Part shown: one piece after another, positions 1 through 64,000 of the stretch
How positions within the stretch are numbered: the stretch's first letter is position 1
Layout of the letters: each line of letters opens with the position of its first letter
DNA from: an uncultured Erythrobacter sp.
GTDB taxonomy: Bacteria > Pseudomonadota > Alphaproteobacteria > Sphingomonadales > Sphingomonadaceae
Assembly: GCF_958304185.1 (NCBI RefSeq)
Contig: NZ_OY284434.1
Span: 62,001-126,000 of the forward strand
Direction: 5' to 3'
DNA length: 64,000 nucleotides
The notes under the pieces: model-generated
The model's input: the letters and a program-made list of their open reading frames with translations, nothing else
The model's database searches: none
What the model was told of the DNA's origin: nothing
Made by a program: the position numbers and the translations under genes

Positions 1-1792
1 GAAGAAGGAGCAGGTTCTCCCCGTGCTGATCCACGGCGATGCGGCCTTTGCGGGTCAGGGCGTGGTGTGGGAGAGCCTCTCGCTGTCCGGCGTCCCAGGA
101 TACGATACGGGCGGCTGCATCCACTTCATCATCAACAACCAGATCGGCTTCACGACCTCGCCCAAGTTTGCGCGCTCCTCGCCCTATCCGAGTGACGTGG
201 CCAAGGGCGTCATGGCGCCGATCCTGCACGTCAACGGCGATGATCCCGAAGCGGTGACCTTCGCCTGCAAGCTGGCGGTCGAATATCGCCAGACCTTCCA
301 CCGCGATGTCGTGATCGACATGTGGTGCTATCGCCGCTTCGGCCACAATGAAGGCGACGAGCCCAAGTTCACCCAGCCGCTGATGTACGACAAGATCCGC
401 GCGCACCCCAAGGTCAGCGTGGCCTATGAAACGCGGCTGGTCCGTGAAGGCGTGGTCGAACCGGGCACGCGTGACCGGATGGCGGGCGAATTCGTCGCGC
501 TGCTCGAGGAAGAGTTTGAGGCCGGCAAGAACTACAAGGCCAACGAAGCCGATTGGTTCGGCGGGCGCTGGGCGGGCCTCAACAAGCCCGCAGATCCCGA
601 AACCGCGCGCCGCTCGGTCGAAACGGCAATCGAGCCCAAGATGCTCGACTCGCTCGGCCGGGTGCTGACCGAAGTCCCGGCCGATCTGGATGTGCACAAG
701 ACGCTCGACCGGGTGCTCGCTGCCAAGCGTGAAATGTTCGCCGCCGGCGAAGGCTTCGACTGGGCGACGGCTGAGGCGCTCGCCTTCGGCAGCCTTGTCA
801 TGGAAGGCTACGGCGTGCGGCTGTCGGGGCAGGATTCCGGCCGCGGCACCTTCTCGCAACGTCACGCGGTGTGGGTCGATCAGAAGTCGGAACGCAAATA
901 CGTGCCGCTCAGCACCTTGCCGCACGGCAAGTTCGAAGTGCACGATTCCACCCTGTCGGAATATGGCGTGCTGGGGTTCGAATACGGCTTTGCGATGGCT
1001 GATCCGCGCTCCCTCGTGCTGTGGGAAGGCCAGTTCGGCGACTTCGCCAACGGCGCGCAGATCATGATCGACCAGTTCGTCGCCAGTGGTGAGAGCAAGT
1101 GGCTGCGCGCCAACGGCCTCGTGATGCTGTTGCCGCACGGCTATGAAGGGCAAGGGCCAGAACACTCCTCGGCCCGCCTCGAACGCTTCCTCCAGCTGTG
1201 TGCCGACGACAATATGTGCGTCTGCAACGTCACCAGCCCGGCGAACTACTTCCACCTGCTGCGCCGCCAGATGCTGCGGAGCTTCCGCAAACCACTGATC
1301 ATCATGAGCCCCAAGTCGCTGCTGCGCCACCCGCTGGCCAAGAGCAGCCGCGCAGAGTTTCTGGGTGATCGCCAGTTCCGGCGGATCCTGTCGGACTCGG
1401 CCACGATTGCCGACGAGAAGGTGCGTCGTCTGGTGCTGTGTTCGGGCAAGGTCGCCTATGACCTGATGGAAGCCCGCGATGCAGCCGGGATCGACGATGT
1501 CTCGATCGTCCGCATCGAACAGCTGTTCCCCTTCCCGGGCGATCCATTGGCGGTGCGGTTGCAGCGCATGACGAACCTTCAGGACGTGGTGTGGTGTCAG
1601 GAAGAACCGCGCAACAACGGCGCGTGGTTCTTCGTGAACGAGCGGATCGAGGATTCGCTCACCGCTGCCGGTCACACCGGCAAGCGCCCGATCTATGCCG
1701 GCCGCGACGCTGCCGCTTCGCCCGCGACGGGTCTCGCCAGCCGCCACAAGGCTCAGCAGGAAGCGCTGATCGCTGCCGCGCTGGGGCTGTAA
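1..1792 (+). CDS. sucA: 2-oxoglutarate dehydrogenase E1 component, 3' part (5' end outside window)
   Basis: This is the thiamine-diphosphate E1 subunit of the 2-oxoglutarate dehydrogenase complex, which decarboxylates 2-oxoglutarate and passes the succinyl group to the E2 lipoyl arm in the TCA cycle. The frame is open from base 2, so about 596 C-terminal residues of a usual ~940 are present. The ThDP/Mg site is visible at the start ([10 protein letters not shown], then INNQIGFTT), followed by the transketolase-like pyrimidine-binding domain ([23 protein letters not shown]) and the C-terminal domain ([12 protein letters not shown]). It ends 52 bp before odhB, consistent with an operon. Family recognition is certain; only the N-terminus is missing. 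Confidence 0.97.
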
Positions 1793-1844
1793 CGGCTCGC
1801 ACCAGTTCACACGAAATCGAATCAAGGTTCAGGAACCCACCCCA

Positions 1845-3086
1845 ATGGCCACCGAAATCAAAGTCCCCGCGCTCGGCGAATCCGTCACCGAAGGCACCAT
1901 CGCCGAATGGCTCAAGCAGCCCGGCGAAGCGGTCGCCGCGGACGAGCCGATTTGCAGCCTCGAAACCGATAAGGTCGCGGTCGACGTGCCCTCGCCGGTC
2001 GCGGGCATCATGTCCGAACACCGCGTGGCGGTGGGCGACACGGTGGAAGTCGGCGCGGTGATCGCGGTTATCGAAGCGGGCGCGACCGCCACCACCGCTG
2101 CGGCGGTGACGGCTGCCGCCGCGACGGCGCCCAAGGCTGACACTCCCGCTCCGGCGGTCAGCGAGGAAGTGCTAGGCGCGGCGCAGACCATGTCGCCCGC
2201 CGTGCGCCGCGCGGTGCTGGAACACGGCGTCGATCCCTCGACCATCAAGGGCAGCGGCAAGGATGGCCGCCTGACCAAGGAAGACGTGCTGGCCGCCGCT
2301 GAGGCCAAGGCCAAGGGCACCCCGGCCCCCGCACCTGCGCCCACCTCGGCTCCGGCCGCTGCGGCGCCTGTGTCGACTGGCAGTGCCCGCGGCGAGGAGC
2401 GGGTCAAGATGACCCGGATGCGCCAGACCATCGCCAAGCGGTTGAAGAGCGCGCAGGACAATGCCGCGCTGCTCACCACCTTCAACGATGTCGACATGAG
2501 CGCCGTCATGGAAGCGCGCGACAAGTACAAGGACCTGTTCGCCAAGAAACACGACATCCGCCTCGGCTTCATGGGCTTCTTCGCCAAGGCCGCCTGCCTT
2601 GCGCTGAAGGACGTGCCCGCCGCCAACGCCTATATCGATGGCGACGAAATCATCTACCACGATTACGTCGATATCTCGGTGGCGGTGTCGGCCCCCAATG
2701 GCCTCGTCGTCCCCGTGATCCGCGATGCCGACAAGAAGGGCTTTGCCCGGATCGAGCAGGACATCGCCGATTTCGGCGCACGCGCGAAGGCGGGTACGCT
2801 GACGATGGAAGACATGAGCGGCGGGACCTTCACCATCTCGAACGGGGGCGTGTTCGGCTCGCTGATGTCGACCCCGATCATCAACCCGCCGCAGAGCGCC
2901 GTGCTGGGGCTCCACCGCATCGAGGACCGTCCGGTGGTCCGCAATGGCCAGATCGTGATCCGCCCGATGATGTATCTTGCGCTTTCGTATGACCACCGCC
3001 TGATCGACGGGCGCGAGGCTGTGACCGCGCTCAAGATCATCAAGGACGCGATTGAAGATCCCACGCGGATGCTGATTGATTTGTGA
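1845..3086 (+). CDS. odhB: 2-oxoglutarate dehydrogenase E2, dihydrolipoyllysine succinyltransferase
   Basis: This 413-residue protein is the core acyltransferase of the 2-oxoglutarate dehydrogenase complex and moves succinyl from lipoamide to CoA. An N-terminal lipoyl domain carries the lipoylated lysine in ETDKVAV (K43). An Ala/Pro-rich linker follows, then a peripheral subunit-binding domain (about residues 116-150, with [11 protein letters not shown]). A second Ala/Pro linker leads to the catalytic domain, whose active-site motif SYDHRLIDG places H384 and D388 near the C-terminus. One lipoyl domain and ~410 residues are normal for the succinyl-type enzyme. It lies between sucA and lpd. Confidence 0.97.
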
Positions 3087-3106
3087 TTTCCTCCGCCCTG
3101 CATCAT

Positions 3107-3176
3107 CCCAGCGCAAGCTGGGGCCTAGGGCGGCACGCTTGACCCTTGCGGCCTGAGACCCCAGCTTTCGCTGGGG
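3107..3176. repeat. Two-hairpin palindromic repeat between odhB and lpd
   Basis: Two short hairpins flank a spacer: cccagc/gctggg (3107-3112 with 3117-3122, loop GCAA) and ccccagc/gctgggg (3159-3165 with 3170-3176, loop TTTC). The layout matches the elements at 19790-19862 and 34226-34297. The second hairpin is open in the lpd frame and would add 15 residues to Lpd if the upstream in-frame start were used, which is a likely annotation trap. Confidence 0.75.
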
Positions 3177-3190
3177 CGACGGAGAAAATA

Positions 3191-4597
3191 ATGGCTGACC
3201 ATTCCTACAATTACGACGTCCTCATCATCGGCTCTGGCCCCGGCGGCTATGTCACGGCGATCCGCGCCGCGCAGCTGGGACTGAAGACCGCCTGCGTCGA
3301 AAGCCGTGCCACGCTCGGCGGCACCTGTCTCAATGTCGGGTGCATCCCTTCCAAGGCATTGCTCCACGGATCGGAGCTGTTCGATGAGGCCGCGAACGGC
3401 CACTTCGCCACCTGGGGCATCACCGCCACCCCGACGCTCGATCTCGGCAAGATGATGGCCGAGAAGACCAAGGCCGTAGGTGAGCTGACCGGTGGGATCG
3501 AGTTCCTGTTCAAGAAGAACAAGGTCACCTGGCTCAAGGGCCACGCGGCATTTGAAGACGCGCACACCGTCAATGTCGCGGGAGAGAAGATCACCGCCAA
3601 GGACATCGTGATCGCCACCGGTTCGTCAGTCACTCCCCTCCCCGGCGTCACTGTCGACAATGCTGGCAAGCGCATCGTCGACAGCACCGGAGCGCTTGAT
3701 CTGGATGAAGTGCCCGAACACCTCGTGGTGATCGGCGGCGGCGTCATCGGCCTCGAGCTTGGCTCGGTCTGGCGTCGTCTTGGTGCCAAGGTCACTGTGG
3801 TCGAATTCCTCGACCAGTTGCTCCCCGGCATGGACGGCGACGTGCGCAAGGAAGCGCAGAAGGTGTTCAAGAAGCAGGGCATGGCCATGATGCTCAGCCA
3901 CAAGGTCACAGGCGCGAGCGTGGATGGCAAGACTGTCACTCTCACCATAGAAAAGTCCGCTGGTGGTGACGCGCAGACGCTTGAAGCGAGCCACGTGCTG
4001 GTCGCGATCGGCCGCCGTCCGAACACCGATGGTCTGGCGCTCGACAAGGCGGGCCTTGCCACCAACGCCCGCGGCCAAATCGAGATCGACCATGATTTCC
4101 GCACCAGCGTGCCCAACATCTGGGGTATCGGCGACGTCGTCCCCGGCCCGATGCTCGCGCACAAGGCCGAGGATGAGGGCATCGCGGTCGCTGAGAATAT
4201 CGCGGGCCTCACCGGCATCGTGAACCACGATGTGATCCCCAGCGTCGTTTACACCGCGCCCGAAATCGCAGGCGTGGGCATTACTGAGGAACAGGCCAAG
4301 GAGCGCGGGCTCAACGTCAAGGTCGGCAAGTTCCCGATGATGGCCAACAGCCGCGCCAAGGCCAACCGCGACACCGAAGGCTTCGTGAAGGTCATTGCGG
4401 ACGCGGAAACCGACCGCGTGCTGGGCGTGTGGATCGTCGCCAGCCTCGCCGGATCGATGATCGCCGAGGCCTGCGTTGCGATGGAATTCGGGGCGACGTC
4501 CGAGGATATCGCCTACACCTGCCACGCCCACCCGACCCACGCCGAAGCGCTCAAGGAAGCGGCAATGGCGGTGACGGGCAAGCCGATCCATATGTGA
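3191..4597 (+). CDS. lpd: Dihydrolipoyl dehydrogenase (E3)
   Basis: This FAD flavoprotein reoxidises dihydrolipoamide on E2 and passes electrons to NAD+. The 468-residue product has the FAD dinucleotide motif GSGPGG (residues 14-19), the redox disulfide in GGTCLNVGCIPSK (C46, C51), an NAD-binding motif GGGVIGLELG, the FAD motif GIGDV, and the C-terminal interface His-Glu segment HAHPTHAEAL. I start at ATG 3191 because GGAGAAAATA lies directly upstream. The in-frame extension to 3146 only translates a palindromic repeat. It is the third gene of the sucA-odhB-lpd cluster; a dedicated E3 beside E1/E2 is common in alphaproteobacteria. Confidence 0.97.
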   Translation: MADHSYNYDVLIIGSGPGGYVTAIRAAQLGLKTACVESRATLGGTCLNVGCIPSKALLHGSELFDEAANGHFATWGITATPTLDLGKMMAEKTKAVGELTGGIEFLFKKNKVTWLKGHAAFEDAHTVNVAGEKITAKDIVIATGSSVTPLPGVTVDNAGKRIVDSTGALDLDEVPEHLVVIGGGVIGLELGSVWRRLGAKVTVVEFLDQLLPGMDGDVRKEAQKVFKKQGMAMMLSHKVTGASVDGKTVTLTIEKSAGGDAQTLEASHVLVAIGRRPNTDGLALDKAGLATNARGQIEIDHDFRTSVPNIWGIGDVVPGPMLAHKAEDEGIAVAENIAGLTGIVNHDVIPSVVYTAPEIAGVGITEEQAKERGLNVKVGKFPMMANSRAKANRDTEGFVKVIADAETDRVLGVWIVASLAGSMIAEACVAMEFGATSEDIAYTCHAHPTHAEALKEAAMAVTGKPIHM

Positions 4598-4607
4598 TCC
4601 GGCAGAG

Positions 4608-5441
4608 GTGAGCGCCCGCGCCTTTGATCGCTGGCGGCTCACCCTGCCCTTGTTGCTCCCGTCATTGGGCGGGTTGGCATACCTCTACGCCTTTGAAGCA
4701 CCCACTCGGCTGATCGCTGTCAATGTGGGCGCTTTGGCGTTGGCGGTGGTCTGGGTGCTGTTCGGGCGGCTGCCTGGGGGCATCACCAAGCACCTTGTCC
4801 TAGCGGGCCTTGCGGCACTCGCTCTGACGCTTCCTGTCCTGATTGGCCCCGAAGTCGGCGGTGTGTCGCGCTGGCTTCCGGCCGGGCCGGTGCAAATCCA
4901 TTCAGGCGCGCTGCTGTTACCGCTGATCACGGTTCAGGCCGCGCGCGAGCCGAAGGTTGGCACAATCCTGCTTGCGCTGGCGGGTGCGGCGCTATTGTTG
5001 CAACCTGACGCCGCATCGCTGCTCGCGCTCGGGCTGGCGAGCATCGCTCTCGCTGCCGTGTCGCGCAGTATTATCTATGCGGTTGTCGGCCTCGCCGCGC
5101 TTGGCTTTGCTGCCGCAACCTTCGGTGCGGGCACGCTCGAACCGCAGATGTTCACGGAAGGCGTGCTGGCGCAGGTCTGGCAAAGCGCACCGCTGCTGGC
5201 GCTCGCGCTGGGCGGGCTGCTGTTCATCGTTCCAGCGTGGCTGCTGATGCGCAACCCGGACATCCCCCGCGCCGAAGGCGCTGCGCTCGCCGCCTTGCTG
5301 TGCGGCCTCGGCATTGCCGCCGTGCTCGCCCCCTTCCCCTACCCGCTGATCGGCTACGGCGCGGCGCCCATCCTCGGCTTTGGGCTCGCCCTCGGCCTGC
5401 GCAAGGCTGGCCATAGCGCTCGCAATCTGCCAACATTCTGA
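4608..5441 (+). CDS. Polytopic membrane protein, possible divergent SEDS-like protein
   Basis: The function is unknown. The 277-residue product is mostly hydrophobic, with about eight to nine predicted membrane segments. It begins with GTG at 4608, 10 bp after lpd, so it is probably co-transcribed. One stretch resembles the FtsW/RodA signature: RWLPAGPVQIHSG (R88 to G100) followed 32 residues later by LLLQPD (to D134). This compares with the SEDS pattern RW..lG...QPSE, then ..QPDlG. The protein is clearly shorter than true SEDS glycosyltransferases (about 370-400 residues) and the QPSE glutamate is absent. An enzymatic role is therefore doubtful; the homology is inference only. Confidence 0.8.
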   Translation: MSARAFDRWRLTLPLLLPSLGGLAYLYAFEAPTRLIAVNVGALALAVVWVLFGRLPGGITKHLVLAGLAALALTLPVLIGPEVGGVSRWLPAGPVQIHSGALLLPLITVQAAREPKVGTILLALAGAALLLQPDAASLLALGLASIALAAVSRSIIYAVVGLAALGFAAATFGAGTLEPQMFTEGVLAQVWQSAPLLALALGGLLFIVPAWLLMRNPDIPRAEGAALAALLCGLGIAAVLAPFPYPLIGYGAAPILGFGLALGLRKAGHSARNLPTF

Positions 5442-5483
5442 TCTGTTGAGACAACGCCCAAAAGCAGGCGAGAAGGGGCGTCA

Positions 5484-6974
5484 GTGAACGCGGTTCGCAG
5501 AGCCATGACCGCATTGGCAGCCGCCAGCTTGATCTTGCTGGTGGGCTGCGGCGCGTCCGACGATACCGCTTCCGTTGCGCCGCCGCGCGGAGACGATCCG
5601 ATCGTCTTCCCACAGCAGGCATCGCAGATCGCCGTCGACCTGAAGCTCGATCTGGCTGAGCTTGAGCGCACGCTCGAACGCGAATTGCCGCGCGAATTGT
5701 GGCGGATCGACCGTCCGGGGAGCGAATGTGTCGCCTCTCAGAAGGTCGATCTGGCGCTGTTCAAGGTCAAATCGCCCAAGATCGAATGCCACATCACCGG
5801 CAAGGTCACACGCGGCAGGCTGCGGCTGAGCGGCAAGGGTCAGGCGCTGATCGTCACCCTGCCGGTCTCCGGCACGCTCGCGGCGCGCGATGTCGCCGGG
5901 ATGTTCAAGGGCGAGACCGGCACAGGCGCGGCCGAAGTGGCGCTGTCGCTGCGGCTTGATCTGACGCCGGACTGGAAGCTCGCCAGCACCGCAAAGCTCG
6001 ATTACCGCTGGACGCGCCAGCCGGGGATCGACTTCCTCGGGCGGCGGATCACCTTCACCAGCGAGGCCGACCGCGAGCTGCGCCCGGTCAAGCGCGAGGT
6101 CGAACGCATTGTCGCGCGCGAACTGGCGCGCCTGCCAGTCAAGGCTACCGCGCAGGATGGCTGGACCAAGGCGCATGGGGTGTTCGTGCTCAACCGCGAG
6201 AACCCACCGGTGTGGGGGCGGATGACCCCGCAGCGGTTCCGGTTCGGCGGCTATACGGTGCAGGGGCGCGAGCTGGTCCTGCATCTGGGGCTTGATGGGA
6301 TGTTCGAAAGCTTCGTCGGCATCAAGCCCGATGCAGCCGCGCCAGCCCCGCTTCCCCCGCTGGCGCGGCGTGACAAGGCGCAGGCCAAGTCCATCTTACA
6401 CGTACCGGTGGTAGCCGATTACGCAGTGCTTGAACCGGTGATCGCCAAGGCGCTGGCCAAGCGCGCTCAGCGGGCTTTCGTGGTCGCCGATTACGGTTCG
6501 GTCACCGCGCAGTTCGACAAGATCACCGTCTATGGCACCGGCAACGGGCGCATCGCCGTGGGGGGCGAGTTCACGGCGAACTCGGACCTGCCGGTGATCG
6601 AGCAGGCCAAGGGGAGGATCTGGCTAACCGCGCGCCCCGTCAACACGCCCGGATCGCGCGCGGTGAAGTTCACCGAGGTGAGGATCACGGGAGATACCGA
6701 TATCGTGGGCGAAGAATTCCTGTTCGCGCTCGCCAATTCGCCCGATTTCCAGGGCGCGATCACCGATACGCTGGCGCAGAATTTCGAAGGTGACTTTAAC
6801 AAGCTGCGCGGCAAGATCGACCGCGCGCTGGCCAAACGCAAAGGCCGCCTCGCCGATTACAGCATCACCATTGAAAGGGTCGAGACGGGGATCATCACGG
6901 CGCACGGCCAAGGCCTCTACCTCCCGGTCGATATCACCGCGCAGATCGATGCAAAGCTGCGGCGGCTGAATTGA
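5484..6974 (+). CDS. DUF4403 family lipoprotein
   Basis: A 496-residue exported lipoprotein. The N-terminus has two arginines, a hydrophobic core and a lipobox LVGC (C22), so it is predicted to be lipidated and envelope-anchored. The remainder resembles the DUF4403 family, which is predicted to form elongated beta-rich folds and has no established biochemical role. I keep the GTG start at 5484 because AGAAGGGG lies 5 bases upstream. An ATG at 5505 would also leave a usable signal peptide. Residues near 290-305 are Ala/Pro-rich and may link two halves. It follows the membrane protein gene by 42 bp on the same strand. Confidence 0.85.
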   Translation: MNAVRRAMTALAAASLILLVGCGASDDTASVAPPRGDDPIVFPQQASQIAVDLKLDLAELERTLERELPRELWRIDRPGSECVASQKVDLALFKVKSPKIECHITGKVTRGRLRLSGKGQALIVTLPVSGTLAARDVAGMFKGETGTGAAEVALSLRLDLTPDWKLASTAKLDYRWTRQPGIDFLGRRITFTSEADRELRPVKREVERIVARELARLPVKATAQDGWTKAHGVFVLNRENPPVWGRMTPQRFRFGGYTVQGRELVLHLGLDGMFESFVGIKPDAAAPAPLPPLARRDKAQAKSILHVPVVADYAVLEPVIAKALAKRAQRAFVVADYGSVTAQFDKITVYGTGNGRIAVGGEFTANSDLPVIEQAKGRIWLTARPVNTPGSRAVKFTEVRITGDTDIVGEEFLFALANSPDFQGAITDTLAQNFEGDFNKLRGKIDRALAKRKGRLADYSITIERVETGIITAHGQGLYLPVDITAQIDAKLRRLN

Positions 6975-7051
6975 ACAGCTAACTATTCAGGCAGGCTTTT
7001 GCGCGGGCCTCTGTCTGCGTAGACCCCTGCCCGAGAAAGAGGAACGCACGC

Positions 7052-8410
7052 ATGGCCTATCCGCAATTGACCGACAAAGCCGGAGTGCTGGCGACCGCGC
7101 TGGCGATCCGCACGCGCAAGATCAGCGTGGCCGAAGCGGTCGATGCGGCGATCACTCGGGCCGGGCGGGATGATGCCGCGATTGACGCGCTCGCCGTCCC
7201 CGATTTTGAACGCGCGTGTGAGACCGCGCGGACGATGGACAGTGCGCCGCGGCAGCTGAACCAGCCCCTGTTTGGCGTACCGATGACGATCAAGGAGAGC
7301 TTCGACGTCGCCGGGCTGCCGACCACCTTCGGCCACCCGGAGTTCCGCGATCAACTCGCTACCCGCGATGCGGCGTTGGTGCGCCGGTTGAAGGCGGCCG
7401 GCGCGATCATCATCGGCAAGACCAATGTGCCGGTGGATCTCACCGACTGGCAGAGCTTTAACCCGGTCTATGGCCGCACCTCCAACCCGCATGATCCTGA
7501 CCGCTCCCCCGGCGGATCGTCAGGCGGCAGCGCGGCAGCAGTGGCGAGCGGGATCGTGCCGGGCGACTTCGGCACCGACATCGGCGGATCGGTGCGGGTG
7601 CCGGCGCATTTCTGCGGGGTATGGGGGCACAAGACGACCTGGGGCCTCATCCCCAAGCACGGCCACGATTTCCCCGGCATGTCGCGCCGCGAAGGTTTCG
7701 TCGCCGCGCATGACAGCCCGCTGAGTATCGCCGGGCCGCTGGCGCGTAATGCGCCCGATCTTGCCGTGCTGACCGAAGTGGGGGCCGAGGTGCCGCTGCG
7801 CCGCCGTCCCAAGCCGCTGAAGGAATGCCGTCTCCTCGCGGTTACTGCGCTGCCCAATGCGCCGGTCGATGCCAGCGTGATGGAGCCGACCGAAGCCGCG
7901 CTCGAACAGCTGGCCCGCGCGGGTGTGCGGATCGACCGGTCGAACGACCTTCTGCCCGATCAGGCGCAGCAATATCGCCACTATCTTAAGATGATGAACG
8001 TGGTGATGGCGCGCGGTGCTCCGGCGCCGGACGGCAGACGCGCGACGGCGACTGACTGGTTCGACCTGCTCGACGCTCAGGCCGCCTGCATCGCGCAGTG
8101 GGAGGCTTTGTTTGCGGAGTATGACTTCGTCCTCGCCCCGCCCGCCCCGGTGCTGGCGGTGCCGCACCGCGATACGGCCGTGTTCCGCGGCACCTTGATG
8201 ATCAATGGCAAGGAGGAGCCGGGCGGCAATGCGCTGGCCTGGGCCGGGCTGGCGACCTTCCCCAACCTGCCCGCCACGGTACTCCCGATTGGTAGCGGCA
8301 CCTATCTCGGTAGCACGCTGCCTTGCGGCATGCAGGTAATCGGGCCGCGCTGGAGCGATCTCGATTGCATCGCGGCGGCAGAGGCGATCGGACAGGTGTT
8401 GCACTCGTAA
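7052..8410 (+). CDS. Amidase (amidase signature family)
   Basis: This 452-residue hydrolase belongs to the amidase signature family, which cleaves C-N bonds in amides. The Ser-cisSer-Lys triad is visible: K81 in MTIKESFDV, cis-Ser S156 in SPGGSSGGS, and nucleophile S180 in GTDIGGSVRVP. The spacing between the two serines (24) is canonical. The substrate cannot be inferred. Nothing suggests a GatA role: no gatB or gatC is adjacent. A purine-rich AGAAAGAGGAACG precedes the ATG. The C-terminal part keeps the usual P-x-LP-G-x-P-like regions (FPNLPATVLPIG). Confidence 0.92.
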   Translation: MAYPQLTDKAGVLATALAIRTRKISVAEAVDAAITRAGRDDAAIDALAVPDFERACETARTMDSAPRQLNQPLFGVPMTIKESFDVAGLPTTFGHPEFRDQLATRDAALVRRLKAAGAIIIGKTNVPVDLTDWQSFNPVYGRTSNPHDPDRSPGGSSGGSAAAVASGIVPGDFGTDIGGSVRVPAHFCGVWGHKTTWGLIPKHGHDFPGMSRREGFVAAHDSPLSIAGPLARNAPDLAVLTEVGAEVPLRRRPKPLKECRLLAVTALPNAPVDASVMEPTEAALEQLARAGVRIDRSNDLLPDQAQQYRHYLKMMNVVMARGAPAPDGRRATATDWFDLLDAQAACIAQWEALFAEYDFVLAPPAPVLAVPHRDTAVFRGTLMINGKEEPGGNALAWAGLATFPNLPATVLPIGSGTYLGSTLPCGMQVIGPRWSDLDCIAAAEAIGQVLHS

Positions 8411-8417
8411 TTCCAAT

Positions 8418-8512
8418 TCGTCATTGCGAGCAGCGAAGCGGCGCGGCAATCCAGAGTGGCACGCGGGCCGCCCTGGATTGCCGCGTCGCCTGCGGCTCCT
8501 CGCAATGACGAG
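8418..8512. repeat. Palindromic intergenic repeat, CGTCATTGCGAG family
   Basis: A long imperfect inverted repeat has arms 8418-8454 and 8473-8511, each beginning tcgtcattgcgag and ending at caatccag/ctggattg. A related copy is at 50349-50454. It lies between the amidase and PepSY genes. Elements starting CGTCATTGCGAG are widespread in alphaproteobacterial genomes. Confidence 0.85.
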
Positions 8513-8520
8513 TAATTTCT

Positions 8521-9216
8521 ATGTCAGGCCTCTCCATGCGCTCTCTTGCTAAGTGGCACATCTGGCTCGGCTGGCTGGTCGGTGTGCCGATCGTAATGTG
8601 GCTCGCAACCGGCCTGCTGATGGTCGCGCGCCCGATTGATGAGGTGCGCGGCGAGCATCTGCGGCGCGAAAGCCCACCCGCTGCACTGGTGCTGCCCGGC
8701 AGCAATCTCGCCGCGCCCGGAGCGAAGCTGGCCGAGATGCGGGTGCAGATGCAGGACGACCGACCCGTTGCGATCCTGACCAGGCTCGATGGTAGTGTCC
8801 GCCGGGTCGACTTCGCCAGCGGCGCGGCCCTCCCGCCCCTCGATGCGGCTGCTGCGCAAGCGCTGGTGGCGCGCGAGATTACCGGCGGCGATGCGGTGGA
8901 GCGCGTCACGCTGTTCCCCGCAGACCGCACGCCGTTCGATTTCCGCCGCCCGCTTGCGGTGTGGCAAGTCGCGCTCGCGGATGGCACCAATGTCTATGTG
9001 GGGCGCGATACCGGCGCCATCGAGGCGGTGCGCACGCGCTGGTGGCGGGCGTTTGACCTCGCATGGGGCCTCCACATTATGGACCTGTCCGAGCGGGAGG
9101 ACACCAGCCACCCGGTGCTGATCATCTTCGCTGCGCTCTCGCTGACTGGGGCACTCATCGGCCTCGTGTTGATGTTCCGGCGCCGCAAATCGCGCCCGGC
9201 CGCCAAGCCCTTATGA
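8521..9216 (+). CDS. PepSY-domain membrane protein
   Basis: This 231-residue inner-membrane protein has an N-terminal membrane helix (WHIWLGWLVGVPIVMWLATG), an extracytoplasmic region with PepSY-like halves (ASGAALPPLDAAAAQALVA; TNVYVGRDTGAIEAVRTR), and a C-terminal helix after the conserved WGLHIMDLSERED. This is the short PepSY_TM-like type often found beside iron or copper uptake genes, although none is adjacent here. Its stop overlaps the ATG of the next gene (ATGA), so the two are translationally coupled. An alternative Met lies at 8536. Confidence 0.85.
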   Translation: MSGLSMRSLAKWHIWLGWLVGVPIVMWLATGLLMVARPIDEVRGEHLRRESPPAALVLPGSNLAAPGAKLAEMRVQMQDDRPVAILTRLDGSVRRVDFASGAALPPLDAAAAQALVAREITGGDAVERVTLFPADRTPFDFRRPLAVWQVALADGTNVYVGRDTGAIEAVRTRWWRAFDLAWGLHIMDLSEREDTSHPVLIIFAALSLTGALIGLVLMFRRRKSRPAAKPL

Positions 9217-9854
9217 CCCCGACCGTCCTCACTCCGATCCTCGACTGGCTTGACCTTGCCGGGATTGCGCTGTTCGCGCTGTCGGGTGCGGTGCTGGCGG
9301 CCCGGCTCAAGCAGACCTTCGTCACCATGGCCTTCTTCGCACTGGTGACGGGCGTGGGCGGAGGAACGGTGCGCGATCTGCTGATCCGCGCGCCGGTGTT
9401 CTGGATCGACGACCCGTGGGTGGCGGCGGTGTGCCTCGGCACGGCGCTGATCGCGTGGTTTACGCCGGTCCGGTGGTGGGAGGGCAAAGGCTTCGCCTAT
9501 GCCGACGGTGCGGGCCTCGCCGCCTATGCCGCGATCGGCAGCGCGAAGGCGCTGGCCTATGGCATCCCGCCGATCCCGGCGGCGCTGATGGGCGTGATCA
9601 CCGGCTGCGTCGGCGGGATCATCCGCGATGTCGTCGCCGGGCGCCCGTCGATCATCATGAGCCCCGAACTCTACGTCACCCCCGCCGCGCTGACCGCCGC
9701 ATTGACGGTAGCAGGAATGCTGGCCGCGCCCCTGCTGGGTGTGAGCGACCAATGGGCCTGGGCGCTGGGCTTCGTTTGCGGATTTGCCCTGCGCGCGGCG
9801 GCGATCCGCTGGGAATGGGGCCTGCCGAGCTATGGCGAGAGGGAGGGCGCCTAG
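9213..9854 (+). CDS. TRIC cation channel family protein (YadS/UPF0126-like)
   Basis: A 213-residue membrane protein with about seven helices and the internal duplication typical of bacterial TRIC/UPF0126 proteins. The first repeat carries GVGGGTVRDLL and the second CVGGIIRDVVAG. These paired GG-x-(I/V)RD motifs are the diagnostic glycine-hinge and arginine elements of the family, whose characterised members are trimeric monovalent cation channels. The start at 9213 overlaps the preceding stop. It converges with the following minus-strand gene after 21 bp. Confidence 0.93.
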   Translation: MTPTVLTPILDWLDLAGIALFALSGAVLAARLKQTFVTMAFFALVTGVGGGTVRDLLIRAPVFWIDDPWVAAVCLGTALIAWFTPVRWWEGKGFAYADGAGLAAYAAIGSAKALAYGIPPIPAALMGVITGCVGGIIRDVVAGRPSIIMSPELYVTPAALTAALTVAGMLAAPLLGVSDQWAWALGFVCGFALRAAAIRWEWGLPSYGEREGA

Positions 9855-9875
9855 GCCCCCTCCCCCGCTGTCGCC

Positions 9876-10757
9876 TTAGAGATCGCTGTCGACGGTCTCA
9901 GGAATGACTTCACCCGGAACCGGCCCGCCGGGATAGGCCGGCATCGCCGTCGTCGTGGTTCGCGCGGCCGGGGCCTGCGCCATCGTTATCGAGGCTTCCT
10001 GCACCGCAATGTCCGGGCGAACCGTGCCGCCGACCGACGCGCGGGCGTTGGCGTAGCCCTGATCGTCCCACTGTCCATCGCCGCGCGGGTCAGCGTTGCC
10101 AGAGGGTTCCGATGAATATCCGATATCCCGGAACCCGTCGCCGTAGTCGATTGCGTCGATTTGGCCATTATTGCCGATCCGGCACTGGAACGACGCGCCG
10201 TTGAACAGCGTACCGCTGACCAGCCAGCCAGCCCCGGTGCGATCGACATTCTCGACGGTATCGACCCGCACATCGCGCTCGATCCGATCTAGACACTGGT
10301 TCACGGCGTTATCGAGGCCCGACGCTCCGGTGCCGCGCGGTGCGCTAGCCCGGCGATCATCGCGGCGGTCTTCGTAACGGCGGTCATCATTGCGCCAGTC
10401 GGGATTGCGCACATCGCGGTCGACGATCACGACATCGCGTTCACGTTCGCGGCGGTTGTTCGAGCTGACGATTGCAGCGATCCCGCCGATGATCGCAGCG
10501 CCGATGATCACATCGCCCGCATCAACCCGGTTGCGCCGCCACCCGCGCCGGTGCCCGCCCCAGCCACAGCCCCAGCGGCAGCCCCGCCATTCGGTCGTGG
10601 CGCTAACGGGATCATAGCGGCTGAAATCGAAGGGGCCCGACGCCGCGGCGGCCAACGCGGCGCCCGAAAGCATCGGCGCGGCAGCCGCCGGGGCAGCGAT
10701 CATGGTGGTACCGGCAAGCGCACCCGCCAAGGCAAGCGCGCGGAATGTCAGAGCCAT
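9876..10757 (-). CDS. Exported hypothetical protein, paralogue of the next gene
   Basis: A 293-residue secreted or periplasmic protein of unknown function with a signal peptide (FRALALAGALAGTTMIAAPAAAA). It then has a short glycine-zipper-like hydrophobic stretch (VIIGAAIIGGIAAIV), a very Arg/Asp-rich region (about residues 100-145), and a C-terminal domain with two cysteines (NQCLDRIERDV ... SFQCRIGNNGQIDAIDYGDG). That C-terminal domain matches the end of the neighbouring 10951-11484 product, so the pair are tandem paralogues. I start at 10757 because AGGAGAG lies about 8 bases upstream; seven more residues are possible. Confidence 0.82.
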   Translation of the reverse strand: MALTFRALALAGALAGTTMIAAPAAAAPMLSGAALAAAASGPFDFSRYDPVSATTEWRGCRWGCGWGGHRRGWRRNRVDAGDVIIGAAIIGGIAAIVSSNNRRERERDVVIVDRDVRNPDWRNDDRRYEDRRDDRRASAPRGTGASGLDNAVNQCLDRIERDVRVDTVENVDRTGAGWLVSGTLFNGASFQCRIGNNGQIDAIDYGDGFRDIGYSSEPSGNADPRGDGQWDDQGYANARASVGGTVRPDIAVQEASITMAQAPAARTTTTAMPAYPGGPVPGEVIPETVDSDL

Positions 10758-10854
10758 TGCTGCTCTCTCCTGTTGCAATACGAGCGGCCACCAATCGCCC
10801 TGATAGCGGCAGGATTAACCGTGCGAGGCTTGCGCCAGGCTGAACCAAACGGGC

Positions 10855-10900
10855 CAAAACAAAGCCGCCCCGCCGTCCCTGATGCGGGAGGCGGGGCGGC
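10855..10900 (-). terminator. Rho-independent-like terminator between the two paralogues
   Basis: An 11-bp perfect stem (10864-10874 with 10890-10900, gccgccccgcc) is followed on the minus strand by TTTGTTTTGG. It lies 50 bp after the stop of the upstream paralogue, so each paralogue probably has its own transcript. Confidence 0.8.
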
Positions 10901-10950
10901 AGGTTCACGCGCAGTCGTGAAGGAGACAGGCTGCGCGTAGCTCGAACGGG

Positions 10951-11484
10951 TCAGCGCAGACCGCGGATGCCGCTGAAGTCAACGAACGGCGCACCGCGGC
11001 CGTCGAAGCGGCAGGTGAAGTTGCCGCGATCATTGCCGCGGTTGTTCCAGCCTCCGCCCACATCGATCCGGCCCTTGACCCGGAAACCATCGCGGGTGCG
11101 GTCAATATCGCGGACGTCGACCACATCGGCATAGCGATAGCCGCCATTGCGACGCGCCTGATTCTCGGCAGCGCGGACGCAGCGATCCACTGCCGTGCGC
11201 GGGTTGCCGAAGCCGCCGCGATCCCAGCCACCGCGGACGTCGCGGTCGCGGTAGTCATAGCGGCGGTCGTCGCGGTCATTGTCGAAAGCGCCCGCAAGTG
11301 CCGCAAGGCCGCCGATCACGACCGCGCCGGCGATGATCTCGCCCGCGCCGATCCCGCCGCGGTCGCGGCGGTCATCAGCCATAGCAGGGGTGGCAGAGGC
11401 CGCCGTCAGCGCAGTCGCAGCGACCGCACCGAAGACAAGCCGGGCTGCTTTGCCGGAGGCCAGCAGGTTGGTCTTGGTCGTCAT
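10951..11484 (-). CDS. Exported hypothetical protein, Arg/Asp-rich
   Basis: A 177-residue exported protein with a signal peptide ending near ATPAMA, a hydrophobic glycine-zipper-like segment (IIAGAVVIGGLAALAGAF), and then a region dominated by Arg, Asp and Gly (about residues 68-100). The C-terminal domain has two cysteines (VDRCVRAAENQ, FTCRFDGRG), suggesting a disulfide. It shares DRT..G(F/W).V.G and (F)xCR with the 9876-10757 product. The function is unknown; the glycine-zipper stretch recalls small surface antigens, but that is only a resemblance. A terminator follows. Confidence 0.85.
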   Translation of the reverse strand: MTTKTNLLASGKAARLVFGAVAATALTAASATPAMADDRRDRGGIGAGEIIAGAVVIGGLAALAGAFDNDRDDRRYDYRDRDVRGGWDRGGFGNPRTAVDRCVRAAENQARRNGGYRYADVVDVRDIDRTRDGFRVKGRIDVGGGWNNRGNDRGNFTCRFDGRGAPFVDFSGIRGLR

Positions 11485-11625
11485 CGAAGCATTCCTCGTC
11501 AGGCACCGCGGGCGGGATTGCTTGCGGTGTCGAGAATGCTTTTGCGCGATTCGGGGTGTGGCGAAGCTGAATTGAGATGACAGGTTTTGTTAATCTAAAG
11601 ACGGTCCAGTATGAACGATTACCGC

Positions 11626-13053
11626 CTATTTGGTCGGAAGAGCCGCCAGCACGTCCCGCGTGAAAGCGGCGATTTCGAAACCAGCACCTGCCGGATCTTC
11701 GCCGCGCCGAACGATGACAACACCCCGCGAAGGAACGATCACCACATATTGTCCACGATTGCCGAAGGCGGCGAAGGTGTCGGTGGGCACATCGTCAGAG
11801 CGGTTCATCAGCCAGAACCCGGCCCCATAGCCGAATGCGCCGTCAGGCTGCGGGCCGCTCGGGGTAGACACGTACTTCGTCCAGTCTTCAGGCAGAACGC
11901 GTTCGCCGGAAGGGAGCACGCCGTCGTTGAGGTAAAGCTGGCCGAAATCCGCAAGGTCGCTCGCCGTGCTCCACACCTGCGATGACATCACGTGATCGCC
12001 GCGAATATCGGTCTCGGCCACCGTCTCCGCCATCCCCAGCTTGGCGAAGAAAAGGTGCGGCGGATAAAACGACAGCCATTGACCGATCCCCTTGAGCGCC
12101 AACAGCGTGTCATTATTGGCATAGCGGAACACTGTTCCCGGCGCATGGAGCACGGGCCAATTCACCGCCGTCTCATCAATGGTCGAGCCACCGAAATAGA
12201 GCGCATCGGTGCGGTTGCCCGGGGTGTCGGAATAGCGGCCGCTCGCCATGCGCAAGGCGTGATCGATGGTGATGGCATTGCGCGGATCGGTCCCCCCGCC
12301 GGCGGCCCAGTAATTGAGTGCAATGGGGTCAGCAACGTTGGCCTCACCTGAATGCACTGCCGCACCGATCAGCGTTGCCGCAATGCTCTTGGCAACGGAC
12401 CAGGTCCGCTGGGGGGTCTTCTCGCCAAAGCCGGGGGCGTAGGAGGACTGTTCGACTAGCCCGCCTCCGCTGCGGTTGAAGCGCACCAGCGTGGCGGTTG
12501 TGCGGGTGCCATCGCCATATTGCCCGGCGAGCGCGCTGGCGAAGACCCGGTCGAGCGGGTTAGGTGCCTTGGCTTTGCTGCGAGGCGCTGCCGAGAGGGT
12601 GCCTGTGCCGGGCACTTTTGCCTCGGGCTTTGCCGCTACGGGCAGCGGTTGGTCAGCATTGCTCGAATCCTCCGGCGCACCGATCGGCAGCACCGAACAG
12701 CCCGTCTCTGGCCCGAAATTGGCTGCGATCCGTGGTGGCATGTCGTCTGCCCAGCGGACCGCGACATGGGCGATCTGGCCGCTCGGTCGGCGGACAATTT
12801 CGTGAGGCAGGGTGCCGATGATCGCATCCAGCGGTGCCTGAATGCCCGTCAGCTCCCATTGCTCGACGCTCTCGGGCGTCCGGATTGCCCCATTGCGTTC
12901 GGCATTGGCAATCGCCCCGCACAGCATGAGCGCCTTGTACCCGGCCGCGAGCGCGCGGTCGTAGCGCGCATCGAGCGCTTCCTGCTGGGATTGTGCAGAA
13001 ACCGGGACGGCGGCGAGGAGCAACGTGGAGGCTGCAAAAGCGGTGCGGATCAT
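11626..13053 (-). CDS. Class C beta-lactamase-fold serine hydrolase
   Basis: This exported 475-residue serine hydrolase belongs to the penicillin-binding-protein/class C beta-lactamase clan. A signal peptide ends near PVSAQS. About 150 residues of unrecognised N-terminal domain and a low-complexity linker follow. The catalytic domain then carries SVAK (nucleophile S219, K222) and YAN (Y311-N313). The third motif is probably FGNRGQYVVI rather than the classic KTG. Family members include esterases, peptidases and lactamases; the substrate cannot be told. It is convergent with nothing close and is separated from rplQ by a terminator. Confidence 0.88.
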   Translation of the reverse strand: MIRTAFAASTLLLAAVPVSAQSQQEALDARYDRALAAGYKALMLCGAIANAERNGAIRTPESVEQWELTGIQAPLDAIIGTLPHEIVRRPSGQIAHVAVRWADDMPPRIAANFGPETGCSVLPIGAPEDSSNADQPLPVAAKPEAKVPGTGTLSAAPRSKAKAPNPLDRVFASALAGQYGDGTRTTATLVRFNRSGGGLVEQSSYAPGFGEKTPQRTWSVAKSIAATLIGAAVHSGEANVADPIALNYWAAGGGTDPRNAITIDHALRMASGRYSDTPGNRTDALYFGGSTIDETAVNWPVLHAPGTVFRYANNDTLLALKGIGQWLSFYPPHLFFAKLGMAETVAETDIRGDHVMSSQVWSTASDLADFGQLYLNDGVLPSGERVLPEDWTKYVSTPSGPQPDGAFGYGAGFWLMNRSDDVPTDTFAAFGNRGQYVVIVPSRGVVIVRRGEDPAGAGFEIAAFTRDVLAALPTK

Positions 13054-13078
13054 GGCTGCGACACTAGGCTGCGCGGCT

Positions 13079-13119
13079 CAAAAGGAAAGGGCCGGAAGCG
13101 TTTCCGCCCCGGCCCTTTC
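13079..13119 (-). terminator. Terminator of the ribosomal superoperon (after rplQ)
   Basis: An 11-bp perfect stem (13085-13095 with 13109-13119, gaaagggccgg) is followed on the minus strand by CCTTTTGAG. It lies about 24 bp after the rplQ stop and marks the end of the alpha operon. Confidence 0.88.
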
Positions 13120-13142
13120 GCTAATTGTTCGCGTGACGCGGC

Positions 13143-13562
13143 TTATGCGTCTTCGTAGTCTTCAGCGGTCTGCACCGGGCCAGAATCCTGACCCTTGGCA
13201 GCTTCATCGCGGTCGACGAGTTCGATGATCGCCATCTGGACGGCATCGCCAGCGCGCACACCGGCGCGCAGCACGCGGGTGTAGCCGCCTTCGCGGTCCG
13301 AGTAACGCTCGGCCAGAACTTCGAACAGCTTCTTCAGCTGCGCTTCGTCACCCAGACGGCTCATGGCGAGACGACGGTTCGAAAGGCCGCCGCGCTTCGC
13401 CAGCGTGATCAGCTTCTCGAGATAGGGACGCAGTTCCTTCGCCTTGGGCAGCGTGGTCTTGATCTGCTCGTGCTTGATCAGCGCGGCGGCCATGTTGCGG
13501 AACAGGGCGTTGCGGTGACCCGTCTTGCGGCCCAGCTTACGGCCCGAAATACCATGACGCAT
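13143..13562 (-). CDS. rplQ: 50S ribosomal protein L17
   Basis: Large-subunit protein L17, 139 residues, somewhat longer than the ~127-residue enterobacterial form because of an acidic C-terminal tail (ending TAEDYEDA). The N-terminus [17 protein letters not shown] and the segment [20 protein letters not shown] are diagnostic. It is the last gene of the alpha operon, 110 bp downstream of rpoA, and a stable hairpin lies in that gap. A terminator follows. Confidence 0.98.
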
Positions 13563-13639
13563 TGTGTTTCATCCTTTGTTCGTAAGGAGCCCGTGCAAGG
13601 TAGCTCCATCCTGGTCGGAAAGGGTCCGACCTGCCCATG

Positions 13640-13667
13640 ATCCTCCCCGAGCGAGCTCGGGGAGGAT
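13640..13667. other. Perfect 12-bp hairpin immediately after rpoA
   Basis: Arms 13640-13651 and 13656-13667 (atcctccccgag) enclose a 4-base loop. It begins 5 bases after the rpoA stop and is not followed by a T-run in the transcribed direction. It is more likely an mRNA stability or processing element, or a partial attenuator, than a full terminator, since rplQ follows. Confidence 0.8.
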
Positions 13668-13672
13668 GCCGA

Positions 13673-14728
13673 TCAGCCCAAAAGCTCTTGCTCGAGCTTC
13701 TTGGCCATTTCTTCGATGTTCTCAGGCGGCCAGCCCGGGATGTCCATGCCGAGACGCAGGCCCATGCTGGAAAGCACTTCCTTGATCTCGTTGAGCGACT
13801 TGCGGCCGAAGTTCGGCGTGCGCAGCATCTCGGCTTCGGTCTTCTGGACCAGATCGCCGATGTAGATGATGTTGTCGTTCTTGAGGCAATTGGCCGAACG
13901 CACCGACAGTTCCAGCTCGTCCACCTTCTTGAGGAGGTAACGGTTGAGCTGGTTGGCGTCGCTTTCTTCCGGCTGCACGGCATGACCGATCATCTGACCG
14001 ACCGGCTGCGGGATGCCGTCTTCGAAGTGGACGAACAGGGTCAGCTGATCCTGAAGAATGCGCGCGGCATAGGCCACGGCGTCTTCCGGGGTGACAGTGC
14101 CATCGGTTTCGACGGTCAGCGAGAGCTTGTCATAGTCAAGCTCCTGCCCGACGCGAGCGTTCTCGACCTTGTAGCTCACCTGACGAACCGGCGAGTACAG
14201 CGAGTCAACCGGGATCAGACCAATCGGCGCATCAGCCGGACGGTTCTGCACGGCGGGCGAGTAGCCCTTCCCGGTGTCAGCGGTCAGCTCCATGTTGAGC
14301 GTCGCGCCTTCATCGAGCTGGCAGATCACCAGATCCTTGTTCATCACTTCGATGTCGCCGGTGACAGCAATATCGCCAGCCTTGACCGCACCCGGGCCAG
14401 TGGCCGAAAGCTGCAAACGCTTGGGGCCTTCGCCTTCCATGCGCAGCGCGATCTGCTTCACGTTCAGCACGATGTCGGTGACGTCTTCACGCACGCCAGC
14501 GAGGCTGGAGAACTCGTGCAGCACGTTCTCGATCTTGATCGAGGTGATCGCCGCGCCCTGAAGGCTCGACAGCAGCACCCGGCGCAGCGCATTGCCGAGC
14601 GTCAAGCCAAAGCCGCGCTCGAGCGGTTCGGCCACGAAAGTCACCTTGCGCTGACGATCGCCGCTGTCCTTGATTTCGAGGGTGTTGGGTTTCTTGAGTT
14701 CCTGCCAGTTCTTGGTGTTGACGGACAT
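13673..14728 (-). CDS. rpoA: RNA polymerase alpha subunit
   Basis: This 351-residue subunit nucleates assembly of core RNA polymerase and contacts UP elements and activators. The N-terminal dimerisation domain ([19 protein letters not shown], residues about 38-56) and the C-terminal helix-hairpin-helix domain ([31 protein letters not shown]) are both present and full-length. A short extension ends at EQELLG. It sits in the usual place between rpsK and rplQ. Confidence 0.99.
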
Positions 14729-14852
14729 GGATTTCCCCTAATTCGCCCGGAGGGGGCGGTTCAAACTTGGGCGGGCCAGATGCGGACGCGAAACGCGGCA
14801 CCTGACCCGATCGGGCGGCGAGAGCGCACAGCGCCCCCGCCATCCCGGCGGA

Positions 14853-15242
14853 TCAGACGCGGCGACGCTTGGAGGGACGGACCCCGTTGTGCGGGATCGG
14901 AGTGACGTCGCGGATCGAAGTAATGTTGAAACCCACAGCCGCAAGACCCCGAAGCGCGCTTTCGCGGCCCGAGCCCGGACCCTTCACTTCGACTTCGAGC
15001 GTACGGACGCCGTGTTCGGCAGCCTTCTTGCCCGCATCGTCAGCGGCAACCTGAGCAGCATAGGGAGTCGACTTGCGGCTGCCCTTGAAGCCCATCGCGC
15101 CAGCGCTGGACCAGCTGATCGCATTGCCCTGCGCATCGGTGATGGTGATCATGGTGTTGTTGAAGCTGGCGTTGATATGCGCAACGCCGCTGGTGATGTT
15201 CTTCTTGTCACGGCGCCGAATACGGCCTGGTTCGCGTGCCAT
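14853..15242 (-). CDS. rpsK: 30S ribosomal protein S11
   Basis: Small-subunit platform protein S11, 129 residues, the standard length. Diagnostic segments are [15 protein letters not shown] near the N-terminus and the C-terminal [18 protein letters not shown]. It is encoded 62 bp after rpsM and 124 bp before rpoA in the alpha operon order. Confidence 0.99.
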
Positions 15243-15304
15243 CGTTATCTGTCCTCTAGATCGTCAGAAGGAAAAAGCGTGCAAAGGGGGTGAGCCCCGC
15301 TCGC

Positions 15305-15673
15305 TTACTTCTTCTTGCCCGCGATGGGCTTGGCCTTGCCCTTGCGGGTGCGGGCGTTGGTGTGGGTGCGCTGGCCACGGACGGGGAGACCCGAACGGTG
15401 ACGCAGGCCGCGATAGGCGCGCAGATCCATCAGGCGCTTGATGTTCATCGCGGTGTTGCGACGCAGGTCGCCTTCCACGGTGAAATCGGCGTCGATGGTT
15501 TCGCGGATCCGCAGCACTTCCTCATCAGTGAGGTCCTGCACACGCGCAGAATGCGCGATACCCAGCTTGTCAGCGATCTGGACGGCGGTGGTACGACCAA
15601 TACCGTGAATATAGGTCAGCGCGATGATCACGCGCTTGTTGGTGGGGATATTGACCCCGGCAATACGAGCCAC
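15305..15673 (-). CDS. rpsM: 30S ribosomal protein S13
   Basis: Small-subunit head protein S13, 122 residues, which contacts the P-site tRNA through its basic tail. [10 protein letters not shown] at the start, [13 protein letters not shown] in the helical region, and [26 protein letters not shown] at the C-terminal side (quoted in part: [18 protein letters not shown]) identify it. The gene is first in the alpha group here because rpmJ is absent, and it follows the inserted SRPBCC-like gene by about 307 bp. Confidence 0.98.
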
Positions 15674-15980
15674 TTATTTCTCCATGCTCCACAGGGACTT
15701 AGGTCAGTTAAAGACCGCCCCTATCTCAACGCTCAATTCATTCTCGTGTTCGCTTGCCGCGTGATTTGCCAAGTGGCAGGATCATAAACGGCAAAAAGCC
15801 CGGTTGGCACGCGCAAGGGCGATGCCTGCCGAACTTGCTTCGAACATGTCGAATGAGCCGCGCGCATAGGCTGATTCGCCCGAGCCGTCAACCGCAAGCC
15901 GAAGGGCTGCGGACCGGTCGCAAAGCGGAACGCGGTCCAAGCCTTGGCGCCCAGCCCCGCCCCCTGCTCGACAATTAGCG
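15674..15980. other. 307-bp gap between the SRPBCC-like gene and rpsM
   Basis: No convincing gene is present. A minus-strand open frame (15782-16018) has coding-like composition in its last ~35 codons, but its only ATG lies inside the neighbouring gene. The gap may carry the promoter for rpsM-rpsK-rpoA-rplQ on the minus strand; I cannot assign -35/-10 boxes confidently. Confidence 0.5.
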
Positions 15981-16835
15981 CTAACGCGGCGGTTCGTCCG
16001 CCAGATCGCCGAACACATCCGCCACCGTCGGGGACTTGGGTGCGGGCTTCGGCGCTGGCTTTGGCTCCGGCTTCGGCGCGGCCGGCTTGGCAGCGGGGGC
16101 CGAAACCGGCTTCGGAGCCGTAGCCGGTGCGGGCGTCGCGGCGGCAGCGGGCTTGGGCGCGGGCAATGTGACAGCCTTCGCCGCAGGTGCTGGGGCTGGC
16201 TTGGCGGCAGCAGGCGCTGGCATAGCAGCGGGCGGGCCTGCGGCGGGTCTTGCAGCAGGCGATGATGGCATTGCCACGACCCCCAACGGCTTCGTCAAAG
16301 CGGCGACCTGAACACCCATGACCCCATCGACCGCCTTGGAAATCACCGGCACTTCATAACGCATCGGGCCGCCGACATTGTATTCCCATACGATCCGGGT
16401 GCCCTTGTCGACCTTGCTGATTGCAACTGTCAGCACCCCGGTCACCGGCTCGCTCTGAAGCGGGCCGAGGTTGCCGACCATCCGCAGCGCGGATTCCGGA
16501 TAGGCCTGCACCACCCGCATATGCTCAACACTGCCTTCAAGGGTAAAGCGGCCCGGCTCATCGACCTCAGGGATGGTCTCGCAGAAGCAACCCCCGGCCT
16601 GGGGGACGAGGGTCAGGTTCTTCGAATTACCTGACCAAGTGTGTTCCGATGTCCACCACGTTGCTGGCGAGATCAGCGCGAGCCACACTTCCTTCGGGCT
16701 GGCCTTCACCACAACTTCGTGGCGCGAGACGAAGCTATCGTCCGTCGCGCGCGTAACCTCGGCCGAGGCGGATACGCCCCAGGCCAGCGAGGCGAGGCCG
16801 AGCAGCGCCGTGCGCGCGCCCAAGTGAAGTTTCAT
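15981..16835 (-). CDS. Exported SRPBCC/AHSA1-like protein with Pro/Ala-rich tail
   Basis: A 284-residue exported protein. A signal peptide (about residues 1-25, ending VSASAE) precedes an SRPBCC-type domain of about 150 residues with the typical opening (FVSRHEVVVKASPKEVWLAL), a W-W pair (PATWWTSEHTWSG), and the later IVWEYNVGGPM. From about residue 195 to 270 the chain is almost entirely Ala/Pro/Lys. A short acidic end follows (VADVFGDLAD). The ligand is unknown. The start at 16835 is supported by GGGAGGG upstream. It lies between adk and rpsM inside the ribosomal cluster, an unusual place for a secreted protein. Confidence 0.85.
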   Translation of the reverse strand: MKLHLGARTALLGLASLAWGVSASAEVTRATDDSFVSRHEVVVKASPKEVWLALISPATWWTSEHTWSGNSKNLTLVPQAGGCFCETIPEVDEPGRFTLEGSVEHMRVVQAYPESALRMVGNLGPLQSEPVTGVLTVAISKVDKGTRIVWEYNVGGPMRYEVPVISKAVDGVMGVQVAALTKPLGVVAMPSSPAARPAAGPPAAMPAPAAAKPAPAPAAKAVTLPAPKPAAAATPAPATAPKPVSAPAAKPAAPKPEPKPAPKPAPKSPTVADVFGDLADEPPR

Positions 16836-16906
16836 GGCAAGACCCTCCCGTACGATCCGCGCCGGACGCTGGGCCAAAAGCGTGGGGGACACAAGTCCCG
16901 CTCGGC

Positions 16907-17554
16907 TCAGCTATCGAGGATTGCGTCGATCTGACCCGCGACGGTGTCGATCGCAGCCATGCCATCGATGCGCGAGACAATGCCGCGCGCTTCGTAACCC
17001 GGCAGGATCGGCGCGGTCTTGGCCCGATACTCCTGCATGCGCGTGCGCACGGTTTCCTCGTTATCGTCGGGCCGACGCTTGAACTCGGTGCTACCGCAGG
17101 TGTCGCACACGCCCGGCGTCTTGGGCGGATTGGCGGTGTCGTGGTACAGCGCGCCGCAATTGCCGCAGGAGAAGCGGCCGGTGATGCGTTCTACCAACGC
17201 ATCCTCGTTCACTTCGAGCTCAATCACATGGTCGAGCAGTCGGCCATTGCGCGCCAGGATCGCGTCAAGCGCGTCAGCTTGGGCAGCCGTGCGGGGATAG
17301 CCATCGAAGATCGCGCCCGTTTCAGGCGCCATCGCGGCGAGTTCAGCGTCGATCAGGTCGGAGACGATTTCATCCGAGACCAGCTCGCCGCGCTCCATCA
17401 CTTCCTTGGCGCGGAGCCCGACCGGCGTGCCGGCTTTCACCGCGGCACGCAGCATATCGCCGGTCGAAAGCTGGCGCATGCCATGCCGCTCGACCAAGGC
17501 TGCACTTTGTGTTCCCTTACCCGCGCCGGGAGGGCCAAGAAGAATGATGTTCAC
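16907..17554 (-). CDS. adk: Adenylate kinase
   Basis: This enzyme converts AMP and ATP to 2 ADP. The 215-residue long-form protein has the P-loop GPPGAGKGT (residues 7-15), the AMP-binding region STGDMLRAAV, DGYPRT (residues 84-89), and a zinc-binding LID with four cysteines (C130, C133, C150, C153) rather than the H-bond network seen in enterobacteria. It follows secY by about 100 bp, the common secY-adk arrangement in the spc operon. Confidence 0.98.
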   Translation of the reverse strand: MNIILLGPPGAGKGTQSAALVERHGMRQLSTGDMLRAAVKAGTPVGLRAKEVMERGELVSDEIVSDLIDAELAAMAPETGAIFDGYPRTAAQADALDAILARNGRLLDHVIELEVNEDALVERITGRFSCGNCGALYHDTANPPKTPGVCDTCGSTEFKRRPDDNEETVRTRMQEYRAKTAPILPGYEARGIVSRIDGMAAIDTVAGQIDAILDS

Positions 17555-17657
17555 GAACCGTCCCCCAATATCGCCTCAGGTCTTCGCCCGGCGCGTTCAT
17601 TCAGACTAGTGGGTTCAACCAAGCAAGGACCTGCGTCAAGCCGACTAATGTCGGATA

Positions 17658-19022
17658 TCAGCGCATCCGCCCCTTGAGCTTCGCCTTCTTGATGAGATCG
17701 CCATATTGCAGGGCCAGCAAGTGCGACTGGATCTGGCTGATCGTATCGACCGTCACGTTCACGACGATCAGCAGGCTGGTCCCGCCGAGGAACAGCGGAA
17801 TACCGGTCTGCGCGATCATGTATTCGGGCACCACGCAGACAACCGTGAGGTATGCCGCGCCGAGCACGGTGATCCGCGTCAGCACATATTCGAGATAATC
17901 CGAGGTACGCTTACCGGGGCGAATGCCGGGGATCGAGCCGCCATTCTTCTTCAGGTTATCCGCCGTTTCCTCGGGGTTGAACACCACCGCGGTGTAGAAG
18001 AAGCAGAAGAAGATGATCCCGATCGCATAGAGCGTCATGTAGAGCGGCTGACCATGCGCGAGGTACTGGTTGAGCGCCTGAAGCACCGAATAGAAGCTGC
18101 TATTGGTGTCAACCGAGCTGCCCGCAAACTGCGTGATCGTCAGCGGCAGCAGCAGCAGCGAGCTGGCGAAGATCGGCGGGATCACACCGGCCGTGTTGAT
18201 CTTCAGCGGCAGGTAGGACCGCTCCGCCTGCATCATGCCGCGCTGGGTTGCACGCTTGGGATACTGGATCGTCAGGCGGCGCTGGGCGCGCTCCATGAAA
18301 GCGATCAGCAGGATCAGCGCGACGACCATCACGAGGAAAGCGATGATGATCCACGGCGCGATCGAGCCGGTGCGGCCGCCTTCGAACAGGTTGGTGGCAA
18401 AGCTCGGGAACTGCGCCACGATGCCGGCCATGATGATCAGCGAGATGCCGTTACCGATGCCGCGGCTAGTGATCTGCTCACCCAGCCACAGCAGGAACAT
18501 GGTGCCACCGACGAGATTGATGACCGCAACGACGCGGAACATGTAACCGGGGTTGACCACCGCCGCGAGGCCGTTCTGCGCGGCAAAGCTTTCAAGCCCC
18601 ACCGCAATCGCATAGCCTTGGATGACACACAGCAGCACCGCGCCGTAGCGGGTGTACTGGTTGAGCTTCTGACGCCCGCTCGCGCCTTCTTTCTTCAGCG
18701 CAGACAGCGCTGGATGCAGGGCCGAGGCCATCTGCACCACGATCGAGGCGGTAATATAGGGCATCACGCCGAGCGCGATGAGGCTCATGCGCTCAAGGCT
18801 GCCGCCCGAAAAGGCGTTGAACAGGTCGAGGATGCCGCCGCGGGTCTGTTGGTACAGCTCGCTCAGGATCAGCGGATTGACGCCAGGCAGCGGCACAAAG
18901 CTGAGGAAGCGGAAGACAATCAACGCCCCGATCGTGAACCAGATGCGCTGCTTGAGCTCGGTCGCCTTGGCAAAGTTGCCGAGGTTCAGGTTGCTCGCGA
19001 TATTGTCGGCGCGTGATGCCAT
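17658..19022 (-). CDS. secY: Protein translocase subunit SecY
   Basis: The channel subunit of the SecYEG translocon in the inner membrane; 454 residues with ten hydrophobic segments. Recognisable points are the N-terminal amphipathic segment with ELKQRIWFTIGAL, the plug-region SGGSLERMSLIALGVMPYI, the cytoplasmic loop PKRATQRGMM, and the C-terminal GTSLLIVVNVTVDT. It is placed after rplO and before adk. A 185-bp gap separates it from rplO. Confidence 0.99.
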   Translation of the reverse strand: MASRADNIASNLNLGNFAKATELKQRIWFTIGALIVFRFLSFVPLPGVNPLILSELYQQTRGGILDLFNAFSGGSLERMSLIALGVMPYITASIVVQMASALHPALSALKKEGASGRQKLNQYTRYGAVLLCVIQGYAIAVGLESFAAQNGLAAVVNPGYMFRVVAVINLVGGTMFLLWLGEQITSRGIGNGISLIIMAGIVAQFPSFATNLFEGGRTGSIAPWIIIAFLVMVVALILLIAFMERAQRRLTIQYPKRATQRGMMQAERSYLPLKINTAGVIPPIFASSLLLLPLTITQFAGSSVDTNSSFYSVLQALNQYLAHGQPLYMTLYAIGIIFFCFFYTAVVFNPEETADNLKKNGGSIPGIRPGKRTSDYLEYVLTRITVLGAAYLTVVCVVPEYMIAQTGIPLFLGGTSLLIVVNVTVDTISQIQSHLLALQYGDLIKKAKLKGRMR

Positions 19023-19207
19023 GTCGTTCTGTCAGTCCTAGCTCTTGATCCGGTGGTGATGGCTGATCTGCAACCATCCCGAACCATCCAATGCGCGCCT
19101 ATGCTGCAAGAGCTGGCCCAGCATCAGAAGGGCCCATCCAGCGCGCGAGAGCGTAAATAGGGAGCGCGGGGGCACTTGTCGAACCCCCGCGCATCACCTT
19201 TTGTCGA

Positions 19208-19744
19208 TTACTTCGCGCGTGCAGCCGTAGCGGCAGCCTTGTTGGCGTCGCGGCGAGCAAGCTTCTTCTCATGCTCGGGCGTCGGTACAGCCGCCACTTC
19301 GACGCTGCCACCGGCCTTTTCGACCGCAGCAATAGCGCCCTTGGTCGCGCCAGTTACGGCGAAGGTCACCTTGGCGGTGATCTCACCCTTGCCCAGCAGA
19401 CGCACGCCGTCCTTGCCATCACGCACCAGACCGACAGCACGCAATGCATCTTCGGTGATGGTGGCCTTGGCGTCGAGTTTGCCCGCGTCGATGAACTTCT
19501 GGATCATGCCGATGTTCACTTCGGCGTAGTCCTTGGCGAAGGGGTTGTTGAAGCCGCGCTTCGGCAGGCGCATGTGAAGCGGCATCTGCCCGCCTTCAAA
19601 GCCCTTGATCGCCACACCGGAACGAGCCTTCTGGCCCTTCTGACCGCGCGCCGAGGTCTTGCCCTTGCCCGAGCCGATACCACGGCCCACACGCATCCGG
19701 CCCTTACGGGCACCGGCATTGTCGCGGATGTCATTCAGTTTCAT
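19208..19744 (-). CDS. rplO: 50S ribosomal protein L15
   Basis: Large-subunit protein L15. At 178 residues it is longer than the ~144-residue enterobacterial protein because of a C-terminal extension rich in Ala, Lys and Arg ([22 protein letters not shown], quoted here in part: [19 protein letters not shown]). The N-terminus [20 protein letters not shown] and [15 protein letters not shown] are diagnostic. A palindromic repeat separates it from rpmD. Confidence 0.98.
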
Positions 19745-19789
19745 AGTCGTGCACTCGCTTTCGCTTTTGTCGCGCTTCTTGAAATGCGA

Positions 19790-19862
19790 ATCCCCGCGAA
19801 GGCGGGGATCTCATGCCGGTAGCGCATTGCCAGCGGCACGAGGCCCCCGCCTGCGCGGGGGC
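19790..19862. repeat. Two-hairpin repeat with 22-nt conserved core, inside the spc operon
   Basis: Hairpin 1 is atccccgc/gcggggat (19790-19809, loop gaag). Hairpin 2 is gcccccgc/gcgggggc (19843-19862, loop ctgc). Between them is the core agcgcattgccagcggcacg plus ag (19821-19842), which recurs with one mismatch at 34256-34277. The element lies between rpmD and rplO. Confidence 0.85.
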
Positions 19863-19874
19863 TCACGGCTTTGC

Positions 19875-20051
19875 TTAGTCGATCACCTGTACCAGATGCG
19901 GGACCTTGGCGATTGCGCCGCGCACCTCGGCGGTGTCCTGACGCTCGACGATCTTGTGCATCTTGTTCAGCCCCAGACCGATAAGGATCTGGCGCTGACT
20001 GGCGGGGCGACGGATCGGCGAACCGATCTGCTTGATCTTGATGGTAGCCAT
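19875..20051 (-). CDS. rpmD: 50S ribosomal protein L30
   Basis: Large-subunit protein L30, 58 residues, the normal size. The translation begins [16 protein letters not shown] and continues with [20 protein letters not shown], the conserved L30 core, ending HLVQVID. It starts 6 bp after the rpsE stop and sits at its usual spc position between S5 and L15. A repeat element separates it from rplO. Confidence 0.97.
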
Positions 20052-20057
20052 CTCGAA

Positions 20058-20774
20058 TTACTCCACAATCGCCGCAGCGTCGGCTTCAGCCTCAACTGCG
20101 CTGGCCCCGCCACGACCCAGAAGGTCGACGACCTTCTTGCCACGACGCTGAGCAACCGACTTCGGCGAAGTCTGGTCGGAAAGCGCGTCAAAGGTGGCGC
20201 GGATCATGTTGTAGGGGTTCGACGTACCGACCGACTTGGTCACCACGTCAGCGACGCCAAGGCTCTCGAACACAGCGCGCATCGGACCACCGGCGATGAT
20301 GCCAGTCCCCGGAGGCGCCGTACGCAGAGTGACCTTGCCCGCGCCAAAGCGGCCATTGCCGTCATGGTGCAGAGTGCGGCCTTCCTTGAGCGGAACGCGG
20401 ATCATCTTCTTGCGAGCCGCGGCAGTGGCCTTGGTGATCGCTTCGGGCACTTCGCGAGCCTTGCCGTGGCCGAAGCCAACGCGGCCCTGACCGTCGCCGA
20501 CCACGACCAGCGCCGCAAAGCCGAAGCGCTTGCCGCCCTTTACGGTCTTGGAGACGCGGTTGATGTGCACCAGCTTTTCGATGATGCCGTCATCTTCTTC
20601 CTGCTTGCCACCGCGACGGTCATCACGACCGCCACGACCACGTCCGCGATCGCCGCCACCGCCTTCACGGTTGCCGCCACGGCCACGGCCACGACGGCCC
20701 TGCGCTTCACCGGCATCGCCAGCAACTTCGCTGCTGACCACTTCGGGGGTTTCGATGGTGTTCTCGTCAGCCAT
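20058..20774 (-). CDS. rpsE: 30S ribosomal protein S5 with RG-rich N-terminal extension
   Basis: Small-subunit protein S5, which lines the mRNA entry tunnel and affects accuracy. The conserved part starts near residue 66 ([19 protein letters not shown]) and includes [18 protein letters not shown] and [16 protein letters not shown]. At 238 residues it is about 70 longer than the enterobacterial protein. Most of the extra length is an N-terminal low-complexity tract of Arg, Gly and Asp (about residues 24-62), plus a short acidic C-terminus. Such S5 extensions occur in alphaproteobacteria; the role is unknown. Confidence 0.98.
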
Positions 20775-20776
20775 AA

Positions 20777-21121
20777 TCAGAACTCCAGCCCGCCTTCACG
20801 GGCGGCATCGGCCAGCGCTTTGACGCGACCATGGAACAGGAACCCGCCGCGATCGAACACGACAGTGGTCACGCCCGCCTTCTTGGCAGCTTCGGCAATT
20901 GCCTTGCCGACTTCGACAGCGGCATCGACATTCGCGCCGCTCGCCTTGGCACCGAGCGTCGAGGCGGCAGCGACAGTCTTGCCGGCTGCATCATCGATGA
21001 TCTGGGCGTAGATGTGACGGCCGGTGCGGTGCACCGACAGACGGGGCTTGCCACCGGCGCGAGCACGCAGAGCGGTGCGAACGCGGCGACGGCGCCGTTC
21101 GAAAAGGGAAAGCTTTGCCAT
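20777..21121 (-). CDS. rplR: 50S ribosomal protein L18
   Basis: Large-subunit 5S rRNA-binding protein L18, 114 residues. The start at 21121 gives [20 protein letters not shown], and the conserved RPRLSVHRT-like motif appears as [16 protein letters not shown]. The end is [19 protein letters not shown] (19 residues). The longer open frame upstream overlaps rplF and is not used. It is spaced 2 bp from rpsE. Confidence 0.98.
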
Positions 21122-21122
21122 C

Positions 21123-21656
21123 TTATCTCTTCTTCCCTTCCTTGCGGAAGATAAACTCGCCCTTGTAAGCAATCCCCTTGCCCTTGTAGGGCTCGGGCTT
21201 GCGCCAGCGGCGGATTTCGGCAGCAAACTGGCCAACGGCCTGCTTGTCGGTTCCGGAAATCTCGATCGTGGTCTGATCCGGCGTCTTGACTTCAAGACCC
21301 TCGGGCACAGGCAGGTCGACATCATGGCTGTAGCCAAGCTGCAGCTTCAGATTGCGGCCCTGCGCGTTGGCACGGTAGCCGACACCCTTGATGACGAGGA
21401 CCTTGGTGAAGCCGTCAGTGACGCCTTCGACCAGGTTCGACACCAGCGTGCGCTGCATGCCCCAGAAGGCCCGCGCCTGACGGCTGTCATTGGCCGGCTT
21501 GACCGAAATCTCGCCCTCTTCGACCTTGTAGTCGATGAGGTCGGACAGACCCAGGGTCAGGGTGCCCTTGGGCCCCTTCACCGTCAGAGTGCCGTTGTCG
21601 ATCGTGGCGGTAACACCGCCAGGGATCGCCACCGGCTTTTTACCGATGCGGCTCAT
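21123..21656 (-). CDS. rplF: 50S ribosomal protein L6
   Basis: Large-subunit protein L6, 177 residues, standard length, with the duplicated RNA-binding fold. [15 protein letters not shown] at the N-terminus and [21 protein letters not shown] near the end (in part: [15 protein letters not shown]) are diagnostic. Its start overlaps the rpsH stop by one base, and rplR starts 1-2 bp beyond its stop, so this segment is tightly coupled. Confidence 0.98.
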
Positions 21657-22051
21657 CAGAACACCTCCGCCAGGACTTCGCCGCCGACGTTGTGGCTGCG
21701 TGCTTCGGCATCCGAGAGCACGCCGCGCGGCGTCGAGACGATCGTGATGCCAAGGCCGTTACGGATCGTCGGCAGTTCCTTGGAACCCGAATAGACCCGG
21801 CGACCCGGCTTGGAGACGCGGGCCACGTGCTTGATCGCGGGCTCGCCTTCGAAATACTTCAGTTCGATCCGCAGCGCCGGATGCTTGCCCGAATTGTCTT
21901 CGCTGTAGCCACGGATGTAGCCTTCACGCTGAAGCACTTCGAGCACGCTTGCGCGAAGGTTGCTCGCGGGCGTGAGCACGGAGTCCTTCTTCGCACGCTG
22001 GCCGTTGCGGATGCGGGTGAGCATATCACCCAGAGGATCGGTCATAGCCAT
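21656..22051 (-). CDS. rpsH: 30S ribosomal protein S8
   Basis: Small-subunit protein S8, 131 residues, which binds helix 21 of 16S rRNA and in enterobacteria represses the spc operon. Recognised by [36 protein letters not shown] and [19 protein letters not shown]. An alternative ATG lies two codons downstream. Its stop overlaps the rplF start. Confidence 0.98.
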
Positions 22052-22061
22052 TGTTCAGTCC

Positions 22062-22367
22062 TCACCAGCTCGACTTGGTCAGACCGGGAATCATCCCGCT
22101 GTTGCCGAGTTGACGCAGTTCGATGCGGTTGATGCCGAACTTGCGGTAATAGCCGCGCGGGCGGCCGGTGGTGGCGCAACGGTTGCGGACCCGGGTCGGG
22201 TTCGCATTGCGCGGAAGCTCTGCCATCTTGAGCCGAGCAACCAGGCGCTCAGTCTCTTCGAGGGACTCGTCATTCGCGATCGCCTTCAGCTTCTCGTACT
22301 TCGCAGCGTACTGCTTGACGAGCTTCTTGCGACGCTCATTCTTGTTGATGGAACTCAGTTTCGCCAT
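22062..22367 (-). CDS. rpsN: 30S ribosomal protein S14
   Basis: Small-subunit protein S14, 101 residues, the long zinc-free form: the segment where the short form has CxxC motifs reads [19 protein letters not shown] with a single cysteine. [20 protein letters not shown] at the start is typical. It lies between rplE and rpsH as in other spc operons. Confidence 0.98.
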
Positions 22368-22409
22368 GGACTTAAGCTCTCTTGCCTAGTGTCGTTTGGG
22401 GGAAGCGGC

Positions 22410-23003
22410 TCACGCCGCCTCCTTCTGTTCGGTTGCCTTTGCGCCCGGTGCTTCGCCCTGGAAGGGGAAGCCGAACAGACGCAGCAATTCGCGCGCCTCT
22501 TCATCGGTCTTGGCGGTGGTGGTGACGATGATGTCCATCCCGCGCACCTTCTCGATCTTGTCGTAGCTGATTTCGGGGAACACGATCTGTTCCTTCAGCC
22601 CCATCGCGTAGTTCCCGCGGCCATCGAACGACTTGGCGTTCAGCCCGCGGAAATCCCGGATGCGCGGCATGGCCACGGTGACGAGACGATCAAGAAATTC
22701 GTACATACGTTCACGGCGCAAGGTGACCTTGCAACCAATCGGCATGCCTTCACGCAGCTTGAACTGCGCGATCGACTTCTTGGCGATGGTGATGACCGGC
22801 TTCTGGCCGGCGATCAGCGCCATTTCTTCAGCGGCGGTCTGGACCTTCTTCTTGTCCTGGCTCGCTTCGCCGACGCCCATGTTGAGCGTGATCTTCAGAA
22901 GCTTGGGGACTTCGAGACGGTTCTTGTAGCCAAACTTCTCGGTCATCGCTTTCACGATTTCCGCGTCGTACTTGGCCTTCATCCGGGCGGTATAATCAGC
23001 CAT
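22410..23003 (-). CDS. rplE: 50S ribosomal protein L5
   Basis: Large-subunit 5S rRNA-binding protein L5, 197 residues, slightly longer than the ~179-residue norm through a C-terminal tail ([15 protein letters not shown]). Core motifs are [30 protein letters not shown] and [19 protein letters not shown] choose ATG 23003 (MADYTARMK), which overlaps the rplX stop by 8 bases; a start five codons upstream is possible. Confidence 0.97.
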
Positions 23004-23316
23004 CGATGGTCTCCCCACTCTTCACGGCGACGCGGACCTTTTTGCCGTCCTTCATTTCGAAGCGGACGCGCGTGGCCTTGCCGGTCTTGGGATCAGCAAG
23101 CGCAACCTTCGAGATGTGCATCGGGGCCGGGAACCGGTCGATGCCACCCTGGGGGTTGGTCTGGCTGGGCTTGCGGTGACGGGCAGCGATGTTCACGCCC
23201 TCGACAACAACCTTGCCGTCCTTCGGCATGACCTGAGCGACCGTACCGGTACGACCCTTGTCCTTGCCCGACAGCACGACGACGCTGTCACCCTTCTTAA
23301 TCTTAGCGGAAGCCAT
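22996..23316 (-). CDS. rplX: 50S ribosomal protein L24
   Basis: Large-subunit assembly-initiator protein L24, 106 residues, with the KOW-type opening [20 protein letters not shown] and the conserved [20 protein letters not shown]. The ATG at 23316 overlaps the rplN stop (TGATG arrangement), indicating translational coupling. A GTG one codon upstream is less likely. Its own stop overlaps rplE. Confidence 0.97.
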
Positions 23317-23684
23317 CACAGCACCTCCGGAGCGAGCGAAATGATCTTCATGAAGCCGCGCGAACGCAGTTCACGCACCACCGGGCCAAAGATACGGGTG
23401 CCAATCGGCTCCTCGTTCTTGTTGACCAGCACGGCAGCATTGCTGTCGAAACGGATCACGGTGCCGTCGGGACGACGCACTTCCTTGCGGGTGCGGACGA
23501 TCACGGCGCGATGGACATCGCCCTTCTTGACCTTCGCGCGCGGCTGCGCCTCCTTGATGGAGACGACGATCACATCGCCGACGCCCGCGGTACGACGCTT
23601 CGACCCGCCCAGCACCTTGATGCACTGGACGCGCTTAGCGCCGCTGTTGTCCGCGACGTCGAGATTGGATTGCATCTGGATCAT
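23316..23684 (-). CDS. rplN: 50S ribosomal protein L14
   Basis: Large-subunit protein L14, 122 residues, exactly the usual length. Motifs include [37 protein letters not shown] and [17 protein letters not shown]. It is separated from rpsQ by 76 bp in which I see no gene, and its stop is coupled to rplX. Confidence 0.99.
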
Positions 23685-23760
23685 TGATCCGTCTTCCTTC
23701 TCACTGGCTTACCAGGACACCCGATCCGACCGGGGCCTGACAGTTCCGATTACGCCTAAT

Positions 23761-24051
23761 TCAGTTACCCGCAGCTGCGACGTCGAGGTCGGCTTCCACC
23801 GCCTGCACGCCACCTGCCACAACCCGGTCCTTGACGATCCAGGTCTTGGTCTTGGACATCGGGCGGGTCTCTTCGATCCGCACCACGTCACCCACGGTGT
23901 ATTCATTGGTTTCGTCGTGCGCGTGATACTTCTTCGAACGACGGATGATCTTCCCGTAAAGCGGGTGCTTCACCTTGCGTTCGACCAGCACGGTCACGGT
24001 CTTGTTGGTCTTGTCGGAGGTCACAGTCCCGACGAGGATGCGCTTGGGCAT
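23761..24051 (-). CDS. rpsQ: 30S ribosomal protein S17
   Basis: Small-subunit OB-fold protein S17. The 96 residues include [40 protein letters not shown] (part: [16 protein letters not shown]) and the C-terminal [10 protein letters not shown]. The last ~20 residues extend beyond the enterobacterial protein. It lies 11 bp after rpmC. Confidence 0.98.
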
Positions 24052-24062
24052 TGTGCTACTCC

Positions 24063-24275
24063 TTACGCCTTGGCGGCGGCGGTTTTGGCCGCACGCTCGT
24101 TTTGCAGCGTCTTGATCTGCGCGATGGTCCGGCGCACCTGACGGATGCGCGCGGGAGCCTCGAGCTGGTTGGTCGCAGCCTGGAACCGCAGATTGTACTG
24201 CTCGCGCTTCAGCTCGGTGAGCTCGGCGGTCAGCTGATCATCAGTCTTGGTGCGAAGGTCCGCAAAGTCGGCCAT
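24063..24275 (-). CDS. rpmC: 50S ribosomal protein L29
   Basis: Large-subunit protein L29, 70 residues, a two-helix protein near the exit tunnel. The sequence [20 protein letters not shown] and the [16 protein letters not shown] motif are typical. The start at 24275 overlaps the rplP stop (TAATG). The longer frame upstream is inside rplP and is rejected. An Ala/Lys tail ends the protein. Confidence 0.97.
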
Positions 24276-24709
24276 TATTCGCCTCCCAGGTGGCTGGTGT
24301 CGCCGAGACGGGCAACAACCTTGGTCTTGATCGGCAGCTTCATGGCTGCACGCTCGAACGCTTCGGCCGCGAGCGGGCCGGCAACGCCATCGAGTTCGAA
24401 CAGGATGCGGCCCGGCTTCACCTTGGCTGCCCAATATTCGACCGAACCCTTGCCCTTACCCTGACGGACTTCAGCAGGCTTCTTCGTCACGGGCACATCT
24501 GGGAAGACGCGGATCCAGAGACGGCCCTGACGCTTGATGTGACGCGTGATCGCGCGGCGAGCCGCTTCGATCTGACGTGCGGTAATCCGCTCGGGTTCCA
24601 GAGCCTTCAGACCATAGGAGCCAAAGTTAAGGGTGGTGCCACCCTTGGCTTCGCCCTTGATCCGTCCCTTGAACTGCTTGCGGAACTTGTGCTTTTTCGG
24701 TTGCAACAT
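24275..24709 (-). CDS. rplP: 50S ribosomal protein L16
   Basis: Large-subunit protein L16 at the A-site region, 144 residues. [19 protein letters not shown], the [19 protein letters not shown] motif, and the loop sequence [20 protein letters not shown] (20 residues) identify it. It is coupled to rpmC by a one-base overlap and follows rpsC by 11 bp. Confidence 0.99.
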
Positions 24710-24720
24710 GGTCTGTTACC

Positions 24721-25416
24721 TCAACGAGCCGGACGGACGCCGGAAGTCTGCGCTTCCATCATCAGGCGGTCCTGGGCGGTCGGATCATGAGCGAGAATCT
24801 CGCCCTTGAAGATCCACACCTTGATACCGATGATCCCGTAGGCGGTGAGCGCTTCACACTCGGCATAATCGATGTTGGCACGCAGCGTGTGCGCCGGAAC
24901 GCGGCCTTCACGATACGATTCAACCCGGGCGATTTCCGCGCCGCCAAGACGGCCACCGCAGGTGATCTTGATCCCCTCGGCACCGAGCCGGATGGCCGAC
25001 TGCATCGCGCGCTTCATCGCCCGGCGGAACGCCACGCGGCGAACCAGCTGATCAGCGATGCCCTGCGCAACGAGCTTTGAGTCGATTTCCGGCTTGCGGA
25101 TTTCAACGATGTTCAGCTTCACGTCGCTCGGCGTCATGGTCGCCAGCTTCGAGCGCAGCTTTTCGATGTCTGCACCCTTCTTGCCGATGATCACGCCGGG
25201 ACGTGCCGCATAGATCGACACGCGGCACAGCTTGGCCGGACGCTCGATCACCACCTTGGAAACTGCCGCCTGCGGCAGGTTCTTCATGATGTACTTGCGG
25301 ATCGCGACATCTTCCTTGAGCAGCTGCGCATAGTCACGCCCTTCGGCGTACCAGCGGCTGTCCCAGGTGCGGTTGATCTGCAGGCGCAGACCGATCGGAT
25401 TGCTCTTCTGGCCCAT
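24721..25416 (-). CDS. rpsC: 30S ribosomal protein S3
   Basis: Small-subunit protein S3 at the mRNA entry site, 231 residues. [20 protein letters not shown], the KH-domain GxxG ([15 protein letters not shown]), and [20 protein letters not shown] (20 residues) are conserved. It begins 1 bp after rplV and precedes rplP. Confidence 0.99.
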
Positions 25417-25417
25417 C

Positions 25418-25795
25418 TTACGCCTCTTCTGCTTCGCGAACGACGATCCGCAGCCGTGAGAACGGCTTGAGGATACGGGTCGACTTGCCGCGGCCGCGGG
25501 TGTGGAACCGCTTCATCGTCACCGACTTGCCGACCGAAGCTTCCGCCACGATCAACGCATCAACGTCGAGGTTGTGGTTGTTTTCGGCATTGGCGATTGC
25601 GGAGGCGAGCACCTTGCTCGCATCGCGCGCCATTGCCCGCTTCGAAAAGGCGAGAATGTTCAACGCCTCTTCAGCCTTCTTGCCACGGATCAGGGCAGCA
25701 ACGAGGTTGAGCTTCTGCGCCGAACCACGGATCGTGGTGCCGACGGCCAGCGCCTCGTTATCGCCCACGCGGCGGGGTGCCTTTGCCTTGCTCAT
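25418..25795 (-). CDS. rplV: 50S ribosomal protein L22
   Basis: Large-subunit protein L22, whose hairpin lines the exit tunnel; 125 residues. The segments [36 protein letters not shown] and the C-terminal SHRTxxR-equivalent [19 protein letters not shown] fit the family. An N-terminal extension of about 14 residues ([14 protein letters not shown]) precedes the core. It shares one base with the rpsS stop. Confidence 0.98.
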
Positions 25796-26070
25796 CAGCG
25801 CTTGCCCTTCTTGTCGGCAGCGTGACCGGGGAAGGTGCGCGTGGGCGCAAATTCACCAAGCTTGTGGCCGACCATTTCTTCCGAAACCGAAACGGGAATG
25901 AACTTGTGCCCGTTATAGACATTGAAGGTGAGCCCGACGAACTGCGGCAGAATCGTCGAACGCCGCGACCAGGTCTTGATCGGCTTGACGTTGCTCGCTT
26001 CCTGCGCGCTTTCAGCCTTCTTCAACAGGCTCAGCTCGACAAACGGACCTTTCCAGACGGAACGTGCCAT
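25795..26070 (-). CDS. rpsS: 30S ribosomal protein S19
   Basis: Small-subunit head protein S19, 91 residues, the standard size. [40 protein letters not shown] and the C-terminal [20 protein letters not shown] are diagnostic. It follows rplB by 6 bp and overlaps rplV by one base. Confidence 0.99.
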
Positions 26071-26076
26071 CGTCTC

Positions 26077-26913
26077 TTACCTCTTCTTCTTCGCGTGACG
26101 CGAACGGATGATCATCTTGTCCGTCTGCTTGTTATGGCGCGTACGGGCACCCTTGGTCGGCTTGCCCCACGGGGTCACCGGATGGCGACCGCCTGAGGTC
26201 CGGCCTTCACCACCACCGTGCGGGTGGTCGACCGGGTTCTTCGCAACACCGCGAGTCAGCGGGCGGACGCCCATCCAACGCTTGCGGCCTGCCTTGGCAA
26301 AGTTCTGGTTGCCGTTGTCGGGGTTCGACACGGCGCCCACAGTGCCCATGCAATCGGCGCGCAGGTAACGCTGCTCACCCGAGTTCAGGCGAACGATGAC
26401 CATCGCGCGGTCACGACCGACGACCTGCACATAAGTGCCGGCCGAACGGGCGATCTGACCACCCTTGCCCGGCTTCATTTCCACGTTGTGGCAAATGGTG
26501 CCGACCGGCATCTGACCCAGCAACATGGCGTTGCCCGGCTTGGTGTCGGTCTTCTCACCAGCTACAACAGTGTCACCAACGGCGAGACGCTGCGGAGCGA
26601 TGATGTAGGCCTGCTCACCATCTTCGTACTTCACCAGTGCGATGAAGGCGGTGCGGTTCGGGTCATATTCCAGACGCTCGACGGTGGCAGGCATATCCCA
26701 CTTACGACGCTTGAAGTCGATGAAACGGTACTTCTGCTTGTGACCACCGGCGATGCCACGCGAGGTGACATGGCCCTTGTTGTTACGGCCACCGGTCTTG
26801 TGCTTACCTTCGGTAAGCGCCTTGACCGGCTTGCCCTTCCACAGGGCCGACTTGTCGACCAGAATCAGACCGCGGCGAGCGGGACTGGTCGGTTTATAGT
26901 TCTTGAGTGCCAT
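26077..26913 (-). CDS. rplB: 50S ribosomal protein L2
   Basis: Large-subunit protein L2, required for subunit association and near the peptidyl transferase centre; 278 residues. [15 protein letters not shown], the zinc-free core [18 protein letters not shown], and the functionally important [19 protein letters not shown] near the C-terminus are present. It lies 23 bp after rplW. Confidence 0.99.
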
Positions 26914-26936
26914 TGTTCGTGTCCTGTCCCTTGGCC

Positions 26937-27245
26937 TCAGATACCGCTGGTGATGTCGATCATTTCACCCTCGGCGAGGGTGACAATGGCCTTCTTCACA
27001 TCGGAACGCGTGTAGGGCTTGCCCTTCCAACGCTTGGTCTTGCCCTTCATGATCAGGGTGTTCACCGAAACGACCTTCTTGTCGTAGATCGCTTCGATGG
27101 CTTCCTTGATCTGCGGCTTGGTCGCGCTTCCAGCAACCTTGAAGACCACAGCATTGTGTTCCGAAGCCAGTGTCGACTTTTCGGTGATGTGGGGCGCGAG
27201 GATCACGTCGTAATGACGCGCATCGACGGTTTGCTTCTTAGCCAT
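26937..27245 (-). CDS. rplW: 50S ribosomal protein L23
   Basis: Large-subunit protein L23 at the tunnel exit, a docking site for trigger factor and SRP; 102 residues. The signature [20 protein letters not shown] and [20 protein letters not shown] identify it. Its first codons overlap the end of rplD by 8 bases, a coupled arrangement. Confidence 0.98.
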
Positions 27246-27867
27246 TGAACCGTGCCTCCAGCTTTTCGACAGCGGCCTTGGTCAGCACCAGAGTGTCGTG
27301 GTTGAGGATGTCATAGACGTTGGCGCCCATGGCCGGCATCACGTTGATGCCCGGCAGGTTACCGGCAGCCTTCTTGAAGCCTGCGTCAACCTGTTCGCCG
27401 TCGATCACCAGCACCTTGCCCGCAAAGCCGGCCTTGGCGAGGTGGCCCTTGAGGACCTTGGTCTTGGCTTCGGCGAGTGCCAGCGTGTCGACCACGATGA
27501 GACCGTCCTTGGCCTTGCTCGAAAGCGCCATCTTGAGGCCGAGCGCACGGATCTTCTTGTTGAGCGACTGCTCGAAGTCACGCTTGCGCGCGCCGTGGGC
27601 CTTACCGCCGCCGATGAAGATCGGCGCTGCGCGGTCGCCGTGACGAGCGGTGCCGCCGCCCTTCTGCTTGCCGAACTTCTTGCCGGTGCGGGCCACGTCC
27701 GAACGCTCACGCGTCGGGCGGGCAGTGCCGCGGCGGTTCTCAAGCTGCCAGGTCACGACCCGGTGAAGGATGTCAGCGCGCGGCTCGATGCCGAACACGT
27801 CGTCCGAAAGCTCGATGTCGGCGCCCTTGACCGCAGTACCGTCGATGTTCTGAACCTTGATCTTCAT
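27238..27867 (-). CDS. rplD: 50S ribosomal protein L4
   Basis: Large-subunit protein L4, 209 residues; in enterobacteria it also represses the S10 operon. Identified by [20 protein letters not shown], the tunnel loop [20 protein letters not shown] and [20 protein letters not shown]. It starts 3 bp after the rplC stop and overlaps rplW. Confidence 0.98.
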
Positions 27868-27870
27868 GGC

Positions 27871-28665
27871 TCAGCCTTCCTTGTTTTCTTCGGTGGCCGG
27901 AGCGTCGGTTTCGACGGCTTCGGTCACGACCACGTCTTCGGCGGCAGCTTCGACAACCGAGGGGGTCTCGTCAGCCAGCGGAGCGTGCTTCGAGAGCACA
28001 GCGCCGGGGAACGGAACGCCTTCGGGAAGCGGAAGCTTCACCGAGTCACGAACGAGCAGCCAGCCGTTCTTCGCGCCCGGGACCGAGCCCTTGACGAAGA
28101 GGAGACCGCGCTCGGCATCCGTGCGGACGATTTCGAGGTTCTGCTGGGTGCGCTGACGGTCGCCCATGTGGCCGGCCATCTTCTTGCCCTTGAACACGCG
28201 GCCCGGATCCTGACGGTTACCCGTCGAACCGTGGGCACGGTGCGAGATCGACACACCGTGGGTGGCGCGCATACCGCCGAAGCCCCAACGCTTCATGGCG
28301 CCGGCAAAGCCCTTGCCCTGCGTGTGGCCGGTGATGTCGACCATCTGACCAGCGATGAAATGCTCGGCACTGATGGTCGAACCGACCGGCACGAGGCCAT
28401 CGGCGTTTTCGACGCGGAATTCAGCGACGCGCTTCTTCAGGCCGACATCGGCCTTGGCGAAATGTTCACGCTGCGGCTTGGCAACGTTCTTCTGCTTGGC
28501 TTCGCCTGCGCCGAGCTGGACGGCAAAGTAGCCATCACGGTCTTCGGTGCGGTGCGAAACCACCTGGCAATCTTCCAGCGCGAGAACGGTCACAGGCACG
28601 TGCCGTCCGTCCTCCTGGAAGAGGCGGGTCATCCCGACTTTCTTTGCGATAACGCCGGTGCGCAT
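27871..28665 (-). CDS. rplC: 50S ribosomal protein L3 with acidic C-terminal extension
   Basis: Large-subunit protein L3, 264 residues against about 209 in enterobacteria. The core has [20 protein letters not shown], the [20 protein letters not shown] loop reaching the peptidyl transferase centre, and [13 protein letters not shown]. The last ~50 residues form an acidic, Ala/Glu/Val-rich tail ending TEENKEG. Unusually, 271 bp separate it from rpsJ. Confidence 0.98.
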
Positions 28666-28936
28666 CGTCAGTTACTCCTCAACAGAGGCACCCTACGGAC
28701 CATCCGCAAGGTGCATGGCAGGCCACAGCGTCAGACGCCGCAGCCCAGTTCAGCCCAAATTGTCATGCATCGCCCCGTCCGGGCTGAGTGCTCCTGCTGG
28801 CCGGGTGGCCGCTGGAGCGAGACGGGGGACGCAGCCCGGATGATTTTCATCCGGCGGTATCCACCCTATCGTCAGGTGAGGCGCATATGGCCTCAACGAT
28901 AGAGGCCCCTGCCGAAACAGGGGCATTTCGGCTGGC
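28666..28936 (-). promoter_or_regulatory. 271-bp rpsJ-rplC gap with stem-loops, possible leader or second promoter
   Basis: No gene is visible. On the minus strand, just after the rpsJ stop, lies gcccct/aggggc (28905-28910 with 28919-28924). Next is a two-part stem: ctatcgt/acgatag (28866-28872 with 28896-28902) enclosing tgaggc/gcctca. Neither has a T-run. The size of the gap suggests a regulatory leader ahead of rplC; this is inference. Confidence 0.5.
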
Positions 28937-29248
28937 TTAGGCCAGCTTGATCTCGACGTTTACGCCAGCTGCCAGATCGAGCTTCATCAGCGCGTCGACG
29001 GTCTGGGCGTTGGGCTGCACGATATCGAGCAACCGCTTGTAGGTGCGAACTTCGAACTGCTCGCGCGACTTTTTGTCGACGTGCGGACCGCGGTTCACGG
29101 TAAACTTCTCGATACGCGTCGGCAGGGGAATGGGGCCACGAATAAGAGCGCCAGTGCGGCGGGCCGTATCGGCGATCTCACCAGTTGCCTGGTCGAGAAC
29201 GCGGTGATCAAACGCCTTGAGGCGAATACGGATATTCTGAGCTTCCAT
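28937..29248 (-). CDS. rpsJ: 30S ribosomal protein S10
   Basis: Small-subunit protein S10 (also the NusE antitermination factor), 103 residues. The sequence has [40 protein letters not shown] and [17 protein letters not shown], all typical. It opens the S10 group, 390 bp downstream of tuf and after the tuf terminator, and is followed by an unusually long gap before rplC. Confidence 0.99.
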
Positions 29249-29638
29249 GTCCTACTACCGATGCGAAAGAGCCAAGGAGCAGCCGGTCACCCGGCATTTC
29301 CCAAAAACAAAGGCCGGCCCCGCTCAATTCCGGTTTCCCGAGAGCGGGCGGCCTTCTTCAAAACTCGTGACAGACGGGACGAATCTCGTCTGCGGATGCG
29401 CGCCTATACGGAGCGTGCGGGATTCTGGCAAGGCCCAAGTGGAAGGAAATTGCGCGTGGGTGAAATGACCACGCCCAACCGCCAAAACTGCCCTGCCCTA
29501 ACCCGCGGTTGCGCGGCCCAACCGGGAAACCGACAAGCAGTTTTCCGAACCGTAGGCCTCACACAAAAAGGCCCGGCAGCTCAGATGAGCGGCCGGGCCT
29601 GTTTTGCGTTCAGTCAGCTCCCAAGCGGGAGCAGAACC
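29249..29638. other. 390-bp gap between tuf and rpsJ
   Basis: It holds the tuf terminator (29564-29600) at the tuf side. The rest must contain the S10-operon promoter on the minus strand, because transcription from tuf should stop. I see no gene, and I cannot assign -35/-10 boxes with confidence. Confidence 0.6.
29564..29600 (-). terminator. Rho-independent terminator after tuf
   Basis: The stem ggcccgg/ccgggcc (29570-29576 with 29593-29599) is extended by a second paired block gctc/gagc. On the minus strand it is followed directly by TTTTTGTGT. It lies 39 bp after the tuf stop and separates the str operon from the S10 operon. Confidence 0.92.
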
Positions 29639-30829
29639 TTACTTGGTGATCTTGGCAACGACGCCCGAACCCACGGTGCGGCCACCTTCGCGGATTGCGA
29701 AGCGCAGACCTTCGTCCATGGCGATCGGTGCGATCAGCTTGACGCCGATCGAAACGTTATCGCCCGGCATCACCATTTCGGTGCCTTCGGGAAGGATCAC
29801 TTCGCCGGTCACGTCGGTCGTGCGGAAGTAGAACTGCGGGCGGTAGTTGGCGAAGAACGGCGTGTGACGGCCACCTTCATCCTTCGACAGCACGTAGACT
29901 TCGGCTTCGAACTCGGTGTGCGGCTTGACCGTACCGGGCTTGCAGAGAACCTGGCCACGCTCAACGTCTTCACGGGCGACGCCGCGGATCAGGGCGCCGA
30001 CGTTGTCGCCAGCTTCACCGCGATCGAGCAGCTTGCGGAACATTTCCACGCCGGTGACGGTGGTCTTGCGGGTGTCCTTGATGCCGACGATTTCGACTTC
30101 TTCGCCCACGTTGACGATGCCGGTTTCGATACGGCCGGTCACCACGGTGCCGCGACCCGAGATCGAGAACACGTCTTCGATCGGCATCAGGAACGGCTTG
30201 TCGACCGGACGGTCGGGCTGCGGAATGAAGCTGTCGACAGCTTCGATCAGCGCAATCACCGAATCCTTGCCGATGTTGTCATCGCGACCTTCGAGAGCGG
30301 CCAGAGCCGAACCCTTGATGATCGGAATGTTATCACCGTCAAAGTCGTACGACGACAGCAGTTCGCGGACTTCCAGTTCGACGAGTTCGAGGATTTCCTC
30401 GTCATCGACCTGATCGACCTTGTTCATGTACACGACCAGCGCCGGCACGCCGACCTGACGGGCGAGCAGGATGTGCTCACGGGTCTGGGGCATCGGGCCG
30501 TCAGCAGCGTTCACCACGAGGATCGCGCCGTCCATCTGGGCGGCACCGGTGATCATGTTCTTCACATAGTCAGCGTGACCCGGGCAATCGACGTGAGCGT
30601 AGTGACGCGCAGCCGATTCGTACTCGACGTGGGCGGTCGAGATGGTGATCCCGCGCTCACGCTCTTCCGGAGCCTTGTCGATGTTGGCGAAATCGACAGC
30701 AGCGCCGCCGTAGGTTTCAGCCATCACCTTGGTGATCGCGGCGGTCAGCGTGGTCTTGCCGTGGTCAACGTGACCGATGGTGCCGATGTTGCAGTGCGGC
30801 TTATTCCGCTGGAACTTTTCCTTAGCCAT
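29639..30829 (-). CDS. tuf: Elongation factor Tu
   Basis: This GTPase delivers aminoacyl-tRNA to the ribosome. The 396-residue protein has G1 GHVDHGKT, switch regions with [15 protein letters not shown]3 DCPGHADY, G4 NKVD, and domains 2-3 with [11 protein letters not shown] and the C-terminal VGSGVVAKI. The length is typical of proteobacteria. It is last in the str operon (rpsL-rpsG-fusA-tuf) and is followed by a strong terminator. Confidence 0.99.
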
Positions 30830-30924
30830 TTCTCTGGTGTACCTTCTTGAATGAAACGATGTGTTCGCGGGAAAAACGGCGGTGCCCGCTGAATCAGGCG
30901 CCGCCCCTAGACTGCCGAAGCAGC

Positions 30925-33012
<2,088 letters not shown>

Positions 33013-33131
33013 GATGAATTCCTTGGTGTTGGAGAAGCGGCCCGGTCCTGCAAGAGGCCCGCAGCGCGCTCCATATAGTGATGATTGTGACAGCCGGAAG
33101 ACCCTTCCTCCGGCTGCCCACAATCAGCGTG

Positions 33132-33602
33132 TTACCAGCGGTAATGCGAGAAGGCGCGGTTCGCATCCGCCATGCGGTGCGTGTCTTCGCGCTTCTTCAC
33201 CGCGTTGCCGCGGTTGTTGGCCGCATCCAGCAGCTCACCCGACAGACGCGCTGCCATGGTGGTTTCCGGACGACCGCGCGCGGCGGTGATCAACCAACGG
33301 ATCGCCAGCGCCTGAGCACGCTCAGGGCGAACTTCCACCGGCACCTGGTACGTCGCACCACCAACACGGCGGCTGCGCACTTCGACCTGCGGCTTCACAT
33401 TGTTCAGCGCATCATGGAACAGCTGGATCGGGTCCGCCTTGGCCTTGGCCTCGACAGTCTGGAGCGCGTTGTACACGATACCTTCAGCGACGGCCTTCTT
33501 ACCATCATACATCAGGTTGTTCATGAACTTGGACAGGATCTGATCACCATACTGGGGATCGGGCAGGATGACCCGCTTTTCGGGACGACGACGACGTGAC
33601 AT
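33132..33602 (-). CDS. rpsG: 30S ribosomal protein S7
   Basis: Small-subunit protein S7, organiser of the 16S 3' domain and the E-site; 156 residues. [39 protein letters not shown] and [20 protein letters not shown] are characteristic. It is second in the str operon. The 178-bp gap to rpsL contains several hairpins. Confidence 0.99.
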
Positions 33603-33637
33603 CGGATATTCTCCTCAAGACCCTACCTGCACCGTCA

Positions 33638-33780
33638 CCCTGAACTTGTTTCAGGGCCCATTGATCGGCTTGGCTCAGGTCCTTTAATTTGTTTGCGAAC
33701 TCACCACCCAGGGGAACCATGGATCCTGAACTACGCTCGTTTGATGCGAGCTATTCAGGATGACCTGTCCCCCGGACAGG
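33638..33780. repeat. Cluster of three hairpins between rpsL and rpsG
   Basis: From left to right: ccctgaa/ttcaggg (33638-33644 with 33650-33656); atcctgaa/ttcaggat (33723-33730 with 33754-33761) enclosing gctcg/cgagc; and cctgtcc/ggacagg (33764-33770 with 33774-33780), which abuts the rpsL stop. CCCTGAA-type palindromes look like dispersed intergenic repeats rather than terminators, since rpsG is expected to be co-transcribed with rpsL. Confidence 0.75.
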
Positions 33781-34152
33781 TCACTTCGGACGCTTGGCGC
33801 CGTACTTCGAGCGGCTCTTGCGGCGGTCCTTCACACCCTGGGTGTCGAGCACGCCGCGCAGGACGTGATAACGCACGCCGGGAAGATCGCGCACACGCCC
33901 GCCGCGGATCAGCACAACCGAGTGCTCCTGCAGGTTGTGGCCTTCACCGGGGATGTAGCTGATGACTTCGCGCTGGTTGGTCAGGCGAACCTTGGCCACC
34001 TTGCGCAGCGCCGAGTTCGGCTTCTTCGGGGTCGTCGTATAGACGCGGGTGCAAACGCCGCGCTTCTGCGGGTTCTGCTCCATCGCAGGGACCTTGGACT
34101 TGGCCTTCTGCGGAACGCGGCCCTTGCGGACCAGCTGGTTGATTGTCGGCAT
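33781..34152 (-). CDS. rpsL: 30S ribosomal protein S12
   Basis: Small-subunit decoding-centre protein S12, 123 residues. The conserved streptomycin-determining regions read [18 protein letters not shown] (lysine at the usual K43-equivalent position) and [20 protein letters not shown] (20 residues). Both are wild-type-like by eye. It is the first gene of the str operon; the promoter must lie in 34153-34420. Confidence 0.99.
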
Positions 34153-34518
34153 TAAGTTCTCACTTCACCTGATGAGGGTGGAACGGGTGCCGGACGATCG
34201 GAGGAGGAATAAGCCAATTCGTCATCCCGGGCTTGACCCGGGACCGCTATCCGCAAGCGCATGGCCAGCGGCACGAGATCCCGGCTTTCGCCGGGATGAC
34301 GAAGAGACTGAAACGCTCCACCCGCATATCCGGCCCTTCGGCCACCGGGTTACTTTGACGATTGCCCCCGCGAAAGAGACGCACCGCCAATGTTCAGCTC
34401 AAACCGGGAATGACCCCGGAAGATGCGCGCCCTTAGGCGGGTTTGGGTGGGGGGTCAAGGGTTGCGAGAAGGAATGCCAAAGCTAGACGCATTCTCGTCA
34501 ATATGTGAGAAGGATCAC
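34153..34518. other. 366-bp divergent gap between rpsL and the ATPase gene
   Basis: It contains the two-hairpin repeat at 34226-34297 and must hold the str-operon promoter (minus strand) and a promoter for the ATPase gene (plus strand). I see no gene. G+C content falls towards the ATPase gene. Confidence 0.6.
34226..34297. repeat. Two-hairpin repeat with 22-nt conserved core beside rpsL
   Basis: Hairpin 1 is the palindrome cccgggcttgacccggg (34226-34242). Hairpin 2 is atcccggc/gccgggat (34278-34297, loop tttc). The 22-nt core at 34256-34277 matches 19821-19842 with one mismatch. The 17-bp palindrome recurs at 39708-39724 and, inverted, at 36821-36837 and 37175-37191. Confidence 0.88.
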
Positions 34519-35853
34519 ATGGAAAGCAGCCGTAATAACACCAAAGCACGCCTTACCCAGGTAACGATCCACGGTCTTTATGGATCCGATCAACCTATAT
34601 GCCTAGGCTTTGCCGGATCAACTCCTTCCAACGATCCAGTTACAATCCTGTACGGGGACAATGGATCTGGAAAAACGACAATCTTGAAGCTCCTTTATGC
34701 AGCCCTTTCGCCAGAGGATAATGCGGGGCATCGGGGCTTCTTGGGTAGGGCTCATTTTCAGAAAATTGCCATTGAATTTGAAGGCGCGCAGCGGATAGAA
34801 ATCCATAAATCTGAAGAAAAATCGTATGAGTATCGTTTTCTGGGCGGCGCCGAAGACTTTACGGCCACCGTCCATATGAGCGAAAATTCGATCGCTCCAC
34901 GTTCATTGAACCCCTCGACCGACAAAATCGTTGCTGCGCTCAACGCGATCGCTCCTCCTATGATAATCGTAAGTGACTACCGAACAATAAAATCCTCACA
35001 GCAGCCCTGGGATTTAAATATAAGTATTAGAGAGATCAGGCAAGAAATCGAATGGGAGCGCCGAAATCGTAGTAACTCCTACGCAAACGACGCGGAAATT
35101 GAGGTTCTTTCAACGGCGGCGCTCGAGCGCCTTATAGCCATAGCGCAGCGAAATCTTCTTTCTTCCGCAATGTCAAGCAACGCTCGCGCCAATACAGAAG
35201 CAAGCCAAATTTATTTGCAAATTACTCAGACGATTGCTGACCCAAAATTTGGCGAAAATAATAATAAAATTGTGGGTGAAAAACAAAAGCTAATGAATAG
35301 ATTGGCAGGCGTCGCGTCTCAGGCTGAGAGCCAAGCGCGTTTTGGTCTCATGGACTCTACCAACCTTGGCCCAATGATCGACCAACTCGCGCAAACAGAC
35401 AATGCCAATGCACTGTCAGCACTCATTCCAATCCTCAAACCTTATGTAGCTTCTTTAGAACAGCGACTGGAAGCAAACGCTGAACTCACCCTTGTTCTGC
35501 AAACATTTTCCGATAAACTAAACTCCTTTTTCAGACGAAAATCAGTTAATCTTCATCTGAGAAATCTATTTGAGATCAGGAATAGCGCATCAGACCGGGT
35601 CGACGTGGGCATGCTTTCCTCCGGTGAGAGGCATCTTCTTTCACTCTTCACAGTGGCTCTTTTGTCGCGCGACACGGACTCTCTCGTTTTGATTGACGAA
35701 CCTGAGATTTCTCTAAATTATATTTGGCAGCGCAACATAATTCAGAGCCTTCTAGACATATCTAGCCACAGAACTCATTTTGTCGTTGCATCTCATTCTT
35801 TTGAAGTGATTTCTTCATATCGCAAAAACGTCGTAAACATTAGCGACTACTAA
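34519..35853 (+). CDS. ABC-type AAA ATPase, AriA-like (putative PARIS defence sensor)
   Basis: A 444-residue ATPase of the AAA15/OLD-like SMC/ABC class. It has Walker A GDNGSGKTT (residues 46-54, K52), a long helical middle (about 170-345), the ABC signature LSSGE (366-370), Walker B LVLIDEPE (D393, E394) and an H-loop histidine (H426). I start at ATG 34519 because AAGGA lies 4 bases upstream; ATG 34474 is possible but its AAGGA abuts the start. The gene is AT-rich compared with both sides. The next gene, 8 bp on, encodes a DUF4435/TOPRIM-like protein. That pairing is the PARIS AriA-AriB layout, in which AriA senses a phage anti-restriction protein and releases AriB. The assignment to PARIS rests on architecture, not on a search. 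Confidence 0.85.
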   Translation: MESSRNNTKARLTQVTIHGLYGSDQPICLGFAGSTPSNDPVTILYGDNGSGKTTILKLLYAALSPEDNAGHRGFLGRAHFQKIAIEFEGAQRIEIHKSEEKSYEYRFLGGAEDFTATVHMSENSIAPRSLNPSTDKIVAALNAIAPPMIIVSDYRTIKSSQQPWDLNISIREIRQEIEWERRNRSNSYANDAEIEVLSTAALERLIAIAQRNLLSSAMSSNARANTEASQIYLQITQTIADPKFGENNNKIVGEKQKLMNRLAGVASQAESQARFGLMDSTNLGPMIDQLAQTDNANALSALIPILKPYVASLEQRLEANAELTLVLQTFSDKLNSFFRRKSVNLHLRNLFEIRNSASDRVDVGMLSSGERHLLSLFTVALLSRDTDSLVLIDEPEISLNYIWQRNIIQSLLDISSHRTHFVVASHSFEVISSYRKNVVNISDY

Positions 35854-35861
35854 GGCGCAAA

Positions 35862-36695
35862 ATGACATCCCTTCCACGCCGCGATGCTAGCGAGCTGCTA
35901 ACACAAGCCCAGCTGAATAATGAGCGCAAGATATTAGTGGTAGAGGGCGAGATTGATGCAAGAGTAATCTCAGACTCGTGCTTTAATCGCCATCTTCCTA
36001 TCGATGTTTACCCAATCTCGGCGATTGACTCGTTGAATCCAGAAAGCCCCGAACTCTATGGTGGAAATAAATCTGCTATAATCGGCCTATTCTCGAATGA
36101 CAATTCAGGCCTCGACGAATGCGATGGCATATTTGGGCTCGTTGATCGGGATTTCGATTTTCACAGAAACATTCAGAGAACCGAAAAATCTATAATTTAT
36201 ACTGAGTTTACAACACTGTTCAGTTTTGGTTTTTCAGAAGAATTTCTAATAAGATTTTTCGATAAAATTCTTATGGTAAACCTTCCAGTGAAGTTTATTT
36301 CAAATTTTCATCAATGGTCTTCATCATATTTCTCATTTCTCCTTAATTGGCGAGAAATTTGCTTCGATGAATCCCCACCCTCAATTAAGAGTTACGTGCG
36401 TCCAATAGAGAAGGGTGGCTTCGATTGGAAAGGCTATGGCGTTGCTGTTAAGTCAAAGTCGAGCGGCAGGTTAGCTAATCTAAATCTCCATGATAGGCGC
36501 TGCCTTGGAGATGTATTACTTAATATACATGAGCATCATTCATTATTTTATTTATATCTTTCCGCAATCACCTCAAAATTTATTGACAAAAAGTTACCTT
36601 TTGAGCAATTTGAACACCTTTGGATTGCGCGTTATAGAGAGGAGATAGAATGCTGCGCGACATGGAAGCGCATATTGAGGCTTCCTGAATCCTAG
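35862..36695 (+). CDS. DUF4435/TOPRIM-like protein, AriB-like (putative PARIS effector)
   Basis: A 277-residue protein read as DUF4435-like. The N-terminal strand ends in VVEGEIDARV (E28, D32), the position of the TOPRIM glutamate. A second acidic motif, GLVDRDFDF (D95, D97, D99), fits the TOPRIM DxD. After that it is divergent: the usual Glu-Asn after the third strand is not evident (YTEFTTLFSF). In characterised PARIS systems the AriB TOPRIM nuclease is held by AriA and, once released, cleaves tRNA and stops growth. It lies 8 bp after the ATPase and is very AT-rich (36241-36300 has 14 G/C in 60 bases by my count), indicating recent transfer. Alternatives are another OLD-like ATPase/TOPRIM pair. 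Confidence 0.8.
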   Translation: MTSLPRRDASELLTQAQLNNERKILVVEGEIDARVISDSCFNRHLPIDVYPISAIDSLNPESPELYGGNKSAIIGLFSNDNSGLDECDGIFGLVDRDFDFHRNIQRTEKSIIYTEFTTLFSFGFSEEFLIRFFDKILMVNLPVKFISNFHQWSSSYFSFLLNWREICFDESPPSIKSYVRPIEKGGFDWKGYGVAVKSKSSGRLANLNLHDRRCLGDVLLNIHEHHSLFYLYLSAITSKFIDKKLPFEQFEHLWIARYREEIECCATWKRILRLPES

Positions 36696-37476
36696 TTGGT
36701 GTGGACGCCAATGCCTTTGCTGCCCCGCGTTAGTACGAGCGGCGCTCCGCATCTCCCTTGCCTCTGCGTCTATGCGTAAAACCCTGCTTCGCGTCTTCGC
36801 GTGACACAAAAAAGCCTAGCCCCGGGTCAAGCCCGGGGAGACGAAAAGGGGGGAAGGACGCAGCCCCCTCCCCTCCGCGAGACTATTTGTTGGCGCCCTC
36901 AAGCGCCGGGCGGCGGACGTCCGTCCGCCTTGGCTTTCGCGCCATAAGGCGCGGCGCGCGGTCGCGCTTGCGGCGCTGCGCGCCGTGACTGTGGCATACG
37001 CGCGGCTGGTGGCTCCGCCCCCCTCCCCCAGCCCCTCCCGCAAGGGGAGGGGAGTTTAGGGCCCTCTGCGCCTCTCTGCTCCTCTGCGGTCTCTGCGTGA
37101 AACCACTTTACGGCTTCGCTTCCGTTCTGGTGGGGTGCTCGCAGTCCGTGGCTCCCCTCCAAGATCAGCCCGGCCCCGGGTCAAGCCCGGGGTGACGAAA
37201 GAGGGAGGGAGGAAGGACGCCGCCGTCCCCCTGAAGAAGCGGGGGCTTTGCGGTTTCCTACTCCGCCGAAACCTGCAATCCCCTCGCGCGCCATGACCCG
37301 CCAGCCCGCCCGCTCCCCTCGCCTCGCATCCACTGCCGAACGGCACGGCGGCGGCATTCGCGCGGGGGGCGGTTTTTGGTTTCTGGACCGTGTCTCCTGT
37401 GTCTCCAACAGCGTGTCAGCTGAACGGGGCGGAGGCGGGGCGGTAACGGCGCGGGGACTTGGGCTTGCGTGGGGGC
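36696..37476. other. 781-bp gene-free, repeat-rich stretch right of the ATPase/TOPRIM island
   Basis: No credible gene. It carries degraded copies of two repeat families: CTCTGCG...CTGCGTGAAA blocks near 36759-36812 and 37056-37101 (related to the inverted repeat at 40467-40690), and two copies of the 17-bp palindrome cccgggtcaagcccggg (36821-36837, 37175-37191). G+C content returns to the genomic level here. Confidence 0.75.
36821..37191. repeat. Two copies of a 17-bp palindrome in the gene-free stretch
   Basis: cccgggtcaagcccggg occurs at 36821-36837 and 37175-37191. Each is followed by gacgaaa and a G-rich run, so the copies share flanks as well as the palindrome. The same palindrome in the other orientation is at 34226-34242 and 39708-39724. 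Confidence 0.85.
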
Positions 37477-38268
37477 TCAGTCGGCGGCCAGATACCCGAC
37501 CAGCGCGCGCACCTTCTTGGATCGCCATTGCGGCGGGGGGGCGAGCAGCCAGTAGGCGCGGGTGCCGGGCTCGGGCTCGGTCAGGGCGGTGAGGGTGCCG
37601 CTGGCGATGGCGCGCTCGGCCAGTGCGAGGGGGAGGATCGTGCGCCCCATCCCCGCCAGCGCCGAGGCGAGCGCCTGTCCGGGGGAGCCGGCGCGGATGC
37701 AGGGTTTGATGCCATCGGGCAGCGTCATGCCCGGCCAGTCGATCCACGCCTCACGGTACTCGGGCGCGGCGACGGTGACGCGCATGGCGGGGGCGAGTTG
37801 CACGCCCTGGAGCTCGCCCGGCCCGTCGACCAGCCGGATCGCGAGGTCGAGGTTGGCCTCGGTGAAGTCGGCGTGCTCGTCGGGCGCGAGGATGTACTGG
37901 ACGCCGGGGGTGCCCGCCTGGAACTTGGCGAGGCGGGGGGCGAGCCACTCGGCGTAGAACTCGCGCGGGACGGCGATGGTGTAACGGTCGGAGGCCTGGC
38001 CCGCCTGCATCGCGGCGACGCTCTCCTCGAACCGCATGAACCCTTCGCGCAAGGGGTCGAGGCCGGCCTCACCCTCGGGCGTGAGTTCGAGGCCCTTGGA
38101 GGTGCGGCGGAACAGGACGACGCCGAGGACGTCCTCGAGCGCGCGGATCTGCTGGCCGACGGCGGCGGGGGTGACCGCCAGCTCGTCCGCAGCACGGGTA
38201 AAGGAGAGGTGCCGCGCGGCGGCATCGAACACGCGCAAGGCGTTGAGGGGCAAGTGGGTGCGCTTCAC
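37477..38268 (-). CDS. LysR-family transcriptional regulator, GcvA-like
   Basis: A 263-residue LysR-type regulator. The N-terminal winged helix-turn-helix (residues about 7-66) reads LPLNALRVFDAAARHLSFTR, then AADELAVTPAAVGQQIRALE, the GcvA-type variant common in regulators of beta-lactamase and glycine cleavage. The C-terminal effector domain runs from about residue 93 (RYTIAVP) and is slightly short. No divergent gene gives a clear target: the upstream neighbour is apaG on the same strand, 52 bp away. Confidence 0.92.
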   Translation of the reverse strand: MKRTHLPLNALRVFDAAARHLSFTRAADELAVTPAAVGQQIRALEDVLGVVLFRRTSKGLELTPEGEAGLDPLREGFMRFEESVAAMQAGQASDRYTIAVPREFYAEWLAPRLAKFQAGTPGVQYILAPDEHADFTEANLDLAIRLVDGPGELQGVQLAPAMRVTVAAPEYREAWIDWPGMTLPDGIKPCIRAGSPGQALASALAGMGRTILPLALAERAIASGTLTALTEPEPGTRAYWLLAPPPQWRSKKVRALVGYLAAD

Positions 38269-38320
38269 GGGCGGTGGATTAGGCCCGCTTTGCGCCTACC
38301 GCAAGAGTCAGCCCATCCCC

Positions 38321-38734
38321 TCAACGGGGCGTGCGGCCCTCAGCCGTCTCCGGCGCGGCGAGCGGGAAGAACGGGATGCGCACTTCGGTGGGCGAGCCAT
38401 CGGCGCGTTCGAAGGTGTAGAACCCCTCCATCGAGCCGAACGGCGTCGTCAGCGGGCAGCCCGAGACGTAGTCGTGGCTCTGCCCCGGCGTGAGCAGCGG
38501 CTGTTCGCCCACCACGCCTTCGCCATCGACATGGTTCACCATCCCGCGCCCATCGGTGATGCGCCAGTGCCGGGTCCGCAGGCGCATAGGCTCGTGCGAG
38601 GCGTTCTCGATGCGGATGTGGTAGACCCAGAACCACTTACCCGCCTCCGGATGCGACTGTTCCGGCAGGTAGTTGACGGCTACCCGGACAGTGACCCCAT
38701 CGGTCGTGGCGGCGTGCTGGAAAAACTCTTTCAT
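38321..38734 (-). CDS. apaG: ApaG-domain protein
   Basis: A 137-residue immunoglobulin-like fold protein of the ApaG family, linked genetically to Co2+/Mg2+ resistance in enterobacteria; the molecular role is unsettled. Recognised by VRVAVNYLPEQSHPEAGKWF, RLRTRHWRITDG, GEGVVGEQPLLTPGQSHDYV (20 residues) and GSMEGFYTF. The start at 38734 (MKEFFQHAAT) has GAGGCGAC just upstream. It may be co-transcribed with the LysR gene below it. Confidence 0.95.
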   Translation of the reverse strand: MKEFFQHAATTDGVTVRVAVNYLPEQSHPEAGKWFWVYHIRIENASHEPMRLRTRHWRITDGRGMVNHVDGEGVVGEQPLLTPGQSHDYVSGCPLTTPFGSMEGFYTFERADGSPTEVRIPFFPLAAPETAEGRTPR

Positions 38735-38875
38735 GTCGCCTCGCAAGTTAGCGATTCTTCGTGCGGTCACAAGAGGGGCAACGTTCTTAATCCACGCTGT
38801 ATCCCGAGCGCATCAGGAATTCTCGCAAGGGCGATCCGGTTGCGCGCATACCGGCAATGGCATAGGCCTGCCGCC

Positions 38876-39598
38876 ATGCCTGCCCCAGGATCGATCACCG
38901 CAGCTCCCGTCACCCGCCGCGCGGCGCTGACAGGGATCGGAGGAGGCATCAGTGCGGCCTTACTGGCAGGCTGCGCTGGCACGCGTGGTCCTGCCCCTGC
39001 GCCCGCCCTCGCTCTCCCCATCGACCACGCCGCCGACCTCACACCCGACTTGGTCGATCTCGCACGCTTCGATCCGCGGTTCAGGTTTGATATCCGTTAT
39101 GCGACGCCGGCCAACTTCATGGGCCGGGTGCTCTACCCCCTCCCCCGCGCCGTGGCCCAGCGTCCGGTCGCCGAAGCCTTAACCAGACTGCAGACCCGGG
39201 CCGAGGCTGCGGGCTATGGCCTGCTGATCTTCGATGCCTATCGCCCCTGGCGCATCACGCGGATGATGTGGGAGGAAACCCCGCCGGAGAAACGCGAATT
39301 CGTTGCCGATCCGCGCACCGGATCGCGGCACAATCGCGGCTGTTCCATCGACCTTACGCTGCACCGGGGCGGCGGCGAGGTCGCGATGCCGAGCCCCTAT
39401 GACGATTTCACCCCGGCCGCCTATCGCAGCAACATCGCCGTCCCGGCCAAGGCGCTGGAACTGAGCCGGATGCTTGAGGTATGGATGGTCGCCGAAGGCT
39501 TCGTCCCCCTTGCCAACGAATGGTGGCACTATGACTGGGCCGACTGGCGGCGCTATCCGATCATGGATGTGCCGCTGGAGGCGGTAACAGCGGGGTAA
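38876..39598 (+). CDS. VanX-family D-alanyl-D-alanine dipeptidase, Tat/lipoprotein signal
   Basis: A 240-residue zinc D,D-dipeptidase that would cut D-Ala-D-Ala in the periplasm, consistent with cell-wall recycling rather than resistance. It has TRRAALTG (twin arginine at 14-15) plus a lipobox LAGC (C33), suggesting Tat export and lipidation. Zinc ligands H152 and D159 lie in SRHNRGCSID, and E215 and H218 in NEWWHYD; R123 in DAYRPW is the conserved active-site arginine. The start is ATG 38876; an apparent 520-residue frame begins in unrelated antisense sequence. No vanA/vanH genes are near. Confidence 0.92.
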   Translation: MPAPGSITAAPVTRRAALTGIGGGISAALLAGCAGTRGPAPAPALALPIDHAADLTPDLVDLARFDPRFRFDIRYATPANFMGRVLYPLPRAVAQRPVAEALTRLQTRAEAAGYGLLIFDAYRPWRITRMMWEETPPEKREFVADPRTGSRHNRGCSIDLTLHRGGGEVAMPSPYDDFTPAAYRSNIAVPAKALELSRMLEVWMVAEGFVPLANEWWHYDWADWRRYPIMDVPLEAVTAG

Positions 39599-39707
39599 GC
39601 GCAGGGCAGCTGTGGCTGCGCGGTGTCAGCTCCGCTTTGGCGGATTGCCGCACAAAAGCCGACATGCAGAAACCGACCCTGATGCGGTCGTTTATCTGTT
39701 ACGCCTT

Positions 39708-39724
39708 CCCGGGCTTGACCCGGG
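39708..39724. repeat. 17-bp palindrome cccgggcttgacccggg
   Basis: A single copy in the gap between the dipeptidase and the isomerase gene, identical to 34226-34242. The surrounding 39599-39813 holds no gene. Confidence 0.85.
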
Positions 39725-39813
39725 GAGGCGAATAGGATGTCGGCAGCTTCCCACCCAAGTTCCGCCAAAACCCCCGACTTCGCACGCACCCGAAAGCTGC
39801 CTCAGCCGCCGAC

Positions 39814-40431
39814 TCACCCCTTGGCCAGCAACTCCTCGATCTGGCCGAGGCGTTCCTTGCCGAAGAACATCTCGCCCTCTCCTTTCGCGCCAACAAACAT
39901 TGTCGGGATGCCAAAGGCCCCGCGCGCGACCACCGCATCGGTGTTGGCGACAAGGCCTTGCTTGACCGCGTCGGTCTGCGCGCGGGCGAACAAGTCACCC
40001 GCGTCGAATCCCGCAGCGGTGAGCGCCGCGCCGATCGCTTCGGGCGAGGTAATGTCGAGGCCGTCCTCCCAGATCGGGCGGAGCAGGCCTTCCACGAATT
40101 GCACCCCGCGCCCGTCCTGATCGGCGGCAAACAGCATCCGCTGGAGCGTGATCGAATTGAACGGGAACTGCGGGTGAAGGCGATACTTGCCGAGGCCGTG
40201 CCTCGTGATGAAGCGCTGCATCTCGAGCATCGCGTATTCGTTTTTCCCCTTCACCTCGGCATCGCGGATCATCGGCGGGGCATTGCCGGTGAGCTTGTGC
40301 ATTCCGCCGAGGAACACCGGAATGACGTCCAGCTCAGCTTCGTAACGGTTGACGAGCTCGCGCAGTGGCCACCAGATCAGGTAGGCGTTGGGGCTTACGA
40401 AATCGAACACGAGTTCAACGCGGTTGGCCAT
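39814..40431 (-). CDS. 2-hydroxychromene-2-carboxylate isomerase-like thioredoxin-fold protein
   Basis: A 205-residue DsbA/GST-kappa-like protein. The N-terminus FDFVSPNAYLIWWPLRELVN has the family SPN/SPY motif with a serine where GSH-dependent isomerases activate the thiolate. FPFNSITLQRML in the helical domain and GAFGIPTMFV with the cis-proline near the end complete the pattern. Named members isomerise hydroxychromene carboxylate in naphthalene breakdown, but most genomic homologues have unknown substrates, and no aromatic-degradation genes are nearby. Confidence 0.9.
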   Translation of the reverse strand: MANRVELVFDFVSPNAYLIWWPLRELVNRYEAELDVIPVFLGGMHKLTGNAPPMIRDAEVKGKNEYAMLEMQRFITRHGLGKYRLHPQFPFNSITLQRMLFAADQDGRGVQFVEGLLRPIWEDGLDITSPEAIGAALTAAGFDAGDLFARAQTDAVKQGLVANTDAVVARGAFGIPTMFVGAKGEGEMFFGKERLGQIEELLAKG

Positions 40432-40466
40432 TGGTCAGGTTCCTTGTTGTTGCGGAGGTAGACGGG

Positions 40467-40690
40467 GTTTCTCGCAGGGATCGCAGAGGAGCAGAGGACG
40501 CTGAGGAGCAGAAAACGCCGCGCGAGCGGCTTTAAAATTCTCACACGAAGACACGAAGGCATGAAGATGAAGCACGGCGCCGCACCGTGGCACATCATCT
40601 TGGTGTCTTCGTGTCTTCGTGTGAAAAAGACTGCGGCTGCGCCGCGCTTTCCTCAGCGTCCTCTGCTCCTCTGCGATCCCTGCGAGAAAC
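40467..40690. repeat. Nested inverted repeat, 41-bp outer and 18-bp inner arms
   Basis: Outer arms 40467-40507 and 40650-40690 are perfect reverse complements over 41 bp (gtttctcgcaggg...). Inner arms 40541-40558 and 40607-40624 (tcacacgaagacacgaag) are perfect over 18 bp. It fills the gap between the isomerase start and the metZ stop. Related partial copies lie at about 36759-36812 and 37056-37101. Confidence 0.92.
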
Positions 40691-40698
40691 AAACTGCT

Positions 40699-41916
40699 CT
40701 ACATCCCCGCCGCGCTAAGCGCCTGATCCATATCCTCGACCAGATCGGCAATGTCTTCCAGCCCCACATTGATCCGCAACAGCCCCTCGGTCACGCCCAT
40801 CGCCGCGCGGGCTTCGTCGCCCATGTTGGCGTGGGTGCTGGATGCCGGGTGGCACATCAGGCTGCGGGCATCGCCGATATTGTTCGAGATATCGACCAGC
40901 TTCAGCGCATCAAGCACCGCAAAGGCGCGCGCGCGGGTGCCGACGTCGAGCGCGAAGATCGGGCCGGTCGCGTCCATCTGAGCCATCGCCAGATTGTGCT
41001 GCGGGTGGCTCGGCAGGCCGGGGTGGAGCAGGTGCCCGCCCGCCTTGGTGACGCGCGGTTCGAGGAACTCGCCCAGCGCCACGGCCTGTTCGGATTGCTT
41101 GAAAGCGCGCAAGGGCAGCGTCTCCAGCCCCTTCAGCACCACCCAGGCATTAAAGGCGCTCAATGTCGGTCCAGTGTTGCGCTGGAACGGCATCAGCACT
41201 TCGTCGATCCACTGCTTGCTCGAACAGATCGCGCCCGCCAGGACGCGGCCCTGCCCGTCCATCAGCTTGGTGGCGGAATAGGCCACCACATCCGCGCCGA
41301 ACTCCATCGGGCGCTGGAGCACGGGGGAAGCAAACGCGTTGTCGACCACGGTGGTGATTCCATGCGCGCGGGCGAGGCCGCAAACGTAAGCGAGATCGAC
41401 GATGTCGAGCGTCGGGTTGGCCGGGGTCTCGAAGAAAAAGACCTTGGTGTTAGGCCGGATCGCAGCTTCCCACGCGGCGTTATCGGCACTGTCGATGATG
41501 CTGACGTCGATCCCGAACTTCGGGAGCAATTGATCGCAAAGCCAGCGGCACGAGCCGAACGCGGCACGCGCGGCGACCACGTGATCGCCCATCGCCAGCT
41601 GGCACAGCAAGGCTGCGGTCATCGCCGCCATCCCGGTCGCCTGCGTGCGGCAAGCCTCGGCCCCTTCCATCAGCGCGATGCGTTCTTCCAGCATCGCCAC
41701 GGTCGGGTTCTGCAGCCGCGAATAGGTCATGCCCTGCGCCGTGCCGGCGAACCGGTCGGCGACGGTCTGGGCGTCGTCATAGGTGTAGCCCGAGGTGAGG
41801 AACAGCGCTTCGCTGGTCTCCCCGTGTTCGCTACGCCAGGTGCCGCCGCGCAGCGCGCGGGTTGCGGGGCGCCAGTTTGCCGTGGCGGCGCGGTCCATGC
41901 CGGTGGTCTTCTTCAT
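40699..41916 (-). CDS. metZ: O-succinylhomoserine sulfhydrylase (Cys/Met metabolism PLP enzyme)
   Basis: A 405-residue Cys/Met-metabolism PLP enzyme. It probably forms homocysteine from O-succinylhomoserine and sulfide. The PLP lysine is K217 in YSATKLMDGQGRVLAG, preceded by FETPANPTLDIVD and VVDNAFASPVLQRP; the motif TYSRLQNPT near residue 64 is typical of MetZ. Methionine gamma-lyase or cystathionine gamma-synthase are related alternatives. The GQGR after the lysine favours MetZ. The start is at 41916; the longer open frame continues out of frame through the TetR gene and is not real. Confidence 0.9.
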   Translation of the reverse strand: MKKTTGMDRAATANWRPATRALRGGTWRSEHGETSEALFLTSGYTYDDAQTVADRFAGTAQGMTYSRLQNPTVAMLEERIALMEGAEACRTQATGMAAMTAALLCQLAMGDHVVAARAAFGSCRWLCDQLLPKFGIDVSIIDSADNAAWEAAIRPNTKVFFFETPANPTLDIVDLAYVCGLARAHGITTVVDNAFASPVLQRPMEFGADVVAYSATKLMDGQGRVLAGAICSSKQWIDEVLMPFQRNTGPTLSAFNAWVVLKGLETLPLRAFKQSEQAVALGEFLEPRVTKAGGHLLHPGLPSHPQHNLAMAQMDATGPIFALDVGTRARAFAVLDALKLVDISNNIGDARSLMCHPASSTHANMGDEARAAMGVTEGLLRINVGLEDIADLVEDMDQALSAAGM

Positions 41917-41927
41917 GGGCCGGGTCT

Positions 41928-42488
41928 CTAGGACGGCAAAAGCCCGCCCGCAAGCAGGCCTTGCTGCGCCGTATCGCCGTGGCCGACAGCGGTGAGCATC
42001 GCGGTCCCCTCGATCACGGTCATCAGATAGCGCGCGCCGCCTTGGGGATCGGGATCTCCTGCGGGCATTTGCCCTTCGAGCCAGCCGAGCAGCTCGGCCA
42101 TCATCGCCTGCGCGGCCAGCTGGTATCCGGGCAGATCGCGGGCGGCGCCTGCCACAATCTCCCACCATAGCCGCATGAAGGGCTGCATCGCGGGCGCATC
42201 GCCGTGGGCAAGAATCCGGGCGACCACATCGGCGCGGGTAGCGGCGCGCTCGCCCCCCATCGCGGCATCGAGCGCAGCGGCATAGACCTTGGCGATGTGA
42301 CCGAGCAGGTCGACGATCAGCGCTTCCTTGGTGCCGAAATGGTAGATCAGCATCCGGTCCGACGTGCCCGCAGCCTTGGCCAGCGGCCGCAGGCTCGCCC
42401 CGCCCAGCCCATGCGCCAGCACATGCGCGGTCAGCAGCGGCAGCAGGCTGTCCTTGGTCATTGGGGGCTTTTTTGCAGCTGTTGGCAT
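41928..42488 (-). CDS. TetR-family transcriptional regulator
   Basis: A 186-residue TetR-type repressor. The N-terminal helix-turn-helix is LLPLLTAHVLAHGLGGASLRPLAKAAGTSD then RMLIYHFGTKEALIVDLLGH (the second is 20 residues; the first in short: GGASLRPLAKAAGTSD). The C-terminal ligand domain is unassigned. It is divergent from a small membrane protein gene across a 75-bp gap with paired GTAGC half-sites, so it probably represses that gene and itself. metZ follows 11 bp downstream and may share the transcript. Confidence 0.93.
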   Translation of the reverse strand: MPTAAKKPPMTKDSLLPLLTAHVLAHGLGGASLRPLAKAAGTSDRMLIYHFGTKEALIVDLLGHIAKVYAAALDAAMGGERAATRADVVARILAHGDAPAMQPFMRLWWEIVAGAARDLPGYQLAAQAMMAELLGWLEGQMPAGDPDPQGGARYLMTVIEGTAMLTAVGHGDTAQQGLLAGGLLPS

Positions 42489-42494
42489 CGGCGG

Positions 42495-42543
42495 CTTGTA
42501 GCGGTGGGAGGTGCTTGCTACAAGCGGACGTAGCAGTCGCTAC
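42495..42543. promoter_or_regulatory. Putative TetR operator with GTAGC/GCTAC half-sites
   Basis: Two inverted repeats lie in the divergent gap: cttgtagc/gctacaag (42495-42502 with 42517-42524) and gtagc/gctac (42530-42534 with 42539-42543). The four half-sites share GTAGC. Position and symmetry fit binding by the adjacent TetR protein. Confidence 0.6.
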
Positions 42544-42563
42544 ATAACTGGAGGATCGCACTT

Positions 42564-42968
42564 ATGCCCACCGAACTCACCCCCTTTCTTGCGCTCGCCG
42601 GGGGCGGGCTGGTGTTTACCGTAGCGGCGGTGCTAACCATGTTGCTGCGCCCCGAGGCGCCGGGCAATGCGTTGCTGGCGGGCGCGCTCTCCGCAGGCTT
42701 TGCGGCGTTCAGCGCCGTCACCATCGCCGCCGAAGGCGTGTTCCCGGTGGTGCTCAATCACACCAGCAACCTGTGGGGTGTGCAGGTGTGGTGGGACCTG
42801 CTGTTCTCGCTCAGCGTCGCCTATTTCCTGATCCTTCCGCGCGCCAAGGCGCAGGAGATGAACCTGATCCTGTGGACGCTGTTCATTCTGGCGACCGCCA
42901 GCATCGGATTGCTGGCGATGTGTTCGCGGCTGTTCTGGCTTGAGGGGCAATCGGGGCGCGCCGCATAA
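42564..42968 (+). CDS. Four-helix membrane protein of unknown function
   Basis: A 134-residue hydrophobic protein with four predicted membrane helices: about residues 7-28, 36-58, 72-93 and 100-122. The loop LNHTSNLWGVQVWWDLLFSL between helices 2 and 3 has several aromatic and polar residues and could carry function. No family is recognised. TGGAGGA lies about 8 bases before the ATG. The gene faces a TetR regulator across putative operator repeats, which suggests inducible expression, for example in solvent, lipid or drug response. A hairpin follows. Confidence 0.82.
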   Translation: MPTELTPFLALAGGGLVFTVAAVLTMLLRPEAPGNALLAGALSAGFAAFSAVTIAAEGVFPVVLNHTSNLWGVQVWWDLLFSLSVAYFLILPRAKAQEMNLILWTLFILATASIGLLAMCSRLFWLEGQSGRAA

Positions 42969-42982
42969 TCCACCTTGCCCAA

Positions 42983-43011
42983 GGGGCTGGCGCTCCCTAA
43001 GCGCCAGCCCC
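42983..43011. terminator. Strong hairpin after the small membrane protein gene
   Basis: An 11-bp perfect stem ggggctggcgc (42983-42993 with 43001-43011) with a 7-base loop, 15 bp after the stop. It has no T-run, so termination is plausible but not certain. Confidence 0.6.
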
Positions 43012-43014
43012 GAC

Positions 43015-44349
43015 ATGGCCGAGGCGCAGACGTCCCACACCCACCAAGCCCACTCGCCGCTGCATCCGCGTGATCCGCTGGCGTGGGTTCTGGCGCTGAC
43101 CGGTCTGTTCGCCTTGCTGACCGGGTGGCGGCTGGCGATCCCCTCGATCCCCTATTTCGACGAGGTGCACTACCTCCCCGCCGCGCGCGAGATCCTGGCG
43201 CTGTTTACGCAAGGCCAAGGCGGCTATCCCAACCGCGAGCATCCGCTGCTGGCCAAAGAGCTGATCGCGCTGGGCATGGGCGTGTTCGGAGACAATCCGC
43301 TGGGCTGGCGGATCATCCCGTGGCTGTGCGGAGTGCTGGCCTATTTCGCGGCGGTGCGGGCGCTGTGGCACGCGAGCGCAGACCGCTTTGCCACGCTGGC
43401 CTTCGCCGTGCTGCTGGCAACGGGCTTCCACCTGTTCATCCACGCGCGGATAGCGATGCTCGACATAGTGATGGTCGCCGCGCTGTGCGTGGCCGCGTGG
43501 CAGTTTGCCGGTGCCTGCGCCCAGCCGGAGACCGGGCGGCGGCGGCTCGCGCTCACCGGGATCGCCATTGGCTGCGCCCTCGGGGCCAAGTGGAACGCGA
43601 TCCCGCTCGCCATGGTGCCGGGGCTGACCTTCTTCATCGCCCGCGCGCTCGCCGGACGCCGCCGCCTGCTCCTCAGCCGGCGGGGCGCGCCGGTGCCGGG
43701 GATCACGCTGGTCGAGGCCTTCGTGTGGCTCGGGATCGTGCCGCTGGTGGTGTACGCGGCAACCTTCCTGCCGGGCTATTGGCTGGCCGAAAATCTCCAC
43801 CCCTCGCCGCTGGCTGCGAAGGGGTTGATCGGCTTCCACCGCGACATCTTCGCGTTGCAAAGCCAACTGATGACCCCGCACCGCTACATGAGCACTTGGC
43901 CGCAATGGGTGCTGAACCTGCGCGGGATCTGGTATCTGTACGAGCCGATCGACGGCGCGCAGCGCGGTGTGCTGCTGATTGGCAATCCGCTGACGATGTG
44001 GCTGGGGTTGCCGGCTCTGGTGTGGTGTATGGCGGCGGGCGCGTGGCGCAGGGATTGGGCGCGGTTTGGCGCAGTGATCGGCTACGGTGTCAGCCTCGGC
44101 TTCTGGATCGTCGCGCCCAAACCGGTGCAGTTCTACTACCACTATTTCGTCCCGAGCTTCTTCCTCCTCGCGGCGCTGGCACTGACGTGCAGCGACCTAC
44201 GCGGCTTGCCCAAAGGCAGGTGGCTCGCATGGGGTATCCCGGCGGCTTCGGCTGCGGTGTCCGCGTGGTTCTTTCCCATCATCGCCGCCCTGCCGCTGGC
44301 GCGCGCGGATGGTTATGTCACGTGGATGTGGCTGAACGGGTGGCGGTAG
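43015..44349 (+). CDS. Glycosyltransferase family 39 (PMT-like), polyprenyl-phosphate sugar dependent
   Basis: A 444-residue polytopic GT-C enzyme. The first periplasmic loop has YFDEVHYLPAAREIL with the acidic pair expected of PMT-family catalysts, then NREHPLLAKELIALGMGVFG. About ten to eleven membrane segments follow. These enzymes take sugar from polyprenyl-phosphate sugar and transfer it to protein or lipid (for example lipid A). The convergent neighbour, 2 bp away, encodes the likely donor synthase (DPM1-like GT2 with GtrA domain), which fits a shared pathway. The start is ATG 43015; upstream codons are in the hairpin. Confidence 0.88.
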   Translation: MAEAQTSHTHQAHSPLHPRDPLAWVLALTGLFALLTGWRLAIPSIPYFDEVHYLPAAREILALFTQGQGGYPNREHPLLAKELIALGMGVFGDNPLGWRIIPWLCGVLAYFAAVRALWHASADRFATLAFAVLLATGFHLFIHARIAMLDIVMVAALCVAAWQFAGACAQPETGRRRLALTGIAIGCALGAKWNAIPLAMVPGLTFFIARALAGRRRLLLSRRGAPVPGITLVEAFVWLGIVPLVVYAATFLPGYWLAENLHPSPLAAKGLIGFHRDIFALQSQLMTPHRYMSTWPQWVLNLRGIWYLYEPIDGAQRGVLLIGNPLTMWLGLPALVWCMAAGAWRRDWARFGAVIGYGVSLGFWIVAPKPVQFYYHYFVPSFFLLAALALTCSDLRGLPKGRWLAWGIPAASAAVSAWFFPIIAALPLARADGYVTWMWLNGWR

Positions 44350-44351
44350 AC

Positions 44352-45446
44352 CTAAAACCTACCCCACACGAAGCGGCTCGACAAAGCGTAGTTCCACACC
44401 GAACCCACCACGATCCCCGCCAGCGCGGCGAGCACCCAGTGGATGCCGCTGCCTTCCATGAAGGTCGCAATCGCCACGTTGGCGAAGGCCCCGATGGCGC
44501 AGGTTGCGATGAAGCCGAGCCAACCACGCAGCAGTGCCACCGCGCCGACCAGCCGCTTGTCGCGATAGGTCAGCCAGTTGTTGAGCCAGAAGTTGAAGCT
44601 CATCGCCACCAGCACCGCTGCGGTCTGCGCAATCGCGAAGCGCTCACCCAGCGCGAACAGCAGCACGCTCAGCACCACGAAGTGCACCAGCACGCCGAAC
44701 GCGCCGACGGTGCCGAACAGAGCAAAGCGGGTCGGGATCACCTTGCCGAGCGTCTTGTCATACAGCCCGGCGAGGAAATCGAACAGAATGGCGCGGTCCA
44801 GCTTGCTTTCTCCTTCGCGGCGCGCCGCGAAATTGAGGGGGAATTCCTTGACGGTCATCGGCGCATCGGCGGTCGCGAGCAAGTCGAGCAGGATCTTGAA
44901 GCCAATCCCCGATAGGCGCGGCACCAGCGCGCGCGCGGTCGCGGCGGGGAGCATGAAATAACCGCTCATCGGATCGCTCAGTTCCACGCCGGTGATCTTG
45001 CGCGCGAGCGCGTTGGCATAGGTCGACAGCTTCTCGCGCTCGGGCGCGGCCCAGTCGGCGGTGCTGGCGCCTTCGGCAAAGCGACTGGCGACGCAGATTT
45101 CGGCCTCACCTGATTTGAGCGCGGCGAGCATTCCCGGCAGGAGCGCCGGATCGTGCTGATGGTCGGCGTCCATCACCGCGACGTAAGGCGCAGCGGTCGC
45201 GCAGAAGCCTTCGATGGCAGCGCTCGCCAGGCCCCGGCGCCCGATGCGCTGGATCACCCGCACGCGGGGATCGGTCAGCGCAAGCGCGCGCGCCTCATCC
45301 GCCGTGCCGTCGCGGCTATCATCATCGACGATGATCACTTCCCAAACCGCCGCCGTACCGATGGCGCGGTCGATCCGCTCGACCAGCGGGCCGAGATTGC
45401 CGCGCTCGTTGAGGGTGGGCAGAATGATGGCGAGTTCGAGTGTCAT
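44352..45446 (-). CDS. Polyprenyl-phosphate glycosyltransferase (GT2) fused to GtrA domain
   Basis: A 364-residue two-domain protein. Residues 1-230 are a DPM1-like GT2 domain: ILPTLNERGNLGPLVERID, VDDDSRDGT (donor-binding Asp) and AVMDADHQHDP (metal DxD). They would make a polyprenyl-phosphate sugar such as mannose or glucose. Residues ~240-364 hold four helices of a GtrA-type domain (RFALFGTVGAFGVLVHF; NFWLNNWLTYRDKR), thought to flip the lipid-linked sugar. The convergent GT39 would be the natural user. The start is ATG 45446; a longer frame to 45521 is less likely. Confidence 0.93.
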   Translation of the reverse strand: MTLELAIILPTLNERGNLGPLVERIDRAIGTAAVWEVIIVDDDSRDGTADEARALALTDPRVRVIQRIGRRGLASAAIEGFCATAAPYVAVMDADHQHDPALLPGMLAALKSGEAEICVASRFAEGASTADWAAPEREKLSTYANALARKITGVELSDPMSGYFMLPAATARALVPRLSGIGFKILLDLLATADAPMTVKEFPLNFAARREGESKLDRAILFDFLAGLYDKTLGKVIPTRFALFGTVGAFGVLVHFVVLSVLLFALGERFAIAQTAAVLVAMSFNFWLNNWLTYRDKRLVGAVALLRGWLGFIATCAIGAFANVAIATFMEGSGIHWVLAALAGIVVGSVWNYALSSRFVWGRF

Positions 45447-45578
45447 GGGCGAAGGCTCTGCCCAGCTTTCGGCAGGCTCGAAATCAGTGTCTGCGTTGGG
45501 CACGAAGAAGGCGCTTTCCATAGCGCCTTAGTGGACCATAATTCTTTATAAACCATAACTGGGCCGAGGCAGCTTGCG

Positions 45579-46637
45579 TCAGAGCCGTTCGCGCACCGCA
45601 GCGCCGATCGCCGCCGTGCCGTGACTGCCGCCCAGATCGCCGCCGAGGATGCCGTCGGCGAGCGCCTTGCCAACCGCCGCTTCGATCCGCACCGCCTCAG
45701 CTTCAAGGCCGAAAGAATGGCGCAGCATCATGGCCGCGGACAGGATCGTCGCCATCGGGTTGGCCTTGCCCTGCCCGGCAATATCCGGCGCGCTGCCGTG
45801 AATCGGTTCATAGAGGCCGAAGGTGCCATGCGCGGTCTCACGCTCGCCCAGCGAAGCGCTCGGCAGCAGGCCGATGGAGCCGACCGCGGCGCTCGCCAGA
45901 TCGCTCAGAATATCGCCGAACAGGTTGCCGGTCAGCACCACGCCGAAGCGTTCAGGGTGGCTCACGACCTGCATCGCCGCATTATCGACATACATGTGAT
46001 CGAGCGTGACGCCGGGGTATTCCGCCGCCACTTCCACAACCACATCGCGCCACAATTGGCTGGTTTCGAGCACATTGGCCTTGTCGACACTGGTCAGCGG
46101 CAGGCCCGAACTTGCCGCCGCACGGAAAGCGACATGAGCAATGCGGCGCACTTCGCTGTCGGCATAGGACATCGCGTCCCAGCCCTCACGCTCGCCTGCG
46201 TCATTGGTGCGCTGGCCCTTGGCACCGAAATAGACGTCGCCGGTCAGTTCGCGCACGATCAGCATGTCGAGCCGCGCCGCGATGTCAGCCCGCAGCGGCG
46301 AAAGGTGCTCCAGCCCGGCAAACACCCGCGCCGGGCGCAGGTTGGCGAACAGGCCAAGATGTTTGCGCAGGCCAAGGATCGCCTGCTCCGGGCGCAGGTG
46401 ACGCTCCAACGCGTCGCAGGTCGGATCGCCCACCGCGCCAAACAGGATCGCGTCCGCCGCGCGCGCCATCACCAGCGTCTCTTCGGGCAGCGGGTGCCCG
46501 TGGCGATGATAGGCCGCGCCGCCGACATCGCCGGTAAACAGCGTCAATCCCGGCAAACCGAGTGTTTCCAGCACCGCCACGGCCTCTGCCGTGACCTCGG
46601 GGCCGATCCCGTCGCCGGGCAGGACTGCGATCTTCAT
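45579..46637 (-). CDS. leuB: 3-isopropylmalate dehydrogenase
   Basis: A 352-residue NAD-dependent dehydrogenase of leucine biosynthesis that oxidatively decarboxylates 3-isopropylmalate. Present are [15 protein letters not shown] at the start, [26 protein letters not shown], the metal site [13 protein letters not shown], and the C-terminal [18 protein letters not shown] with DILSDLASA before it. No leuC/leuD are adjacent; it lies 11 bp after recO. The start is 46637; the longer open frame overlaps recO antisense to its sense and is rejected. Confidence 0.96.
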
Positions 46638-46648
46638 GGTAACGTCTC

Positions 46649-47248
46649 TCACCCCATGCGCGCCAACCGTTCGGTCAGCAGCCTGCGCGCGCCCATAACA
46701 TCGCCCTTGTGGCCTGCAAGCAGGTAGTGCGAGAGTTGGCGCTCGAGTATCCCCAGCAAAGCGGCTTGCGCGGGCCAATCGGGCGCATCGAGCAGCGCCC
46801 CGCCGCCGTAGCCCAATTCGCGCAGCAGCATCGTTTCGTAAGCGATCAGCCCGCTCACCCACCCGCGCGCCGAGGGGGCCACGGCAATCGCGCCCAGCAG
46901 CGCGTCGAGCGCTTCATAGAGGTCGGGATAGGCCTGACGTTCGGGCAAGGCGGTCGCAGAAAGCCCGCACACCCACTGGATCGCGGCGGCCGGCAGCGGC
47001 TCGGTCATCAAGGCGGCGCGGGAGTGTTCCAGCTCAAGCCGCGCGAAGGGCAGCTGGTTGGCCGAACGGGTGGTAAGCTCGACCGCGACCCGGTTACCCG
47101 GCACCATCACCGCCCGCATCTGCCGCCCGCGTCCGCCAGCGACGTAGGCGGCGATCAGGCCATGCTCAGCCGTCAGCAGCCGCGCAATCGCCCCGGTCTC
47201 GCCCTGATGGCGTGAGGCGAGCAGAATGGCAGGGGCGCGCAGGTTCAT
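46649..47248 (-). CDS. recO: DNA repair protein RecO
   Basis: A 199-residue RecF-pathway mediator that loads RecA onto SSB-covered DNA. The N-terminal OB fold is recognisable ([35 protein letters not shown]) and the helical C-terminal part contains [15 protein letters not shown] and [12 protein letters not shown]. It is somewhat shorter than the ~240-residue enterobacterial protein and has no zinc-finger cysteines, as usual in alphaproteobacteria. It lies in a compact row ubiK-recO-leuB with gaps of 15 and 11 bp. Confidence 0.95.
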
Positions 47249-47263
47249 GCCCGCGCAACCCGC

Positions 47264-47515
47264 TTAGTTGGAGGTATTCTTGGCTTCCAGCGCAGCCAGC
47301 CGGGCTTCAAGCGCATCGGCCTGCTCGCGGGCCTTTTGGGCCATCGCCTTGACCGTTTCGAATTCCTCGCGGCTCACGAAATCGATCCCGCCGAACGCTT
47401 CACGCAGCCGTTCGCGCGCGCTTTCGCGGGCTTCGCGGCTCATGCCCGCCATGGTTCCGGCGGCGCTATTGGCGAGTTTGACGAGGTCGGCGATGATCGG
47501 GTTCTGGCTTTGCAT
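47264..47515 (-). CDS. ubiK: Ubiquinone biosynthesis accessory factor UbiK (BMFP domain)
   Basis: An 83-residue BMFP-domain protein. Family members (UbiK) assist the ubiquinone biosynthetic complex and interact with membranes. The N-terminal half is amphipathic (NPIIADLVKLANSAAGTMAG), followed by SREEFETVKAMAQKAREQAD and a C-terminal coiled coil LEARLAALEAK, the classic UbiK arrangement. The start is ATG 47515; a longer frame to 47641 runs back through a hairpin. It is first in the row ubiK-recO-leuB. Confidence 0.92.
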   Translation of the reverse strand: MQSQNPIIADLVKLANSAAGTMAGMSREARESARERLREAFGGIDFVSREEFETVKAMAQKAREQADALEARLAALEAKNTSN

Positions 47516-47528
47516 TCTGTCTTTCTGG

Positions 47529-47556
47529 GGATGCTTGCCCTGAAGTGCAAGCATCC
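47529..47556 (-). promoter_or_regulatory. Hairpin in the ubiK 5' leader
   Basis: A 10-bp perfect stem ggatgcttgc (47529-47538 with 47547-47556), loop of 8, ends 14 bases before the ubiK ATG on the minus strand. It may modulate initiation or be the end of the upstream unit; no T-run is present. Confidence 0.55.
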
Positions 47557-47656
47557 TCCTCGCTTTCGCAATCTGGCGATTGCTTCGCTGCGGGCGCCCG
47601 GTCGGGCTTGCGGACGCGCTTCGCCGTCCGAGAATACACATTACAAATCCTGAGAC

Positions 47657-48205
47657 CTACAATTGTACCCGCGTGGCCGCGCCATCGGCGCCTTGCGGCC
47701 CGCCGTCGGGGTTGGCGGCGATGAACTGGTAGTTGAGCGCCGTCGCAAAGCACAGCCATGCCAGATAGGGTATGAGTAGCAGCGCCGCCGGGCGCCGCAC
47801 TCGCCACACCAGCGCGAGCGCGACCAGCAGGCTCGCAATGCTGAGGCCCAAAACCATCAGCCCAGCGATCATGTCCTGCATTCCGAAGAACACCGCGGTC
47901 CAACTTTGCGAAATGATGAAATGCACCGCAAAGGCGATCAGGGCGAGGCCCCGCCCATGCGCGCCCCACGCGCTCGCGACCATCGCCAGCGCCACGCCGA
48001 TCATGATGAACAGCGCCGTCCACACGATCCCGAAAGTCACCGGCGGCGGATAGATCGCGGGCTTTTCCAACCCGGCGAACCACGGCGTGTTCGGCCCGCC
48101 CAGCTGCCCGGCGGTAAAGCCGATCAGCAGGATCAGCGGCACCATGAACAGCGCCCAGCGGATGAAGCTGGCGCGCAATTGAGCAGGGGAAGCAAGGACG
48201 TTCAT
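47657..48205 (-). CDS. tspO: TspO/MBR family protein
   Basis: A 182-residue five-helix membrane protein of the TspO/peripheral benzodiazepine receptor family, which binds porphyrins and sterols and in alphaproteobacteria modulates pigment gene expression. Recognised by WFAGLEKPAIYPPPVTFGIVW (in part: EKPAIYPPPVTFGIVW), SQSWTAVFFGMQ and AWLCFATALNYQFIAANPD. The start at 48205 has GGAGAAACC upstream. An in-frame extension to 48427 would translate a 33-bp tandem repeat and is rejected. No photosynthesis genes are seen nearby. Confidence 0.94.
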   Translation of the reverse strand: MNVLASPAQLRASFIRWALFMVPLILLIGFTAGQLGGPNTPWFAGLEKPAIYPPPVTFGIVWTALFIMIGVALAMVASAWGAHGRGLALIAFAVHFIISQSWTAVFFGMQDMIAGLMVLGLSIASLLVALALVWRVRRPAALLLIPYLAWLCFATALNYQFIAANPDGGPQGADGAATRVQL

Positions 48206-48568
48206 GGTTTCTCCAGGGTCCGCAAGCGGGAGCGCGGCGATACCAGAGCCGCACGTGTCATGCCAACCCTCGGCCTCAAGCAGCGAAGCGATAGGCCACA
48301 AAGACGCCTCAAGTAGCGCAGCGATAGGCCACAAAGACGTCTGTGAGTTGCCCCGCAATGAACCATTCGGCCACGGCGCTTCCGAGGGGAAAGACAAAAA
48401 TGTGGTAAAAATTGGGCAAGAGGTCACGAAACGCTTTGGGGTCTGCGAATCTTCCTGCTAGAGGCTGCCTTATTCCTGCCGTGATTCGAAAGTGCGTAGG
48501 CGGCAGGAAGATCAGAATAACGCGCTTTGCTCATTACTGGCCCGCTTGGGTCCATAGGGGAATACACC
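48206..48568. other. 363-bp divergent gap between tspO and the small lipoprotein gene
   Basis: It contains the tandem 33-bp repeat at 48274-48339 and, by position, the promoters of tspO (minus) and the lipoprotein (plus). I see no gene: the open frames across it are low-complexity read-through of the repeat. Confidence 0.6.
48274..48339. repeat. Tandem 33-bp direct repeat upstream of tspO
   Basis: Two adjacent 33-bp units (48274-48306 and 48307-48339) differ at two positions; both contain gcgataggccacaaagacg. It is translated as an 11-residue repeat in rejected frames on both strands. Confidence 0.9.
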
Positions 48569-48778
48569 ATGAAGAAGACCTTTGCGCTCGTCGCCGTTCT
48601 CGCCCTCGCCACCGCCGCTTGCTCGAAGCCGGCTGAAGAAGCTGCGACCGAAGCTGACACCACCGCCGTTGCTGAAGAGCCGATGGCTGCCGAAACCCCG
48701 ATGGCTGGCGAAACCCCGGCTGCCGACGCTATGGCTGCCGAAACTCCGATGGCTGCCGAGACCCCGGCTGCTGAGTAA
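48569..48778 (+). CDS. Small Ala/Glu/Thr-rich lipoprotein
   Basis: A 69-residue predicted lipoprotein of unknown function. It has a signal peptide MKKTFALVAVLALATAAC with lipobox cysteine C18. The mature part is almost only Ala, Glu, Thr, Pro and Met and contains repeated AETPMA-type units (four near-copies). It would be an unfolded, acidic, surface-tethered tail. No homologous domain is recognised; the clear signal peptide, a purine-rich leader and a strong terminator support a real gene. Confidence 0.82.
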   Translation: MKKTFALVAVLALATAACSKPAEEAATEADTTAVAEEPMAAETPMAGETPAADAMAAETPMAAETPAAE

Positions 48779-48833
48779 GCCTTAACGGCTTGCCGGTCCC
48801 GGCCTCGTGTCGGGAGCACGGACAAGAAACAGG

Positions 48834-48872
48834 CCGGTAGCAACCTTCGGGTTGCTGCCGGTCTTTTCTTTT
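48834..48872 (+). terminator. Rho-independent terminator of the small lipoprotein gene
   Basis: The stem gccggtagcaacc/ggttgctgccgg (48834-48845 with 48850-48861) has a TTCG tetraloop and one G-T pair, followed by TCTTTTCTTTT. This is a textbook intrinsic terminator. Confidence 0.95.
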
Positions 48873-48894
48873 GGGCGGCAGGTGTAGCCTTGGC

Positions 48895-48975
48895 TTAGCC
48901 CAGAGCGCCAAGCGCCACGGCCACGCCCAACGCAACAGCCACCAACGCGGCGATCATCATACCCTTGTTCTTCAT
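48895..48975 (-). CDS. 26-residue single-helix membrane peptide
   Basis: A tiny ORF encodes MKNKGMMIAALVAVALG then VAVALGALG: a positively charged start and one hydrophobic helix. AGGGGGA lies about 7 bases upstream of the ATG. It follows tlyA by 12 bp on the same strand and precedes the terminator region. The spacing, Shine-Dalgarno and helix design resemble real small membrane proteins, but no homologue can be confirmed without a search. Confidence 0.6.
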   Translation of the reverse strand: MKNKGMMIAALVAVALGVAVALGALG

Positions 48976-48987
48976 CAGATAGTCCCC

Positions 48988-49755
48988 CTAAGCGGTGCGC
49001 CGGGCGGCGATCAGGAATTCGACATTGCCCTGCGGCCCGGTGATCGGGCTTACCACAATTCCCTGAACCTCCCAGCCCAGCCCTTCGATCCAGCCGCGCA
49101 CTTCGTCGCAGACGCGCGCGTGCAGCGCTGGATCGCGCACCACCCCGCCCTTGCCCACTTCCTCGCGCCCAACTTCGAACTGCGGCTTGATGAGCGCGAC
49201 GAGCTGGCACGGTGTTGCCGCGAGTTGGAGGGGGACATCGAGCACCTTGGCTAGGCTGATGAAGCTCGCATCGCACACCACCCAGTTGCAGGGGCGATCA
49301 ATCTGCGTCGGAGTCAGAATGCGCGCGCTGGTCTGTTCGAGCACGGTGACGCGCGGATCTTCGCGCAGCCGCCACGCCAGTTGGTTGGTACCGCTGTCGA
49401 CCGCGAAGACGTGCTCTGCCCCATGTGTCAGCAGCACGTCGGTGAAGCCGCCGGTGGACGAGCCGATATCCATGGCCACAGCGCCTGCCGGATCGAGCCC
49501 GAAATGCTCGATCGCATGGGCCAGCTTGATCCCGCCGCGGCTCACCCAGGGATGATCGCGCCCGCGCACGGTTATTGCGATGTTGTCGGCCAATTGTTGA
49601 CCGGGTTTGTCGACCTTGTTGTCGCCAATAAACACCAGTCCGGCCATCACCAGCGCCTGTGCGCGCGCTCGGCTTTCGGCGAGCCCGCGTTCGACCAGCA
49701 GTTGATCGACACGGCGCTTTGCAGGCTTAGCGGGGCGAGATGGGTGATCGGGCAT
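48988..49755 (-). CDS. tlyA: TlyA-family rRNA (cytidine-2'-O)-methyltransferase
   Basis: A 255-residue S4-domain/FtsJ-like methyltransferase. In mycobacteria TlyA 2'-O-methylates 16S and 23S rRNA; older annotations call it hemolysin. The N-terminal S4 domain (RVDQLLVERGLAESRARAQA) precedes the Rossmann methyltransferase, with SAM motif AMDIGSSTGGFTDVLL, then VFAVDSGTNQLAW and VCDASFISLAKV. The last residues have IKPQFEVGREEVGKGGVV. I start at ATG 49755; a TTG two codons upstream is possible. A 26-residue peptide gene follows. Confidence 0.95.
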   Translation of the reverse strand: MPDHPSRPAKPAKRRVDQLLVERGLAESRARAQALVMAGLVFIGDNKVDKPGQQLADNIAITVRGRDHPWVSRGGIKLAHAIEHFGLDPAGAVAMDIGSSTGGFTDVLLTHGAEHVFAVDSGTNQLAWRLREDPRVTVLEQTSARILTPTQIDRPCNWVVCDASFISLAKVLDVPLQLAATPCQLVALIKPQFEVGREEVGKGGVVRDPALHARVCDEVRGWIEGLGWEVQGIVVSPITGPQGNVEFLIAARRTA

Positions 49756-49790
49756 GGACAAGCGGAGGCTCTAGCGCGCAAAGTGCAGCC

Positions 49791-50345
49791 ATGAAAGCTG
49801 CTCTGCCTGTCCTCGTCTCGATCCTTGCGCTTGCGGCCTGCGTGCCCGCCACCAAGGCCCCGCCGCCCAGCGCGTCGGCACCAGCCCAGCGGCCCGCTCC
49901 GGCACGGCCGGCACCGGCCCCGGTAATTCAGGCTCCGCCGAATGCCAACTGGATCGACGCACCGCTGACGCCAGGGGCTTGGGTCTATCAGGACTTCGGG
50001 CCCGGCAACGGCAAGCGCAGCTTGTTTGCCAATCCTGAGAACACCTTGTACTTCAGCCTCTCATGCGCGACCGGGCCGGATGGTGTGCAAGTCCAGTTCA
50101 GCCGGACCGGCACGCCGTCCAAGCGTTATCTAGCAATGACGATCCGCACAGAAACTGCGCAGCGCACGCTGACGGGTGAGCGGTTCGGCGCGCAAATGAT
50201 AATCGCTGGGGTTCCGGCCACCGACCCACTGCTCGACGCGATGGCGCTGTCCAAGGGGCGTTTTGCGGTGGAGGTCGAGGGAGAGGCCCCGCTTTATGTC
50301 CCAAGCCATGCCGAGGTCAGCCGAGTGATCGAAGACTGCCGGTAA
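49791..50345 (+). CDS. Lipoprotein of unknown function
   Basis: A 184-residue predicted lipoprotein. The signal sequence MKAALPVLVSILALAAC gives a lipobox cysteine at C17. Residues ~20-48 are Pro/Ala-rich. The folded part (from about residue 50) has WIDAPLTPGAWVYQDFGPGN, two further cysteines (SLSCATG; VIEDCR at the end) and no recognisable catalytic motif. Similar small lipoproteins occur widely in sphingomonads, but I cannot name the family. It is divergent from tlyA with 35 bp between. Confidence 0.85.
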   Translation: MKAALPVLVSILALAACVPATKAPPPSASAPAQRPAPARPAPAPVIQAPPNANWIDAPLTPGAWVYQDFGPGNGKRSLFANPENTLYFSLSCATGPDGVQVQFSRTGTPSKRYLAMTIRTETAQRTLTGERFGAQMIIAGVPATDPLLDAMALSKGRFAVEVEGEAPLYVPSHAEVSRVIEDCR

Positions 50346-50348
50346 CGC

Positions 50349-50454
50349 TCGTCATTGCGAGGCGCCGCAGGCGACGAAGCAATCCATGACCTGCCGCTGG
50401 CTCCAGATGTAAGGGCGATCCATGGATTGCTTCGCCTGCGGCTCGCAATGACGA
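50349..50454. repeat. Palindromic repeat, CGTCATTGCGAG family (second copy)
   Basis: Arms 50349-50388 and 50421-50454 are imperfect reverse complements, starting tcgtcattgcgag and ending caatccatg/catggattg. The element is related to 8418-8512 and sits just after the lipoprotein stop. Confidence 0.85.
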
Positions 50455-50599
50455 AGGGTGGGCACCCCCTCCGCGATTCTATACATTAATATCCACAGGC
50501 TTGCCCCCAGCCTGTCCACAGCCCGGCCGTGAAACGAAAAACGCCCGAGGTTTCCCCCTAGGCGCGCATCGCCACGGCGTTACGCGGCGAGGAATGAGT

Positions 50600-50737
50600 A
50601 TGACGGCGGAAAAGATTTATTCAAGTCTTGTCCTTTCGCGCCCCATGAATCACATTGCATCCCGAGGCCAGCGGCGCGCGCGGCTCTCGGCCCCCGGTGA
50701 AACGGTGGGGTCTGCTTACAAGCTTGAAAGGAGGTGA
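50600..50737 (+). CDS. Small ORF (45 aa), translationally coupled to the next
   Basis: A 45-residue basic peptide (MTAEKIYSSLVLSRPMNH...) with AGGA six bases upstream; an earlier in-frame ATG at 50594 is possible. Its last codons (GAA AGG AGG TGA) lie within the near-perfect Shine-Dalgarno of the following 18-codon ORF, so the two are positioned for coupled translation. The function is unknown and the protein may be regulatory only. It is part of a unit closed by the terminator at 50851-50896. Confidence 0.45.
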   Translation: MTAEKIYSSLVLSRPMNHIASRGQRRARLSAPGETVGSAYKLERR

Positions 50738-50741
50738 TCCG

Positions 50742-50798
50742 ATGTCTCATGGTTCAGTAGCGAGGTCGGTGAAGATCCCTACGGAGCATACTCGGTAA
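50742..50798 (+). CDS. 18-residue ORF with near-perfect Shine-Dalgarno
   Basis: The peptide reads MSHGSVARSVKIPTEHTR. AAAGGAGGTGATCC, the full complement of the 16S 3' end, lies directly upstream, with only one base between it and the ATG. It follows the 45-residue ORF by 4 bp and is followed by an intrinsic terminator 53 bp on. Ile/Leu/Val are not enriched, so it is not a classic attenuation peptide for ilvE. It could be a highly translated micropeptide or a ribosome-binding decoy. Confidence 0.45.
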   Translation: MSHGSVARSVKIPTEHTR

Positions 50799-50850
50799 TC
50801 CTCAAGCCAGAGTAAGGCTTCGTGAGCGGCGCTTCCGGCCGCTGACCATG

Positions 50851-50896
50851 AAAGGGCGTTTCCACCGACGGGCTGGAAGCGCCCTTTTCATTTTTG
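50851..50896 (+). terminator. Rho-independent terminator after the tiny ORFs
   Basis: The stem gggcgtttcc/ggaagcgccc (50854-50863 with 50875-50884, one G-T pair) extends with AAA/TTT. It is followed by TTTTCATTTTTGTT. It closes the tiny-ORF unit before the duplicated segment. Confidence 0.9.
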
Positions 50897-51072
50897 TTGT
50901 TTCGAAGGCGCCTCCGCGCCTTCGTCCTCGGTGCGTTTCGAGCCCTGCGGGCTCGAGCACCTGCGGGCGGCCGGTCGGCCTTGCGGGCCTGCGGCCCGTT
51001 TGTTGTTTCGAAGGCACCTCCGCGCCTTCGTCCTCGGTGCGTTTCGAACCCTGCGGGCTCGAGCACCTGCGG
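50895..51072. repeat. 72-bp direct duplication upstream of ilvE
   Basis: Copies at 50895-50966 and 51001-51072 differ at two positions. Each contains the internal palindromes gaaggcg/cgccttc (variant) and gagccctgcgggctc (variant). The 34 bp between them is G/C-rich and includes similar short palindromes. Confidence 0.92.
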
Positions 51073-51136
51073 CTCGCGCGCGTGCGCTCGCGGTCGCGTT
51101 GCGACCGATGCACCGCCCTGTCCATGGCGTGGGAGG

Positions 51137-51273
51137 AGTCCCTCCCCGTTTGCCCCGCGAATGGGGAGGTGGCACCGCGTAGCGGTGACGGAGGGGTCTG
51201 CCCTTTCCGTCCTCCCCCTCCGACAGCCCTTACGGGCTGCCACCTCCCCATCGTTGGAGGACGGGGAGGGACT
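51137..51273. repeat. Palindromic element with two nested stems
   Basis: Outer arms agtccctccccgt/acggggagggact (51137-51149 with 51261-51273) and inner arms ggggaggtggca/tgccacctcccc (51163-51174 with 51238-51249) are both perfect. It lies 54 bp before ilvE. Confidence 0.88.
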
Positions 51274-51327
51274 ATCTCCCCCTCTCTCCCGCTTGCCCTT
51301 CGTCCCCCACAGTATTACGCGCATCCC

Positions 51328-52404
51328 ATGCAACTCACGCGCCTGCCTCACCCCTCGCCCACGCCTGATGCCACCCGCACGCAGCTGATCGCCGATCCCG
51401 GTTTCGGGACGGTGTTCACCGATCACATGGTGGTGGTCGATTATGACGAAGCCCTTGGCGGCTGGCAGACCCCGACCATCGGCCCGCGCCAGCCGATCCC
51501 GCTCGATCCGGCGGCGAGCGTGCTGCATTACGCGCAGGAGATCTTCGAAGGCCTCAAGGCCTATCGCCACCCCGATGGCGCGCTCGGCCTGTTCCGACCC
51601 GAGGCCAACGCCGCACGCTTCAATGCCTCGGCTGACCGGCTGGCCATGCCGCATGTCCCGCCGGAATTGTTCATCGCAAGCATCCGCGCGCTGCTCGACG
51701 TCGATGGCAATTGGTACCCGGCGGTCGAGGGCGGGTCGCTCTACCTGCGGCCCTTCATGATCGCGACCGAGGCGTTCCTCGGCGTGCGCCCGGCGAAGAA
51801 GTACAAGTTCATCGTCATCGCTTCGCCGGCGGGCAATTACTTCAAGTCGGGTGCCAAGGCCGTGAGCATCTGGATTTCCGACTATACCCGCGCTGCCCCC
51901 GGCGGCACCGGGGCGGCCAAGTGCGGCGGCAACTATGCTGCCAGCCTCGTGCCGACCGGACAGGCCTTCGCCAAGGGCCACGACCAAGTGCTGTTCCTCG
52001 ACGCGGTCGAGCGCAAGTGGGTCGAGGAACTGGGCGGCATGAACCTGTTCTTCGTCTTCGCCGATGGCACCGTCATTACCCCGCCGCTGACCGGCACGAT
52101 CCTCCCCGGCATCACCCGCAACAGCCTGATGGCGCTGCTGACGGAGCAAGGGCTCACGGTTTCCGAAGCGCCCTACTCCATCGACCAATGGCGCGCGGAT
52201 GCCGAAAGCGGCCATCTCGTCGAGGTGATGGCCTGCGGCACCGCAGCTGTCGTCACCGCGGTCGGCACGGTTGCGGGGCCGGACGGTGCGTTCACCATCG
52301 GTGCAGGCGGCATCGGCCAGACCACCGCCAAGCTGCGCGAGACGCTGGTCGGCATCCAGACCGGACAAATCACGGACACCCACGGCTGGGTGATGCGGGT
52401 TTAG
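51328..52404 (+). CDS. ilvE: Branched-chain amino acid aminotransferase
   Basis: A 358-residue fold-type IV PLP aminotransferase that performs the last step of Ile, Leu and Val synthesis. The type II BCAT pattern is visible: VLHYAQEIFEGLKAYR near the N-terminus, SLYLRPFMIATEAFLGV, catalytic lysine K198 in AAKCGGNYAASL, ELGGMNLFFVF, TGTILPGITRNSLM and EVMACGTAAVVTAVG. I start at ATG 51328; the frame remains open far upstream through repeats, which is not coding. No strong Shine-Dalgarno precedes it. Confidence 0.95.
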   Translation: MQLTRLPHPSPTPDATRTQLIADPGFGTVFTDHMVVVDYDEALGGWQTPTIGPRQPIPLDPAASVLHYAQEIFEGLKAYRHPDGALGLFRPEANAARFNASADRLAMPHVPPELFIASIRALLDVDGNWYPAVEGGSLYLRPFMIATEAFLGVRPAKKYKFIVIASPAGNYFKSGAKAVSIWISDYTRAAPGGTGAAKCGGNYAASLVPTGQAFAKGHDQVLFLDAVERKWVEELGGMNLFFVFADGTVITPPLTGTILPGITRNSLMALLTEQGLTVSEAPYSIDQWRADAESGHLVEVMACGTAAVVTAVGTVAGPDGAFTIGAGGIGQTTAKLRETLVGIQTGQITDTHGWVMRV

Positions 52405-52415
52405 GAGACGCGACG

Positions 52416-52697
52416 ATGCTGGGATTGACCTTTGCGGCGCTCGCCCTGCTGGAACAGGCGAGCGCGATCATCTGGAAGAATGACGGGACGGTCGAGATCA
52501 CCACCACCTTCGTCGCCACCGATCCGCGCAACCCGTTTCCGCAAGGCACGGTCCTGCTCCTGACCAAGGCAAAGGAAGCCTGCGGCGACAAGGGCGCACC
52601 CGTGCCTGTCGGTGAGCCAGTGGTGGTCGGCATCACGATCGCGGAGGGCAAGCCGCAAGTCGCCATGAGTGGGACCTATGCCTGCCGCCAAGGCTGA
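52416..52697 (+). CDS. Small exported hypothetical protein
   Basis: A 93-residue protein with a probable N-terminal signal ([17 protein letters not shown]) followed by a compact domain of about 75 residues with two cysteines ([14 protein letters not shown] at the end), suggesting a periplasmic disulfide. The family is not recognised. AGGAGACG lies upstream and only 11 bp separate it from ilvE. Its end overlaps the start of trhO by about 20 bases, so the three genes are likely co-transcribed. Confidence 0.78.
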
Positions 52698-53628
52698 GGC
52701 CGCCGTTCAGGTCGCCGCGCTCTACCGCTTCACCGCTTTCGCCGATCCCGAAGCCCTGCGCGCGCCCTTGCTGGCGGCGTGCGAGGTGGCGGGCGTCAGA
52801 GGCACCTTGCTCCTTGCGCGTGAGGGGATCAACGGCACCATCGCGGGCGAGGCTGAGGCGCTGGCGGCCGTGCTTGAGCACATCCGCGCTCTGCCGGGGT
52901 GCGCCGAGCTTGAGGTGAAGTTCTCCTCCGCCCCCGAAATGCCGTTCCACCGCACGAAGGTGCGCGTGAAGCGCGAGATCGTCACAATGGGCGAGCCGGA
53001 CATCGACCCGACGCTTGCCGTCGGCCACTATGTCGATCCGCATGACTGGAACGCGCTGATCGCCGATCCGGACACGCTGGTGATCGACACCCGCAATGAT
53101 TACGAGGTCGCCGTCGGCAGTTTTGCGGGCGCGGTCGATCCGCAGACGCCGAGCTTCCGCGATTTCCCCGCATGGTTCCGCACCCACCGCGAGGAGCTGC
53201 TTGCCGGCAAAAAGAAAGTCGCGATGTTCTGCACGGGCGGCATCCGCTGCGAGAAATCGACCAGCTTCCTGCGCGCCGAAGGGGTGGACGCGGTCTATCA
53301 CCTCAAGGGCGGCATTCTGAAATATCTCGAACAGGTGCCTGAAAGCGAAAGCCTGTGGCAGGGCGAATGCTTCGTGTTCGATGAACGCGTAACGGTGCGC
53401 CACGGCTTGGGACAAGGCACGTTCCAGCTATGCCGCGCCTGCCGCCGCCCGCTTGATGTCGCGGCGCTGGCCCATCCCGATTTCGAGGACGGGGTGAGCT
53501 GCCCCGCCTGCATCGACGAGCGCACACCCGAACAACGCGCTGGCTATGCCGAGCGCCAGCGGCAGGAGGCCCTCGCCAAGGCGCGCGGGGAATTGCGCGT
53601 CGGCGCGGTGCGCTCGCCGAAGGAATGA
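52678..53628 (+). CDS. trhO: tRNA uridine(34) hydroxylase TrhO (rhodanese domain)
   Basis: A 316-residue rhodanese-like protein. TrhO (YceA in E. coli) performs oxygen-dependent 5-hydroxylation of U34 in tRNA. Residues ~10-105 form the N-terminal domain; the rhodanese domain (about 120-215) has [13 protein letters not shown] and the loop [11 protein letters not shown], with the conserved C185 and C191. A C-terminal zinc-ribbon-like segment has CRAC and CPAC pairs. I start at ATG 52678; GTG 52669 is also open. It is coupled to the GST gene by ATGA. Confidence 0.95.
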
Positions 53629-54296
53629 CCGAAGCGCCGCTCCTCTATTCCTTCCGCCGCTGCCCCTATGCGATGCGGGCGCGGATGGCGCTGTGGGTGG
53701 CGGGGATCACCGTGGAGCTGCGTGAGGTTAAGCTTGCCGCCAAGCCGCCGGAGCTCATCACCGCCTCACCGAAGGGCACTGTGCCGGTCCTGGTCCTGCC
53801 GGATGGAACCGTGATCGACCAGAGCTTGGCTATCATGCGATGGGCATTGGCGCAGAGTGATCCCGAAGGCTGGCTGACGAGCGATGACGCAAGGCTGATC
53901 GCAGCGAATGACGGGCCGTTCAAGCACCACCTCGACCGCGCGAAATATCCCGGGCGCTACGAGGAGGACGGCGTGACCGACCACCGCGCCGCCGCGCTCG
54001 CCCTGCTCGCTCCGCTGGAGGCGCGGCTGGCGGACGCGCCGTGGCTGTGCGGGGAAACCCGCACCCTCACCGACATCGCTCTGTTCCCCTTCATCCGCCA
54101 ATTCGCCGCGATTGATCCGGACTGGTTTGCCAGCCAGCCCTTGCCGCGTTTGCAGCAATGGCTGGGGCAGCTCCTGACGTCGGACCTGTTCGCGAGCATC
54201 ATGCCAAAGTTCGCGCCGTGGAGGGCAGGGGACACACCCGTCGCTTTCGGCACCGCAGACGCCCGCGCGCGCACTCCCCGTCTAGCTGGTACGTAA
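53625..54296 (+). CDS. Glutathione S-transferase family protein
   Basis: A 223-residue GST-fold protein. The thioredoxin domain has [15 protein letters not shown], with C13 in a CPYA motif like the glutathionyl-hydroquinone or stringent-starvation type, [20 protein letters not shown] with the cis-proline and the GSH-binding Ser, and a helical C-terminal domain ending in [15 protein letters not shown]. The start overlaps the trhO stop (ATGA). The substrate is unknown. Confidence 0.92.
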
Positions 54297-54331
54297 TATC
54301 TCTTTAACGCGATGAGGGCATATTGCTTCGC

Positions 54332-54712
54332 ATGAACTCATTGACAACACGCCACAAAGTCTCCCGGAACGTCGAAACAGGCGAGGTCTATTTTGCGATC
54401 AGTGGCTTCTGGAAGCTTGAGGAGATGCAGGCGTTCCTGCGTGAGTTGAACGAAGCCGCTGCCCCGATTGTCGCGCAGCGAACCCCCATTCGCGTGTCGG
54501 GCGAAATGGAAGGGTTTGTGCCTCAGGACCGCCAAACGGGCGAAGTCATTCGCGATCACCTCATGATGTCTCGGAAATACGGGCTACAGCGCGTTGCGAT
54601 CGTGACCGCTCCCGTCCTCGTGAAGCTGCAATACCGCCGATTGAGCCAAGGCATCGAGGTCGAATTTTTCGACAGCAGGAACGAAGCCATCGCATGGTTG
54701 CGCCGTCCCTAA
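54332..54712 (+). CDS. STAS/SpoIIAA-like hypothetical protein
   Basis: A 126-residue soluble protein of SpoIIAA/STAS-like appearance: an N-terminal beta strand (GEVYFAISGFWKLEEMQAFL), a central IRVSGEMEGFVPQ, and the C-terminal VEFFDSRNEAIAWLRRP, which matches the end of many STAS-like proteins of unknown partner. A TTG at 54323 lies 5 bases after GAGGG and could be the true start; I use the ATG. No anti-sigma or kinase gene is adjacent. Confidence 0.78.
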   Translation: MNSLTTRHKVSRNVETGEVYFAISGFWKLEEMQAFLRELNEAAAPIVAQRTPIRVSGEMEGFVPQDRQTGEVIRDHLMMSRKYGLQRVAIVTAPVLVKLQYRRLSQGIEVEFFDSRNEAIAWLRRP

Positions 54713-54795
54713 AGCGCGTTCGGGCAAAAGCGACTTGCGATTGCCCGGCCCGCCGGACAGCGCGGCACATCGCTGGGATGCCAAAGAGTTGAGAC

Positions 54796-55692
54796 TTACT
54801 GCTCCCCCAACCCTTCCCGGAACGCATCGACCAGCCAGCTTGCCGCCGGGCCAAGCCGCGTATCGCGCCGCCATAATGCGTTGAGGCCGTAATGCGCACC
54901 GGGCTTCTCCGGCAAATCGAGCTCGACCAGCGCACCGCTCGCCAGATCGCCTGCCACCATCGCGCGCGGCATGTTGCCCCAGCCCAGCCCCTCTTTCAGC
55001 AGCGAGTGCTTCGCGCCCAGATCGCCCAGCCGCCAGGTCAGCGGGCTGAGCACCGAGAACTCGCGGCCTTCGGTCAAGGGCGAACGATCGGTCAGCACCA
55101 GTTGCAGGTGGCGGCGGCTCTCCCCCGGGGCGATGCCTGGACGTGCGAGGGGATGGGACGGCGCGGCGACGGGGATGAGGTCGATCTCCCCCACCGCTCG
55201 GCGTTCCAGCGCGGGCTGATCGCCGATCACTGGGCCGCCGATGGCAAGGTCCGATCCACCGTCGATCACGCAGGCTGCGACCGCGCCCAACCCCTCAATC
55301 CGCAAGGTCAGCGCACAGGTCGGGAACATCCTGCGGAATTCGCCCAGCACATGGGCGGTGATCTCGCTCGGCACCATCACGTCGATCACCAGCGTCAGTG
55401 ATGGTTCCTGCCCGGCATGGAGCGAGCGGGTCTTGGCGAGCAACGCGTCGACCCCGTCAGCAATCCCGCGTGCTTCGGCCAGTAAGCCTTCCCCCGCCGC
55501 CGTCAGCACGGGGCGGCGCGAGCCCTCACGGTCGAACAGGCTGAGACCCAATTGCGCCTCCAACTGCGCGATCCCGTAAGACACCGCTGAGACCGCGCGC
55601 CCCATCGTCTTGGCCGCACCGCCGAAGCTGCCATGCTCAGCCACAGCGATGAATATGCGCAATTGATCGAGACTGGGTTCGCCGAGCTTCAT
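54796..55692 (-). CDS. LysR-family transcriptional regulator
   Basis: A 298-residue LysR-type regulator. The winged helix-turn-helix (LDQLRIFIAVAEHGSFGGAA, then AVSAVSYGIAQLEAQLGLSL) is followed by an effector-binding domain from about residue 92. It is divergent from the pirin-azoR pair across 130 bp, the usual arrangement for a LysR protein controlling its neighbours, so it probably responds to quinone or aromatic electrophile stress. Start ATG 55692; nine more residues are possible. Confidence 0.93.
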   Translation of the reverse strand: MKLGEPSLDQLRIFIAVAEHGSFGGAAKTMGRAVSAVSYGIAQLEAQLGLSLFDREGSRRPVLTAAGEGLLAEARGIADGVDALLAKTRSLHAGQEPSLTLVIDVMVPSEITAHVLGEFRRMFPTCALTLRIEGLGAVAACVIDGGSDLAIGGPVIGDQPALERRAVGEIDLIPVAAPSHPLARPGIAPGESRRHLQLVLTDRSPLTEGREFSVLSPLTWRLGDLGAKHSLLKEGLGWGNMPRAMVAGDLASGALVELDLPEKPGAHYGLNALWRRDTRLGPAASWLVDAFREGLGEQ

Positions 55693-55822
55693 GGCTGTAT
55701 GTTCAGATAATCCGAACATCTTGGCAAGTTTTATCGCACTTATCCGTTCGTCACCCTTGGCCTATCTCCTCCTCAACAGAGCGAGCCCATCAGCGGGCCA
55801 CTCCGAATCAAGGAGCAACGCC

Positions 55823-56524
55823 ATGATCGAACTTCGTCCGTTCAACACGCTGGGTGCCGCAAACCACGGCTGGCTCGACGCGCGCCATCACTTCTCGTTT
55901 GCGAACTACCATGATCCGGCCCGCGTCCACTGGGGCGCCCTCAGGGTCTGGAACGACGACAAGATCGCCGCCGGCACCGGCTTCCCGACCCACCCGCACA
56001 GCGACATGGAGATCATCACCTATGTCCGCACCGGCGCAATCACGCACCGGGACAGCATGGGCAACGAAGGCCGCACCGAGGCGGGCGACGTGCAGGTGAT
56101 GAGCGCGGGCAACGGTGTGCGCCACTCGGAATACAACCTCGAAGGCGAGGAAACCACGCTGTTCCAGATCTGGATCATCCCCGATGAGCGCGGCGGTGAA
56201 CCCAGCTGGGGCGCGCGGCAGTTCCCCAAGGACGACCGCAACGGCGCCTTCGTCCCGCTCGCCAGCGGGGTCGCGAATGACAATGACGCGCTCAAGATCC
56301 GTGCCGATGCCCGGGTGCTCGGGGCGACGATCAAGGCGGGCGAAAGCGTGACCTACACGCCTCGCTCAGCCGACCGTCACCTCTATCTGGTCCCCGCCAC
56401 CGGCAAGATCCGGATCGACAATGTCGAAGCGAATGCTCGCGACGGCGTAGCGATCACCGCGCTGGCAAGCGTGACGATCACCGCGCTCGAAGACAGCGAA
56501 GTCGTGCTGGTCGACGCGGCCTAA
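55823..56524 (+). CDS. Pirin family protein
   Basis: A 233-residue bicupin of the pirin/YhhW family; some members are quercetin 2,3-dioxygenases. Metal ligands of the N-terminal cupin are H57 and H59 (FPTHPHSDMEIITYV), H101 and E103 (NGVRHSEYN). The C-terminal cupin lacks a clear metal site, as usual. AGGAG lies about 8 bases before the ATG. It is divergent from a LysR gene and precedes azoR, matching a common pirin-azoreductase pairing. Confidence 0.94.
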   Translation: MIELRPFNTLGAANHGWLDARHHFSFANYHDPARVHWGALRVWNDDKIAAGTGFPTHPHSDMEIITYVRTGAITHRDSMGNEGRTEAGDVQVMSAGNGVRHSEYNLEGEETTLFQIWIIPDERGGEPSWGARQFPKDDRNGAFVPLASGVANDNDALKIRADARVLGATIKAGESVTYTPRSADRHLYLVPATGKIRIDNVEANARDGVAITALASVTITALEDSEVVLVDAA

Positions 56525-56539
56525 GCGAACCCTCCCCCC

Positions 56540-56580
56540 GGAGCCGGCCGGTCTCCCCCATCCCCCCGCCGGCCGGCTCC
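56540..56580. other. 12-bp hairpin between pirin and azoR
   Basis: Arms ggagccggccgg (56540-56551) and ccggccggctcc (56569-56580) enclose a 17-base C-rich loop. It has no T-run, so partial termination or mRNA stabilisation between the two genes is more likely than full termination. Confidence 0.65.
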
Positions 56581-56608
56581 ACCCCCCTTGCATCGAAAGA
56601 ACACAGCG

Positions 56609-57205
56609 ATGAGCAATATCCTTTACATCACCGCCAGCATCCGTTCGGACAGCGAGAGCGTTTCGCGCAGCCTCGGCCAGCGCATCGTTGACGGCCTCGC
56701 CGCCAAGACTGGCGCCAGCATCACCACCCGCGATCTTGCTGCCAACGACCTGCCTTACGTGAGTGCCGAGCGCTTTGCCGCCAACCTCACCCCCGCGGCC
56801 GAGCGCACCGCCGAACAGGCTGAGCTTGCCGCCATCGCCGACGCGCTGATTGCCGAACTGCAAGCCGCCGACACCATCGTGATTGCCAGCCCGGTCTACA
56901 ATTTCGGCCCTCCCGCCACGCTCAAGGCTTGGGCCGATCTGGTGGCCCGCACCGGCACCACCTTCCGCTACACCGCGACCGGCCCCGAAGGCCTGCTGAC
57001 CGGCAAGAAGGCCTATCTCGCCATCGCCAGCGGCGGCACGCCGATGGGCAGCGATATCGACTTCATGAGCCGCTGGCTGACGTTCTTCCTGGGCTTTCTC
57101 GGCATCACGGATGTCGAGATCGTCGCAGCTGACGGGATCATGGGCATCGACGGCGAAGCCAAGATTGCGGCCGCTCGCGAAGCAGCCGAGCGTCTGGCTG
57201 CGTAA
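56609..57205 (+). CDS. azoR: FMN-dependent NADH-azoreductase
   Basis: A 198-residue flavodoxin-like quinone/azo reductase. It has the N-terminal phosphate-binding segment ITASIRSDSESVSRSLGQ, the FMN loop ASPVYNFGPPATLKAWAD, and SGGTP then the dimer loop; it ends with AREAAERLAA. Characterised AzoR enzymes reduce quinones and azo dyes with NADH. It follows the pirin gene by 84 bp; with the divergent LysR gene it forms a likely electrophile-response unit. Confidence 0.95.
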   Translation: MSNILYITASIRSDSESVSRSLGQRIVDGLAAKTGASITTRDLAANDLPYVSAERFAANLTPAAERTAEQAELAAIADALIAELQAADTIVIASPVYNFGPPATLKAWADLVARTGTTFRYTATGPEGLLTGKKAYLAIASGGTPMGSDIDFMSRWLTFFLGFLGITDVEIVAADGIMGIDGEAKIAAAREAAERLAA

Positions 57206-57215
57206 CGTGGAGGTG

Positions 57216-57245
57216 GGGGGCGGTTGTCAGGATCGCACCGCCCCC
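57216..57245. terminator. Bidirectional terminator-like hairpin between azoR and the EamA gene
   Basis: The stem gggggcggt/accgccccc (57216-57224 with 57237-57245) has a 12-base loop and lies between convergent genes, 11 bp after the azoR stop. There is no T-run. Confidence 0.65.
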
Positions 57246-57274
57246 TTCCCACCCGCACTCACGCGAGGCCAGCC

Positions 57275-58177
57275 CTAGTCCCTCGGCCGTGCCAGCTGCG
57301 GTTTGAACAGCGTGCGGCTCGGGCGGATAACGATGATTGCCACGCCCACCAGCGCCATCCCGCCGCCGATAATCAGCGGCCAGCCGATGGTGTCGCCCGT
57401 CAGCCATGTCCCGAAGGCAATCGTCAGCAGCGGGGTGAGCAGCGTCAGCGGCACGATCAGGTTCGCATCATGCGCCTGAAACAGTCGGAAATAGGCTGAG
57501 TGCGCGCCGACCGAGACCACCACCCCGGCAAACAGCACACATCCCGCCACCGCCAGCGGCGCGGCTTCGACGGCAGCGATCTGTCCGGTTTCCAGCAGCA
57601 GGGTCGCAGGGAGCATCACGCCTAGGGAGGCGAGCCCCGCCCAGGCCTGAAGCGCGACCGCGCCGATCTCGATCCGCTTGACGAAGACAGAGGCAAAGGC
57701 CCCGATGAATACGCCCGCAAAGGCAAAGCCCAGCCCAACCGGATCGCCCGCGTCGGACGGCGCGCCGATGGCGAGGCCCACTCCGCCCAGCGCCAACGCC
57801 ATGCCGATCCCGCGCCGCCAGCGCACCTCCTCGCCGAGAAAGATGATCGCGAACAGCACCGTCAGCGGCGCGCCTGAGAGGTTGACGATCCCGACTGCCG
57901 AGGGGCTCGCCGTCTGAAGCCCCACGAATTGCAACCCGAAGCTGCCCCCGGTGATCGCAAAACCGATCAGCAGCACCAGCGGCAGTCGCGCCGGGCGCTG
58001 ACGCAGGAGCAGCGGGAACAGCACTAGGAGCACGGTCCCTGACCGCAGCACCGTGTAGAACAGCGGCGGCAGGCCCAGCGTGCTCACCGCGATCTTGCTG
58101 ACCACGATGTTGAGCGCCCAGGCGACATTGCAGAACAGCATAATGCCCAGCGCGGAGAGTGGCAGGCTTTTTGGCAT
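57275..58177 (-). CDS. EamA/DMT superfamily transporter
   Basis: A 300-residue inner-membrane protein with ten helices in two EamA repeats. The first repeat opens with MLFCNVAWALNIVVSKIAV and the second with GLGFAFAGVFIGAFASVFVKR. The conserved glutamate motif FLGEEVRWRRGIGMAL ends repeat one. Family members export metabolites or drugs; the substrate is not predictable. The start overlaps the nadE stop by one base (TGATG), so both are on one transcript. Confidence 0.94.
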   Translation of the reverse strand: MPKSLPLSALGIMLFCNVAWALNIVVSKIAVSTLGLPPLFYTVLRSGTVLLVLFPLLLRQRPARLPLVLLIGFAITGGSFGLQFVGLQTASPSAVGIVNLSGAPLTVLFAIIFLGEEVRWRRGIGMALALGGVGLAIGAPSDAGDPVGLGFAFAGVFIGAFASVFVKRIEIGAVALQAWAGLASLGVMLPATLLLETGQIAAVEAAPLAVAGCVLFAGVVVSVGAHSAYFRLFQAHDANLIVPLTLLTPLLTIAFGTWLTGDTIGWPLIIGGGMALVGVAIIVIRPSRTLFKPQLARPRD

Positions 58178-60267
58178 CAGGGGGAAGTGCTGCCGAATAC
58201 CTCGCGCACGACGTCTTCGGGCAGATTGTCACGCAGTTCCTCGAGCCACACGGTTGCCACCGCATCGGACGGCGCACGCCAGTCTCCGCGCGGGCTCAGG
58301 GCGCCCGCCGAGGACACCTTCGGCCCATTCGGCAGCGCAGACCGCTTGAACTGCGAGAAACCGAAGAACCGCGCGCAGAACTTGTCCATCCAGCGGGCGA
58401 TGGTGGCAAGGTCGTAAGCGTTCTTGCCCTCGCCGGGGAAGCCCGCCGGCCATAGCCCCAGCCCTGCATCCTTCCACGCGTGCCACGCGAGGAACGCGAC
58501 CTTGGAGGGGCGCTGGCCGTAGCGGATCACGTGGTGGAGGAAGAAGTCGTTGAGCTCGTATGGCCCGACCAGGCTCTCGGTCGATTGCATCGCCCCGTCC
58601 GCGCCTGGCGGCACCAGCTCAGGGCTGATTTCCATGCCAAGAACGTCGCTCAGCACCGTGCCGCACGCATCGGTGAACTGACCGGTGCGGATCACCCAGC
58701 GGATCAGGTATTGGATCAGCGTCTTGGGCACGCCCGAGTTGACGCCGTAATGGCTCATGTGGTCGCCAACGCCATAGGTGCACCAGCCCAGCGCCAACTC
58801 GCTGAGGTCGCCGGTGCCAACCACGAAGCCGCCATGCTGTCCTGCAAGGCGGAACAGGTAGTCGGTGCGAAGGCCGGCCTGCACGTTCTCGAAGGTGACA
58901 TCATGCACCGGCTCGCCTGCCGCAAAGGCGTGGCCGATGTCTTCCAGCATCTTGGAGGCGGCGGGGCGGATGTCGATCTCGCCCGCAGTGATCTCCATCG
59001 CCTCCATCAATCGGTGTGCGTTGGTCTTGGTGCCGTCAGAGGTGCCGAAGCCGGGCATGGTATAGCCCCGGATCGCGGTGCGGGGTATCCCCAGCCGGTC
59101 ACACGCCTTGGCCGCCACGATCAGCGCGTGCGTGCTGTCGAGCCCGCCGGAAATGCCGATCACAAGGCTCTTGGCACCCGTCGATTCGATCCGCCGCATC
59201 AGCGCATCGACTTGGATGTTGAACGCCTCGTAGCAGTCCTCGTCCAGCTTCTCCGGCCGGTCGGGGACGAAGGGGAAGCGCGCGACGGGACGAACCAGCC
59301 CGATGTCACCTTCGGCATAGGCGTGTTCAAACACGATCCGGCGGTAAGAGTCCTCCGGCCGCCCGGCCCATTCCGCCGCATCGGCGAAGGTCTGGTTGCG
59401 CAGGCGCTCAGCGGCGAGGCGTTCGGTGTCGATGTCGACGATGGTGAGTTCGCCGCTGCGGTCGAAGCGTTCGCTTTGCGCCAGCAGACTGCTCATCTCG
59501 TAGATGACGCCCTGCCCGTCCCACGCGAGGTCGGTGGTGCTTTCGCCGTAACCGCTCGCCGAATAGACGTAGGCCGCGATGGCACGAGAAGCTGAGGAAC
59601 GGCAGTGCAGGTGGCGATCATCCGCGCGCCCGATGGTGACGGGCGAGGCCGAAAGGTTGCACAGGATCAGCGCACCCGCGAGCGCGGCAGTCATCCCCGG
59701 CGGGATCGGCGCCCAGAAGTCTTCGCAGATTTCGACCCCTAAGCGGAAGCCCGGCAGGTTCGCGGCAGCAAAGACCAGATCGGTGCCGAACGGCACTTCC
59801 TCGCCCGCCACCGCGATCCACAGATCGGTGCACCCGCGCCCGTGGGCGAAGTGACGCTTCTCGTAGAATTCGCGGTAATTGGGCAGGAAGCTTTTGGGCA
59901 CCACGCCCAGGATCTGCCCATGCGCGATCACCACCGCGCAATTGTAGAGCTTGTCCGCCCGCTTGAGCGGCGCGCCCACGATCAGCACCGGGTGGAGGTC
60001 AGCCGACTCCGCGACCACCTCGGCCAGTGCCTGCTCGACCCGCTCGATCAGCGCGTACTGGAGCAGCAGATCGTCGATTGCATAGGACGACAGGGTGAGT
60101 TCGGGAAACACCACCAGATCGACGTGCGCGTCGTGTGCCTTCTGCGCCTCGGCCAGCACGCCTGCGGTGTTGTAGGCGACGTCGGCAGGGCGGCTGCACG
60201 GCGTGGCGGTCGCCACCCGGACGAAGCCGTGTTCGTGCATATCGAAAAAGGGGTGGGCTTCGCTCAT
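58177..60267 (-). CDS. nadE: Glutamine-dependent NAD+ synthetase
   Basis: A 696-residue two-domain enzyme making NAD+ from deamido-NAD. The N-terminal carbon-nitrogen hydrolase (glutaminase) domain has the E-K-C triad: E56 (FPELTLSSYA), K125 (VPKSFLPNYREF) and C181 (EICEDFWAP). The C-terminal synthetase has the PP-loop SGGLDST (residues 373-379). Glutamine-hydrolysing NadE of this size is typical of many bacteria. The start is ATG 60267. It overlaps the EamA gene. Confidence 0.97.
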   Translation of the reverse strand: MSEAHPFFDMHEHGFVRVATATPCSRPADVAYNTAGVLAEAQKAHDAHVDLVVFPELTLSSYAIDDLLLQYALIERVEQALAEVVAESADLHPVLIVGAPLKRADKLYNCAVVIAHGQILGVVPKSFLPNYREFYEKRHFAHGRGCTDLWIAVAGEEVPFGTDLVFAAANLPGFRLGVEICEDFWAPIPPGMTAALAGALILCNLSASPVTIGRADDRHLHCRSSASRAIAAYVYSASGYGESTTDLAWDGQGVIYEMSSLLAQSERFDRSGELTIVDIDTERLAAERLRNQTFADAAEWAGRPEDSYRRIVFEHAYAEGDIGLVRPVARFPFVPDRPEKLDEDCYEAFNIQVDALMRRIESTGAKSLVIGISGGLDSTHALIVAAKACDRLGIPRTAIRGYTMPGFGTSDGTKTNAHRLMEAMEITAGEIDIRPAASKMLEDIGHAFAAGEPVHDVTFENVQAGLRTDYLFRLAGQHGGFVVGTGDLSELALGWCTYGVGDHMSHYGVNSGVPKTLIQYLIRWVIRTGQFTDACGTVLSDVLGMEISPELVPPGADGAMQSTESLVGPYELNDFFLHHVIRYGQRPSKVAFLAWHAWKDAGLGLWPAGFPGEGKNAYDLATIARWMDKFCARFFGFSQFKRSALPNGPKVSSAGALSPRGDWRAPSDAVATVWLEELRDNLPEDVVREVFGSTSP

Positions 60268-60332
60268 CGCCTTGGCGTCTCCTGCTGGGGCGGCTGTAAC
60301 GCGCACATGCCCCGCTGCCTAGAGTCCAGCCT

Positions 60333-61352
60333 TCAGCCTTGGTCGCCTGACAGAAAATCGCTCGCCGCCCCGCACTCCTCCAGAAAAGCGATCAGCCCGC
60401 GCTCGGTGCGGGTGAGCCACCTGGTCTTGCGCGGCAGCTGCAATCCCTTGCGCCAATCCTCCTGACCCTCGATCCGGGCGATCACCGCCGGATGGACATA
60501 GGAACTGCGCGCGATCGCAGGCGTATTGCCAAGCCGGTCAGCGACGTGTTCGAGCATTTCGGCCATCCGCACCTGCCCTTTGCCCATCGCCAGCCGTTCG
60601 AAGGCGAGGCTGCTGGCGTGGAAGGTGCGAAAATGCTTCGCGCTGAAATCATCGCCCATGGTCTCGCGCAGATAGGCGTTGACGTCAGCCGAGGTGACCG
60701 GGCGGATTTCGCCACCATCATCCGGGTAGCGGAACAGATGGTCGTCGTCCGCATCGTCCAGATCCTGCATCCGCTGCACCGCGCGGGCCAGCTGCGCATC
60801 GGACAGAGCAAGCTCATGCTCCTTACCGCCCTTGCCGACGAATTCGAGCACGATCCGCCGCGCGCCAACCTCAGCGTGATCAGCCCGCAGGGTTGTTGCG
60901 CCGTAGCTGTCATTGGTGCGGGCATAGTGCTCGTTCCCGATCCGGATTGCCGATAAATCGAGCAACCGCACCACCGCTGCCAAGGCCCGTTCGCGGGTGA
61001 CGCGCGGCTGCGACAGGTCGCTGTCCACTCGTTTGCGCACCAGTGGAAGGAGCTTTCCGAAAGCGGCGCAAGCATCGTATTTCGCGCTTTCGCGGGCGCT
61101 GCGGAATTCGGGGTGATAACGGTACTGCTTGCGCCCCGCATCGTCATATCCGGTGGCAAGGATATGGCCATTGGCCGCCGGGCAGAACCACGCATCGCGG
61201 TAGGCCGGCGGCAATGCAACAGCGTTGAGGCGTGCGCGTTCGGCAGGATCGCGGATCAAGCCTCCCGCCGGATCGAAGTAGGCCCAACCCTTGCCCGCTC
61301 GCCGCCGGGTGATGCCGGGCAGATCATCGTCAACATAGACCAGCTTTTCCAT
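60333..61352 (-). CDS. DNA topoisomerase IB (poxvirus-type)
   Basis: A 339-residue type IB topoisomerase, which relaxes supercoils through a 3'-phosphotyrosine. Catalytic residues are visible: R137 in AIRIGNEHYA, a lysine in FVGKGGKEHEL (K174-K177), R242 in KHFRTFHAS and the tyrosine Y285 in ARSSYVHPAV. The poxvirus-like N-terminal domain is about 80 residues. This class is found in a minority of bacteria, including many alphaproteobacteria. The start is ATG 61352; a TTG two codons upstream is open. Confidence 0.95.
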   Translation of the reverse strand: MEKLVYVDDDLPGITRRRAGKGWAYFDPAGGLIRDPAERARLNAVALPPAYRDAWFCPAANGHILATGYDDAGRKQYRYHPEFRSARESAKYDACAAFGKLLPLVRKRVDSDLSQPRVTRERALAAVVRLLDLSAIRIGNEHYARTNDSYGATTLRADHAEVGARRIVLEFVGKGGKEHELALSDAQLARAVQRMQDLDDADDDHLFRYPDDGGEIRPVTSADVNAYLRETMGDDFSAKHFRTFHASSLAFERLAMGKGQVRMAEMLEHVADRLGNTPAIARSSYVHPAVIARIEGQEDWRKGLQLPRKTRWLTRTERGLIAFLEECGAASDFLSGDQG

Positions 61353-61468
61353 ATCCAAGGAAATGCGGCCGCGTCCGGCAATGTTCCACCTTGCACAGTG
61401 TCCCTGCCCGCGCCAGCTAGGCTTTCACGATAGCGCGCGCTGTTGCTGCGCCCAAAGGAGTGAGCCTT

Positions 61469-62344
61469 ATGGCCGATGCCACCTATACCCCGCCTGCCGT
61501 CTGGAGCGCCGACACTGTCTCCGGCGGGCGCTTTGCCAATATCAACCGCCCGACCGCCGGCGCGCGCGAGGACAAGGCGCTGCCGGTCGGCGCCAATCCC
61601 TTCCAGCTCTATTCGCTCGCCACGCCCAACGGGGTAAAGGCGACGATCATGTTCGAGGAACTGATCGAAGCCGGGCACAGCGGCGCGGAGTATGATGCGT
61701 GGACGATCAACATCGGCGATGGGGAGCAGTTCACCAGCGGCTTTGTCGGCGTGAACCCCAATTCCAAGATCCCCGCCCTGCTCGACCAGAGCGATCCCGA
61801 CGCGCCGTTCCGCATCTTTGAAAGCGGCGCGATCCTTTTCCACCTCGCCGAGAAATTCGGGATGTTCATCCCCACCGATCCCGCAGCTCGCGCCGAGGTG
61901 CTGAGCTGGGTGTTCTGGCAGGTCGCCAGCGGCCCGTTCATGGGCGGCGGCTTTGGCCATTTCTACGCCTATGCGCCGGAGAAATACGAATATCCGATCA
62001 ATCGCTATGCGATGGAAACCAAGCGGATCTTCGACGTCGCCGACAAACGCCTTGGCGAGAGCCGCTTTCTCGCGGGCGACGAATACACCCTCGCCGACAT
62101 CGCCAACTATCCGTGGCTCGCGCCGTTTGTGGCCGGGCAGATCTATAACGACGCCAAAACCTTCCTTAGCATCGACGAATACAAGAACGTCGCGCGCTGG
62201 GTCGCTGAGATCGGTGCCCGTCCCGGCGTGCAGCGCGGGCGGATCGTCAACAAGGTGTGGGGCGATGAAGACACGCAAATGCGGGAACGCCACTCGCCCG
62301 CCGACTTCGCCGGCAAGCGGTTGGTGACCAGCGCGCCGCAATAG
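61469..62344 (+). CDS. yghU: Glutathione S-transferase, YghU-like
   Basis: A 291-residue GST-fold disulfide-bond reductase-like protein of the YghU subfamily. The N-terminal extension (TPPAVWSADTVSGGRFANIN) precedes the thioredoxin domain, which begins QLYSLATPNGVKATIMFEEL and continues NPNSKIPALLDQ (GSH cis-proline loop) with IFESGAILFHLAEKF. YghU proteins bind two GSH molecules. ATG 61469 is preceded by AAAGGAG at 61454-61460; an earlier GTG is less likely. A 14-bp hairpin follows. Confidence 0.93.
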   Translation: MADATYTPPAVWSADTVSGGRFANINRPTAGAREDKALPVGANPFQLYSLATPNGVKATIMFEELIEAGHSGAEYDAWTINIGDGEQFTSGFVGVNPNSKIPALLDQSDPDAPFRIFESGAILFHLAEKFGMFIPTDPAARAEVLSWVFWQVASGPFMGGGFGHFYAYAPEKYEYPINRYAMETKRIFDVADKRLGESRFLAGDEYTLADIANYPWLAPFVAGQIYNDAKTFLSIDEYKNVARWVAEIGARPGVQRGRIVNKVWGDEDTQMRERHSPADFAGKRLVTSAPQ

Positions 62345-62354
62345 GACGCAGGCT

Positions 62355-62388
62355 GGGGCGGAGGCGCAAAATTCTGCGCCTCCGCCCC
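62355..62388 (+). terminator. Terminator-like hairpin after yghU
   Basis: A perfect 14-bp stem ggggcggaggcgca (62355-62368 with 62375-62388) with a 6-base AT-rich loop and CTTCCC after it. It lies 11 bp after the stop. The T-run is poor. Confidence 0.8.
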
Positions 62389-62430
62389 CTTCCCATATGC
62401 ATTTCAGCCGCTATAGAGCGCGGCTCTTGC

Positions 62431-62505
62431 TGGGGCGTAGCCAAGCGGTAAGGCACCGGTTTTTGGTACCGGCATGCGAAGGTTCGAATCCTTCCGCCCC
62501 AGCCA
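62431..62505 (+). tRNA. tRNA-Gln (anticodon TTG)
   Basis: The 75-nt sequence folds as a cloverleaf: acceptor tggggcg/cgcccca, D-arm gcc/ggc, anticodon stem ccggt/accgg with loop ttttggt (anticodon TTG), and T-arm with gttcgaatc. The 3' end carries an encoded CCA. It starts 86 bp after yghU. Confidence 0.95.
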
Positions 62506-62680
62506 ACAGAAGTTGCAGGTTGTCGCACCATGTCGCCTGCCCTGACCTCAACCTTCGAAAATCAAAGCGAATGGTGCGGTCGGGAACGCCCATCCGCGCA
62601 CTTGCCGCTGATCGAGCCTTGGGGTGCGTCAGTCTGACAACCCCTCGCGCACCGCGCTGCCCTGTGCCACATCCGCCACA

Positions 62681-64000
62681 ATGCCGCAGCCCCGTGCCTT
62701 CCATCTGATTCTCGCCAACAACCTCATCCAGAGCCTCGTCAATTTCACAGTGTGGTTCGCCCTGGTGTTCTGGGCGTTTCTTGAGACCCGGTCGGTGTTT
62801 GTCACCGGGATGATCGGCGGCATCTATCTGGTGCTGGGCGCGGTGCTGGCTCCGTGGTTCGGCAGCCTGGTCGATCACCATGCCAAGCGGACGGTGATGC
62901 TCGGATCGAGCATCGCGTCCTTCGTGCTCTATGCCGTTGCCCTCGCCGTGGTGCTGATCGCGCCGCCCGCCGCGCTGTCGCAGGCGGATAGCGCACCCTT
63001 GTGGGTCTTCACAGGCATCGCGATGCTCGGCGTGATTGCGGGCAACCTCAGGATGATCGCGCTGCCGACGCTGGTGACGGCGCTGATCCCGCCGGAGGGA
63101 CGCGACAAGGCCAATGGGCTGGTCGGCATGGTATCGGGCCTCGGCTTCCTGATCACCTCGGCGATCAGCGGCTTTCTGGTGGCGTGGGACGGGATGCGGG
63201 GAACGCTGGCACTGGCGCTGGTGGCGACGGTGCTTGCCTTCGGTCATATGCTGACGATCCGGCTGGCAGAACCCCGCGCCGATCCGGGCGAGGATGACGC
63301 GCCGCGCCGCGTTGACCTGTCCGGCACGCTCGCGGCGATCCGCGCGGTGCCGGGGCTTGGCGCGCTGATCCTATTCGCGTGCTTCAACAACCTCTTGGGC
63401 GGCGTGTTCATGGCGCTGATGGACGCCTATGGCCTGTCGCTGATGAGCGTCGAGGCGTGGGGCATGTTGTGGGCAGGGGCTTCGTCGGCGTTTATCGTCA
63501 GCGGCATCTTCATCGCTCGGCGCGGGCTTGGCCCCAATCCGCTGCGCACGCTGATGCTGGTGAACCTTGCCGTGTGGCTGGTCGCGGCGCTGTTCTCGGT
63601 GCAGTCCTCGATCCTGCTGCTCGGGATCGGCTGCGTGCTGTGGCTGGCGCTCAGCCCGTTCGCCGAGGCTGCCGAGCAGACCGCGCTGCAACAGGTCGTC
63701 CCGTTTGAGCGGCAGGGCCGGGTGTTCGGCTTTGCCCAAGCGGTCGAGAATTCCGCCGCGCCGCTGATGGCGGTGCTGATCGGGCCGGTCACGCAATACC
63801 TCGCGATCCCCTTTATGACCGACGGCGCGGGCGCTGCGGCGGTGGGGCACTGGTACGGCACCGGGCCGGAGCGCGGGATGGCGCTGGTGTTCACGCTGAC
63901 CGGCATCGCCGGCATGGCGCTGACATTGGCGGCGATGGCCTCAGGATCGTATCGCGCACTGTCAGCAGCGGTGCGGGAGGCCTCGGAGCGCCCCGCCTAG
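62681..64000 (+). CDS. MFS transporter
   Basis: A 439-residue major facilitator with twelve predicted helices. The MFS loop 2-3 motif is WFGSLVDHHAKRTVMLGSSI, and the second half repeats a helix-rich pattern. It resembles drug/metabolite exporters rather than sugar carriers; the substrate is unknown. I start at ATG 62681; the frame is open to GTG 62624, giving 19 extra residues that overlap nothing and have no clear ribosome-binding site either. The stop codon coincides with the last base of the window. Confidence 0.9.
   Translation: MPQPRAFHLILANNLIQSLVNFTVWFALVFWAFLETRSVFVTGMIGGIYLVLGAVLAPWFGSLVDHHAKRTVMLGSSIASFVLYAVALAVVLIAPPAALSQADSAPLWVFTGIAMLGVIAGNLRMIALPTLVTALIPPEGRDKANGLVGMVSGLGFLITSAISGFLVAWDGMRGTLALALVATVLAFGHMLTIRLAEPRADPGEDDAPRRVDLSGTLAAIRAVPGLGALILFACFNNLLGGVFMALMDAYGLSLMSVEAWGMLWAGASSAFIVSGIFIARRGLGPNPLRTLMLVNLAVWLVAALFSVQSSILLLGIGCVLWLALSPFAEAAEQTALQQVVPFERQGRVFGFAQAVENSAAPLMAVLIGPVTQYLAIPFMTDGAGAAAVGHWYGTGPERGMALVFTLTGIAGMALTLAAMASGSYRALSAAVREASERPA

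Follow-up and report, generated by a model that had tools for sequence, protein, structure and literature searches.

A divergent PARIS-type gene pair probably occupying a defence hotspot beside rpsL in Erythrobacter

A pair of adjacent genes in an uncultured Erythrobacter sp. is probably a divergent PARIS-type abortive-infection system, lodged in a defence hotspot that has rpsL on one side and a LysR-type regulator gene on the other. The window, meaning the whole stretch of DNA analysed, is 64,000 nucleotides long (contig NZ_OY284434.1, positions 62,001 to 126,000). PARIS and core-gene-flanked defence hotspots are kinds already known; the variant described here is new. The features of the locus, in window coordinates, are as follows.

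33781..34152, minus strand: rpsL, for ribosomal protein S12; left anchor, with transcription pointing away from the pair
34430..34458, minus strand: putative rpsL promoter, conserved upstream of rpsL; TTGACC (34453-34458), 17 nt, TAAGGG (34430-34435)
34459..37476, no strand: variable interval of the genus; PARIS-like pair plus a spacer of about 0.78 kb with repeats
34519..35853, plus strand: ariA-like gene, 444 aa ABC/AAA-type ATPase (AAA_21/AAA_15), assigned by Pfam, clade profile and Foldseek
35862..36695, plus strand: ariB-like gene, 277 aa Toprim/DUF4435-type protein, assigned by clade profile, predicted fold and alignment
37477..38268, minus strand: LysR-type regulator ORF, 263 aa, right anchor, named by reading its translation

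The left anchor we take to be rpsL from the likeness of its product to S12. Both ORFs of the pair are full length without internal stops. The ariB-like ORF starts 8 bp past the ariA-like stop, in the ariA-to-ariB order of PARIS. An alternative in-frame ATG of the ariA-like ORF, at 34423, falls within the conserved rpsL-side flank; we prefer 34519, which has AAGGA (by eye) directly 5' of it. No promoter that could serve the pair came up between 34459 and 34518 in a sigma-70 scan (three hits in all, 2.7 expected). By its sequence, the conserved 34430..34458 element would be the rpsL promoter; its -35 is good, its -10 is poor, and the same scan did not report it. The 1-kb segments of 35001-37000 have GC contents of 0.451 and 0.473 and that of 34001-35000 has 0.546, whereas the remaining 61 lie between 0.589 and 0.719. 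The ATPase had no match in the 60 other genomes of the genus (among 100 genomes searched), which leaves the pair in 1 of 61 and makes recent acquisition likely. The preliminary description was correct in the coordinates of both ORFs, in calling the pair AT-rich amid G+C-rich surroundings and in judging it a likely recent acquisition.

The first gene contains every ABC-type motif originally claimed for it: Walker A (GDNGSGKTT, residues 46-54), LSSGE (366-370), D393-E394 and H426. Nearly all of these residues are invariant or almost so among 23 AriA-like proteins. Pfam scores of 70.8 bits for AAA_21 (cut-off 27) and 44.3 bits for AAA_15 (cut-off 32.1) place it above the published ATPase threshold for PARIS (AAA_15 or AAA_21 above 32/27 bits). 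The A5 clade profile matches AriA in the PDB at 7e-30, with the next other ATPase at 7e-12. In Foldseek, the 15 top matches of the ATPase model are all chains of PARIS entries (2e-16 to 6e-10). Against a profile built without the window proteins the ATPase scores 312.1 bits, and the best of 5000 shuffles scores 12.8. Close relatives of this gene were absent from the viral contigs searched, and plasmids gave two partial matches. An AriB-like ORF directly follows the ATPase in 22 of the 24 best loci of its relatives (L043-L066), and the remaining two (L052 and L065) meet a contig edge; the AriB-like ORF is shortened in L050 and L059. One of the 24 loci, L055, is on a Roseicyclus contig.

What ties the second gene to AriB is the clade profile together with the predicted fold; hits in family libraries are absent or weak. 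Pfam DUF4435, NCBIfam and a PDB sequence search gave no hit, and the PADLOC AriB hit is weak (E 0.005, 15 bits). The clade profile matches AriB in the PDB at 1e-5 and 3e-5, with the next entry at 0.57. An AF2 model (pLDDT 75.9) has two AriB chains as its only PDB structural matches below 1e-3 (2e-6 and 1.4e-4; next 0.07). The profile built without the window proteins gives 56.8 bits, and the best of 5000 shuffles 8.9. No close relatives were found in plasmids, phages or viral contigs, in genome contigs (single-sequence query) or in 288 other genomes of the class.

The PARIS detection rule, in the available text of its source, combines AAA_15/AAA_21 above 32/27 bits with a partner DUF4435 of at least 27 bits (PMC9122126). 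The second gene falls below the DUF4435 part, and we therefore name the pair divergent PARIS-type rather than rule-passing PARIS. Among 22 AriB-like proteins, the window's included, a DUF4435 hit at E 0.01 is seen in 9 and missing in 13. The preliminary description had proposed a PARIS architecture, AriA then AriB, and named profile hits above cut-off for both proteins as what would support it. The architecture is borne out by the clade profiles, the folds, the relatives' loci and a tree in which the window AriA is sister to 24 AriAs from the relatives' loci (support 97/81). Such profile hits are found for the ATPase and not for the second protein, whose DUF4435-like label survives as a predicted AriB Toprim fold and not as a Pfam family.

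The acidic pattern of the second protein reads V-E28-G-E-I-D32 and D95-R-D97-F-D99. E28, D32, D95 and D97 are kept relative to aligned AriB-like proteins (14-23% identity), and in the alignment E28 lines up with E26, the catalytic Glu of the AriB Toprim fold, and D95/D97 with the acidic pair further along. Further on, F120 stands where relatives mostly have the Glu of TDxxxE, F122 replaces the conserved Tyr two residues past it, and HEHH is found where relatives mostly have HGHD; the parts of the literature available to us hold no statement on the role of these residues in AriB. Two relatives also alter this Glu (Q in L049, D in L053). As read from alignments, nothing here clearly matches the E. 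coli AriB lysines K60 and K64. In total the protein differs from its relatives in 15 of 28 conserved columns, two of these being gaps; the other 21 of the 22 proteins compared differ in 0-12. All except two departures come after residue 100. Both the TOPRIM-like acidic pattern (E28, D32; D95-D97-D99) and the divergence past the DxD region had been noted at the outset, and both stand.

Because the second protein lacks residues conserved in 21 relatives, tRNA cleavage is something that we only infer for it, and to judge from these residues its nuclease may be altered or dead. There is some chance, though not a large one, that the pair is a functional PARIS-like system with an AriB of altered target or chemistry, for example one that acts on another tRNA or RNA, or one whose metal site does without the later conserved residues. 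Retention of the first Toprim acidic residues alongside loss of the later ones and of the E. coli AriB lysines would fit such a change, as would the poor visibility of the clade to DUF4435. However, this reading is drawn from sequence, and with identity of only about 20% the alignment past residue 120 is uncertain. It is unlikely that the pair is instead a decayed PARIS, with AriA intact and AriB catalysis lost by point changes under relaxed selection. The many AriB departures beside retained ATPase motif residues in AriA would suit decay, but both ORFs are uninterrupted, the first acidic residues and the predicted AriB fold are kept, and the altered Glu recurs in the two relatives. AriA is likewise the most divergent of its set, departing at 17 of 71 conserved columns (others 0-10). 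Since both proteins are the most divergent of their sets, a long branch is indicated rather than one decayed gene.

The divergent PARIS-type pair sits at a site that varies across the genus. rpsL and the LysR gene lie at most 10 kb apart in 37 of 61 genomes, of which 5 have a nearly empty interval (0.3-0.6 kb) and 32 a filled one (1.8-6.3 kb). Defence-type genes occur in 17 of 49 rpsL-upstream stretches, or 14 without three weak cases (an OLD-like ATPase in G046, a HipA-like protein in G008 and a TIR in G014), a share known for this site only; G049 enters the tally by its match to G024. The types are Thoeris, CBASS, restriction-modification, GmrSD, DRT, AbiU-like, KAP and PARIS, the KAP/PDC-S20 case being a PADLOC candidate and not a proven system. 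Two marks of core defence hotspots are found here: constant core flanks around variable immune content, and lower GC, 26 of 28 filled intervals having an insert at least 0.05 below the lowest GC of their own left flank. In the preliminary description, a PARIS directly upstream of rpsL was not known to have been reported. The adjacency is real, but the position is not peculiar to this pair, which a single genome could not reveal. We found no description of this hotspot in the literature we searched.

Of 39 other loci (L123-L162), 20 lose homology to the left flank seen here at 34459-34466, one does so at 34440 and 18 do so earlier. Because four of those 20 have an empty site, 34459-34466 is where conservation usually stops close to this species and not a proven insertion point. 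Direct repeats common to both borders were looked for and none were found. Inverted CCCGGG-type repeats flank the interval on both sides; we give them no weight as a cause because similar ones occur at other loci. Insertion anchored on a tRNA was considered and rejected, as the sole tRNA of the window is at 62431.

Among cargo ORFs with GC below 0.57, 52 of 65 have no homologue in another genome's interval, with two L126 ORFs treated separately because they match L162; this limit is absolute, an antisense frame was picked in L162, and because 9 of 31 loci have an overall GC below 0.58, some of these ORFs are not AT-rich for their host. Cargo scans covered 45 proteins of the genus and 5 of other genera with Pfam and 20 with PADLOC, excluding L215, L216 and L221; the 20 other-genus genomes came from the upper part of a 119-genome match list and are not a random sample. 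Many cargos have no defence annotation and some are regulator-like. L145, L146 and L148 have neither a Pfam nor a PADLOC hit, and L219, a homologue of L146, has no Pfam hit.

It could be argued that the interval is no more than a spacer under weak selection that varies in a general way. In favour of this, length variation is also seen in two more intervals to the right, many of the cargo genes lack annotation, and empty sites share the point at which the conserved flank stops. Against this, the GC test that singles out 26 of 28 inserts here does so for only 4 of 22 in one other variable interval and 0 of 13 in another, and the frequency of defence-type genes also argues for a hotspot. We consider the spacer reading quite improbable.

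As to the occupant of this hotspot, it is most improbable that the pair is another ATPase-nuclease defence system, such as Septu PtuAB, OLD or a retron ATPase. PADLOC places Septu PtuA marginally above AriA for the ATPase (2.4e-21 and 5.5e-21, a tie on raw score), a tie that the clade profile and structure resolve in favour of AriA: the best Foldseek match is AriA at 2e-16, with the best retron ATPase at 2e-9 and Septu lower. The partner in Septu PtuAB is an HNH nuclease, whereas the second protein has no HNH hit and its model folds as AriB. A single-gene OLD nuclease, which the preliminary description had named as an outcome that would speak against PARIS, is excluded because ATPase and Toprim lie in two ORFs with a stop between them.

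Cassettes at this site differ between closely similar flanks. G005/G044 and G052/G055 have flanks 92-97% identical and different cargo, and G058/G015 have cargo 91% identical and flanks 79-81% identical. An acetyltransferase-like gene, recognised by eye, precedes the cargo in G005 and G044. The scanned cargo proteins included no integrase or transposase family, and conservation of one flank is very high, from which we infer that cassettes are exchanged mainly via homologous recombination in the flanks. A bolder proposal, which we hold to be doubtful, is that the rpsL operon serves these species as a common homology arm for swaps of small immune cassettes and that AriB here has another target or chemistry. 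If so, near-invariant ribosomal DNA would be a recombination site for whole-cassette swaps between species of the genus, AriB of this PARIS branch would work without residues conserved in other AriBs, and the unannotated low-GC cargos would be a source of new defence systems.

These observations suggest a guilt-by-position rule, by which any low-GC gene found immediately upstream of rpsL in these bacteria would count as a candidate for immunity. As several of them have no Pfam or PADLOC hits, new systems could be sought at this site. Differing cassettes between near-identical flanks offer a way to ask how immune genes move without a recognised integrase, and the PARIS branch is a test of how far AriB can drift and stay an effector.

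If the pair works as PARIS does in E. coli, its AriA ATPase would form a hexamer that keeps AriB inactive. A phage protein would then switch the complex, as anti-restriction proteins such as Ocr do in E. coli. AriB would next dimerise and cut host tRNA, and translation and infection would stop. The activities, trigger and target of the pair are all read across from that system.

The closest known system is PARIS of E. coli B185, which in the accessible text of its reports (Rousset et al. 2022, PMC9122126; AriB tRNase, PMC12409363) has the same gene order and the same ATPase and AriB folds. E. coli AriB E26, named in PMC12409363, and D88/E90, numbered by counting on the alignment, correspond to E28 and D95/D97 here. 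The two systems differ in that identity is 14-17% in structural alignments, the DUF4435 rule is unmet here, the E. coli AriB Glu (counted as 122) is Phe 120, and K60 and K64 are not kept. E. coli defence islands were likewise mapped as hotspots via flanking core genes; they lie almost always on mobile elements, with a median occupancy of 8% (PMC10121019, available text), whereas here 32 of 37 sites are filled and no integrase family occurs among scanned cargo. cDHS1 and cDHS2 of Pseudomonas aeruginosa resemble this site in their core-gene flanks, variable content, many immune systems and lack of a single mobile element (PMC10250203, available text). One cDHS flank is near translation genes (pheST, rplT), and cDHS2 also carries PARIS (PMC10250203). 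The anchor here is instead rpsL, the inserts are smaller (1.8-6.3 kb), no tRNA or tmRNA lies beside the site in this window, and the comparison runs across species of one genus where theirs was made within a species.

The two genes lie 8 bp apart at the coordinates claimed for them in the preliminary description, with the ATPase and Toprim motifs at the residues it named.

34519-35853, same strand as gene 2: gene 1 (window AriA), a 444 aa ATPase ORF
35862-36695, same strand as gene 1: gene 2 (window AriB), 277 aa, with Toprim motifs

GC is 0.451 and 0.473 in the two 1-kb windows over 35001-37000, 0.546 in the preceding window and 0.589-0.719 in the remaining 61, bearing out an AT-rich pair among G+C-richer DNA. 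The left neighbor, on the opposite strand, is rpsL (ribosomal protein S12), named by its sequence. CCCGGG-centered intergenic repeats flank the cassette in inverted orientation (34218-34246, 36821-36845 and 37171-37199); comparable repeats are present in other genomes' intervals too.

Gene 1 matches Pfam AAA_21 and AAA_15, both over the cut-off. PADLOC PtuA (2.4e-21) and AriA (5.5e-21) are almost tied, and phmmer against the PDB places AriA chains on top (4.7e-11). A profile of 23 gene 1 relatives, including the window protein, matches PDB AriA at 7e-30 over almost the full length; the second-best match is 9n69, an 'AAA family ATPase' of a retron complex, at 7e-12. For the AlphaFold2 model (pLDDT 78.6), the 15 best PDB matches are chains of PARIS entries (2e-16 to 6e-10), which we take as AriA by length and match, the table naming entries. 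The 16th is a retron chain (2e-9). The profile and model matches bear out gene 1 as an AriA-type ATPase.

Gene 2 has a weak PADLOC AriB match, and an AriB-like ORF directly follows the ATPase gene in 22 of the 24 best gene 1-relative loci (L043-L066); it is shortened in L050 and L059, and L052 and L065 stop at the contig edge. A profile of 21 AriB-like proteins, the window protein left out, scores gene 2 at 56.8 bits (E 1e-13 at a database size of a million sequences), against 8.9 bits for the top of 5000 shuffles. The 22-protein profile matches PDB AriB at 1e-5 and 3e-5, with no other match below 0.5. The best PDB matches of the AlphaFold2 model (pLDDT 75.9) are two AriB chains (2e-6 and 1.4e-4; next 0.07). 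Judged by sequence and predicted structure, gene 2 is an AriB homolog, because AriB-like ORFs follow the relatives' ATPase genes and because of these profile scores and model matches. The AriB part of the earlier label, DUF4435-like AriB, stands; searches of gene 2 gave no Pfam DUF4435, NCBIfam or PDB sequence match.

In a tree of 43 ATPases, window AriA is sister (support 97/81) to a set of 24 whose sources include Cyanobacteriota, Bacteroidota, Planctomycetota, Actinomycetota and Pseudomonadota, and is separate from a 15-row group containing two plasmid pairs. The AriB tree did not resolve the window protein's position, and exact placement is unsure because both proteins are long branches. 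Another ATPase and Toprim-like pair, on its own long branch, was seen at L002:574-2759 and L012:620-2808, in one genome of the same order and one of the same class. Current models see the window pair's branch poorly, since, counting the window protein, there are 22 AriB-like proteins, of which DUF4435 matches 9 and PADLOC AriB 14 at E 0.01. Residue departures were counted leave-one-out at columns with 80% conservation: gene 1 deviates at 17/71 (others 0-10) and gene 2 at 15/28, two being gaps (others 0-12). Gene 2 retains E28, D32, D95 and D97. The proposed divergence after the DxD region is evident: F120 stands where relatives mostly have Glu (Q in L049, D in L053), as does E. coli AriB, F122 replaces Tyr, and HEHH replaces HGHD. 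A term search of PMC12409363 found no statement on this Glu. K60 and K64, required in E. coli AriB for T7 defense according to the same paper, have no obvious counterpart in gene 2. We conclude with high confidence that the pair is, by homology, a divergent PARIS type.

A search of 100 genomes, 60 of them from other members of the genus, gave no gene 1 match in those 60. We therefore turn to its site, between rpsL and a LysR-type regulator gene. Sixty-one genus genomes, own included, were probed with both genes, distances being between probe matches. The two lie within 10 kb on one contig in 37/61; 32 (own included) span 1.8-6.3 kb, and five sites are nearly empty (G021 283, G006 300, G036 309, G013 561 and G051 612 bp). 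Among 49 intervals or rpsL-upstream stretches read (L123-L162, L203, L215-L222), ORFs that reach 150 aa and have GC below 0.57 occur in 38 and total 65. Of these 65 ORFs, 11 have a homolog in another genome's interval, or 13 counting two L126 ORFs with L162 counterparts. Defense-type cargo was found in 17/49 stretches, or 14/49 without three weak cases, and possible candidates in nine more.

Cargo beside rpsL by genome (G numbers), from family scans unless noted
G040: Thoeris, ThsB-TIR and ThsA-Macro
G027: CBASS pair, CD-NTase and 2TM effector
G059: BstXI endonuclease and methylase
G024, G049 (by match to G024): GmrSD_N-HNH and EcoRI-type methylase
G048: GmrSD, full
G060: GmrSD_N/NsnA and FRG
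G034: methylase-Mrr
G002: DRT8 reverse transcriptase
G035: PD-T4-10_B
G032: AIPR/AbiU
G028, G037: KAP/PDC-S20, PADLOC candidate
G000 (own genome): PARIS, the window pair
Weak cases: TIR (G014); OLD-like AAA_15 ATPase (G046); HipA-like (G008)
Possible candidates: GHKL-type ATPases (G058, G050, G015); YaaC (G038); kinase (G041); HTH-IrrE (G020); P63C (G025); DUF5131 (G055); AAA (G023)

Cargo is unannotated in 10/49 stretches (three, G005, G044 and G045, outside the scans) and regulator-type in 3/49 (LuxR-type G010, G003; HTH G056). By our judgement, G001, G007, G009, G011 and G043 have no low-GC defense-like cargo; the remaining five are the nearly empty sites. The site also accepts non-defense genes, since LuxR-type autoinducer-binding proteins recur there in L125 and L149, and HTH-type proteins homologous to one another in these two and L144. 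In two species the site holds proteins of 524 aa (L146:2369-3943) and 542 aa (L219:789-2417) that are homologous (42%); they have no Pfam match and are a candidate unknown defense family. Cargo in L145, L148, L155, L161, L134 and L221 gave no convincing family match (L155 by Pfam alone; L221 outside the scans).

Three intervals differ in length among the 31 loci compared, each spanning about 20 kb. Those over 1 kb were scored for a 400-bp window below 0.52 GC, found in 26/28 at rpsL-LysR, 4/22 at window 38.8-39.8 kb and 1/13 at 40.43-40.70 kb. Because some genomes are themselves GC-poor, we recounted windows at least 0.05 GC under the lowest window of each locus's own left flank, giving 26/28, 4/22 and 0/13. 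This comparison concerns length and GC, the defense-type tally covering the rpsL site alone. At 38800-39832 and 40431-40705, low-GC inserts are thus rare. Leftward of rpsL, all 31 chains are free of length changes above 300 bp over the part that each covers, which starts at 22-27.6 kb in 29 chains, at 30.7 kb in L200 and at 32.8 kb in L185.

G005 and G044 share flanks at 96.8% (left, 1308 bp) and 96.3% (right, 2140 bp) around 2.5-kb middles without a match. These unrelated cassettes (L215 1494-3978, L216 1309-3832, oriented) are preceded by an acetyltransferase-like gene. Cargo also differs between G052 and G055, whose flanks match at 93% on the left and 92-95% on the right. The reverse is seen in two species, G058 and G015: a 2.9-kb stretch around a single GHKL-type ATPase gene is 90.7% identical, in flanks just 79-81% identical; the proteins (L140:802-3228, L203:1335-3377) are 97% identical over 680 aa, a candidate horizontally exchanged defense gene. 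Unlike cargo in near-identical flanks and closely similar cargo in less similar flanks point to horizontal exchange of cassettes.

Left-flank homology stops at 34459-34466 in 20/39 other loci (L123-L162), directly upstream of a minus-strand TTGACC-17-TAAGGG. We read this as a putative rpsL promoter with a poor -10; a sigma-70 scan did not report it, and a loosened pattern is present in 44/69 loci, own included. Repeats common to both borders were sought and not found. rpsL is the steadier anchor, because cargo adjoins it even where the stretch read holds no LysR gene (G014, G045, G052, G055). Of 20 genomes from other genera of the family, 9 (L163, L168, L169, L172, L174, L175, L177, L178, L179) have a 500-bp window of GC at most 0.53 in the 4 kb upstream of rpsL and 11 do not; their cargo includes a DNA methylase in L172, a UvrD-type helicase in L169 and, in L174, a weak match to reverse transcriptase. 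Overall, the rpsL site of the genus is probably, on good evidence, a small-cassette defense hotspot.

In E. coli PARIS, as described in PMC11455837 and PMC12409363, an AriA hexamer holds AriB, which Ocr or another phage protein releases or activates; AriB then dimerizes and cuts a nick into the anticodon stem-loop of tRNA-Lys. The anatomy of the window pair fits this scheme, and by analogy its AriA and AriB would perform all these activities. The changed residues of gene 2 raise real doubt about its target and even catalysis, and our confidence in a PARIS-type function is moderate. An HsdM-type methylase (PF02384, 1.6e-69) elsewhere in the genome is compatible with the pair as a second line behind restriction; the family, however, also matches in 13/14 control genomes. 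The preliminary description had considered a PARIS directly upstream of rpsL undescribed. We found no account of an rpsL-anchored defense hotspot in the accessible literature searched, Erythrobacter islands included. A position next to rpsL is not peculiar to this pair. PARIS and core-gene-flanked defense hotspots are themselves known kinds (PMC9122126, PMC10250203, PMC10121019).
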